Shown here: piece after piece, positions 1 through 42,535 of the stretch
Layout: the number at the start of each line of letters is the position of its first letter
Numbering within the stretch: the first letter of the stretch is position 1
Notes under the pieces: model-generated
Told to the model about the DNA's origin: nothing
The model's input: the letters and a program-made list of their open reading frames with translations, nothing else
Databases searched by the model: none
Assembly (NCBI GenBank): GCA_021817255.1
Contig: JAKAVO010000001.1
Coordinates: 1-42,535, forward strand
DNA length: 42,535 nucleotides
Reading direction: 5' to 3'
DNA from: Thermoplasmata archaeon
GTDB lineage: Archaea > Thermoplasmatota > Thermoplasmata > Thermoplasmatales > Thermoplasmataceae
Made by a program: the position numbers and the translations under genes

Positions 1-104
1 CATCCGTCCTCCGTGAGAGTCCCATTTATGTGGACCGATGCTTGAGCATGATGGTCAGGGACTGGCCCATACTGATCCCTTCTTATTCAGATAAATTGAT
101 GGAA
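1..104. other. Unassigned foldable stretch beside the tRNA
   Basis: No protein or RNA family is recognised here. The bases can fold into one stacked element: AGTCCC (18-23) pairs with GGGACT (58-63), GACC (33-36) with GGTC (53-56), and ATGC (38-41) with GCAT (46-49) around a TTGA loop. On the 3' side the inner and outer stems are separated by a single base. This could be a small structured RNA on either strand, or the 3' end of something that begins beyond the window. Box C/D motifs can be forced onto the plus strand but are poor. Confidence 0.25.
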
Positions 105-176
105 TGGACCGGTCGGGATTTGAACCCGAGGCCTCTTGCTTGCAAAGCAAGCGATCTACCGCTGATCTACCGGCCC
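105..176 (-). tRNA. tRNA-Ala (anticodon TGC)
   Basis: Read on the minus strand, this folds as a full cloverleaf. The acceptor stem GGGCCGG pairs with CCGGTCC with one G-U pair, and the discriminator is A. The anticodon stem CTTGC/GCAAG closes the loop TTTGCAA, giving anticodon TGC for alanine. The T arm is TCGGG-TTCAAAT-CCCGA. No intron interrupts the anticodon loop, and the CCA end is not encoded. An A/T-rich TATA-like tract at about 201-210 lies roughly 29 bp upstream of the 5' end. Confidence 0.95.
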
Positions 177-364
177 TTCCGTCCAGTATATGTTAATACA
201 TAATTTAATTTTTGTTTGATTCCCAGTGCTTGCAACATATCTAACTGGCTCCCATGATCACATTCAAATCTCATTGAAGTTCAATTTTATGCGGAGTTAT
301 TACCGTATTGTGCTATGAATATCATATACTGGCTGCCTGTCCTTTAAAGAAGCCTATTCAAAAA

Positions 365-374
365 CATAAATAAG
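365..374 (+). promoter_or_regulatory. TATA box of the isopentenyl phosphate kinase operon
   Basis: CATAAATAAG is centred about 28 bp upstream of the ATG at 397, the spacing expected for an archaeal promoter that makes a nearly leaderless mRNA. No Shine-Dalgarno sequence lies in front of the ATG, which agrees with this. Confidence 0.5.
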
Positions 375-396
375 AGCGAATGACATTAGAATTAAA

Positions 397-1125
397 ATGG
401 ATATTATTAAAATCGGAGGCAGTTTGCTCACGGACAAGACGATTTACAGAAAGTTTTACCAAAAGAAGACTTCCAAGATTGTTCAGAAACTTTCTGGCAT
501 TGAAAAATTCATACTTGTCCATGGAGGCGGATCCTTCGGCCATTACATAAGCAAGAAATATGGCTTGCCCGGAGATATTACTGAAGAAAGGATAAAGGCA
601 GCATCCATAGTGAAATATGATATGGCAGATCTGAACCAGAGAATTGTAAAAATGCTGAACTTAGCAGGAAGGCCTGCAATGGGGATCTCGCCATTCTTCC
701 TGGATAAGAATAATTCCTTCAGCTATGGCATTGTAAAGAAGGTTCTGGATTATGGCATGATACCTGTGCTTTATGGCGATGTATACTTAAGGAAAGATAG
801 CATAAGAATTCTATCCGGTGACCATATAATGTCTTCAATGGCACAGCTAATGAAACCGAAAAGAGCAATTTTCCTGACTGACGTGGATGGTGTTTTTGAT
901 CGGGACCCAAAGAAATACAGGGACGCTGCATTGTTGAAAAAATATTCTACTGAAAGTGTGGATTTTGGCATGATCAGCAATGACGTAACAGGAGGAATGG
1001 AACTGAAATTCAGGTCCATGGTAAACTGCCGAAACTTTGGGGTTAAAACATATCTTATCAATGGAAATTTCCCGGAAAGAATTGAATACATAGGAAAAAA
1101 AGAATTTGTGGGGACTGAATTTTAA
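397..1125 (+). CDS. Isopentenyl phosphate kinase
   Basis: This enzyme phosphorylates isopentenyl phosphate to isopentenyl diphosphate with ATP, the last kinase step of the modified archaeal mevalonate pathway that feeds ether-lipid synthesis. The 242-residue protein has the amino-acid-kinase fold: an N-terminal KIGGSL nucleotide loop, then HGGGSFGH (residues 42-49), whose final His49 corresponds to the substrate-binding histidine typical of isopentenyl phosphate kinases. A DVDGVFDRDP segment and a late DVTGGM segment match the ATP-binding part of the family. Length fits the family (about 240-260). The next gene begins on the last base of its stop codon and encodes the isomerase acting on its product, which supports the call strongly. 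Confidence 0.95.
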   Translation: MDIIKIGGSLLTDKTIYRKFYQKKTSKIVQKLSGIEKFILVHGGGSFGHYISKKYGLPGDITEERIKAASIVKYDMADLNQRIVKMLNLAGRPAMGISPFFLDKNNSFSYGIVKKVLDYGMIPVLYGDVYLRKDSIRILSGDHIMSSMAQLMKPKRAIFLTDVDGVFDRDPKKYRDAALLKKYSTESVDFGMISNDVTGGMELKFRSMVNCRNFGVKTYLINGNFPERIEYIGKKEFVGTEF

Positions 1126-2183
1126 TGATAGAGAACAGGAAAGAGGAACATATAAGAATTGCAGAAGGCAAGGAAGTAAATGCATCACATAATTACTGGG
1201 ATGATATAACACTCATACACAGGGCCATTCCAGAGGTTGATTATGATAAAATTGACACAAAGGTAAATTTCCACGGAAACGGAATTGATTATCCAATTCT
1301 CATATCTTCCATGACAGGTGGAACAGATCTTGCCAAAAAGATAAATGAAAACCTTGCATGGGCTGCTGAAAGGTTTCATATCCCCATGGGCCTGGGCAGC
1401 ATGAGGGCTGCAGCTGAAAAGAATGAACTTGCCGATACATATTCTGTGATCAATGGCTATAAAATACCTTTCAAACTTGCGAATATAGGGGCGCCACAAC
1501 TCATAAAACAGGAAAAAGATGCATTGACCAGGGAGAAGATAGATTACCTAATGGATCTTATAGATGCTAAATTCCTCATAGTTCATTTCAATTTTCTTCA
1601 GGAAATGATTCAGCCGGAAGGGGATCGAAATGCCAAGGGCGTGATCGAAAAAGTCAGGGAACTTGCTGCCAGCTATCCTGTGATAGCAAAGGAGACAGGG
1701 ACTGGCTTCTCTGAAAGAGATATCGACATGCTGGTTGATTCTGGTGTAAAAGCCATAGACGTAGGTGGCCTTGGCGGGACAACATTTGCAGCAATTGAAT
1801 ATTACAGGGCAGAGAAACAGGGTGAAAGTGAGAAGGCGGCAGCCGGAAAAACGTTCTGGAACTGGGGCATTCCATCTCCAATAAGCCTCAAGATCATAAA
1901 TGGAAGGGTGCCTGCAATAGGAAGCGGTGGCCTGAGGAATGGGCTTGATCTTGCAAGATCTTTAGCCATGGGGGCATCCATTGGCGGATTTGCCCGCACA
2001 TTGCTGAAGGGGGCAGACGAGTCGAGGGAAACCATTGAGAAAAATATAAATTCAATTATCAGGGAATTGAAAATTGCAATGTTCCTGACCGGATCAGCCG
2101 ATGTGGAGAGCTTGAAAAGGGCCGACAAGTTTATTCATGGGGAGTTAAAGGAATGGAGCGATTATTATGACAGAAGATTTTGA
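1125..2183 (+). CDS. fni: Type 2 isopentenyl-diphosphate delta-isomerase (FMN-dependent)
   Basis: The enzyme interconverts isopentenyl and dimethylallyl diphosphate, using reduced FMN, to start isoprenoid chain growth. The 352-residue protein shows the type 2 signatures in order: ISSMTGG near residue 63, GLGSMRAA near 92, an HFNFLQE segment near 154, a KETGTGF segment, DVGGLGGTTFA and a phosphate-binding GSGGLRNGLD segment near 266. It has the TIM-barrel layout and length of the family. The start overlaps the kinase stop (TAATG), so the two are probably translationally coupled; the end overlaps the ZPR1 gene by 17 bases. Confidence 0.96.
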   Translation: MIENRKEEHIRIAEGKEVNASHNYWDDITLIHRAIPEVDYDKIDTKVNFHGNGIDYPILISSMTGGTDLAKKINENLAWAAERFHIPMGLGSMRAAAEKNELADTYSVINGYKIPFKLANIGAPQLIKQEKDALTREKIDYLMDLIDAKFLIVHFNFLQEMIQPEGDRNAKGVIEKVRELAASYPVIAKETGTGFSERDIDMLVDSGVKAIDVGGLGGTTFAAIEYYRAEKQGESEKAAAGKTFWNWGIPSPISLKIINGRVPAIGSGGLRNGLDLARSLAMGASIGGFARTLLKGADESRETIEKNINSIIRELKIAMFLTGSADVESLKRADKFIHGELKEWSDYYDRRF

Positions 2184-2715
2184 AGCTCCCAAGGAAGAAT
2201 TAACTGAAGTCCACTGCCCCAATTGCAGCCATAAATTATACTTTATAGAAATAATGACAAGCATTGCATTTGAGAAACAGATACTAATCCAGACATACTT
2301 CTGCAAAAATTGCCTGTTCAAAAAGAATGAAGTTACTCAAATAGAGAGGGGAGAACCCGTGAGGGAAAGCATTCTGATCAGGAACAGGGATGATTTGAGG
2401 GTTGTTGTGTACAGATCGCCGGAAGCAAGAATTTTGATACCGGAAATAGGTGCAGAGGTGGACCCTGGAGAGATATCAGATGGTGAAGTTACAACTGTTG
2501 AAGGCATTGTTACAAGAATATGGGAAAGGATGTATTCTGCCATGTTCGATTTTGAAGGGACGCCGGAACAGGAAGTATCTGCTAAAAAAAAGATGGAAAG
2601 CATAAGAAAATGGGAGATATTTCCATTCACACTCATCATTGAAGATGTAAGTGGGTTGAGCAGGATTCAGAACAGCAGAACTTCCATAGAGAAGATAGAT
2701 GTGGGTTCTGTTTGA
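2167..2715 (+). CDS. ZPR1-type zinc finger protein
   Basis: A single ZPR1 domain of 182 residues. The zinc site is C17-P-N-C20 with C46-K-N-C49, spaced as in ZPR1 zinc fingers, followed by the typical beta-rich region with conserved segments such as RDDL and ARILIPEIG. The eukaryotic ZPR1 protein has two such modules and acts in translation-factor EF1A folding; the archaeal single-domain form has no settled role. The ATG at 2167 lies inside the end of the isomerase gene with a GGAG about 9 bases upstream, so it belongs to the same operon. A similar zinc-ribbon protein is possible but less likely. Confidence 0.87.
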   Translation: MTEDFEAPKEELTEVHCPNCSHKLYFIEIMTSIAFEKQILIQTYFCKNCLFKKNEVTQIERGEPVRESILIRNRDDLRVVVYRSPEARILIPEIGAEVDPGEISDGEVTTVEGIVTRIWERMYSAMFDFEGTPEQEVSAKKKMESIRKWEIFPFTLIIEDVSGLSRIQNSRTSIEKIDVGSV

Positions 2716-2743
2716 ATATTTTATCAGCTGGCAGTTGCCACAA

Positions 2744-2752
2744 TTTAATAAT
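2744..2752 (+). promoter_or_regulatory. TATA box of the epimerase gene
   Basis: TTTAATAAT is centred about 24 bp upstream of the GTG start at 2772. This supports the GTG start and a leaderless transcript, so the epimerase can be transcribed separately from the upstream isoprenoid genes. Confidence 0.45.
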
Positions 2753-2771
2753 GGGAAGTTAATAAGCATAA

Positions 2772-3725
2772 GTGATTAAATCAAAGAAGATCCTGATTAC
2801 AGGCGGAGCCGGTTTTATTGGCTCCAACATGGCAAACCTGCTTTCTAAAAATAATGACATAACTGTACTAGATGATTTCAGCGGAGGCACCCTGAAAAAT
2901 CTTGAGGACTCAGAAATAGGAAAAAGCGTAAAAGTGATCAGGGGAGACATAACCAAGAGAGATTTTTTCTTTAAGCTGGAAAAGGACTTTGATCTGGTGG
3001 TTCACCTTGCTGCCAATTCAGATGTGAGATCAGGCAGTGAAGATACTGAAGTAGATATGCAGACCAACGTGATAGGCACTCATAATATACTGGAATTCAT
3101 GAGAAGATCAGACATAAAGAACCTCATATTTTCATCAACGTCAACAGTTTATGGAGAGGCTGGCATAATACCAACACCGGAGAATTATGGCCCTGAGTTG
3201 CCCATATCGCTCTATGGCGCTTCAAAACTTGCAAATGAAGGATATATCTGGTCATATTACCACTATTATGATATCAGGCCACTGATTTTCAGATTTGCAA
3301 ACGTGGTGGGAAGAAACTCAACTCACGGCGTTATACATGATTTTGTAATAAAACTGCAGAAAAACCAGGAGGAGCTGGAGATACTTGGAGACGGGACTCA
3401 GGAAAAATCATACATCCATGTTGATGACTGCATAAATGCGATGCTTCATGTTTACGAAAATTCAACCGCCGGCGATGTCGTGAACCTTGGAAACGAACAA
3501 AGAACAAGCGTGAAGACCATTGCACAGGCAGTTTGCAACGAAATGGGCCTGAAAGATGTCAGGTTTAAATTTACTGGCGGAAATGAAGGAAGGGGTTGGA
3601 AAGGGGATGTCAAGATAGCACAACTTGCAACCGGCAAGATAAGAAAATATGGTTATGTCAATAAACTCAACAGTGATGAATCGGTTGCACTTGCTGTAAA
3701 GGAAATATATGCCCAGATGTCGTAA
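2772..3725 (+). CDS. NAD-dependent sugar-nucleotide epimerase/dehydratase (UDP-glucose 4-epimerase-like)
   Basis: An extended short-chain dehydrogenase/reductase of 317 residues. The Rossmann nucleotide loop GGAGFIG is at residues 11-17, the DD of TVLDDFSGG is the NAD-ribose binding end of strand 2, and the catalytic pair is Y148 and K152 in YGASK, preceded by the serine/threonine-rich SSTSTVYG segment. The C-terminal half is the substrate domain. Such enzymes make UDP-galactose or related sugars for glycolipids and glycoproteins of the cell surface; the exact sugar cannot be read here. It starts with GTG, supported by the TATA box 24 bp upstream. A pyrimidine-rich tract follows. Confidence 0.85.
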   Translation: MIKSKKILITGGAGFIGSNMANLLSKNNDITVLDDFSGGTLKNLEDSEIGKSVKVIRGDITKRDFFFKLEKDFDLVVHLAANSDVRSGSEDTEVDMQTNVIGTHNILEFMRRSDIKNLIFSSTSTVYGEAGIIPTPENYGPELPISLYGASKLANEGYIWSYYHYYDIRPLIFRFANVVGRNSTHGVIHDFVIKLQKNQEELEILGDGTQEKSYIHVDDCINAMLHVYENSTAGDVVNLGNEQRTSVKTIAQAVCNEMGLKDVRFKFTGGNEGRGWKGDVKIAQLATGKIRKYGYVNKLNSDESVALAVKEIYAQMS

Positions 3726-3730
3726 TATTG

Positions 3731-3757
3731 CTATTTTTCTTCATTTTTTTATTTTCT
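3731..3757 (+). terminator. T-rich tract after the epimerase gene
   Basis: Immediately after the stop codon the plus strand carries several runs of T, including one of seven. This is the usual archaeal termination signal and closes the 397-3725 gene group. Confidence 0.5.
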
Positions 3758-3898
3758 AAAGATACAGTTTCATTTTCATGCATTGATTTTCTGAAACGCT
3801 GCATTATGCTCCCTTTCCGGTGAAGATCTGTATGCTCCCTAACATGTAAGGCTTACTTCTAAAATACAAAATATACATTGTTAATTTAGTGAGATAGA

Positions 3899-4522
3899 AT
3901 GAAAACAATTGAAACATGGTTCTATGTAGGGCTATTGGCTGTAATCCTAATATTTGGTGTAGGGATGTATTACGAAGGGGCGATTAGCCATGCTTCAACT
4001 TCCACGCAGAGTTCATCAAATGAATATAACATTACACTGGTAATCACAAACCAGAATTACCTGTCCAGTGCAGGCAGAGATCAACCAGCCTTCTATGTTC
4101 TTGAGAATGGAAAGTTAATGTCATCTTCCCAGATTTACCTTCCGGGCGACTCTTTAATAAGAATGACAATAATAAACTATGATTCCGGGCCCGGTTCAGT
4201 TTCATCTGCATACAGTAAGGTTTCTGGAACCTTAAATAACACAGAATATGTGTTTAATAATTCAATGGTAAACTCCACTGCTCAGAGTGGCCAGTGGATA
4301 AGTTCAGTGCCATCCTCCAACCTTTCACACACCTTTACGGTGGCTCAGTTGAATCTTAATATAATGATCCCATCACAATCCATAGTTGTTGCATATTTCC
4401 ACACACCGGCATCTGGTGTCCTAAACTGGCAGTGTGAAGTTGACTGTGGAGCAGGATCAAGTGGCTGGGGAGGAGCAATGGATACTCCTGGCTGGATGCA
4501 GGGAGAAATAGTGGTTGACTGA
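3899..4522 (+). CDS. Membrane-anchored cupredoxin-like protein
   Basis: The 207-residue protein has one N-terminal membrane segment (about residues 8-24), then an extracellular Ser/Asn/Thr-rich beta domain with N-glycosylation-type sequons. Its C-terminal third looks like a cupredoxin of the cytochrome oxidase subunit II or sulfocyanin type: H144 in LSHTFTV, C179-x3-C183 followed by G, and methionines M194 and M200 near the end. The spacing C-x3-C recalls a binuclear CuA site, but the histidine expected four residues after the second Cys is a Ser, so the copper site may be altered. No oxidase genes are adjacent. It probably carries electrons or copper on the outer membrane face. T-rich tracts follow at 4543-4560. 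Confidence 0.6.
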   Translation: MKTIETWFYVGLLAVILIFGVGMYYEGAISHASTSTQSSSNEYNITLVITNQNYLSSAGRDQPAFYVLENGKLMSSSQIYLPGDSLIRMTIINYDSGPGSVSSAYSKVSGTLNNTEYVFNNSMVNSTAQSGQWISSVPSSNLSHTFTVAQLNLNIMIPSQSIVVAYFHTPASGVLNWQCEVDCGAGSSGWGGAMDTPGWMQGEIVVD

Positions 4523-4685
4523 AGCCACTTTTGAAATTATTATTTTTTTAAGTTATTTTTAATATATCCAAAGTCTGTTTTGCTTCTTTTTTCAATCTTG
4601 AATGAACTAATTATCATTTAAATCCAGAGTATGGGGCACTGACAAATTTATTCGGATTCTCTTTTAATAATATTTTTTCCTGAAA

Positions 4686-5759
4686 GTGTACACTTTCCCC
4701 AAACTATTTTTCTCTGATAATCCTATAGTTAATATGAATGTTAATGAGGTAAACCTTTTCACCTGGATAATTGATGGAATGGAAAAGGCGAAATACAACT
4801 TTTCCTCGAGCGGCATGCCAGAATTTGATCTTCGCTCCATTGGGATAAACCTTACTTATGATGAATATGCAAGGCGGAAAGAGAACCTGGAGAAAGAATT
4901 TAATGAAATGATAGGTGAAATGTATGGCGTAGAGGCAGATCAGGTTATTTCTACTACAGGAGGGACAGAGGGCATTGCCCTTGGATCAATATTTTTGCAT
5001 AAAAATTCAGAATGCATAGATGTGCCTGTGCCGGAATATGAACCGATGTACAGGGTTCCTGAATCAATGGGATTTAAAACTGAAAGAGTTAACCCCTACG
5101 CTCCACTGCATCCGGAAAAAAATCATTCCCTCAGTACAACCATACCAAATAACCCTACTGGAGAACTTGAAACTGAAAGGCATCTTGATGAATACCTGGA
5201 TGGAAAACATAGTACATATCTTGATGAAACATTCAGGGAATTCATGTTTCCGGAAAAACCATTTACCCTTCTGCATACCTATCCGGAAGCAGTGGTATCA
5301 ACAACCATGACAAAGTTTTACGGCGCATCTTCATGGAGAGTTGGGTGGATGCTGGCAGATAGGGGGAGAATAAAGGAGTTGAAAAATTACAGATCACTCA
5401 CTACGGGAAGTTCAGCCAGATTTTCACTTTATGCATGTATGAAAATCCTTGAAAAGAGAAGGGATATTCAGAATTTTGTAAAGGAAGTGATAGATCAAAA
5501 CAGGAGAACTGTTCGCGAATTGTTGACCAGAGCCGGGTTAAAATTTACTTCACCTGACAGGTCATCATTCACTTATGTTCAAACTGAAGGTGATTCCCTC
5601 CAAATGGCAGAGAGAATGCTGGAGAATAGGGGGTTTTTGATCTCGCCTGGAAAATATTTTGGAATCCCAACAGGATACAGGCTGTGCATAACTTCAAAGC
5701 CAGATGAATTCAGGAGTGAACTTGAAAAATTCTGTGAGTATTATGAAAACAGAAAGTAA
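4686..5759 (+). CDS. PLP-dependent aminotransferase, class I/II
   Basis: A fold-type I aminotransferase of up to 357 residues. TTGGTEGIAL (90-99) lies in the phosphate-binding helix region, NNPTG is at 155-159, D180 in YLDETF pairs with the pyridine nitrogen, and K210 in the TKFYG segment forms the Schiff base, followed by SSWRVGW. The protein is shorter than typical AspC-like enzymes (about 390-400). Substrate cannot be assigned; aspartate- or aromatic-type activity is the family default. The GTG at 4686 gives the longest frame, but no TATA box fits it exactly and the ATG at 4734 (residue 17) is a reasonable alternative. Confidence 0.85.
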   Translation: MYTFPKLFFSDNPIVNMNVNEVNLFTWIIDGMEKAKYNFSSSGMPEFDLRSIGINLTYDEYARRKENLEKEFNEMIGEMYGVEADQVISTTGGTEGIALGSIFLHKNSECIDVPVPEYEPMYRVPESMGFKTERVNPYAPLHPEKNHSLSTTIPNNPTGELETERHLDEYLDGKHSTYLDETFREFMFPEKPFTLLHTYPEAVVSTTMTKFYGASSWRVGWMLADRGRIKELKNYRSLTTGSSARFSLYACMKILEKRRDIQNFVKEVIDQNRRTVRELLTRAGLKFTSPDRSSFTYVQTEGDSLQMAERMLENRGFLISPGKYFGIPTGYRLCITSKPDEFRSELEKFCEYYENRK

Positions 5760-6381
5760 TTCTGATCTATTTAAGTGGGAAAAAATAACCTTTACTGACC
5801 TGAAACCTGAAACGGATATATTTCTATACAGGCAGATGTGCGAGATGCTCATTCCACAGAAGAATTGCACGAACAGGTTCCGGATTAGGGCAACTGGTGA
5901 AGTGACTGATTTCTATATTGGAAGTGATGACCTTCTTTCACTGAGGTTCATGAAGAGCTTCTTTTCAAGGCTATACCCGCTGAAATTTGAGAGTCAGGCA
6001 GAAAAGATGGAGGAGGCAAGGGTGTTCAGCCTTTACAGGATAAGGGGATGCCGCGATGATGGGCCGATTATGGTTCCTTCCCTGCTTCAGAATATAGCAT
6101 TCATCCATAATGTTGCTGAAAATGACGTTTTTCTCGATGTGGCACTTTACCACAACGGCAGTGGAAAGGTTGGCGTTTCATTAAGGGTCGGTTTTGTGGA
6201 TGAGACCCCCGTAAATGTTAAAATACTGAAAAATATTCAATCAAATATAAGGATGTTTTCAAAAAAATCCGGCATGAAGATCAGCAGGATGGGCAGACAT
6301 GGAAGCCATCACATAAGAAGAGGCATCGACCCAAGGTTTCTCGCCAATTTTGTGAGAATTCCATTGGATGAGGATGTGTGA
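5743..6381 (+). CDS. Unrecognised protein, 212 residues
   Basis: No family is recognised. The frame is open from 5704, but the ATG at 5743 gives a 17-base overlap with the aminotransferase and a compact start (MKTESNSDLFKW). The protein is soluble, with no signal or membrane segment. It has a basic, His/Arg-rich patch near the C terminus (GRHGSHHIRRG) that could bind RNA, DNA or phosphate. The overlap suggests co-expression with the aminotransferase. It ends one base before the convergent ATP synthase operon. Codon use resembles the neighbours, so it is likely a real gene. Confidence 0.7.
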   Translation: MKTESNSDLFKWEKITFTDLKPETDIFLYRQMCEMLIPQKNCTNRFRIRATGEVTDFYIGSDDLLSLRFMKSFFSRLYPLKFESQAEKMEEARVFSLYRIRGCRDDGPIMVPSLLQNIAFIHNVAENDVFLDVALYHNGSGKVGVSLRVGFVDETPVNVKILKNIQSNIRMFSKKSGMKISRMGRHGSHHIRRGIDPRFLANFVRIPLDEDV

Positions 6382-6382
6382 T

Positions 6383-8311
6383 TCATTCTGCCTCATTGAT
6401 TTCTTCAGTATATCTCCTTTTTGTCCCAAATGGAGTGAACTGCTTTCCATTTCCCCTGTAGAATTTTGAGAAGAACTCTACGTAAAGCAACCTTACGCCC
6501 TGTATTCCTGATTCCACTATAGCAAGCAATAAGGCAAACAGCTGCCCTATTATGAGAAGGATGACACCAAATACAATCATTACTGGATTGTGGAGCGACG
6601 ATAGAAAGAATGTGTTCACAAGCTTTGTGAGTATGACTGAGGCAAGCAGGATGCCCATAATTCGCAAATACGAAAGCACGTGGCTTATTACTGATGGAAG
6701 TTCGATGAGCCCTATCCCTTTTTCTGTTGCCAGTATCATTGCAACTCCTGCAATCATGGATATTATGTCTGCGGCTGCAAATGGATTTGTTGCAGGGTCA
6801 AGATTAAGCTTGTATATGAGTGATAGACCATATATGACTATGCCCCAGACAAACAGGAGCCATCCCACCTTGCCTATTATCATTTTCTTGTGGTTGTAGT
6901 AGTAGTCGTTCAGGATGCCAAGGATGAAACCAAATGAAACCATCCCAACGCCGAAGTAGCCTGTCATGAGAAGAATCTTTGAAGTATACACGATTGGATT
7001 GAAATATGTAATATGAAATGGGCCTATCGTTGTGGGAAGAATTGCGAATCCAAAGAACCCGTTAAACAGTATGCCAACAATTATAGCCACTACGGATCCT
7101 GGCAACATAGCCTTTGCAAGTATCTGCAGCTGGTATGGAGTGAATATGGAAGTTATGAATCCCGTCAATTTTTTTGGCAATGGCCTCTTGTGCCCGCTTG
7201 AATTTATTCTTTTTATAAGCCACATGGAAAGCAACAGGATTACTATTCCAAATCCCCAGTCACCAACCATTATCCCAAAAAATATGGGAAAAGCAATGGC
7301 AAAAATTATTGTTGGATCTATTTCAATATCCTGAGGGAGTGAATAGAAACGGATGAATGATTCATACAGCCTGAATCTTCTCGGGTTGTCCTGGAGTGTT
7401 GGTCCTATTTCATCAGTTTGGGCTCTTTCTATCATGCACAGGTGATCTGTGGCCTTTTCCACCCCATCTGATATTTTCTGAAACTTCGGCTCAGGGACCC
7501 AGCCTTCCAATACAAATATGCTCTGGGAAGATGGCATCTTTGCTGCAGCTTCTATCTTCTTTGCTTCTATTTCAAGTGCTTCCCTCACAGAAACAATTTC
7601 TGAATAGTGGCTCTCTGAAAGCCCTCTTATGCCATCTTCCAGTTCCCTGATTTTATCGTTTATATCGTTCTTTAATTTTGTGAGTTCTTTTACAATCTCA
7701 CCAGGTTTGCCATGCATCTCCATTATGTATGCTGCTTTCCCGGACTGTGAACCGAGGCTCTGTGCAAACTCTTTTTCTCCGCTTTTAGGAATTGACAGGA
7801 TTGTGTTTCCATTAACCCTGCTGACAATATAATTCTCCCCAATCTTTCCTTCATAATCTCCCCATACTATATAGGAAGAAATTACAGAGTTTGTGAAGCA
7901 TGACATATCAACGTCTAGGGATTGAAGCGGTTCAATAACTTCCAATCTGTTGTCTATGCTTTTCAATTCTGTCTTAAGATCGTTTATTGAATTTACTGCT
8001 GCCCTGAGATCGTCCCCAATTTTTATATTTTCCGCCGCTGTTAAAATCTCATGGGAATTTGAAAATCTCCTTTTTCCAGATACCTTTCCATGTGGCAGGA
8101 GGTTTTCCATGCCCCTGACCTCATTCATAAGCTCAATTATTCTTCCTCTTCCTTCTATATCTGTGGAGGATTTCAGGCCCTCCTTATAGGAATCAGTCAC
8201 CTCTTCAAACTGTATGGAATTTAAGTCATGCAAAAATGTCAGAAGTCCTGCAGCCTTTTCCCTGTATGCAATTATTCTCATTCTTGCCATTGGCACCGGT
8301 TTAAAAGACAT
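6383..8311 (-). CDS. atpI: A-type ATP synthase subunit I (a-type stator/proton channel subunit)
   Basis: The large membrane subunit that forms the ion half-channels against the K ring and anchors the peripheral stalks. The 642-residue protein has the expected two parts: a soluble, coiled-coil N-terminal half (about residues 1-340) and a C-terminal half with about seven hydrophobic helices. The conserved helices carry FGIMVGDWGFG, LSYLRIMGILLASVIL and a long late segment with LLAIVESGIQGVRLLYVEFFSKFYRG, which includes the arginine and glutamate region characteristic of the family. It is the last gene of the operon, two bases after subunit H, and ends tail to tail with the gene at 5743. Confidence 0.96.
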   Translation of the reverse strand: MSFKPVPMARMRIIAYREKAAGLLTFLHDLNSIQFEEVTDSYKEGLKSSTDIEGRGRIIELMNEVRGMENLLPHGKVSGKRRFSNSHEILTAAENIKIGDDLRAAVNSINDLKTELKSIDNRLEVIEPLQSLDVDMSCFTNSVISSYIVWGDYEGKIGENYIVSRVNGNTILSIPKSGEKEFAQSLGSQSGKAAYIMEMHGKPGEIVKELTKLKNDINDKIRELEDGIRGLSESHYSEIVSVREALEIEAKKIEAAAKMPSSQSIFVLEGWVPEPKFQKISDGVEKATDHLCMIERAQTDEIGPTLQDNPRRFRLYESFIRFYSLPQDIEIDPTIIFAIAFPIFFGIMVGDWGFGIVILLLSMWLIKRINSSGHKRPLPKKLTGFITSIFTPYQLQILAKAMLPGSVVAIIVGILFNGFFGFAILPTTIGPFHITYFNPIVYTSKILLMTGYFGVGMVSFGFILGILNDYYYNHKKMIIGKVGWLLFVWGIVIYGLSLIYKLNLDPATNPFAAADIISMIAGVAMILATEKGIGLIELPSVISHVLSYLRIMGILLASVILTKLVNTFFLSSLHNPVMIVFGVILLIIGQLFALLLAIVESGIQGVRLLYVEFFSKFYRGNGKQFTPFGTKRRYTEEINEAE

Positions 8312-8313
8312 TT

Positions 8314-8640
8314 TTATTCACTCACATACTCCTTCATAACAGTAAACAGCATTTCCATTATGCTTTTTTTATCAATATTGAGTTTGATTCTGGAAGCATT
8401 CTCCTTTTCTTCATTAACAGTTGAAGCCATTATCTTTTCAAATTCCACCTTCTTTTCCTTTACAGCCAGATCATATTTAATCTGGAGGCTGCTTTCCATG
8501 TTCCGGTATGCCTTCTCAGCATTATTTCTTTCAGACTCTGTTCTTTTCCTGCATTCCAGCTTTGCTTCTTCTATTGATTTATTGATGGATTCTTCCTTTT
8601 CCCTTATTTTCTTAATTCTGTCAATTCCTTCTTCATTCAT
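8314..8640 (-). CDS. atpH: A-type ATP synthase subunit H (peripheral stalk)
   Basis: A 108-residue protein that is almost entirely charged heptad-type helix, as expected for the coiled-coil stalk subunit H (also called G) that pairs with subunit E in the stator. No catalytic motif is expected. The start ATG overlaps the stop of the 33-codon membrane ORF upstream (ATGA), and subunit I follows after two bases. Identity rests on position, length and coiled-coil composition, because this subunit evolves fast. Confidence 0.85.
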   Translation of the reverse strand: MNEEGIDRIKKIREKEESINKSIEEAKLECRKRTESERNNAEKAYRNMESSLQIKYDLAVKEKKVEFEKIMASTVNEEKENASRIKLNIDKKSIMEMLFTVMKEYVSE

Positions 8641-8738
8641 AATCTCACCAGCGTGAAAAGAACAACGGCAATTATTATGATCCTTATGGGAAACATATAT
8701 TTCCTCAGTGTGAACAGGATCAACTGCTGTCTGTTCAT
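8637..8738 (-). CDS. Small 33-residue membrane peptide in the ATP synthase operon
   Basis: Between subunits D and H the minus strand encodes MNRQQ followed by basic residues and one strongly hydrophobic segment (about residues 17-32, rich in Ile/Val/Leu) ending LVRL. Its TGA overlaps the subunit H ATG (ATGA), the junction used elsewhere in this operon. An AGGAGG sits upstream at the end of subunit D but is better spaced for an ATG at 8743 that gives only two codons, so translation efficiency is uncertain. It could be an accessory membrane subunit or a coupling leader peptide for H. No homologue is recalled. Confidence 0.5.
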   Translation of the reverse strand: MNRQQLILFTLRKYMFPIRIIIIAVVLFTLVRL

Positions 8739-8748
8739 TTCATTGATT

Positions 8749-9417
8749 TTATACCTCCTGTAATTTCCCCTCCTTATTTTCGTCCTCCTCCTCTGATATC
8801 ATTTTCTTCTTGACGAACTTAAGCGTAGTGAAAGTGTCCCTTTCAAGTTCATCTAGCCTCATTCTTATATATTGTGACTGGCTTTTTAACTTTGGTATCA
8901 TAACAAATTCTATCGCATTTGATCGTCTCTTTGTCTTGTCAATTTCCAAAAGCAGCCTTCTCATGGATTTTTCCTTTTCCACAACCTCTACAAGGCTTCG
9001 GAATAGTTTTTCGTACGCATCTATGGCATCATCTATAGGCGCAGGAACTGAAATAGCCCTGAATCTTTCTGTCAGAACTGCCTTTTCCATCATTATTCCA
9101 AGTTCCGGTATTCTTACTCCCATCACATTCCTGGCCCTGAGTGAAATGTCTGCAGATCCTGACATGAAACCATAACTTTCAACTTTCATCCTTCCTTCTC
9201 TCACTTCCGCTATGCTCATTTTGTCCAGTGCGTTTTCAACTCCTTTTCTGAGGTTTTCCCGCAACCCCTTCAGGTCCTTTGCCATTTTCAGAAATTCCAT
9301 TATGAGGGCTGATCTTTTCATCTTCAGAAGATCGTAACCTCTCTGGGCAAGTTTTATCCTTTTTCTTATCTGGATCAGTTCTATCCTTGTTGGCTTTATG
9401 TTAAGATCTGCTGCCAT
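8749..9417 (-). CDS. atpD: A-type ATP synthase subunit D (central stalk)
   Basis: The rotor shaft subunit, whose long N- and C-terminal helices form the coiled coil inside the A3B3 hexamer. The 222-residue protein starts with the typical IKPTRIELIQIRKRIKLAQRG pattern and has the family layout of helix, short beta-hairpin region (MGVRIPELG) and second long helix with RRSNAIEFVMIPKL. It begins three bases after subunit B ends. Confidence 0.95.
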   Translation of the reverse strand: MAADLNIKPTRIELIQIRKRIKLAQRGYDLLKMKRSALIMEFLKMAKDLKGLRENLRKGVENALDKMSIAEVREGRMKVESYGFMSGSADISLRARNVMGVRIPELGIMMEKAVLTERFRAISVPAPIDDAIDAYEKLFRSLVEVVEKEKSMRRLLLEIDKTKRRSNAIEFVMIPKLKSQSQYIRMRLDELERDTFTTLKFVKKKMISEEEDENKEGKLQEV

Positions 9418-9420
9418 TTT

Positions 9421-10797
9421 TCACTTCCACTTTCCATATTTCTGTATGAAATCCTTCTTCAGCCTTTTCATTTCTGTTTCAGGCAATTCTGAAAGAAGAT
9501 CATAACTTATTCCCAAAGTGTCCTCAATTGTCCTGTCCTCATCAAGCTTCTGCGTTACATATTTGCTCTCAAATTTATCAGCGAATTTCAGGTAACTTTT
9601 ATCGCTGGCACTGAGAGATTCCTCGCCCACAATTGCACTCAACGATCTCAGGTCCTTTCCAGTTGCATATGCTGAATACAACTGATCGGCAACACCGCGG
9701 TGATCCTCACGTGTTCTTCCCTTCCCAATGCCCTGATTCATCAGCCTTGACAGGGAGGGAAGGACATCAACTGGCGGATAAACGCTCTTCCTCTGTAGTT
9801 CCCTGCTCATTACTATCTGCCCCTCTGTAATGTATCCTGTAAGATCAGGTATTGGATTTGTAATATCGTCTCCTGGCATTGTTAATATTGGGAGCTGGGT
9901 TATTGAGCCATTCTTCCCCCTTATCTTTCCTGCCCTTTCATAAATTGTGCTCAGATCAGTGTACATATAACCTGGATACCCTCTTCTCCCCGGGACTTCC
10001 TCTCTCGCTGAAGATATTTCCCTGAGTGATTCACAGTAATTTGTCATGTCGGTGAGTATTACGAGTACGTGATATTCTCTCTCATAGGCAAGAAATTCTG
10101 CAGTTGTCAATGCCACCCTTGGAAGAATAATCCTCTCCATGGATGGATCAGATGACAGGTTCATGAAGATGGCAGCTCTTGAAAGTGCTCCAGTTTTTCT
10201 GAATTCATTCATGAAAAAATTTGCTTCTTCGCTTGTAATGCCCATTGCTCCAAAAACTACTGCAAAACTCTCTCCTGTTTTCAATGTTTTTGCCTGCCTT
10301 GCAATCTGGGATGCAAGTACATTGTGCGGAAGGCCAGAACCAGAAAATATGGGAAGTTTCTGCCCTCTTACGAGAGTGTTCATTCCATCTATTGTGGATA
10401 TTCCAGTCTGGATGAATTCAGAAGGTTCTTCCCTTGAATAGGGGTTAATTGCATCTCCCACTATCTCCACATTTTCCTTTGATACCAGTTGAGGCCCATT
10501 GTCAATTGGTTCCCCAAGGCCATTGAATATTCTTCCCAGAACTTCGTCAGAAACCCTGATCCTGGCAGTTTCACCCCTGAACCTTACAGTAGTGTTGTTG
10601 CTGTCAAGCCCTGAAGTGGATCCAAAAACCTGAACAACTGCAAGCCCGTTTCTTGTGTCAAGAACCTGTCCGGATTTAATCTCACCATCTGGTGTTTCTA
10701 TAGTCACCATTTCGTTATATCCTGCATTGGATATGCCTTCTACAAAGATCAGCGGCCCACTGATTTCACGTATGTTTTTATAACCAACCTTAGCCAT
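9421..10797 (-). CDS. atpB: A-type ATP synthase subunit B (non-catalytic nucleotide-binding)
   Basis: The 458-residue regulatory subunit of the A3B3 hexamer. It has the beta-barrel N-terminal domain, a central nucleotide-like domain in which the P-loop is degenerate ([10 protein letters not shown] in place of GxxxxGKT), and the conserved [17 protein letters not shown] and [14 protein letters not shown] segments. Length matches the family (about 460). The start ATG overlaps the subunit A stop by one base (TAATG). Confidence 0.98.
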
Positions 10798-12551
10798 TAT
10801 CTCTCACCCCTGATTCTCTTCAGATCGGAATCTATGCTTTTAACTGCATCCTTAAAGTAAGCTTCAAGGTCCTTTTCTCTTACTTCCTTAATCCTTGAAA
10901 TTTTTTCCTTGGAAGGAATATTTTCAATTTGAGACATTGTAAAACCCATATCAATTGCCTTTTCAATCTCACCAGAATAATGCATTATAAGTTTCATCAT
11001 GACAATCTGCTTGTTCAGTGAACAATACTGGTCAACATCGTCAAAGGCACTCTGCTGCAGATAATCTTCCCTTAGGATTTTCGCAACATCAAGGACTGAC
11101 TTCTCCCTGTCCGGAAGTGCATCATATCCCACTAACTGTACAATTTCCTGCAATTCCGATTCCTTCTGGAGTATATTCATCATTTTGCTGTATATTACTG
11201 GCCATTCTTTTGAGACAGTTTCACTGAACCACGGAAGGAGTTCATTTTCATAAAGTGAATAACTGTTCAGCCAGTTAATTGATGGAAAATGCCTCCTGGA
11301 TGCCAGCGAGGCATCCAAAGCCCAGAAAACTCTTGTTACCCTCAGAGTGTTCTGGGATACTGGTTCTGAAATGTCCCCCCCTGGAGGAGAGACTGCGCCA
11401 ACAATTGTGATTGAACCATTTCTGTCAGGGTTTCCCGATATTATTGCATTCCCTGACCTTTCATAGAATTCTGAAAGCCTTCTTCCAAGATATGCAGGAT
11501 AACCTTCTTCTCCAGGCATTTCTTCCAGCCTGCCTGATATTTCCCTAAGGGCTTCTGCCCACCTGGATGTGCTGTCTGCCATAAGTGCAATTCCATATCC
11601 CATATCCCTGTAATACTCTGCTATGGATATCCCGGTGTATATGCTTGCTTCCCTTGCTGCAACGGGCATGTTCGATGTGTTTGCTATTAAAATTGTTCTT
11701 TCCATGAGTGGCTTGCCACTTTTTGGATCCTGAAGTTCCGGGAATGTTGTCAGGATTTCGGTCATTTCATTTCCCCTTTCACCACATCCAACATAAACCA
11801 CTATATCACTGTCTGCCCATTTTGAAAGCTGGTGCTGAACGACAGTTTTTCCAGAGCCGAATGGGCCTGGCACAGCAACTGTTCCGCCTTTTGCAACTGG
11901 GAAGAAAGTATCAATGACCCTCTGTCCTGTTACAAGTGGTATAGAGGGTGGCAATTTTGATTTTACTCCCCTTATTTTTCTGACTGGCCACTCCTGCCTC
12001 ATTGTTAATTGCTTTACGCCATTTTTTGTTTGGACATGGGCATATACATCTGTGACTGTCATTGATCCGCCAACAATTTCAGTGATCTTTCCTTCAACAT
12101 CTCCTGGTGCCATTATTTTATGTTCAATAAGAGAAGTCTCCTGAACAGTCCCAAGAATCTGCCCAGGCTTGATTTCATCCCCTTTCTTGACTATAGGGTT
12201 GAACTCCCATTTTGCCTTGAGGTCAATTGGATTTGCCGTGTAACCTCTTCTTATGAAGTCACCACTGCTCTCCCTTATGATATCCAGCGGCCTCTGAATG
12301 CCATCATATATTGATTTCAACAAGCCTGGCCCGAGTTCCACTGAGAGTGGCTTACCCGTTGTTTCAACTTTTTCTCCCGGCTTTATTCCACTTGTATCTT
12401 CATATACCTGAATGGTGGCCCTGTTGCCATTTAACTTAATTATTTCCCCCACAAGGTTGAGATCTCCTACTTTAACAACGTCAAACATTTTTTGGTTTTC
12501 AATATCTTCCGCGACCACCACGGGACCGGAAACTCTGATTATTTTTCCCAA
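10797..12551 (-). CDS. atpA: A-type ATP synthase subunit A (catalytic)
   Basis: The catalytic subunit that makes or hydrolyses ATP in the A3B3 head. The 584-residue protein carries the Walker A motif GPFGSGKT at 229-236, the GERGNEM glutamate region shortly after, and the [15 protein letters not shown] and EGYPAYL segments. The A-type specific non-homologous region lies around residues 110-190. Genes for this subunit in Thermoplasma contain an intein at the nucleotide-binding site; here the Walker A region runs uninterrupted, so the gene is intein-free. It starts four bases after subunit F. Confidence 0.98.
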
Positions 12552-12555
12552 TTTT

Positions 12556-12885
12556 TCACCTTCCTATATCTATGCCCAGTATTCTTTTAGCCATTGCTTC
12601 TAAACTTTCTTCACTTTCTACCCCAGGCAACGGAATGAACATTACCAGGGGCTTTATCGTGCTCTCATAATAATTCAACATTCTTGTATCCATCTCAGAT
12701 TTCAGGCTTTCTGATACAAAGATCACTGAATATTTTTCGGACTTTTCAATTAACTGAAGTTTTTCAATTGCTTCCTTCCCCTCTGCCTCAAAGGTATCCT
12801 CTATTCCTATGAGCCTGAACCCCATTGAGATTGATCTTTCTCCAATTACGGCAATGCGTCCTTCATCCCTTTCTTTATTCATCAT
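12556..12885 (-). CDS. atpF: A-type ATP synthase subunit F
   Basis: A small rotor-associated subunit that contacts D in the central stalk. The 109-residue protein has the Rossmann-like pattern of the family: IAVIGERSISMGFRLIGIE at the N terminus, a YSVIFVSESL strand, and a PLVMFIPLPG strand before the C-terminal helix. The start could be the first or second Met. It overlaps the end of subunit C by four bases (ATGA). Confidence 0.93.
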   Translation of the reverse strand: MMNKERDEGRIAVIGERSISMGFRLIGIEDTFEAEGKEAIEKLQLIEKSEKYSVIFVSESLKSEMDTRMLNYYESTIKPLVMFIPLPGVESEESLEAMAKRILGIDIGR

Positions 12886-13940
12886 ATATTTACCATCATC
12901 TTGCTTATCTTTGCCTTATCCATTCCATACGCTTTTCCTGCGAAAATTATCCTCAGGTTATTCCTTTCATTTTCAAACCTGAGAAGTGTGTTGAATATTG
13001 AACCAACTGAATTAGACTGGAGAGCAAACCTCGGAAGGGTGCGTTCCAGCAAAGTTCGTTTCATTAAGGTTTCTGCTTCACCTGCAGGCAGCTCATACTC
13101 TTCCTCGATTCCAGAAACGCCGTATGCGTTGAGGCATTTTACGGCTATATTCCTGCTTTCGCTGGCGTTGTAAATTTCTCTCAGCTTCTGCAAACTGATA
13201 TTGCCCATGTTCATGAGCCCATTTTCTATTCCTTCAAAATCCAATCCAAGTGATTTCGCTTTGATAAGAGTCATCAGATTTTTCTGGTCCACTTCATCCC
13301 TTATAAAAAATCTTGCAGGTTCTTCATTTCCAAGAAAATATTTTACACTTTCAAAGAGCCTTGAGTAATATGCAATGTCCAGCGAATACAGAAGGACAGA
13401 CACATCTCTCTCTTTTCTGTACTCATCCAGATATTTTAGGAGATAGATGCCGTAACTCAATTTTACCAGATACTTTGATATTCCTTCTATATCATTTTCA
13501 TTTATCATCAAGGCATAATCTTCAGCAGATAGCACGTTGCCAATCATCCCCACCGGATAATTATTTCTGTCAACTACGAAAATATCACTCTTCTTAATTT
13601 CCTTCCCCAAATATTTTGATGTAATGATGTTCTTTATGCTATCAATATCCCATCGTGATATGTAGCTCTTTATTGCTTCCCTCCCATTAGCTGGTGGAGA
13701 TTCCGCAACCTTCAAAATGAGATTCATCATTCGCCTGTTTGAAGCAATTTCCAGGAGTTCATAAGAACTGTAAAGGCCTGAAAGAGTCTGTATATGGCTG
13801 CTATATGGGGTTTCGTCCATAATTCTTAAAACGTCTGAATAAGTTTCAGCATTTATAAGTTCATCGAATGTGCTCTCTTTCAGAAGTTCATCGTTCAGCA
13901 ATCGGCATTTTGATGCACTTCCAAAAAAGGTCGCATCCAT
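12882..13940 (-). CDS. atpC: A-type ATP synthase subunit C (central stalk cap)
   Basis: The V-type d / A-type C subunit that links the central stalk to the K ring. The 352-residue, all-helical protein has the threefold pseudo-repeat typical of the family, including the DIAYYSRL segment near 200 and a repeat of helical blocks with conserved Leu/Tyr positions. Length matches (about 350). Its ATG overlaps the subunit E stop by one base. Confidence 0.93.
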   Translation of the reverse strand: MDATFFGSASKCRLLNDELLKESTFDELINAETYSDVLRIMDETPYSSHIQTLSGLYSSYELLEIASNRRMMNLILKVAESPPANGREAIKSYISRWDIDSIKNIITSKYLGKEIKKSDIFVVDRNNYPVGMIGNVLSAEDYALMINENDIEGISKYLVKLSYGIYLLKYLDEYRKERDVSVLLYSLDIAYYSRLFESVKYFLGNEEPARFFIRDEVDQKNLMTLIKAKSLGLDFEGIENGLMNMGNISLQKLREIYNASESRNIAVKCLNAYGVSGIEEEYELPAGEAETLMKRTLLERTLPRFALQSNSVGSIFNTLLRFENERNNLRIIFAGKAYGMDKAKISKMMVNI

Positions 13941-14509
13941 TAATCTGCACCTATTTTTCCCATTACTTTTTCTTCAGTCCTGTTTTTCTGATCGGCCATA
14001 ATGGAATTAAAAATCATATTTATGGTTCTCTTGCCGTCAGATGATATGGCAAGTATGCCAAGCTGGGCTTTATTTGCCTCTTTAAATGTGAAATTACCAT
14101 TTACCTTGCTTATTAGGGTTTTGTCTTCTGAAGAACCAATCACTGTAACCCCTTTTCCGAGCTTTGAAGTTGCCTCTTTTATTGAGTCCCTGATAAAGTC
14201 TTCATACTTTGGGTCCTTCCTTATATCAGGTTCCAGGCCACCGACCATTTCCCAGAATTCTTCGATTAATTTTTGTTTCCTGTCCATTTCTATGGTTTTT
14301 CTGGCGATCACGATTTCATCATTTGAAGTGATCTCAATTCTTTTTAGGCTTTCTTCAAGCTTTTTTGACATCGTGGCTTTAAGTTCTTCCAACTTCCTCT
14401 GGTTCTCTTCAATTATTCCCTTAAGGTTTTTTTCACAGTCAGCGGATATTCTATTCAGCTCTTCCCTGCCTTTTTTTTCCATCTCTTCTATAATATCCTC
14501 TGCTGACAT
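13940..14509 (-). CDS. atpE: A-type ATP synthase subunit E (peripheral stalk)
   Basis: The stator subunit that pairs with H. The 189-residue protein has a long charged coiled coil over about residues 1-95, then a mixed alpha/beta globular C-terminal domain (DPKYEDFIRDSIKEATSKLG onward). Length and layout match the family. It begins seven bases after subunit K and ends overlapping subunit C. Confidence 0.92.
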   Translation of the reverse strand: MSAEDIIEEMEKKGREELNRISADCEKNLKGIIEENQRKLEELKATMSKKLEESLKRIEITSNDEIVIARKTIEMDRKQKLIEEFWEMVGGLEPDIRKDPKYEDFIRDSIKEATSKLGKGVTVIGSSEDKTLISKVNGNFTFKEANKAQLGILAISSDGKRTINMIFNSIMADQKNRTEEKVMGKIGAD

Positions 14510-14516
14510 TTTAATA

Positions 14517-14816
14517 TCACAGTATGGCTTTCAGAAGAACGTATCCAAGAACCAAACCTATAATCCACAGGGTCTCCGGTATAACGAAAAATATCAATAC
14601 CTGGCCAAATTTCTCAGGTTTTTCGGCAATTATGCCCATTCCTGAGGCCCCAATTCCCTGTTGGGCCATTCCTGTTCCAATCAATCCGCCTGCAATGGCG
14701 ATAGCTGCCGCGATGGCTTCAAGAGCATATGTACTGACAACATAGCTAGATGTGCTGGTTGTAGCCATTGCTGTAACTAATGCACTCACTGCAAACGTTC
14801 CTACGCTATAAATCAT
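14517..14816 (-). CDS. atpK: A-type ATP synthase subunit K (proteolipid ring)
   Basis: The ion-carrying c-ring subunit. From the ATG at 14816 it has 99 residues with three hydrophobic stretches: residues 3-18, 31-56 (small-residue rich, GGLIGTGMAQQGIG) and 72-97. The third carries E81 in FFVIPETLW, the ion-binding carboxylate. The family usually has two hairpin helices; the extra N-terminal stretch may be a cleaved signal or a third helix. The frame could extend to a TTG at 14828, but a GAGG at 14823-14826 is well spaced for the ATG. First gene of the operon. Confidence 0.92.
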   Translation of the reverse strand: MIYSVGTFAVSALVTAMATTSTSSYVVSTYALEAIAAAIAIAGGLIGTGMAQQGIGASGMGIIAEKPEKFGQVLIFFVIPETLWIIGLVLGYVLLKAIL

Positions 14817-14842
14817 GAAAATCCTCAACCGCTTATAAAGAT

Positions 14843-14859
14843 GTTTTATTTAAATTTAA
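14843..14859 (-). promoter_or_regulatory. Probable promoter of the ATP synthase operon
   Basis: On the minus strand an A/T tract reading TTAAATTTAAATAAAAC lies about 35 bp upstream of the subunit K ATG, with a second TATA-like TTTATAAG at 14832-14839. Either could bind TBP. The rest of the 14829-15031 gap is A/T-rich with no gene. Confidence 0.4.
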
Positions 14860-15031
14860 TTGGAAAACACATTTAAATACAGCTTTTTATATTTCTGCCA
14901 ATTACTATTATCAATCCTTGTTATATATTATAATAAAAAACATGTTCCACCAATGAAGTTGATCTTTGATTTTACTTTAGTTCTTAATTGTGCCGCATAC
15001 AATTCTTTTGAAGGATATTGCCTCAGAAATG

Positions 15032-15679
15032 CTACTTTATTAATTTCCCTGTAGCCATTTTCCACATATAAAGATCGAGAATCCCGGGCTTCAGGCCAAA
15101 TTCCTCAGATAGCAGCAGAATGTCCTTCTCATATTTCATATATAATTTTCTGTTCATTGCCTTCCCGGATTTTGCAAAGCTTTCATCGATCATTCTAATA
15201 ATGTGCTTATCCAGAATGGCAAATTCAAAAACGCCGGTGTTCCTTAGAAAATGTGAGGCTTCTTTGTATCCTATGCCTCTTACATTTTCTACCAGAAATT
15301 CTCTGGCAACCCAGGGATCGGGATGGTTGAGCAATACAGGAAGCTCTGGAATTATCCATCTGTTTTCTGTGATGAACCTCCCTCTTGTATTATAAAATCT
15401 ATAATGTGCCTTTTTGAGTTTCTCTGTGAGAATTTCCGCACTGTCTTCAATGAATGGAACAATTCCCAGTTCTTTTTGCATTTTTATCCCCAGGTCTGCT
15501 GAAGTGTTAGCGGTTAAGAAACAGTAGCATAATTCAAAAAATATCTCGTTGCTCCCCTTCTCCCTGAATGAAGCAAACTCCCTGGCCCTCTCATTCACTT
15601 CGTGCTTGAAGCTGGAATTTACCAGGGCCTCAAGCTCTGTGAACCATTCCCTTTTCCTTACTGCTGTACTGAATGACAT
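15032..15679 (-). CDS. ogg: N-glycosylase/DNA lyase, archaeal OGG2 type
   Basis: A base-excision repair enzyme that removes 8-oxoguanine and cuts the abasic site. The 215-residue protein has the helix-hairpin-helix/GPD arrangement: NVRGIGYKEASHFLRN with the catalytic lysine K139, then D157 in the ILDKHII segment as the catalytic aspartate. The C terminus ends DLYMWKMATGKLIK, typical of the OGG2 group, which recognises the base through its C-terminal residues. It lies close to a superoxide dismutase gene, a sensible oxidative-damage neighbourhood. A 9-bp inverted repeat spans its start. Confidence 0.93.
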   Translation of the reverse strand: MSFSTAVRKREWFTELEALVNSSFKHEVNERAREFASFREKGSNEIFFELCYCFLTANTSADLGIKMQKELGIVPFIEDSAEILTEKLKKAHYRFYNTRGRFITENRWIIPELPVLLNHPDPWVAREFLVENVRGIGYKEASHFLRNTGVFEFAILDKHIIRMIDESFAKSGKAMNRKLYMKYEKDILLLSEEFGLKPGILDLYMWKMATGKLIK

Positions 15680-15816
15680 TTGATCTATATTGATTCAGTA
15701 CTGCTACCTTGTGAATTAGCCTTTCTATTTTAGATCCATGCTTTATATGTTTCCTGTATTCATATAAATGGCCTCCATTGACAAGTATTAAAAGCTAAAA
15801 GTCATTAGTTAGAAGC

Positions 15817-16722
15817 ATGAACATCCATACAGAACCCGAAGATGGAAAGAACCCCGTGCTTGAACTTATAAAGGAGAGCGAGAAATATCTGAACCTGAAT
15901 TATTACCTTATTGATGACCCTGATATAATGAAAGCCATTGAGGAGAGGGTGAGCCATAAGGTGAATGTGAGGATCATAATAGATGGGCAGCCATATGAAG
16001 GAAGCAATCATTCAACCATGGAAGCTTTAAGAAAAACCGGGGCCCAGGTAAATCTTTCACCTTCACGATTTGATAATGCGGAAGTTTTCGACCATGCCAA
16101 GTACATATACAATGAAAAGAGGTTTCTTATTGGCACTATGAACATGACAGATGCAGCGTTCAGGAATAACAGGGAATATTTTATTATAGGAGATGAACGG
16201 AAAATACACAAATCCCTTAGCAGCATTTTTGAATCAGACTGGAAGGGGGAGAGAGCTGGTGAAGTGGATAGAAAAGATCTCATAGTTTCACCTGATTCAG
16301 AAAACAGGATACTTGGAATCCTGAGGGATGGAAAGAAATTATTTATTGAAACCGAAGAACTGGGAAATGACAAAGTTATTCTTGATGCTTTGAAAATGAA
16401 GGGAAATAAGCTGAAAATGATACTTCCCTCAAGCCTTTCAAGTGAAGACGTGAATAATGCAGAAGAACTGATGAACAATGGGGCCAAAATAAGGGTAATG
16501 CCAGCGGATAAACTTTACATGCACGCAAAGATGATCCACACAGGAAAGTTTGTTTTCATAGGCTCACAGAATTTCTCTTCCACCAGCCTCTTGAAAAACA
16601 GGGAGGTAGGAGTCATGGCCAAAAAATTTGGTGCAAAGAAAGTCTTTGCAAAAACGTTCAAGGAAGACTGGAAAAATTCTGAAAACATTTCAAGAAAAAT
16701 GAGGAGAGATGCGAAATCCTGA
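15817..16722 (+). CDS. Phospholipase D-like domain protein
   Basis: A 301-residue protein with two PLD half-sites: H93-A-K95 followed by GTMNMT, and H236-A-K238 followed by GSQNFSS and REVGV. Both keep the His and Lys of the HxKxxxxD motif and the GxxN segment, but the aspartate position holds Glu in the first (HAKYIYNE) and Gly in the second (HAKMIHTG). No signal or membrane helix is seen, so it acts in the cytoplasm. Members of the family include nucleases, phospholipases and phosphatidyl transferases; a nuclease or phosphodiesterase is most plausible here. A TATA-like TATTAAAAG at about 15786-15794 sits 27 bp before the ATG. Confidence 0.82.
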   Translation: MNIHTEPEDGKNPVLELIKESEKYLNLNYYLIDDPDIMKAIEERVSHKVNVRIIIDGQPYEGSNHSTMEALRKTGAQVNLSPSRFDNAEVFDHAKYIYNEKRFLIGTMNMTDAAFRNNREYFIIGDERKIHKSLSSIFESDWKGERAGEVDRKDLIVSPDSENRILGILRDGKKLFIETEELGNDKVILDALKMKGNKLKMILPSSLSSEDVNNAEELMNNGAKIRVMPADKLYMHAKMIHTGKFVFIGSQNFSSTSLLKNREVGVMAKKFGAKKVFAKTFKEDWKNSENISRKMRRDAKS

Positions 16723-16754
16723 TCTCCAATATTTTTTACAATAAATAAGAATTT

Positions 16755-16782
16755 GTTATAGAAATAAATAAAAAAATAATTG
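16755..16782 (-). terminator. A/T-rich terminator region of the superoxide dismutase gene
   Basis: On the minus strand, just after the dismutase stop, runs of T occur (one of seven). The short gap 16723-16783 separates two genes that end towards each other and holds nothing else. Confidence 0.4.
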
Positions 16783-16783
16783 T

Positions 16784-17401
16784 TTACTTAAAGGCAAGAT
16801 ATGCCCCATGAGCCTTCTCAAATCTCCTGTTTACAGAAGACCAGTCGACGTTTTTCATGAATGCATCAAGGTAAGGTGCCCTCTTTGCCCCATAGTCCAC
16901 ATAGTATGCGTGTTCATAAACGTCAAGTGCCATAACAACTATTGCATTCCATATTCCATTTGTGTTGTGCACATCTGCGCCAACGTTTCTCAGCTTTCCT
17001 GTGTTCAAATCATAGACAAGTAGAGCCCAGCCCCTGAAAGCTGTACCCGTTGCCTTAAAATCTTCGACCCACTTCTCATAGCTTCCAAAATCCTCTGAAA
17101 TCTTTTTCTTAAGTTCTTCAGAGAGATTCTTCTGGCCGTCCTTTTTTAAGGATTCAAAGTATACTTCGTGCAACAAGGCGCCATCATAATTGAATGTCTC
17201 TTCCAGCTTCAGTTCCCTGAATTCACTGTAGTTCTGGTTTGCCTTGCTCCTGTCCGCGTTTGGGAGTTTCTCCCATATTTCGTTCAACTTTGTAACATAC
17301 CCATTATAGTGTGTTTCAAAGTGGTATTCTACCTGTTGATCTGATATGCCATCCAATCCTTTTGGCTTAAATTGATTTTTCTTTTCCCATTTTTCTGCCA
17401 T
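16784..17401 (-). CDS. sod: Superoxide dismutase (Fe/Mn type)
   Basis: Converts superoxide to oxygen and hydrogen peroxide in the cytoplasm. The 205-residue protein has all four metal ligands: H27 (EYHFETHY), the His of LLHEVYFESL, and the Asp and His of DVYEHAYYVDYG. Length and layout match the family; Fe or Mn preference cannot be decided from these motifs. The upstream region has a TATA-like tract at 17429-17440 and a GGAGTGG about 7 bases before the ATG. Confidence 0.97.
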   Translation of the reverse strand: MAEKWEKKNQFKPKGLDGISDQQVEYHFETHYNGYVTKLNEIWEKLPNADRSKANQNYSEFRELKLEETFNYDGALLHEVYFESLKKDGQKNLSEELKKKISEDFGSYEKWVEDFKATGTAFRGWALLVYDLNTGKLRNVGADVHNTNGIWNAIVVMALDVYEHAYYVDYGAKRAPYLDAFMKNVDWSSVNRRFEKAHGAYLAFK

Positions 17402-17520
17402 TTTTACACCACTCCAATATTATTTACTGGTTTAAAAATTGTATTGAAAACGTTTAAATAATTGTTAAATAAGAATTATTATATTTAAGAATTGGTCCTG
17501 AGAGCAATACAGTGTACTGT

Positions 17521-18732
17521 TCATAATTGCTCTTCGATTGAAGGTGAATTATCACGGTTTCTTGCCCTTAAAAGTGAGATCAGAACTGCCAGAATTACGA
17601 AAATTGCAGGTATGAGCACCAGGAAGGCGTTTCTGTATCCTATAACCTTGATTATCTCACCCGAGATGAATGGCATAATGGTCCCAATAGCCATCATAAT
17701 TGAGAAAAAGTAGCTATTGGCAATATTTCTCTTTGCCTCAGGAAAACTCCTGGTTATAGACATCACTGAAAGCGGGTAGGTGAGTCCGTGGGGAATGCCC
17801 AGTATCAGGAACGCAAGAAGAAAGAGATCATAAGTTTTTGCTGTTCCCAGCATAAAAAGACCAATAGCTGAGAGAATAACTGAAGAAACCATCAGTCCTG
17901 ACAGCTTTTCTGGCACCCTGAATGAAAACACAAGCCTTGAAGTGAAAGAAGTGAGGAAGAACATGCTGAAGGTTAGATTTACCTCTGACAGGGAAATATT
18001 AAAATCAGTTTTTCCATATAATCCACCATACGTTGTGAGAAAGGCAAATGGGAGATTATATGCAAGAATGTTCAAAAGGGATGATTGAAATCCCCTGTCC
18101 TTTAACACCGATGTATCTAAACCTGTTTTTTTCACCCCCATTTCATCTGGAAATTTTATGAAAAACGAATCAACCATTCCTATTGCCGGAAGAATCGAAA
18201 ATATTAAAAAAGATTCAGCGAGTGAAACATGAAGGAGAAGCTGGCTCTCTATGTATGGCCCAAGTATGAGCGAAAGGCTTAGTGTCAGGGTATATATAGA
18301 TAGAATCCTCTCCCTCTGTTTTTTGTCCTTGAATAGGGATGCGGATGTTATGATGTTTGGCATTATTGAACCGAGTGTAAAGGAAGCAACTGGAAGGATG
18401 AGCCATATAGTCAGGGAAGTTGAAATATAGAAGAATGGGAATGTTACTGCATATATAATAGAAGAAGCGATGAAGATTTCCCTCCTTGATTTTGGTTTGG
18501 CTTTCGCATTTATGAATGTGCTCATTATGAATATTGCCAGCGATGCCAGAGAAGCCAGCAACCCTATTTCAACATTGGAGAAGAAGAAATAGTATCTTGC
18601 AAGCAGGGGGACAGAAGTGGTATACATATTGTTGCTTGAACGTATTGCAAAGGTCATCGATAGAATGACCACAATTATTGCGATCGAAGTTTTATATTCA
18701 ATTTTCTTTGTTGTTTCTGAGATTTCAGGCAT
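17521..18732 (-). CDS. MFS transporter
   Basis: A 403-residue polytopic membrane protein with about twelve hydrophobic helices and a longer basic cytoplasmic loop in the middle (around residues 190-215). The loop between helices 2 and 3 reads NAKAKPKSRREIF, a degenerate version of the MFS GxxxD-R/K motif. The substrate is unknown. Its start overlaps the end of the preceding solute-binding-like gene by 8 bases, so the two are co-translated, and a PadR regulator heads the cluster. Efflux or uptake of a ligand sensed by those proteins is the likely role. Confidence 0.85.
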   Translation of the reverse strand: MPEISETTKKIEYKTSIAIIVVILSMTFAIRSSNNMYTTSVPLLARYYFFFSNVEIGLLASLASLAIFIMSTFINAKAKPKSRREIFIASSIIYAVTFPFFYISTSLTIWLILPVASFTLGSIMPNIITSASLFKDKKQRERILSIYTLTLSLSLILGPYIESQLLLHVSLAESFLIFSILPAIGMVDSFFIKFPDEMGVKKTGLDTSVLKDRGFQSSLLNILAYNLPFAFLTTYGGLYGKTDFNISLSEVNLTFSMFFLTSFTSRLVFSFRVPEKLSGLMVSSVILSAIGLFMLGTAKTYDLFLLAFLILGIPHGLTYPLSVMSITRSFPEAKRNIANSYFFSIMMAIGTIMPFISGEIIKVIGYRNAFLVLIPAIFVILAVLISLLRARNRDNSPSIEEQL

Positions 18733-19387
18733 TAAGTACTGCCTCTTCCAGCTTGCTATAATTTTCAGGTTTCTCCATGACCTGCGCAGTTGAATTCATC
18801 GTCCCTGAAATGAATTCCATAGGAAACCTGCTTGGCAGCTTTTTTGAAACTGTTTCTGCAAATTCCTGGGGGTTTTCTCTAAGTTTCTTAAAGCCTTCAG
18901 TGTAAATGTTTTTAAATTCATTCATAATGCTTTTGTCTTCAAATGAAGCCGCACAGCTTCCCGGTACATATATGCCGGCCCTTAGGGCCCGTTCTTCAAG
19001 TGTTATGCCATCCATTCCTGACATGGACATAACCACAGCAGCACTGGCTTTTCCTGAATTGAGCAGGTTTTTAATTTCCTGCATATTTTCTCCATAAACA
19101 AAATTAACTGGCAAATGCTCATTCCGTACAATTATCCTGGAAAGTGTGTCACTGGCACCACCCTTCCTCATAACGGCGGTTGTGCCCTTAAAGTCCGGGC
19201 TCACTATTGACAGCCCACTCAAAAGTACCATATGGATAGGCAACCTTCTCTTAATAAGGGATATGGATGAGTCGAGAATAACGTCTGAATTTCCGTCCTT
19301 TCCAAATTTTATCTCTAAGCCCTCATTATCTGTAGCCAGCAATGGAAAACAAACAGGCCCTGGTGCTGTCAATATTTTAATATTCAT
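18725..19387 (-). CDS. Solute-binding-like cytoplasmic protein (resembles DUF3834)
   Basis: A 220-residue protein without a signal peptide or membrane segment. The sequence pattern (ILTAPGPVCFPLLA at the start, VILDSSISL, GTTAVMRKGGASDTLSRI, then KASAAVVMSMSG) looks like a periplasmic-binding-protein fold that detects a small molecule, as in the archaeal family DUF3834; this match is from memory. It sits between a PadR regulator and an MFS transporter with which it overlaps by 8 bases. A cytoplasmic ligand carrier or sensor for the transporter is one reading. A TATA-like segment at about 19410 could give it its own promoter. Confidence 0.6.
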   Translation of the reverse strand: MNIKILTAPGPVCFPLLATDNEGLEIKFGKDGNSDVILDSSISLIKRRLPIHMVLLSGLSIVSPDFKGTTAVMRKGGASDTLSRIIVRNEHLPVNFVYGENMQEIKNLLNSGKASAAVVMSMSGMDGITLEERALRAGIYVPGSCAASFEDKSIMNEFKNIYTEGFKKLRENPQEFAETVSKKLPSRFPMEFISGTMNSTAQVMEKPENYSKLEEAVLNA

Positions 19388-19421
19388 AAACAGTCATTGC
19401 AAATAAGGATAAATAGCTTAT

Positions 19422-19760
19422 CTACAAATTATTATCAATCGTGAGAAGTATATCATCTATAATCCCTCTTGCCAGCCGGAGAGCCTGATAGTGGGATTTT
19501 ACAAAAATATGCCCTTTTTCTGTAATTCGGTAAATAACAGTTTTCTGCTCGCCATCCTCTGTACTGGCGTCGTTCTCAATATATCCCTTAGATTTCAGGT
19601 TCTTAAGCAGGACATATATTGTTCCTTTGGGAAGCCCCACTCCAATTTTTTCTGTGATCTCTCTGCTTAATTCGTAGCCGTAACGCGGTTTTATGCACAT
19701 TTCCCTTAAGAGATACAGGCTTAACAATCCCCTGAGGATTTTTTCGTCAGAAAGTTTCAT
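19422..19760 (-). CDS. PadR-family transcriptional regulator
   Basis: A 112-residue winged-helix repressor. It shows the PadR pattern: LLREMCIKPRYGYELSREI, GLPKGTIYVLLKNLKSKGYI as the recognition helix and wing, YRITEKG, and a short C-terminal dimerisation helix. PadR proteins usually repress a neighbouring transporter and themselves, released by a small molecule. The downstream genes are the solute-binding-like protein and the MFS transporter. An inverted repeat TAAGT-N5-ACTTA at 19782-19796 overlaps its probable TATA region and could be its operator. Confidence 0.92.
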   Translation of the reverse strand: MKLSDEKILRGLLSLYLLREMCIKPRYGYELSREITEKIGVGLPKGTIYVLLKNLKSKGYIENDASTEDGEQKTVIYRITEKGHIFVKSHYQALRLARGIIDDILLTIDNNL

Positions 19761-19781
19761 ATTTCTCTAATATAAGATAGG

Positions 19782-19796
19782 TAAGTTATTTACTTA
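19782..19796. promoter_or_regulatory. Possible PadR operator
   Basis: TAAGT and ACTTA arms separated by five bases lie 22-36 bp upstream of the PadR start codon, over the position expected for the TATA box (TTTAAGTAAAT on the minus strand). Binding there would block TBP and give autorepression. The arms are short and the region A/T-rich, so chance is not excluded. Confidence 0.35.
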
Positions 19797-19845
19797 AACT
19801 TTTTTCAATGTTAAGCTGTAGGCTTCATTCTTTATATTTTTAAAA

Positions 19846-20625
19846 TCATTCATCCTTGTATAATGTGTCCTCGTCCTCTCCCCCAGATAGAAAGAGCGAC
19901 ATGCTGGAATATACATCTTCCATGCCGAACATATTTTTTGAAGAAACAGGGATCATATTGCTGCTGAGCCCGCTTTCATCAAATGAGTTCATCACGTTAT
20001 AGAAAAAATCTTTCCTTATTTCTGCCTTCTCTTCCATTAAACTGTCTATCAGGTTATCCACTGACTGATCCCATTGTGAAATCCTCCGAAGTTGATCTTC
20101 CTCCAGTATGTCGGATTTATTCATGACATATAGTGTTGGCTTGAAGAATCGTGTCATCACAGATGCATACATTAGCCTCTGTGATATATAACCTGAAGGT
20201 GTTGATGAGATTACAGAATCCCCAATAAACGCAAGCATTGATTTTTTTCCGCCAAGCAAATCGACTATCATTGTGCTGGATGATCTCATGGTGAACAGTT
20301 CTATCTGCCCTGGTGTGTCAAATATTACATAGTAATCTGTCAATTCATCGAGCAGGGATTTTATCCTGTCAACATTCTCAATTATCAAATCAGACGCCAC
20401 AATCTGTGCACCATTTGGGCCCAGGTTGAATTCACTCATTATGTCGCTAATGGATATCCATTCCCTTATGTCAATATCACTTTCATAGGGTATAAATTCA
20501 GAACCAGGGTCCAGGTTTACGATGGCGGCATTCATATTATTTGTTGTCAACCAGTCTTTGAATGATGCACAGAATGTTGATTTTCCAGTTCCTGCCGGGC
20601 CTGCAACAAAAAGTGCGCCTTTCAT
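19846..20625 (-). CDS. GPN-loop GTPase
   Basis: A 259-residue GTPase of the archaeal/eukaryotic GPN family. The Walker A motif GPAGTGKST is at residues 9-17, the hallmark Gly-Pro-Asn insertion at 69-71 (FNLGPNG), the G3 region is FDTPGQIELF and the base-specificity motif is VMNKSD. Eukaryotic GPN proteins assemble RNA polymerase; the archaeal role is not settled. The ATG overlaps the polymerase D stop by four bases (ATGA), so it is translated with the replication polymerase. Confidence 0.95.
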   Translation of the reverse strand: MKGALFVAGPAGTGKSTFCASFKDWLTTNNMNAAIVNLDPGSEFIPYESDIDIREWISISDIMSEFNLGPNGAQIVASDLIIENVDRIKSLLDELTDYYVIFDTPGQIELFTMRSSSTMIVDLLGGKKSMLAFIGDSVISSTPSGYISQRLMYASVMTRFFKPTLYVMNKSDILEEDQLRRISQWDQSVDNLIDSLMEEKAEIRKDFFYNVMNSFDESGLSSNMIPVSSKNMFGMEDVYSSMSLFLSGGEDEDTLYKDE

Positions 20626-23600
20626 TCTAACATCTCCTCCTCCAGTTCTCCATAATTATCAAGTGGATTCTCAATATGTGTTTCAACTCTCCGAATATCC
20701 TCTGTTTTATTGAAAGATGTTTCTATAGACCTGAATATGTTCTCAATCCTGTACATCTGCGCAGGTGGCAGCTTGAAATTTTTCATAAGTTTTCTTGTTT
20801 CTTCCATGTATTTCACTATTCCTCCCCTGTGTATTGTAAGGATCAAATTATCATTTCCGCATTTCTGGCATTTTCCTGAAAGTGGGACCCTCCTGTATTT
20901 TGTATTGCATTTGGTGCATCGGACCTCCTGGGAAAAAAATCCCCTGTAGTTTCCGAACATATCTGGCAAAAAGTGTGAATTTATAAGCCTTGAAGCCACG
21001 TCATCCTGATCCACCGCCCTGATTATTTTTGCAAGGTTTAACTGTTTTTCAATCTTTTCTGACATTGTCTCAAGTGTTTTGTATGATGACAGTAGCACTC
21101 CTGAATTCAGGTCTCCTGTGCTGAACTGGAATGCTATGCCCCTGGCCGAACCTGTTTCTTCCACTATTAATTTCACAGGTTTCATCAGTTCTTCTAATTC
21201 TGCTGGTTTAGCCCTGTTAAGGGTTGACTCATAGAATTCCAGCGGATAATCAGATTGAGAATCGACGTTCAGTGCCTCTTTATCCACTTCATCCGGCTTG
21301 AGCAGCAGGGTCATTACAAGTGGGGCGTCCATAAGCCCGCCAGTTGTGGATGGAAGGAAATCCTTTGAAAAATTGAGAAGCCCGTCCATGAGAAGCATTA
21401 CTGAGTCTTCATCTCCGTCGCAATTTCTTCTTTTTGCTGCATGGTAGAAAGGATGCGCATATCCGCCGTTGACTCTTGAAAAACCTATAATTCTGCCTGC
21501 TATTCCACCGGAGGTGTGAGGAGCCAGTCCGATTACTATATGTCCTATTAAATCACTCTCGTCTCTGCAATTATAGAATCTCTCCATCCCGTAATACTTC
21601 TCCAGAAGGCCATCAACGTATCTTGATACGTTTAAGAGGTAAGTTGCACAATCCATTGGTATTATTATATCCTGAGTGAATATTTCATTCATTCCGGGTT
21701 CATACCCGATCTCCTTTGCTTTCTGTTCTGGCAGGAAAATTTCTGATGATTTGAAATGGGTAATTGGCACGTCGCTCATATCGTACCTGCAGGTTCCATC
21801 CTTGTTGACGGATACATTGTTCAAGGATCGTAGAATGCCTTTTTCCAGGGGCTCTACATTCTTCCCCTTTGACATTACTTTCTTGACTCCTTTAAATTCC
21901 TTAATATCGTTTGGATTTAATCCAAGATATTCAAATGCCGAATCCCATATCTTTTTGAGATCCACCTTTATTTTTTCAGATTTGTTTGTATTTTTCATTG
22001 GTGAACCACATTCACAGCACCTAACCTCAGGGCCGGTATGGTTACAGTTTGTGCATACCCTTACATTTGTTTCCACATCATACCTGGAATTGGAAGATTT
22101 GACCGCATCTATTATTGAACGCCTTGAAGACCCGTTGTTTTCTATAGGAAACAGTGAATGGACCTTTGGTTTCATCTTCCTCTCCCCTGCTTTTTCAGGC
22201 CTTCCCAGTCTTGCCCCCACTCTTACCGGGCCTCTTGGCCTAATCTCAATTCCTGCTATTTCACATATGCATTCCATTGGGCCACCGGACTTTATTTCGT
22301 GGTAATTGCCCATGATTTCTTTCAGGATGCCCCCGTCGTCAAGAATTATTTCCTTTTCCGAAATATGGTATTCAACCCCAAGCCTTTTCATCAATTCTTC
22401 TGTTCTTTCAGTATTAACAATGGAAGGGTATGAATTCTGGCTGATGGATTTGCTTATGATGTTTCCAACTTCATTAATCTCATCAACAGAGAGATCATGC
22501 CAGAAAAGGTTGAAATCCGGGTGAAGGGGGATATCATATTCTTTGCTAAGGAGAATGGCTTCTTTCACGTTTTTTACAATCATTTTCCCTTCTGGAATTT
22601 TTTTTGTTAAGGCAATTTTGTTCCACCATTCAATGGCAAACGGGGATGGCTCAAGAATGTGGTTATTTTCAAGAAAATCCCCGTATGATATTAGAATTTC
22701 CCCAAGATCCGTGATTTCAACCACATTGTTTGCGACCTCTCTTGCCTGCTTTTCGTTCCTGATTCGGATATGCCTGCCGTCGCCAAGCAATACCATAGGC
22801 CCTTCTATTTCATCACATGGTGTTATTGCAGCTGCTTTTCCTGGCAATTCCACTTTTAACTGGCTTCCTGTTGCTACAAAATCATCCAGTATAATCATTG
22901 TTGCAGGGTGAATCGAGGCAGCCGCCAAACCTGACAGTCTTGATCTTCCATAGCGCAGTCTGAATCCACCTGCCCGGTTGGGATAGCCGAATACGGGCCT
23001 CCCTGCCACGAGGTCTCCAAGAAATTTTGTTGACTTTCTGTCTACAACTTCATCTGTTGTGTTCTTTCCTGATTTTTCAAGGAAATCCCAGTCACTTATG
23101 CCAAGTTTTGTGGTATGCTTTAGCACTTTTTTTGTTTTCTGCAAAAGGCCCTCACAAAGCACAAGGCACATTCCTCCCCTTATCTTATTGGTCTTGAATC
23201 TTTCCATGTCCCTGTGCCCTGATATTTCCTCATCTTCGCTCCCTTCTCCATCTATGCAAACAGGGCAGTTTTTTAGAACATTCTTGATTTCCTGATCATC
23301 TGGAAGATACTGAAGATGCTTGACTCTGTTGTAGCTCTGGATTTCTTCAATATACCTTTCAACCTCTTCATCCGTGATTTGAAACTTGCCTATATTGAGT
23401 TGCCTTCTTACAAGATCTGCTATGAGCACACTGAGTGCCTGTGCGGTTCCCCCTGCGCCCCTGATAGGGCCGGCATAAACAACCGAAACATAATCAGTTC
23501 CGTCAAAATTTTTCCCTATTGTGACCCGTGAAATTCCTTCCAGTGGTGCCACAAGAATTCCCTCAGTGAGAATTGCAAGTCCAACTCTCACTGACATGTC

Positions 23601-23885
23601 AACTGCCTTATCCGGCCCGTACTGGGAATACTTCTGGGCAGTTCTCTTTGCCATTTCCAGGGCAACTTCTTCCCTGCTCATTGTCAATGAAAGGTCCCTG
23701 ATTTCCTGGCTTATGCCCTTGAGATCGAGCAATTCCCCTATCCTGTCTGCCATATCATTTGCCAGGGGTATCTCAACACGTTCGTTTATATCCAAACCCT
23801 TCGATCTTGCTATCTTTGCAATATCATAACACTGGTTTACTTTAGTTCGAATGAGGTTCTGGTACTCTTTCTCACTGATAGGCAT
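20622..23885 (-). CDS. polC: DNA polymerase II (PolD) large subunit DP2
   Basis: The catalytic subunit of the archaeal replicative family-D polymerase. The 1087-residue protein has the active-site segment NCDGDED with aspartates D823 and D825 between the double-psi beta-barrels, preceded by a HAAKRRN segment. Two cysteine clusters are visible: CTNCNHTGPEVRCCECG near 620 and CTKCNTKYRR...CQKCG near 1010. Length matches intein-free DP2 proteins, and no intein interrupts it. The small exonuclease subunit DP1 is not in this window. Gene order pyrG-polC-GPN is compact (6-base gap, then 4-base overlap). Confidence 0.97.
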   Translation of the reverse strand: MPISEKEYQNLIRTKVNQCYDIAKIARSKGLDINERVEIPLANDMADRIGELLDLKGISQEIRDLSLTMSREEVALEMAKRTAQKYSQYGPDKAVDMSVRVGLAILTEGILVAPLEGISRVTIGKNFDGTDYVSVVYAGPIRGAGGTAQALSVLIADLVRRQLNIGKFQITDEEVERYIEEIQSYNRVKHLQYLPDDQEIKNVLKNCPVCIDGEGSEDEEISGHRDMERFKTNKIRGGMCLVLCEGLLQKTKKVLKHTTKLGISDWDFLEKSGKNTTDEVVDRKSTKFLGDLVAGRPVFGYPNRAGGFRLRYGRSRLSGLAAASIHPATMIILDDFVATGSQLKVELPGKAAAITPCDEIEGPMVLLGDGRHIRIRNEKQAREVANNVVEITDLGEILISYGDFLENNHILEPSPFAIEWWNKIALTKKIPEGKMIVKNVKEAILLSKEYDIPLHPDFNLFWHDLSVDEINEVGNIISKSISQNSYPSIVNTERTEELMKRLGVEYHISEKEIILDDGGILKEIMGNYHEIKSGGPMECICEIAGIEIRPRGPVRVGARLGRPEKAGERKMKPKVHSLFPIENNGSSRRSIIDAVKSSNSRYDVETNVRVCTNCNHTGPEVRCCECGSPMKNTNKSEKIKVDLKKIWDSAFEYLGLNPNDIKEFKGVKKVMSKGKNVEPLEKGILRSLNNVSVNKDGTCRYDMSDVPITHFKSSEIFLPEQKAKEIGYEPGMNEIFTQDIIIPMDCATYLLNVSRYVDGLLEKYYGMERFYNCRDESDLIGHIVIGLAPHTSGGIAGRIIGFSRVNGGYAHPFYHAAKRRNCDGDEDSVMLLMDGLLNFSKDFLPSTTGGLMDAPLVMTLLLKPDEVDKEALNVDSQSDYPLEFYESTLNRAKPAELEELMKPVKLIVEETGSARGIAFQFSTGDLNSGVLLSSYKTLETMSEKIEKQLNLAKIIRAVDQDDVASRLINSHFLPDMFGNYRGFFSQEVRCTKCNTKYRRVPLSGKCQKCGNDNLILTIHRGGIVKYMEETRKLMKNFKLPPAQMYRIENIFRSIETSFNKTEDIRRVETHIENPLDNYGELEEEMLE

Positions 23886-23891
23886 AATATG

Positions 23892-25505
23892 TCATGCTCT
23901 CTGTTCCATTTGTATTTTGTCCTTTTTGTATTCCATTGCCATCTTCACAAGATGCAGATGGAGCGGCGATGGTTTGAGAGGCCTTGATTTAAACTCCGCA
24001 TGAAACTGGGACGCCATGAAGTTTTTTCTGTCCTTGATTTCCAGTATTTCCATTCTTATCCCTTCTTCATCTTTTCCAGAAAATATAAGGCCATGTTTTT
24101 CAATTTCCCCAATGTAATGTGGATTGACCTCATACCTGTGCCTGTGCCTTTCCATTATTTCTTTCTCCTGATAGAGTTTGTAAGCAAGCGTACCTTTCTC
24201 AACAATAACCTTCTTTGCGCCAAGCCTCATTGTTCCCCCTAGATCTTTAACCCCCACCTGCTCAGGCAATATGTCAATAACAGGGTTCTTCGAGTCAGAT
24301 GAAAATTCTGTGCTGTTTGCATCTTCAAGCCCCAGCACGTTTCTTGCAAATTCTATTACTGCCACCTGAAAACCGAGGCATATGCCAAGATATGGAGTAT
24401 TTGTTTCCCTGGCATATTTTGTTGCAAAAATTTTTCCCTCTACGCCCCTGTAACCAAATCCCGGCGTAACAAGGATGCCATCCAGCTTTTCGAGAAGAGA
24501 AGGGTTTTCTTTGATCTGATCGGAGTCAAGCCACATGATATTGACACCTATACCTGTATTTCCCGTGGCGTGGTTGAAAGCTTCCCTGTGGCTGATGTAT
24601 GCATCATGCAGTTCAGTATACTTGCCAATTATGCCAATGTTGACAAAGGTTTTCGGAGACAGAAGGTTTTCTTTGTATGATTCCCAGGTATCCTTAAACA
24701 CCGAAGTCTGCAATCCAAGTTGTGATTTTATTATATCAATGACTGACTGTTTTTCAATAACTTCCGGAACCTGATAGGCATTTCCAACCTCATAGACGCT
24801 GATCACTGCCTCTTCCGGAACATCAGTAAATAGGGAAATCCTTCTTTTCACGTCTCTTGTAAGTGGGTTCCTTGACCGGCAGAGCAGCATATCCGGCTGC
24901 AACCCTATTTCCTTCAGGGCTCTGACACTGTGCTGCGTGGGTTTTGTCTTCTGCTCTTCTTCCCTGCCAATTTCAGGTATAAGTGTGACATGCCCAAGAA
25001 ATACCTGCCCCTTTTCTTCCCGCCTGAGTTGCCTTATTGCTTCAAGGAATGGCATGGATTCTATGTCTCCCACAGTTCCGCCAACTTCTATTACAACCGC
25101 ATCAAGGCCATCTTCGTTTGCAACTTTCCTGATTCTCCTCTTGATCTCGTTTGTTATGTGCGGTATAATTTGAACAGTGCTTCCTAAATATTCACCCCTT
25201 CTCTCCCTTTCTATTACCTCTTTATAGACCTTTCCGGTTGTTATGTTATTGATTCCGTTCAGGCTCCTGTCAAGATATCTTTCATAATTCCCAAGATCAA
25301 GATCAACCTCGCTACCATCATCAAGGACAAACACTTCCCCGTGCTGGTATGGATTCATTGTTCCTGCATCGTAATTCAGGTAAGGGTCTATTTTCAGTGC
25401 CGTCACTTTAACTCCACTGTTGGAAAGAATATAACATAAACTTGAAGCAATTGTGCCCTTCCCAATGCCTGAAAGGACACCACCTGTAATTACAATATAC
25501 TTCAT
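23892..25505 (-). CDS. pyrG: CTP synthase
   Basis: Makes CTP from UTP with ATP and glutamine. The 537-residue protein has the N-terminal synthetase domain ([17 protein letters not shown]-loop at the start, then GGTVGDIES near 142) and the C-terminal class I glutamine amidotransferase domain with nucleophile C376 in LGICLGFQ and the FHAEFKSRP histidine-glutamate pair near 510. It heads the operon with polC and the GPN GTPase, linking nucleotide supply with DNA synthesis. A TTTTAATAAG TATA box is centred 25 bp upstream of the ATG, so the mRNA is probably leaderless. Confidence 0.98.
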
Positions 25506-25524
25506 TTTTAATGAATAGTTGGCT

Positions 25525-25536
25525 CTTATTAAAATT
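25525..25536 (-). promoter_or_regulatory. TATA box of the pyrG-polC-GPN operon
   Basis: On the minus strand AATTTTAATAAG is centred about 25 bp before the CTP synthase ATG at 25505. The spacing predicts transcription starting at or next to the start codon. Confidence 0.5.
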
Positions 25537-25667
25537 GTTCTATCACAATGGAACAGAATGCATACGAACTTGATTTTTTAATTTGGAAATGGATTTTTTA
25601 TTTGTTTTTAATGTGCCGTGAATCTTCATACCAAAATTCTTATAAATGTGTTAAAACTGCAATCACA

Positions 25668-26036
25668 ATGGTGCTGAATTCGACGTCATTCTGGCAGGGA
25701 AAGATCGAAGAGGCAAGGCTGGGAGAAAAAGTAACCGTGCCAAAGAATATTGGTTTGGCCACTTCTCCGAAGCCAAAAGATTCCGGACTGTTTAGAAGGT
25801 CTGTTGGAGAAATAAAAGGACAGATTGCCGATTGGAGAGCTACCGTTCCCGAAACCGGGCAGTGTGTCCATGCCGTTGAATACAGGGACAGGTATGAATT
25901 GCATATCGACAAATATGACCCGGCCACAAATCCTGTTGAGCATCTTCTTCATGATTCCCCAAAATACGGAACCATTCTTCTGGCTGGGACTTTTGCAGTG
26001 TTTGCGATTGCAAGAATCCTTTTAAAAAGAAAATGA
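25668..26036 (+). CDS. Small membrane-anchored protein, unrecognised
   Basis: From the ATG at 25668 the protein has 122 residues. The frame stays open to 25548, but a TTATAAAT box centred 25 bp before 25668 fixes the likely start and a leaderless mRNA. The first 95 residues are soluble and charged (WQGKIEEARLGEKV..., then VEYRDRYELHIDKYDP); the last 20 form one hydrophobic helix (GTILLAGTFAVFAIARIL) followed by KRK. This looks like a tail-anchored membrane protein with its main domain in the cytoplasm. No family is recognised. Confidence 0.7.
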   Translation: MVLNSTSFWQGKIEEARLGEKVTVPKNIGLATSPKPKDSGLFRRSVGEIKGQIADWRATVPETGQCVHAVEYRDRYELHIDKYDPATNPVEHLLHDSPKYGTILLAGTFAVFAIARILLKRK

Positions 26037-26060
26037 TTTGCCTTTATAATATGCGTATAG

Positions 26061-26432
26061 TTATAGGATTTCCTGATTTTCAAGCTCCTTGAATATGTCT
26101 TCGTATTTCTTTTCAAGCCCATCTTCCTGCACTGAAATGCTTGCAAATTTTATGATTTTGTTCCTCCTGAACGCCCATTGGTTTACTCTCCAGATCTTTC
26201 CCTTGCTAAGCGTAACTTCTTCTGCCTGGGTCTTAAGGATCCCGTTTTCTTCGAGATCATAGAAAGCATCCCTTTCTGGTGGTGATAATACATTGTCCAG
26301 AACGTAGTCTTCGTATCCAAAGAAATCAAGAAGAAAATCGCACAGGTCCAAGACGTCACCCCTGGTTAATCCTTTTGATCCGTATACATTCTCAAGTGCC
26401 TTTATCAGAATTTCACGCCTCAGGACAACCAT
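26061..26432 (-). CDS. Small protein resembling DUF6015, possible winged helix
   Basis: A 123-residue soluble, acidic protein. Residues about 1-75 are helical with a pattern that suggests a helix-turn-helix or winged-helix fold (LTRGDVLDLCDFLLDFFGYEDYVLDN, then DLEENGILKTQAEEV), followed by KIWRVNQWAF and a charged C-terminal helix. It resembles a family of Thermoplasmata proteins of unknown function (DUF6015, from memory). No function is assigned. An A/T-rich TATA-like stretch lies about 25-30 bp upstream of the ATG. Confidence 0.6.
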   Translation of the reverse strand: MVVLRREILIKALENVYGSKGLTRGDVLDLCDFLLDFFGYEDYVLDNVLSPPERDAFYDLEENGILKTQAEEVTLSKGKIWRVNQWAFRRNKIIKFASISVQEDGLEKKYEDIFKELENQEIL

Positions 26433-26557
26433 TAAAATCAGTTTAGTATTACAACTGCTTAATTAAATTTCCTATGTTCGGGTAAAAACTTATATTATTG
26501 AATTCCAATAGCATCAGCCCGTTATTCCTATTCTATTAATATAAAGGGTGGGCATGA

Positions 26558-26758
26558 AGTTCTGGATGTGGCACAGCACATATCATTTTTACAGCTTGGG
26601 ATGCGACAGGTGGTACCACAATTAACTGCATTTTGGGCAGGGTAATTTCCCCTGGAATCTTTGATTGTGCTTCATGCAAAGTGGACCTTGATATTGATTA
26701 TAGAAAAAAATATGTTGAAGTTGCAAGACGGCAGGATATAATGGAAAAAATTCAATGA
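26558..26758 (+). pseudogene. Possible remnant of a small zinc-ribbon gene
   Basis: After a stop at 26555-26557 the frame is open to a TGA at 26756-26758. Its translation looks protein-like towards the end, with a FDCASCK knuckle followed by a charged helix-like tail (YRKKYVEVARRQ). There is no ATG or useful GTG near the start of the frame, and the ATG at 26554, which has promoter-like sequence before it, is in another frame and stops at 26625. This pattern fits a frameshifted gene, but no homologue is recognised to prove it. Confidence 0.3.
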
Positions 26759-26783
26759 AACATTAAATATACTGTGAAACATT
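26756..26783. promoter_or_regulatory. Promoter of the TrmB gene with paired direct repeats
   Basis: TGAAACATT occurs at 26756-26764 and again at 26775-26783, 19 bp apart, bracketing the TATA-like TTAAATATA at 26763-26771. The pair could be a binding site for the regulator's own control. The TATA position suits transcription starting near 26793 and so supports the ATG at 26800 over the upstream TTG at 26788. Confidence 0.45.
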
Positions 26784-26799
26784 GTAATTGGAAATCCTG

Positions 26800-27807
26800 A
26801 TGAGTTCTGAGCTTTTTGGAGTGCTGAAAGATTTTGGGTTAACCAACTATGAGGCCAGAGTCTTGGAAGCCCTCCTTCTCAATGGTTCCCTTAATCCTGG
26901 AGAAATTGTTACAGCAGCAGGCATACCGCAACCTAGAGTTTATGACATTATTGGAAAACTCAAAGAGAAGGGAATGGTGGAAGAAAGCCCAGGCAAAAAG
27001 AAGGTGTTTAGGGCAAGGGATATTGAGGCTTCTTTAGGAATGAGGGTTAAGGAATTAACAGACGGAATTGCGAAAATTAAGAAGGTTGTGGATGAAACCA
27101 GAACCAGTAGTTTGAGCGCTAAACCCTATCTGTGGCTAATGGAAAATGAAAGAGTCATTATAGATGAAATGAAAGAAAGAATAGATAATGCAAAAGACGA
27201 GATTATAATATCATGCACAAAAATGAGGCTTATCAAATTGCGTTCTAATATACTGAAAGCCATTTCCAGGGGAATTTCCGTAGCCATAGTCATTTTTCCT
27301 GAAGTGGATAAGAAATTGCTTGACGAGTTCAGGGGCGCCCTAATAAAAGTGAGAAGTGGGATGTCTTCTGAGGTTATCATAACAGATAGGGAAATAGCAA
27401 TAATTAGCATTGGACAAACTATAGCCAGAAGAGATTATGCAATCTTGAATGACGAGGATGAAATCACACATATAACGGGTTATTTTTTTTACCATACTTT
27501 GTGGAAACCAGCTCAATTTTTTTCAACGCCTGCCAGCATTTCTAAATTGAGATTCAGATCAATGTGGCTGTTATGCGACATTTTGAATTTTACATACAAC
27601 ATACCAAAACAGGAGGTTAGATGCAAAATAAATGGGTGGAGGGCAGGAAAGAAAATCATCCTGAACGGGGTGGTTAGCAAAATCGAGATAGTGGATGGGC
27701 TAAAGCACTCTATTTATGTTTCAAGAGGAAAGAAAAGCTATTCAGTTGGCGGGAAAACCGCAAGAGATGAAGATATTGCCCTGGAAAAAATAGAAATTTT
27801 AGGATAA
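26800..27807 (+). CDS. TrmB-family sugar-responsive transcriptional regulator
   Basis: A 335-residue archaeal regulator. Residues about 1-80 form the TrmB winged helix (LTNYEARVLEALLLNGSLNPGEI, then GIPQPRVYDIIGKLKEKGMVEE as recognition helix and wing); a coiled-coil linker follows, then a PLD-like middle part and a C-terminal sugar-binding domain. Known TrmB proteins repress or activate maltose/trehalose transport genes according to bound sugar. Here the neighbours are an alpha-glucosidase, a GH13 enzyme and a MalEFGK-type transporter. ATG 26800 is preferred over the TTG at 26788 on TATA spacing. Confidence 0.88.
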   Translation: MSSELFGVLKDFGLTNYEARVLEALLLNGSLNPGEIVTAAGIPQPRVYDIIGKLKEKGMVEESPGKKKVFRARDIEASLGMRVKELTDGIAKIKKVVDETRTSSLSAKPYLWLMENERVIIDEMKERIDNAKDEIIISCTKMRLIKLRSNILKAISRGISVAIVIFPEVDKKLLDEFRGALIKVRSGMSSEVIITDREIAIISIGQTIARRDYAILNDEDEITHITGYFFYHTLWKPAQFFSTPASISKLRFRSMWLLCDILNFTYNIPKQEVRCKINGWRAGKKIILNGVVSKIEIVDGLKHSIYVSRGKKSYSVGGKTARDEDIALEKIEILG

Positions 27808-27995
27808 GATCTTAATTTCCAGCATTGCGGGATGAAATTATAAAAATATACTACTCAAAGTTGCTTAAATTTTAAATATTTAGTTTAAATATAAATTAAT
27901 GTTAATGTTAATGTAGATTTGGCATTTACGATTTCTAATAAATATCATTTACTATTTTTAAAAAAAATTATATTCAAGATAAAACTTAAGTGTGA

Positions 27996-29894
27996 ATGGA
28001 AATAAAATGTTGGTCAAACAGCGATTATTTGAGATTAAATGTAAATGGAAACAATCCAATCGTCAAGTTTGAAGGGCAAGAAGAATCCTTAATAAAGCAT
28101 GATTTGGAGAAGGATGGCTTTGGAATTAATGAAACACCGGATGGATTGGCAATATTATCATCTCTTCCTCTAGATGCACATATTCTTGGGCTCGGAGAAA
28201 GGGCTGTTGGAATGGACAGAAAGAGAAAGAAGCTTGTTTCTTTCAACAGGGATCCGGGAGGATACGGCAGAAATAGCGATCCTCTTTACATATCAATACC
28301 ATTTTATTTTCAGATTGTAGATGGGAAAACAATAGGAGTATTCATAAATTATCCTGGTGAAGTCATATTTGATTTTGGAGTTGAAATATACAACAAGACG
28401 AAAATAACTGTAAAATCAAATTCTGTTGAGTTCTTCATATTTACTGGCAATTCACCATTAGAGGTACTGAAGGCTTATTCAAACCTGACTGGAAAATCAT
28501 TTCTCCCGCCAAAATGGAGTATTGGCCACGCTATTTCAAGATACACTTACTATCCATCCGATGTTGCTGTGGAAGTTGTAAGAAGATACAAGGAATTTCT
28601 TCCGGTTGAATCAATATACCTGGATATACACTACATGGAAGATTATAAATTATTTACATGGAACAACGAACGCTTTGGGGACGGTACAGATTTCATAAAA
28701 AAAATTCACAGCATGGGCGTTAAAATAATACCAATAGTTGATCCTTCAATAAAGGCTGAGCAGAATTATGAGGTATTCAAAAGAGGAGTAGGTTCATATG
28801 TGGAAGACAAAAACAGAGATATTTATACAGATAAAATGTGGCCAGGGAAATCAGTTTTTCCTGATTTTTTAAATAAGAGAGGTGAAAACTTCTGGAAAGG
28901 AGAAGTTGAGGGATGGATGAAGCAGGGTGTTGACGGGATATGGCTGGACATGAATGAACCAACTATCCTTTCAGAAGACCATATGTTCGATCCCGAATCG
29001 CTTCATAAATTGGATAACGGGAAAACCGTAAGCCATAAAAGTGTTAGAAATGCCTATCCTTACCTTCAGGCAAAAGCAACTTTTGAGGCCATGGAAGTTA
29101 AAGAAAAAAGCCCTTTCATTCTTAGCAGGTCCGGATATTCTGGCATACAAAAGTATGCTGCAATTTGGACGGGGGATAATATGTCCACCTGGGATGATGT
29201 GAAGCTCCAGATTTCAATGGTCACCAGCATTTCCATATCTGGCATTGGGGTCGTTGGTTGTGACCTTGGAGGTTTCTTTGGAAGCAGTTCTCCGGAACTG
29301 ATTGCGGCATATTACAGGATGGCCCTCCTGTTTCCACTGTACAGAAACCACAAATCAATGGATGGAAATGACCAGGAAGTGTTTTTGCTTTCCAGCAGGG
29401 CAAAGAAAGATATTGAAGCAAGCGTAAAACTCAGGTACAATTTCTATGACCAGATTTTCAGCACAATATATTTCTCCCACAAATATGGCCTGCCCACAGT
29501 TTCCCCAATTGCATTTTATAATTTCAGCGACAATGAAAGTTTTTTCATTGAGGATGAATACTATCTTGGAGATAATATAATATATGCACCGCAAATTAAA
29601 GAAAATGAAACTGTGAGGACTGTTTACCTCCCGGAAGGAAAATGGTATGATTTTGAGAGAGAGAAAATGATAGATGGTGGGAGCTATTTCAAAACCGAGA
29701 ACAAATATCCCCTATATATCAAGAACAACTCATGCTTCCTATATAAAGGAGATGCAATAGTTGTCGGTTCGGGAAGATTCAGTCTTTTCTTGAATGAAAA
29801 AGAATATAGCATTATAGCAGAAAAAGGCGGGGCCACAGTTACTCCAGACGAATTGCGTGCAATAGTTGTAAATGTCCCGCAAAGCAGCCTATGA
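27996..29894 (+). CDS. malA: Alpha-glucosidase, glycoside hydrolase family 31
   Basis: Cuts terminal alpha-linked glucose from malto-oligosaccharides. The 632-residue protein has an N-terminal beta-sandwich domain, then the catalytic barrel with YLDIHYMEDYKLFTWN, the nucleophile D318 in WLDMNEP and the acid/base D394 in TGDNMSTWDD, and C-terminal beta domains. There is no signal peptide, so it works inside the cell. The gene symbol follows the archaeal MalA enzymes. It overlaps the next gene by four bases (ATGA), giving a two-enzyme operon. The 188-bp upstream gap is A/T-rich, with three tandem TTAATG units at 27896-27913. Confidence 0.93.
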   Translation: MEIKCWSNSDYLRLNVNGNNPIVKFEGQEESLIKHDLEKDGFGINETPDGLAILSSLPLDAHILGLGERAVGMDRKRKKLVSFNRDPGGYGRNSDPLYISIPFYFQIVDGKTIGVFINYPGEVIFDFGVEIYNKTKITVKSNSVEFFIFTGNSPLEVLKAYSNLTGKSFLPPKWSIGHAISRYTYYPSDVAVEVVRRYKEFLPVESIYLDIHYMEDYKLFTWNNERFGDGTDFIKKIHSMGVKIIPIVDPSIKAEQNYEVFKRGVGSYVEDKNRDIYTDKMWPGKSVFPDFLNKRGENFWKGEVEGWMKQGVDGIWLDMNEPTILSEDHMFDPESLHKLDNGKTVSHKSVRNAYPYLQAKATFEAMEVKEKSPFILSRSGYSGIQKYAAIWTGDNMSTWDDVKLQISMVTSISISGIGVVGCDLGGFFGSSSPELIAAYYRMALLFPLYRNHKSMDGNDQEVFLLSSRAKKDIEASVKLRYNFYDQIFSTIYFSHKYGLPTVSPIAFYNFSDNESFFIEDEYYLGDNIIYAPQIKENETVRTVYLPEGKWYDFEREKMIDGGSYFKTENKYPLYIKNNSCFLYKGDAIVVGSGRFSLFLNEKEYSIIAEKGGATVTPDELRAIVVNVPQSSL

Positions 29895-31756
29895 GTGATA
29901 GTGGGCTAAAAAAATCAATCTTATTCTCTATCCCCTACGAAGAAGGTGATGAGTCTTGCTATTTAACCGGGAATTTTAATTGCTATGGAGATGGAAGCAT
30001 TGAGCTCTTAAGGACTGAAGATGGAAAAACGTGGGAAACACGGGTTGGCCTTTTCCCTGGAGCGTATGAATACTTCTATTCGATTAATCAGTACAGAAAG
30101 GTGAATGAAAAGAGGGAAAAAATTGTAAGGCCGATCAAGGCAGGCATCAGGCAGGAAACCTTTTTCCATGATCCTTATTCTGACCACTTTTTTTCAAAGA
30201 CCGGAGGATTTAGCGTGATAAGATGCATTACCCCGCCTTTAACCAAGTTGGTGAAGATAGTACAAAAAGGGCAAAGGAAACATCTGCCTGATTTTAAATA
30301 TAATTCGAAAAACTACAATCTCTTTGAATTCATCACCAGAAGTGAAAGTGATTATACATTCCTGGCCGATGATGCCACTAGGCATGGCCCATATGCAATG
30401 CCTTCGTTAAATGAAGAACCCAAGTCAGCGAATGTTATTTATCAGATATTTCCTGACCGGTTTCGAAGAAAGGGGAAATTGAAGGAAGGTTTAGCCGAAT
30501 GGAACCAGAAGCCTGGCAAAGGTACCTTTTTTGGTGGGAATATAGAAGGGATAATTGAGAAGATTGATTATCTTCACGAATTTGGAATTGACCATGTTTA
30601 TCTGACACCATTTTATAAATCAGCAAGCAACCACAGGTATGATATCGACGATTATTTCGAAATTGACGAGAAATTTGGCACAATGAGCCAACTAGTTTCG
30701 CTTTCAAAAGAACTTGAAGGTGCGGGCATTTCAATGATTCTTGATATGGTATTCAATCATACGTCCATATTTTTTCCACAATTCAGAGTGGAACTGCCCG
30801 GGAAATTGGCTCATGAAAAAAGCTGGTATAAATTCATTTCAGAAACTGCCCGGGGAATGAAAATCAGGTGGCCTGTGAAAGATGGAGAAACTTTGGCCCT
30901 CTACGAAGCTTTCAAGGATTATGGCGGAATGCCAAAGCTTAACCACAAAAATGAAGAGGTCAAGAATTTTATGCTGAACGTGATGGAATATTACGCGGCA
31001 AAACTGAATGTATCATTCTTAAGATATGATGTTGCGGAATCTATAAATTTAAACAGCATCAAAGATATATTCTCGAAGTTTTCTGAAAGGTTTCCAAAGA
31101 TCGGGCATATAGCAGAGATATGGTGCTTATCAGGAATATTCTTTGGCGAAGGGCTTTACACCTCTTTCATGAACTACCATTTAAGAGGGTTGATTATTTC
31201 CTTGATGAAAAAAGAAATCGGGCCAAGTAGGATTAACAGGGAATTATTAAACATGAGGTTTGTCCTTGGAGATAGGGCCTACGGAAAAATGATGAATATC
31301 TTAGGTTCACATGATACGGCAAGAATTAAAACCATGCTTGAAAGCGAAAATCTCTCCCTGGCTTCCTATGCTCTTCTTATGATCATGGATGGCATGCCTT
31401 GCATTTACTATGGAGATGAATTTTCTATGGAAGGTGGGCCTGATCCTGATTGCAGAGGCACGATTGACTGGATAAACACTAAGAGTGATTTTAATGAAAA
31501 ATTCAGAAGCATTGTAAAATTCAGGAAAAAGAACCAAGCTTCCTATGACGGAATAATAAAATTTACAAGGGAAAAGAATGGATTAATTCGGGTTCACAAG
31601 TATTCATCGCAACAAACCATAGAGCTTGGGTTAAATCTCACAGACAGGGCAATTCATTGTGAAAGGGCAGAAGAAGATATCACTAATTCAGAACAAAAGA
31701 ATGTCCATTCCGGCATTATTGGGCCAACTGAATTTTTCCTCAATGCAAGAAAGTGA
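29891..31756 (+). CDS. GH13 cyclomaltodextrinase / neopullulanase-type alpha-amylase
   Basis: A 621-residue alpha-amylase superfamily enzyme. An N-terminal starch-binding-type beta domain (about residues 1-110) precedes the barrel. The four GH13 regions are present: DMVFNH, FLRYDVAES with nucleophile D380, HIAEIW with acid/base E409, and GSHDTARI with D475. MPKLN before region II is typical of the cyclomaltodextrinase/neopullulanase/maltogenic amylase subgroup. No signal peptide is seen, so it acts in the cytoplasm, opening cyclodextrins or trimming imported oligosaccharides for the alpha-glucosidase. Translation is coupled to malA by the ATGA overlap. Confidence 0.9.
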   Translation: MSDSGLKKSILFSIPYEEGDESCYLTGNFNCYGDGSIELLRTEDGKTWETRVGLFPGAYEYFYSINQYRKVNEKREKIVRPIKAGIRQETFFHDPYSDHFFSKTGGFSVIRCITPPLTKLVKIVQKGQRKHLPDFKYNSKNYNLFEFITRSESDYTFLADDATRHGPYAMPSLNEEPKSANVIYQIFPDRFRRKGKLKEGLAEWNQKPGKGTFFGGNIEGIIEKIDYLHEFGIDHVYLTPFYKSASNHRYDIDDYFEIDEKFGTMSQLVSLSKELEGAGISMILDMVFNHTSIFFPQFRVELPGKLAHEKSWYKFISETARGMKIRWPVKDGETLALYEAFKDYGGMPKLNHKNEEVKNFMLNVMEYYAAKLNVSFLRYDVAESINLNSIKDIFSKFSERFPKIGHIAEIWCLSGIFFGEGLYTSFMNYHLRGLIISLMKKEIGPSRINRELLNMRFVLGDRAYGKMMNILGSHDTARIKTMLESENLSLASYALLMIMDGMPCIYYGDEFSMEGGPDPDCRGTIDWINTKSDFNEKFRSIVKFRKKNQASYDGIIKFTREKNGLIRVHKYSSQQTIELGLNLTDRAIHCERAEEDITNSEQKNVHSGIIGPTEFFLNARK

Positions 31757-31799
31757 TGCAAGTAACAAAAAATCGTCAGCTTCTTGATCTCATTTATCC

Positions 31800-31829
31800 G
31801 GCCAGGCGCGTGGAAGTGACTGGCCTTTT
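31800..31829 (+). terminator. Hairpin followed by T-run after the GH13 gene
   Basis: GGCCAG (31800-31805) pairs with CTGGCC (31820-31825) across a 14-base loop and is followed by TTTT, between two genes that end towards each other. It looks like a bacterial-style intrinsic terminator for the plus-strand operon; most other 3' ends in this window have only T-runs. Confidence 0.4.
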
Positions 31830-31855
31830 CTGAATCAGCTGCAAAATTATCCCAT

Positions 31856-32977
31856 TTAATTTATTGCATTCTGCAGATATTCTTCCTGATATTTCTTTTT
31901 GCCATACCTGTATATCAGGCCACCGGTATTTGTCTCGAATAGATACAGGGATTTTTCATCGACTGAAACCATTGATCTGTCTCCAAGCACATGCCTTGAA
32001 TTTACCACGTCCTGCCTTATTATTGTTTCCCCATTTTTGGTTTTAAAGTATTCGTATATGCTCTTGCCAAGATTTTGAACAAGGTTTAACTCCACTGGTA
32101 TGCCGTCGTCTCCAAGCTGCACTTCCTCCGGCCTTATTCCAACTTTAACATCTCTTGGATGTTCCATTTCAGTTTTAATATCATTCATTTTGATTGTATA
32201 ATCTTCAATTTTCAAATATGTGTTCCCTTTCTCCACATAAAGTTCCCCTGGCAAAATATTCATTGCAGGATCACCAAGAAATGTGGCCGTGAATGTGTCA
32301 ACAGGCAGGTCGTAAAGATCGTTGGGGTTTCCCATCTGGACTATCCTGCCATTATTCATAAGGCAGGCCCGATCCGCAAGAGTGGTGGCTTCTATCTGAT
32401 CATGAGTAACGTATACAGTCGTGGTGTTGAATTCTTTTTGCAGCCTTTTGAGCTCCACCCTCATATGCCCTCTGAGTTTTGCATCAAGATTGCTTAGCGG
32501 TTCGTCCATCAGGAAAAGGCTGGGCTCCCTGACTAGTGCCCTTGCCAGTGCAACTCTCTGTTTCTGCCCGCCTGATATTTCACCTGGCCTTCTGTCCAAC
32601 AGATCTGAGAGGCCCATTGTTTTTGCTATTTGTTCTGTCTTTTCTTCCATCTCGCTCTTCGGCATTTTCAAAATTTTTAATGGAAAAATAATATTTTCCC
32701 TTACTGTCATAAATGGATAAAGAGCATAATTCTGGAATACCATGGATATATTCCTCAGTTTTGGCGGAAAATTTGTGATCTCCCTTTCGTCAAGAAATAT
32801 GTGACCGCTGTCCACTGTTTCCAGCCCGGCAATCATCCTTAGGGAAGTTGTTTTTCCACAGCCGCTTGGTCCCAATATGACAAAAAACTCACCCTCCCTA
32901 ACTTCAAGGTTTATACCGAGAACACCCACATTTTTTTTAAATACCTTCACAACATCCTGCAAAACGAGTTTCTCCAT
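31856..32977 (-). CDS. malK: MalK-type sugar ABC transporter ATP-binding protein
   Basis: The ATPase that powers the sugar importer. The 373-residue protein has Walker A GPSGCGKT at 36-43, Q82 in the Q-loop, the signature ISGGQKQR from residue 134, Walker B with DEP at 158-160, and the switch H192. A C-terminal OB-fold-like regulatory domain (about residues 240-373, with KVGIRPEEVQL) is typical of the MalK/UgpC group, which often serves several sugar transporters. It has its own promoter, 93 bp after the permease gene, with the same 15-bp inverted repeat as the binding-protein promoter. Confidence 0.95.
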   Translation of the reverse strand: MEKLVLQDVVKVFKKNVGVLGINLEVREGEFFVILGPSGCGKTTSLRMIAGLETVDSGHIFLDEREITNFPPKLRNISMVFQNYALYPFMTVRENIIFPLKILKMPKSEMEEKTEQIAKTMGLSDLLDRRPGEISGGQKQRVALARALVREPSLFLMDEPLSNLDAKLRGHMRVELKRLQKEFNTTTVYVTHDQIEATTLADRACLMNNGRIVQMGNPNDLYDLPVDTFTATFLGDPAMNILPGELYVEKGNTYLKIEDYTIKMNDIKTEMEHPRDVKVGIRPEEVQLGDDGIPVELNLVQNLGKSIYEYFKTKNGETIIRQDVVNSRHVLGDRSMVSVDEKSLYLFETNTGGLIYRYGKKKYQEEYLQNAIN

Positions 32978-33029
32978 GCACTATCAATTATAGTTATATT
33001 ATTTAACTTATAAGAGCTTTTCTAAATTG

Positions 33030-33044
33030 ACTATTTTAGGTAGT
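33030..33044. promoter_or_regulatory. Inverted-repeat operator upstream of malK
   Basis: ACTATTTTAGGTAGT is an imperfect palindrome with ACTA/TAGT ends. It is centred 27 bp upstream of the TTATAAG TATA element (centre near 33010) of the malK promoter. It matches the site before the binding-protein gene at 13 of 15 positions. The place upstream of TATA suits an activator or a repressor that blocks TFB. Confidence 0.6.
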
Positions 33045-33070
33045 ATAAGTGATTGTTTAAAAAAATGAAT

Positions 33071-33988
33071 TTATTTATACGTAGAGAGGCTGAATCCTGA
33101 GACCAGATATCTCTGAAAGACAAAGAACAGTATGAATATTGGTATTCCCATTAAAACGGCAAATGCTGAATATGTGCCGTAATTTATAACTATATCTCCC
33201 TGGGACACATAGTAAAGCCCTATTGCCATTGTGTATAAGCTTTTTGACGTGATGAATTGTCCGGCCAGGGCGTAATCTGTGTAGGGCCCCATAAATGCAA
33301 TTAATAGTGCAAATATGATGACCGGTTTGGACATTGGCACAAGTATTCTGAACAATGCAGACCGCCTGCTCAGGCCGTCCATTTGGGCTGCTTCCTCATA
33401 ATCTTTCGGCAAACTGTCCACATAATTCTTTATTAAATATGAGGAATATATCAGCGCACCGGCTGAGTATGGAATTATCAACCCAATGTATGAGTCGAGA
33501 AGATGCAGATGCGCAAACATGAAGTAATATGGTATTACCATCATAGTGAATGGAAATAGCGTGAGGATAAGCATCATATAGAGCAACACGTGTTTCATCG
33601 GTATATTGAACCTGGAAAGGGCTAGTCCTGAGGTAATAGACAACAGCACTCCGACCAGTGTTGAAACTCCTGTCAGTATGAGTGTGTTTTTGAGCCATAG
33701 AAGAAATGGATGGTGGTAAATAATGCCAATGTAATTAGAAAGGGTAAGGTGGGATGATGGAATTAAATCCCCTAAGCTTGCCTGTGCCAGTGAACCTATG
33801 CTATTGAGCGATGTAATTACCACATAATATATGGGAAATACAGCAAAAAGGGCAAACATGATCAACACTATGTGTGACACTATTCTTTTTGCTATTCTCA
33901 TCCTCTTGTAGTGGTTGTTTAATTTATACATGCTTTCAGAGCTGTTTTGCGAGGCATTTTTGTTTTTATTTGAAAGTTTGTTTTCCAT
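33071..33988 (-). CDS. malG: Sugar ABC transporter permease (MalG-type)
   Basis: A 305-residue inner membrane permease with six predicted helices after a basic N-terminal tail. The EAA loop, which contacts MalK, reads YEEAAQMDGLSRRSALFRIL. Start and length fit MalG-type permeases. It lies ten bases after the MalF-type gene in the same operon. Confidence 0.93.
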   Translation of the reverse strand: MENKLSNKNKNASQNSSESMYKLNNHYKRMRIAKRIVSHIVLIMFALFAVFPIYYVVITSLNSIGSLAQASLGDLIPSSHLTLSNYIGIIYHHPFLLWLKNTLILTGVSTLVGVLLSITSGLALSRFNIPMKHVLLYMMLILTLFPFTMMVIPYYFMFAHLHLLDSYIGLIIPYSAGALIYSSYLIKNYVDSLPKDYEEAAQMDGLSRRSALFRILVPMSKPVIIFALLIAFMGPYTDYALAGQFITSKSLYTMAIGLYYVSQGDIVINYGTYSAFAVLMGIPIFILFFVFQRYLVSGFSLSTYK

Positions 33989-33997
33989 TATTTCACC

Positions 33998-34903
33998 TCA
34001 ATCCAAAATTTTCATCATCTTTGTATAGTGGTTTGCTACAACAACAAACACGAAGAGCATTACAATTGATATGACTGCATATGCAGCCCCTAGAGAGTAG
34101 TTAGAATAGGAAAAAGCCTGCAGGTATGAATATGTTATGAGAATTTCCGTAGAAATTCCCGGCCCTCCCCCGGTCAGCAGGAATGGAATGTAAAAGTTGT
34201 TCCATGTGAATATGAAACCGAAGATAGTGATAAATGCGATCTGCCTCCTCAACAATGGCAGTGTTACGTGCGCCAATGTTCTGATGGGCCCGTAACCGTT
34301 TATCTCTGCGGCTTCATACAACTCCTGCGGTATGCTTTGAACTGCTGATGTGTATACGAAGGTGTAATAGGGGAACGATAGCCAGAAATTTACAAGTATT
34401 AATGAAATCATCGCATATTTTGGAGATGTCAGCCAGTCAAGTGATTTGAAGCCAAGAACATTTAGGAATTCGTTTGCGACTCCACCAGTGTATGCAAGCA
34501 TGTTTGACCATACCAGAATGGTTATGAACGCTGGGAATGCCCACGGGAAAAGGTACATTGTCCTGTATATTGTTTTCCCCCTCATCTTCTTTTGATTCAT
34601 AATCAGGGCAAGGAGAAATCCTGCTGGAACCATAACTACAGTGCTTCCAATGCTCCATACAAGAGTGTTGCCAATAACTGTCCAGAGGTCTGAACTGGTG
34701 AACACATATATAAAATTCGCCAACCCAACATACCCATATTTGAAAAAGTGAACTGAATTAAAATCCGTAAGAGAATAGTATACACTTTCAAAAATAGGGT
34801 AAAAATCCAGAAAAGCCAGAACAATTATTGCTGGCAGAACATATATTATGCCCTTCCATTCCAGCTTTTTCTTTTTCACTACATAATCTTCTGATTCTAC
34901 CAT
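33998..34903 (-). CDS. malF: Sugar ABC transporter permease (MalF-type)
   Basis: A 301-residue permease with six predicted helices; the first follows a KKKKLEWK basic tail. The EAA loop reads YEAAEINGYGPIRTLAHVTL. It lacks the large extra periplasmic domain of the enterobacterial MalF, as is usual for archaeal and Gram-positive versions. It follows the binding-protein gene after 34 bases and precedes the MalG-type gene. Confidence 0.93.
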   Translation of the reverse strand: MVESEDYVVKKKKLEWKGIIYVLPAIIVLAFLDFYPIFESVYYSLTDFNSVHFFKYGYVGLANFIYVFTSSDLWTVIGNTLVWSIGSTVVMVPAGFLLALIMNQKKMRGKTIYRTMYLFPWAFPAFITILVWSNMLAYTGGVANEFLNVLGFKSLDWLTSPKYAMISLILVNFWLSFPYYTFVYTSAVQSIPQELYEAAEINGYGPIRTLAHVTLPLLRRQIAFITIFGFIFTWNNFYIPFLLTGGGPGISTEILITYSYLQAFSYSNYSLGAAYAVISIVMLFVFVVVANHYTKMMKILD

Positions 34904-34937
34904 AATGGATCACTTTAAAAATTTAAAAAAAAAGAAA

Positions 34938-36434
34938 TTATTTTTTCTTTTTTGAGATGTATACATAACTTGCTACGCCTGCAACCAGTATGACTGCCAC
35001 AACCATTGCAATGATCTCATATACGCTTATTTTTAGCGGTGTGGATGGGGTTGCTGAAACCTGGTTGATTTCAGTAATTACTGCCTTCTGGAAATCATTC
35101 ATTACCTGAGTCACGTTATTTGTCCCGTTGTCATACAGATTCCCGACGTAGGTGTGGAAGTTTGGCCAGTAGTAGTTCATATTGACAAAGCCAGGCTGGG
35201 GCATTGTGTGGTTTTCCTGATCGAGCCAGCCTTTGATGAGTGGATCATTGTTAGAGTGGGATGCTATATAATTGCCTGCAGATGTGAGAGATGGAAAATC
35301 CCCTGCACGATCGAATAGATGTACCTGGGCAGTCATATTGGTCTCAACCTGTATGAATTTTAATGAAGCCCATATCTGGGATGGCGTTATCCCACTTGCC
35401 TGTGGTGATGATATGAAGTATCCTATTGACCCCCATATGGGTGTTGGCCAATGATTTGTCACATTATTGAATGGCAAAGCAGTTACATGCAGATTTGGGC
35501 CAAGGTAACTTGTATACGTGCTCTGATCCCACGGGCCATCGATCATGAAGGCACTCTGGTTGCTTTCGAATAAGTTATACTGCTGTGTCATTGAAGTAAG
35601 CCCAGTTGGGCTTATTTTGTAGTTATATGTCAGGTTATAAAGGAATGAAATTGCATTAATGTCAGAGGTTGAATTTAGCACAGGAAGCTGTTTGGAATTA
35701 AATAGCGTGCCTCCGAAGGCTGGGAACCAGGCAGCCGATCTATAGCCGGAATCTGTTCCTAAACCATATGCCAGGCCCCAAACTTTTGTCGGTTGGCCTG
35801 CTGGGTTTAGAGTTGTGTTGTGTGTGACATTTTCGGAATCCTGTATCAACTGGTAAATATTTTTTGGTGCTGTTTTGACAAATTCACTGTTGTAATAAAG
35901 GCCCACACCATTTGTGTTTACAGGTATTCCATATAGTGTGTTGTTGGAACTCCATGCAGTAACTGTTCCCTTGCTGAAGCTGTTGATATATGTCTGATTC
36001 AGGTATTTGTTTAAGCCAAGAACTGTCCCACTGGCATAAAGAACTCCTGCATTGTCACTGCTATCCCTGTAAACATCAGGTGCCTTTCCAGCGTGGGCAG
36101 CACTAACGTATTGCGTTGCGGCTACTCCAACTGCAGGGCTGTCCTGCACTGTTACATTTGGATATAGACTCTCAAAATAAGCCAGGGACTGGTTAAAAAC
36201 AGTAGTTTCTCCACCCGGAGAGCCCGATCCCCACACGCTGATCGTTACCGTTGATCCTGTTGAAGCATTTGTGGCTACCAGCGAAGAAGAATTGCTGGCC
36301 GGGTTCCCGTATACTGAAACAAAAGCAGTCAATATAAAAAGCCCAACTACAAACAGAACCAAAATCTCTTTAAACAATTTTCTCGAACCGCGAGCGGTCC
36401 TATTTTTAATCTGAAGGTTAATATTCTTATTCAT
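34938..36434 (-). CDS. malE: Extracellular sugar-binding protein, doubly membrane-anchored
   Basis: The ligand-binding subunit of the importer. The 498-residue protein has a basic start and an N-terminal hydrophobic segment (about residues 22-44), then a Ser/Thr/Asn-rich stretch, the family 1 binding-protein domain (VTISVWGSGSPGG at the beginning, YYWPNFHTYVGNLYDNGTNNV near the end), and a C-terminal membrane helix followed by KKKK. The hydrophobic C-terminal tail, instead of a lipid anchor, is common in Thermoplasmatales and Sulfolobus binding proteins. Many N-glycosylation sequons are present. Sugar specificity is inferred from neighbours (maltose/maltodextrin). Confidence 0.9.
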   Translation of the reverse strand: MNKNINLQIKNRTARGSRKLFKEILVLFVVGLFILTAFVSVYGNPASNSSSLVATNASTGSTVTISVWGSGSPGGETTVFNQSLAYFESLYPNVTVQDSPAVGVAATQYVSAAHAGKAPDVYRDSSDNAGVLYASGTVLGLNKYLNQTYINSFSKGTVTAWSSNNTLYGIPVNTNGVGLYYNSEFVKTAPKNIYQLIQDSENVTHNTTLNPAGQPTKVWGLAYGLGTDSGYRSAAWFPAFGGTLFNSKQLPVLNSTSDINAISFLYNLTYNYKISPTGLTSMTQQYNLFESNQSAFMIDGPWDQSTYTSYLGPNLHVTALPFNNVTNHWPTPIWGSIGYFISSPQASGITPSQIWASLKFIQVETNMTAQVHLFDRAGDFPSLTSAGNYIASHSNNDPLIKGWLDQENHTMPQPGFVNMNYYWPNFHTYVGNLYDNGTNNVTQVMNDFQKAVITEINQVSATPSTPLKISVYEIIAMVVAVILVAGVASYVYISKKKK

Positions 36435-36493
36435 AAAAATTACACCTTATTTGGATATTATTAAACTTGTTTTTAAATTTTTCTCATGTCTAT

Positions 36494-36508
36494 ACTATCT
36501 TAAGTAGT
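36494..36508. promoter_or_regulatory. Inverted-repeat operator upstream of malE
   Basis: ACTATCTTAAGTAGT is an imperfect palindrome, centred 26 bp upstream of an AAATTTAAAA TATA element (36471-36480) of the binding-protein operon. It matches the malK site at 13 of 15 positions and sits at the same distance from TATA. The TrmB-type protein encoded at 26800 is the obvious candidate ligand. It also lies upstream of the divergent MFS gene and could serve it. Confidence 0.65.
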
Positions 36509-36619
36509 GTTTATTAATATGTTGATTTTGTATGGCTCATACCTATGGTAAAATAATAGGAGTTGGGCATTTCTATGCAATAAGCTCACGATAATTTGGA
36601 TATAATACGGGGAATGGCG

Positions 36620-37894
36620 ATGAAAGGCAGAAATACAAGAATTTATTTATTTGCAAAAATAAAGGAGTACACTGTTTCATCAGATGATACGGTAAAATCT
36701 ACAGCAAACCTTTCTATTACCGACGGATTATTCTGGTCAATATATTCAAGCTTGACTGTTCCTTTTATAATTCCCCTCTCAATTTTCCTGCTCGGAAAAA
36801 ATGCTCCGGTTGGATATATTACAGGATTTCCAGTTCTTGTAGTGCCTCTGTCGCAGTTTCTTTCCAGACACTTTTCCTCTAGATCCAAAGATCTAAAAAA
36901 GCTCACTATCTATACCACCCTGTTAGACAGGATTTTATGGGTGCCAGTGGTTTTTCTGGTATTTGTCCACGGATATGTGCTGACATACGCCTTATTGATA
37001 TTATTGCTTTCAATCAGAACATTTTTTGCTTCCTTTAGTGGAACCACGTGGACATTATGGGTGCCGGGCGTAATTCCAGCCCAAAACCGATCGGGCTATT
37101 TTGCTTTCAGAAATTTCGTGATGAAAATATTTTCCCTGGTTGGTTATGCATTAGCCCTTGGGATTTTCCTAAGGATCGGGAATGAAGAAATAGCTTTCAT
37201 CCTTGTTTTCCTATTAGGAGCCCTTGCATTCTCTTCCATATCCTTGCTTGTAATGAGCAGGATACATTCTTACTCAATCCCGGATTCCGAGAAAGCCATA
37301 AATCATAATAAATTGCCATATAGGTTCAGGAATCTCGTAATATATTCCATAATTTGGGGGATCGGCTACAGCATGATTCTGCCTTATTTTCAACTCTACC
37401 TGATTTCTTCAAAATATTTGGGGCTGAGTGAGAGTTTCTATACAATAATATACATAACAATATCTATTTCTTTTATTGCTTCACAAATTCTATGGGGGAA
37501 GCTCGCCGCAAGATTTGGAAATTTTAGCATTGTTGCGATTAACTCAGCAGCCATTATAATTTCCGCAGTTTTAATTCCATCAATTCGCAGCTCCAGCCTG
37601 ATTTTTGTTCCGGCTGTATTGTACGGAGTAGGGCAGTCCGGCATTACATTGTCTCTGTTCAATGAGATGTTGAGCAGGTCAGATTCCTCAAGAATAAATT
37701 CCATATCAGTCTATAACATGGCCCAGTCTATTTCTATGGGCATTGGCCCAATTTTAGCCAATTTCCTTGTTGAAGCATTTAATGTCAATATAGAATTTGT
37801 ATTTGAATTATCAACTGCTTTTATGGCGTTGTCAATTGTTTATTTTATTGTTGGTGATTTGATTGGTGGGAACAATGCCCGGGCTAATGTGTAG
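36620..37894 (+). CDS. MFS transporter
   Basis: A polytopic membrane protein of about 424 residues with roughly twelve hydrophobic helices in two halves, joined by a cytoplasmic loop around residues 215-235. The frame extends to a TTG at 36596 and an ATG at 36614, but CGGGG is spaced seven bases from the ATG at 36620, which is preferred. Substrate unknown; its divergent position next to the sugar transporter operon, with the shared operator between, suggests a sugar or a product of sugar breakdown. T-rich sequence at 38011-38024 follows. Confidence 0.8.
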   Translation: MKGRNTRIYLFAKIKEYTVSSDDTVKSTANLSITDGLFWSIYSSLTVPFIIPLSIFLLGKNAPVGYITGFPVLVVPLSQFLSRHFSSRSKDLKKLTIYTTLLDRILWVPVVFLVFVHGYVLTYALLILLLSIRTFFASFSGTTWTLWVPGVIPAQNRSGYFAFRNFVMKIFSLVGYALALGIFLRIGNEEIAFILVFLLGALAFSSISLLVMSRIHSYSIPDSEKAINHNKLPYRFRNLVIYSIIWGIGYSMILPYFQLYLISSKYLGLSESFYTIIYITISISFIASQILWGKLAARFGNFSIVAINSAAIIISAVLIPSIRSSSLIFVPAVLYGVGQSGITLSLFNEMLSRSDSSRINSISVYNMAQSISMGIGPILANFLVEAFNVNIEFVFELSTAFMALSIVYFIVGDLIGGNNARANV

Positions 37895-38096
37895 TAAATG
37901 CTCAAAAAGAGTGGTTCCTGAATAAAGCCACATTAAGTATGTGTTTGATCAGGCAAATTTTCAGAAACCCTGGATTTTCATGATTTATGCCAAGGGGATG
38001 CCAGGTTAAACTTTTGTTTTTTTCAAAATGAATGAACAAGGCGACGCGTTAATATATAATGGAAAAAATTAATATTAAGGAGACACATGCTTAATA

Positions 38097-38624
38097 ATGT
38101 TGTTCGATGCTGGTGAATTTATCCTTTTGACTGAACATAATGTACCCACTGGAAACGGGAAAGAAGTTGGAAACTTGATTTTAACCAATAAGAGGCTTGC
38201 TATGGAAAATTCCAGACTTGTCAAAAAGGGGCTGTTTGGAAAGGAGAAACAGGACTTTGTCATTTTTAATATTCCCTTGACGTCTATACTTATAGCAGAC
38301 AAGAAAAAGGATTTCATATTCAAGAAACATGAATTTTCAGTAAACGTTGATGGAGGGAACAAATCATTCAGGGTAAACGAACCATCAGTATGGATTACAC
38401 AGATTGCCGCTGCAAAATCTGGAAATGTGAGCCAGAATCAGTCAATATCGGCGGGGTCAGGGCAGAATATTATAATAACTCCGCAGGCAGCAGGAGGTAC
38501 ACAATCCCAGCCACCGGCCCAGACACCTGTTGAGGTTGTGAAGATAAGATGCCCCGATTGCAAAATCCTTGTAGATGAAACAGCAAGATTTTGCCCCAGC
38601 TGTGGTGCAATGATTCCGCAGTAA
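38097..38624 (+). CDS. PH-like domain protein with C-terminal zinc ribbon
   Basis: The 175-residue protein has three parts: a beta-rich N-terminal domain (about residues 1-105; the pattern ...NLILTNKRLAMEN... resembles bacterial PH/GRAM-type modules), a flexible Gln/Ser/Pro-rich linker (108-147), and a zinc ribbon with C152, C155, C166 and C169 (CPDC...FCPSCG). No membrane segment is present. Such proteins are thought to bind lipids or partners, but the role here is unknown. An AAGGAG lies about 15 bases before the ATG and is better placed for an ATG at 38087 that encodes only nine residues. Confidence 0.7.
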   Translation: MLFDAGEFILLTEHNVPTGNGKEVGNLILTNKRLAMENSRLVKKGLFGKEKQDFVIFNIPLTSILIADKKKDFIFKKHEFSVNVDGGNKSFRVNEPSVWITQIAAAKSGNVSQNQSISAGSGQNIIITPQAAGGTQSQPPAQTPVEVVKIRCPDCKILVDETARFCPSCGAMIPQ

Positions 38625-38715
38625 AAGCATTTCGTGGAATGAAAACGTGTTAAAAAAAATATTTTATAATGCTTGAAAGAATAGTTTATATAAGGAGTTG
38701 AAAATACTTAACTAG

Positions 38716-39741
38716 TTGAAAAAAAGGAGTATATACCTGATCATCGCAATGGTTGCAATTGCACTTTTATTTGTGCCACCAGATAGTGTTTGCTATCCTG
38801 GAAATTCAACAAATGCCAGCTTGAACGGGAATGCCGTTTACCACCAATTCAGCTCCTCCCTGAATATAAACATAAGTTCAGATATGACACTCACTTCAAA
38901 CCTCACTGGAGGTGACATAACGATTGAGCCGGGAGTGACTGTTATAACTAACGGGTGGAATATATTTTCAAGTGGAACTTTCACGAACTTTGGCACTATA
39001 TTAACGGGAACAACACCTTCAGGAAACTACAAAAACTCTTACGGAGGTTCTGGGGGAGGCGCCCAAAGCCAGGCTGAGAGTGCAGGTTCATCTTCAGGAT
39101 TTTCTACACTGGCTCCAGGCGGACCGGGTTCCAGCAGCAATTCAGTATCAGGAGGAAACGGGAGTACGCCATTATTTACTATAAATGCTTCTTCCAGGAA
39201 TGTATTATTTGGGATGTATAATGATAATTTTAGCAACACACTCCCTGGTGCAGGTGCGCAGGAACTTCCAGGGTTGAGCTATTCTGGTGGTGCTTACGGG
39301 ATTGCAATTTGTGCTGTAAACATATATCCAGGAAGAATTATTGCCTCTGGAAGCAACGGAAGCGGAACAGGCAGCGGGATAGGGCTGATCGGTGGTGGCG
39401 GGGGTGGTGCAATTCTTCTCTCATTTAATGGAACACTTCATACACAGCACGAATGCAATGTTTCTGGCGGCCATGGTGTTCCCGGTGCAGGTGGAGGCAT
39501 ATACAGCGGCAACGGCGGCTACGGTCAGATAATAACTTATAACAAGTTCAGCGGGAATATAACAGATAAAGTGCCGGCAGGGCAGAAAGTTTTGAACCCG
39601 ACAACTCCCATAAACAACCGCATATACATGGGAACAGCCTCCCCAGGCGTGAGCAGAAATGAGATATACCTAATGTCTATTTCTGCTGTATCACTTGCAC
39701 TAGTTCCTGCTTATTACTGGAAAAAGAATAATGAAGAGTGA
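38716..39741 (+). CDS. Glycine-rich cell-surface protein with signal peptide and C-terminal anchor
   Basis: The 341-residue protein begins KKRSIYLIIAMVAIALLF, a clear signal peptide or anchor, and ends with a hydrophobic helix and a basic tail (YWKKNNEE). Between them lies a Ser/Gly/Asn/Thr-rich region with repeats of glycine clusters (about residues 105-175 and 215-260) and beta-helix-like NxTGGDITIEPGV and FGTILTG segments. It is probably an S-layer-free surface or adhesion protein. The start is TTG at 38716, backed by a TTTATATAA box about 27 bp upstream. No family is recognised. Confidence 0.65.
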   Translation: MKKRSIYLIIAMVAIALLFVPPDSVCYPGNSTNASLNGNAVYHQFSSSLNINISSDMTLTSNLTGGDITIEPGVTVITNGWNIFSSGTFTNFGTILTGTTPSGNYKNSYGGSGGGAQSQAESAGSSSGFSTLAPGGPGSSSNSVSGGNGSTPLFTINASSRNVLFGMYNDNFSNTLPGAGAQELPGLSYSGGAYGIAICAVNIYPGRIIASGSNGSGTGSGIGLIGGGGGGAILLSFNGTLHTQHECNVSGGHGVPGAGGGIYSGNGGYGQIITYNKFSGNITDKVPAGQKVLNPTTPINNRIYMGTASPGVSRNEIYLMSISAVSLALVPAYYWKKNNEE

Positions 39742-41619
39742 TTAACCTTCAACATTCAACTTATTTATGCTTTCAAGAATTGATGCGTCTTCCAGGCCGG
39801 TAATGTCCCCAGGGTTCTGGCCAAGATATGCTGCCTTCAATATTCTCCTCATTATCTTTCCGTTTCTTGTCTTTGGCAGTTCCTCAACCCTAAATATCTT
39901 CTCCGGGCTGAATGATTTGCCTTGGGATTTTTCCACCGCCTTTCTTATCATATCCCTGATTTGTTGATCGTCTGTGCCCTTATAAAAGATGATGATTGCC
40001 TCACCTTTCTTTTTGTGTGGCACTCCAATTGCGGCAGACTCCACAACACCCTCTACCTTATCTGCTGCATCCTCTATTTCACCAGGCCCAATTCTCTTGC
40101 CTGATGTCTTTATTATGTCATCCGTTCTGCCGTATAAAAAGAAATAACCATCCCTGGTCTGCATTGCCCAGTCCCCCTGTGACCAGCATCCAGGAAACTG
40201 CGACCAGTATGATGATATGTACCTTTCCTCATTATTCCATACGCCTCTTGTCATTGACGGAAGGTGCTCTTTTGAAACAAGGTAGCCAATTTCATCATAT
40301 ACTTCCCTTCCCGAGCTGTCAAATACTGTTATTCCCATTCCCAATCCCTTATAGAGGCATTTAGGCTTCAGGGGGGTTACGGGAGTGGATGCAAGAAAGC
40401 ATCCCAAAATGTCGGTTCCCCCTGATATGTTGCATATGGGCACTTTTCCCCTTCCCCATTGCCTGAAAACATATTCCCATGAATCCGTATCCCATGGCTC
40501 TCCAGTAGAGCCAAAGGCTTTCAGGTTTTTGAATGGCCTCTTCACTTCGTTGAACTTCATTGTTCTGGCAAATGTTGGGGATATGCCAAGTATGGTAATG
40601 CCATAATTATCCACAAGGTCCCATACCTTTTCCTTATGCGGATAATCAACTGCACCTGGATACATAAACAGGGTTCCTCCAAGGGCATTTGCCCCTATTA
40701 TCTCCCATGGGCCCATCATCCAACCAAGATCAGATATCCAGAATATCGTGTCCTCCTCCTTAAAATCGAGATAATATTTCACTTCCTTCACAATGTTGAC
40801 AAATGTTCCTCCGTGAACGTGGATAGTGCCCTTTGGCTTCCCTGTTGTTCCTGATGTGTAAAGCATAATGGCCCCATCCTCGGATCCTGTGCTTATGCTA
40901 TGTTTATAATCCCCTTTTTCCAGAAGTTTCTTGAAATCCATGCCTTTGGAAGATCCCTGGTTGAGAATGATAAGATCTGTTCCCTGGATTCCTTCTATGT
41001 TTTCTGCCATCGGGATATCTTTTCCTTTTCTCCTGTAACTTTCTACTGTGAATATGTACCTTATGCCACCATCTTTGACTCTTGTCTCCACTGCATCTTT
41101 TCCATATCCTGAAAACATGGGCACTGCAATAGCCCCAATCCTCATTATGGCATATAATGAAACTATGGCTTCCGGGATCATAGGCATATATATGCCGACC
41201 CTGTCACCTTTCTCGATGCCAAGGCCGCTGAGGGCTCCGGCCAGTTTTCCTGTCAGGTTATCAAGCTGCCCGTATGACATGGTTTCCAGTGTTCCATCCT
41301 CATATGCACATTTAATCGCAGCATGATTGCTTTTCCTGTACCTTTCGACACAGTTGAAAGTTATGTTTATTTCCCCGTTAATAAACCATTTTGAGAATTC
41401 TTTTCCTCCGGATTTGTCCCTTATAGTTGTATAAGGCTTGGAAAACCAAATGCCCATATGTTTTACAACATTGTCATAGAACTGCTCAATATGGTTATCA
41501 GAAAATGCATAAAGCTCTTCAATTGTTCTTAATCCTATGAAATTCTTGAGGGAATTGATATTGCTATTGTTGATTGTATCCTCGTCGGGAAAAAATACTG
41601 TTTCGCCGTGGGCATCCAT
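39742..41619 (-). CDS. AMP-forming acetyl/acyl-CoA synthetase
   Basis: Activates a carboxylic acid to its CoA thioester via an acyl-adenylate. The 625-residue protein has the acetyl-CoA-synthetase N-terminal region (about residues 30-90), the P-loop YTSGTTGKPKG at 254-264, the adenylation motif around YGRTDDIIKTSGKRIGPGEIE, and the catalytic lysine K588 in KTRNGKIMRR. The acid is uncertain: the SDLGWMMGPWEIIG segment differs from true acetyl-CoA synthetases, so propionate or longer acids are possible. A 9-bp inverted repeat brackets its TATA region, implying tight regulation. Confidence 0.88.
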   Translation of the reverse strand: MDAHGETVFFPDEDTINNSNINSLKNFIGLRTIEELYAFSDNHIEQFYDNVVKHMGIWFSKPYTTIRDKSGGKEFSKWFINGEINITFNCVERYRKSNHAAIKCAYEDGTLETMSYGQLDNLTGKLAGALSGLGIEKGDRVGIYMPMIPEAIVSLYAIMRIGAIAVPMFSGYGKDAVETRVKDGGIRYIFTVESYRRKGKDIPMAENIEGIQGTDLIILNQGSSKGMDFKKLLEKGDYKHSISTGSEDGAIMLYTSGTTGKPKGTIHVHGGTFVNIVKEVKYYLDFKEEDTIFWISDLGWMMGPWEIIGANALGGTLFMYPGAVDYPHKEKVWDLVDNYGITILGISPTFARTMKFNEVKRPFKNLKAFGSTGEPWDTDSWEYVFRQWGRGKVPICNISGGTDILGCFLASTPVTPLKPKCLYKGLGMGITVFDSSGREVYDEIGYLVSKEHLPSMTRGVWNNEERYISSYWSQFPGCWSQGDWAMQTRDGYFFLYGRTDDIIKTSGKRIGPGEIEDAADKVEGVVESAAIGVPHKKKGEAIIIFYKGTDDQQIRDMIRKAVEKSQGKSFSPEKIFRVEELPKTRNGKIMRRILKAAYLGQNPGDITGLEDASILESINKLNVEG

Positions 41620-41620
41620 G

Positions 41621-41659
41621 GCTAAATAGATAAAAGCCTTTTATTTTAAACTATTTAGC
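41621..41659. promoter_or_regulatory. Perfect inverted repeat bracketing the acyl-CoA synthetase promoter
   Basis: GCTAAATAG (41621-41629) and CTATTTAGC (41651-41659) are exact reverse complements with centres 30 bp apart, about three helical turns. Between them lies the TATA box (TTTAAAATAAAA on the minus strand, centred 26 bp before the ATG at 41619). One arm covers the transcription start and the other the BRE side. A second perfect palindrome, CTTTTAAAAG, lies at 41659-41668. This is a strong operator candidate. Confidence 0.6.
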
Positions 41660-41823
41660 TTTTAAAAGAGACGTTTTGTGTTTTTATTGAAATTTTTATT
41701 AAACCCAGAGAAGTGGTTCTCTTTTCCAGTTGCAGTTCATATGGATTATTACAGCAGGAATTGGTAGTGTTGCCATGCCATCCCATTAGGAAAATATCTA
41801 TATGCAGAACGCATTAACACAGG

Positions 41824-42345
41824 TTGAATGGCAGTATTTATGAGAGGGAACTGGTTTCTATACTATCAGGAAGTCAGAGAGTTATAAGCAAATTGTCGAA
41901 AAAACTCGATTTTTTATCCAGAGAGGCATACGAACACCTGATTAATTACCCGTTCTTTGTAACCAGGGCAGCTGGATCAAAGGGGGCGGACCTCATTGCA
42001 GTAAGATTTGACATGTCTATGGTCATCGAAGTGAAAAGTTCACAAAACCCTGTCCTTGCCTTTTCTTCATCATCCGGAAAGAACCAGGACCAGGCAGAAA
42101 GGCTTGCTAAAAAATGCCACGATTCAGGCATATTTTTAATATATGCCTTCAGGCTGAAAAACGCAGATGGCGATCCATGGAAAGTTTTCAAGGTGCCGGG
42201 AGAACCAATGGGCAGATACAGAAACCTCTACAATATTTTACCACAGATAGAAATAACTAAAAATGAAAACTTTGTAATGAAATGGGAAAATGGAACGCCT
42301 CTGAATAACATGCTGAAATATTTGATGGAAAGCAATTCAAAGTGA
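41824..42345 (+). CDS. hjc: Holliday junction resolvase Hjc with an insertion
   Basis: Cuts four-way DNA junctions in recombination. The 173-residue protein keeps the Hjc active site: E9 in YERELV, D56 in the RAAGSKGADLIA segment, and E69-x-K71 in VIEVKSS. Most Hjc proteins have about 120-140 residues; here an extra segment of about 25 residues (roughly 16-42, SQRVISKLSKKLDFLSREAY) sits between the first helix and the catalytic strand, and there is a longer C-terminal tail. The start is TTG at 41824, with an ATATCTATAT box about 27 bp upstream (leaderless). Its 3' end overlaps the next gene by 9 bases. Confidence 0.9.
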   Translation: MNGSIYERELVSILSGSQRVISKLSKKLDFLSREAYEHLINYPFFVTRAAGSKGADLIAVRFDMSMVIEVKSSQNPVLAFSSSSGKNQDQAERLAKKCHDSGIFLIYAFRLKNADGDPWKVFKVPGEPMGRYRNLYNILPQIEITKNENFVMKWENGTPLNNMLKYLMESNSK

Positions 42346-42535
42346 CTGCTTTATTGCTTTCTCAAGGCATTCAATGCCTTCATCTATCTGCCCATCTGTA
42401 ATTATTAATGGTGGAATCAGCCTTATGGCGCTCTCTCCTGTTCCGAGGAGTATTATTCCATTCTGGAATCCTTTGAATTCTATGTCATTTCTCAACTTGG
42501 CTGCGGGTTCCTTTGTCCTTCTGTCTTTTACAAAG
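42337..42535 (-). CDS. Class III aminotransferase, 3' end only
   Basis: The window ends inside this gene. The last 65 codons read FVKDRRTKEPAAKL... then IILLGTGESAIRLIPPLIIT, with a final helix DEGIECLEKAIKQSL. The GESAIRLIPPL segment is characteristic of the C-terminal domain of class III (4-aminobutyrate or acetylornithine type) aminotransferases, with the Arg of the IRL segment near the substrate. Catalytic lysine and PLP sites lie beyond the window. It ends tail to tail with the Hjc gene, overlapping by nine bases. Confidence 0.85.
   Translation of the reverse strand, partial: FVKDRRTKEPAAKLRNDIEFKGFQNGIILLGTGESAIRLIPPLIITDGQIDEGIECLEKAIKQSL

Follow-up and report, generated by a model that had tools for sequence, protein, structure and literature searches.

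A conserved set of predicted TrmB-type operators in the mal gene cluster of a Thermoplasmatales archaeon

The mal gene cluster and its candidate operators

Two promoters of a maltose-type uptake cluster, those of malE and malK, carry nearly the same 15-bp element, which raises the question of whether they answer to a common regulator and, if so, in which direction. Both lie in the window (the whole stretch of 42,535 nucleotides that was analysed), which is part of the genome of an acidophilic archaeon of the genus Cuniculiplasma, in a cluster ordered trmB - GH31 - GH13 - malK / malG malF malE - divergent MFS transporter, where malE and malK are both encoded on the minus strand. The features are as follows.

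26788..27807, plus strand: trmB, TrmB-family sugar-sensing regulator (PF01978 wHTH and PF11495 effector domain)
27850..27864, plus strand: predicted third operator, ACTACTCAAAGTTGC, between trmB and the GH31 alpha-glucosidase gene
27996..29894, plus strand: GH31 alpha-glucosidase, malA-like (PF01055, 2e-91)
29891..31756, plus strand: GH13 alpha-amylase / cyclomaltodextrinase-like protein (domain and NCBIfam searches)
31856..32977, minus strand: malK, ABC transporter ATPase with MalK OB domain (domain search)
32980..32994, minus strand: possible second malK site, ACTATAATTGATAGT, 2 bp ahead of the ATG and across the predicted transcription start
33007..33014, minus strand: candidate malK TATA box, CTTATAAG, judged from sequence
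33030..33044, minus strand: predicted malK operator, ACTACCTAAAATAGT read towards malK (plus-strand letters ACTATTTTAGGTAGT)
33071..33988, minus strand: malG, permease (PF00528)
33998..34903, minus strand: malF, permease (PF00528)
34938..36434, minus strand: malE, solute-binding protein (weak NCBIfam MalE match, 6.7e-11; operon position; orthologues in relatives)
36470..36477 (plus-strand coordinates), minus strand: candidate malE TATA box, TTTAAAAA, judged from sequence
36494..36508, minus strand: predicted malE operator, ACTACTTAAGATAGT read towards malE (plus-strand letters ACTATCTTAAGTAGT)
36596..37894, plus strand: MFS transporter, divergent from malE (domain search)

A preliminary description of this DNA had reported that the malE and malK 15-mers agree at 13 of 15 positions and are placed upstream of their TATA boxes, and both observations stand: the mismatches fall only at positions 6 and 10, the distance from centre to centre is 27.5 bp at malE and 26.5 bp at malK, and the motif read in the direction of the genes is ACTACT-N3-AATAGT. 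Overlooked at that time were the palindrome across the malK start (32980-32994) and the operator before the GH31 gene at 27850, which was found by scanning the other intergenic regions of the cluster and at which no clear TATA box was seen. Since malE and the MFS gene have their intergenic region in common, the malE operator could serve the MFS gene too. As for autoregulation, no operator is visible upstream of trmB in the window, and the relative G010 has one weak site there (9/12). The true start of trmB may be an in-frame ATG near the annotated one, and a Pfam search with the malE product gave no match.

Conservation of the sites across the genus

The strongest evidence for the predicted sites is their conservation in relatives. 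The malE site is conserved in 5/5 readable promoters of the genus (that of G006, with 64 N, was unreadable and was left out), being kept as ACTACTN3AATAGT in G010, L030, G011 and G007, 14-16 bp upstream of a TATA box that reads TTTATC or TTTATG in the relatives and has an equal offset from the operator. At malK the site is conserved in 6/6 promoters. In G010, L030, G006, G007 and G011 it occupies -65 to -67 relative to the start codon, with a proximal half that is degenerate in the last three of these genomes; the relatives also have a TATA-like element at an unchanged offset, in most cases with a BRE-like GAAA before it. Throughout Cuniculiplasma the end of the operator is 14-18 bp from the TATA box at both genes, and the surrounding sequence has diverged across the genus while the motif and its distance to the TATA box stay fixed. 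The third site reads ACTAC-N4-AGTTGY in the window and in five relatives, as ACTACTTTGAGTTGT (G010), ACTACTCAGAGTTGT (G011), ACTACTAAAAGTTGT (G003), ACTACCCTGAGTTGC (G007) and ACTACATCAAGTTGC (G006), and is degenerate in L030 (ACTACTTGAAGTATG); its second half is consistently unlike that of the malE and malK sites.

Over 18 promoters of malE, malK and GH31, positions 1-5 (ACTAC) and T12 are invariant and G14 is present in 17, while the second half of the site varies. The predicted operator is thus asymmetric, with one anchor half-site, the distal half being near-invariant. When the half-site was permuted (n = 90), ACTACT came out best, with 14/18 promoters at 10/12 or better, and the next five half-sites by total score, among the permutations listed, reached this in at most 3/18; there is some circularity in the test, as malE and malK supplied the motif, and GH31 is less affected. 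The pattern first proposed for scanning, ACTAN2TTARGTAGT, proved too narrow, since the central TTAR varies between species.

The divergent MFS partner of malE is retained in G006, G007, G010, G011 and L030. Throughout the genus, and in other families of the order as well, the cluster genes stay grouped, though rearranged, and most relatives whose contig is long enough have trmB within the cluster or immediately ahead of malE. In L040 and L041, which belong to other families of the order, the linkage to trmB is present and the site also precedes malE.

The regulator and known TrmB operators

The protein encoded at 26788 matches PF01978 (1.3e-19) and PF11495 (1.8e-38), both above the curated cut-off, and a profile of 18 homologues aligns over nearly all of Pyrococcus furiosus TrmB (PDB 3qph; E 6e-32). 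Its Y52-D53 and G322/E328 align to Y50-D51 and G320/E326 of P. furiosus TrmB, which contact DNA and bind sugar, respectively (PMC4158304), and all four residues are invariant in the 18 homologues. The cut-offs of the NCBIfam equivalogs (TrmB, halo TrmB, TrmBL1) were not reached, the best score being 74 bits versus 600, so that the protein is a member of the wider family and not a Thermococcales TrmB equivalog. We also observed that the mal TrmB is 37-39% identical to its counterpart in G006, G007 and G011, with MalF at about 73%; the regulator may have diverged fast, or may have been replaced, with the operator retained.

The sites are very probably operators of this TrmB (26788-27807), whichever the sign of its action. 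The conservation of the sites, their rarity in the genome (see below) and the linkage to trmB give good support to the earlier suggestion that a shared operator defines a mal regulon under the TrmB at 26.8 kb. In the mechanism that we infer, a TrmB dimer would bind ACTACT-N3-A(A/G)T(A/T)G(T/C), anchored on the near-perfect distal half-site, at three promoters that together make up a mal regulon, those of malEFG, of malK and of the GH31 alpha-glucosidase/amylase operon, and a sugar of the maltose type, bound in the effector domain, would alter the affinity of the dimer.

The preliminary description had set the sites apart from TATCAC-N5-GTGATA, and by sequence they do differ, but that motif is the wrong comparator: it is the TGM site of TrmBL1/Tgr, likewise a palindromic TrmB-family operator of sugar genes with position-dependent activation and repression, which we rejected as a model since its sequence and spacing do not fit the malE and malK sites. 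The true TrmB operator at the Thermococcales trehalose/maltose (malE) operon is TACTN3AGTA (PMC4158304). With the Thermococcales system (P. furiosus, T. litoralis) the present one shares the regulator family, the malE operon as target and, at the level of the consensus, the palindrome core and the N3 spacer: ACTACT-N3-A(A/G)T contains the TACT-N3-AGTA core, but each site in the window departs from that core at 1-2 of its 8 positions, and the exact TACTN3AGTA occurs in 0/3 of them. It differs in that conservation here is highest in the outer arm, ACTA...TAGT, and that the predicted site is asymmetric. The TrmB proteins of Halobacterium (motif TACT-N7-8-GAGTA) and Haloarcula hispanica belong to the same family and activate from an upstream position, but have a longer spacer and a gluconeogenic regulon as opposed to mal uptake. 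In the literature searched we found no TrmB operator or mal regulon of Thermoplasmatales. The conserved set of predicted TrmB-type mal operators is real, and it is a variant arrangement, in a new lineage, of a known kind of operator. The set supplies a specific consensus together with three promoters and a candidate regulator.

Activation or repression

For TrmBL1 and for the halobacterial and Haloarcula TrmB proteins, activation has been found from upstream sites, and repression from sites that cover BRE/TATA or lie downstream (PMC4158304, PMC4706686, PMC10817205). The Thermococcales TrmB site at malE overlaps BRE/TATA and represses (PMC4158304), whereas the Cuniculiplasma site lies upstream of these elements. 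With the operator just upstream of the BRE, TrmB at malE and malK would most likely be an activator that helps to recruit TBP and TFB, a reading towards which we lean slightly and which borrows the positional rule of other lineages, namely that of TrmBL1 and halobacterial TrmB.

The second reading, a substantial possibility that we hold to be somewhat below even, is that TrmB represses from these operators, its footprint reaching BRE/TATA or the second malK site blocking the start, and that maltose releases it, as in Thermococcales; malE is repressed by Pyrococcus TrmB (PMC4158304), and the operator abuts the TATA box in L040 and L041 and overlaps the start codon in Thermogymnomonas (L034). 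However, in Cuniculiplasma it ends before the TATA box at a distance that keeps it clear of the usual BRE, and the palindrome across the malK start of the present genome, which a repressor could use, is a weak site because it is lost as a palindrome in G010.

Rarity of the sites and a second TrmB

Genome-wide counts were made by pattern searches and are lower bounds, since the MAG is 78% complete; in its 1.32 Mb, the strict pattern ACTAYYN3RRTAGT occurs in exactly 2 places, the malE and malK sites, and its reversed control in 3. The looser ACTAYN5RTAGT occurs in 6 places, of which the mal cluster has 3 (one being the palindrome at 32980-32994) and another sugar cluster linked to a TrmB gene has 2; the P value for 5/6 falling within those 21.8 kb is about 7e-9, for clusters that were picked after the hits were known. 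Many copies unrelated to sugar genes, which would have spoken against a mal regulon, were looked for and were not found in this genome.

The second sugar cluster brings in another candidate regulator, a second full-length TrmB paralogue (G000:C51), whose gene is followed by ACTATGAATCATAGT and then by a GH1 glycosidase gene; ACTATGGCACATAGT lies between the SBP_bac_5 transporter operon of that cluster and a divergent gene. These two sites (L152, 5894-5908 and 12894-12908) are perfect palindromes, ACTATG-N3-CATAGT. Binding of the mal sites by another regulator such as this paralogue is improbable: the two TrmBs do have the invariant PQPR-x-YD recognition segment in common and the sites near C51 carry the same outer arms, ACTA/TAGT, but their inner bases differ from those of the mal motif ACTACT-N3-AATAGT, and the gene linked to the mal sites is the mal trmB.

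A chance likeness of two A+T-rich promoter segments is extremely improbable, for although a loose match carries no meaning by itself, the pattern at 3 mismatches being no more frequent in the window (4) than in shuffles (3.4), and although across 61 genomes the strict pattern does not outnumber its reversed control and is no high-copy element, both exact genomic matches fall at malE and malK and the orthologous promoters of diverged species keep the site at a fixed spacing, which contradicts chance.

Related sites in other clusters

Related ACTAY-N5-RTAGT palindromes are present at promoters in the clusters of other TrmB paralogues, where ACTAT- or ACTACT-type sites lie over the start codon of, or before, the solute-binding protein gene. 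In 243 kb around the paralogue genes there are 9 sites versus 5 in the reversed control, so that what supports them is their placement at promoters and their recurrence in relatives, not their count. An ACTAC-type site also precedes korAB (2-oxoacid:ferredoxin oxidoreductase) in G003, G006, G007 and G011 (L083:3027, L082:3000, L084:3002 and L090:145) and is absent from the present genome and from G010. A wider role of the mal TrmB at korAB was considered and set aside, given this absence and the extra TrmB paralogue that the four site-bearing genomes also carry. In G006 and G007, ACTACC-N3-GGTAGT is found before a second GH31 alpha-glucosidase gene beside D-glyceraldehyde dehydrogenase (L085:3019, L086:3024). 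The korAB, second GH31 and paralogue sites together suggest that TrmB proteins share an operator code and that regulons have expanded.

We tentatively propose, as a possibility worth pursuing though one that we would not yet bet on, that the Thermoplasmatales TrmB paralogues use one code, with invariant ACTA...TAGT arms and inner bases that are particular to each paralogue (ACTACT/AATAGT in the mal case, ACTATG/CATAGT in the GH1 cluster), and that the mal operator has shifted its promoter position among lineages, lying over the start codon in Thermogymnomonas, against the TATA box in another family of the order and roughly a helical turn farther upstream in Cuniculiplasma, a shift that would turn TrmB from a repressor into an activator of orthologous operons. 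Such a change of sign of the regulator-operator pair between lineages may have occurred, since the operator abuts the TATA box in L040 and L041 and covers the start codon in L034. Orthologous promoters with repressor-type and activator-type operator positions make the archaeal positional rule testable, just as the paralogue sites do for the TrmB recognition code. At L034:9836-9850, L153:11670-11684 and L155:8487-8501 the operator lies within or beside the opening codons of the solute-binding protein gene (ACT ATG ... AGT AGT), so that operator and N-terminal codons would constrain each other there.
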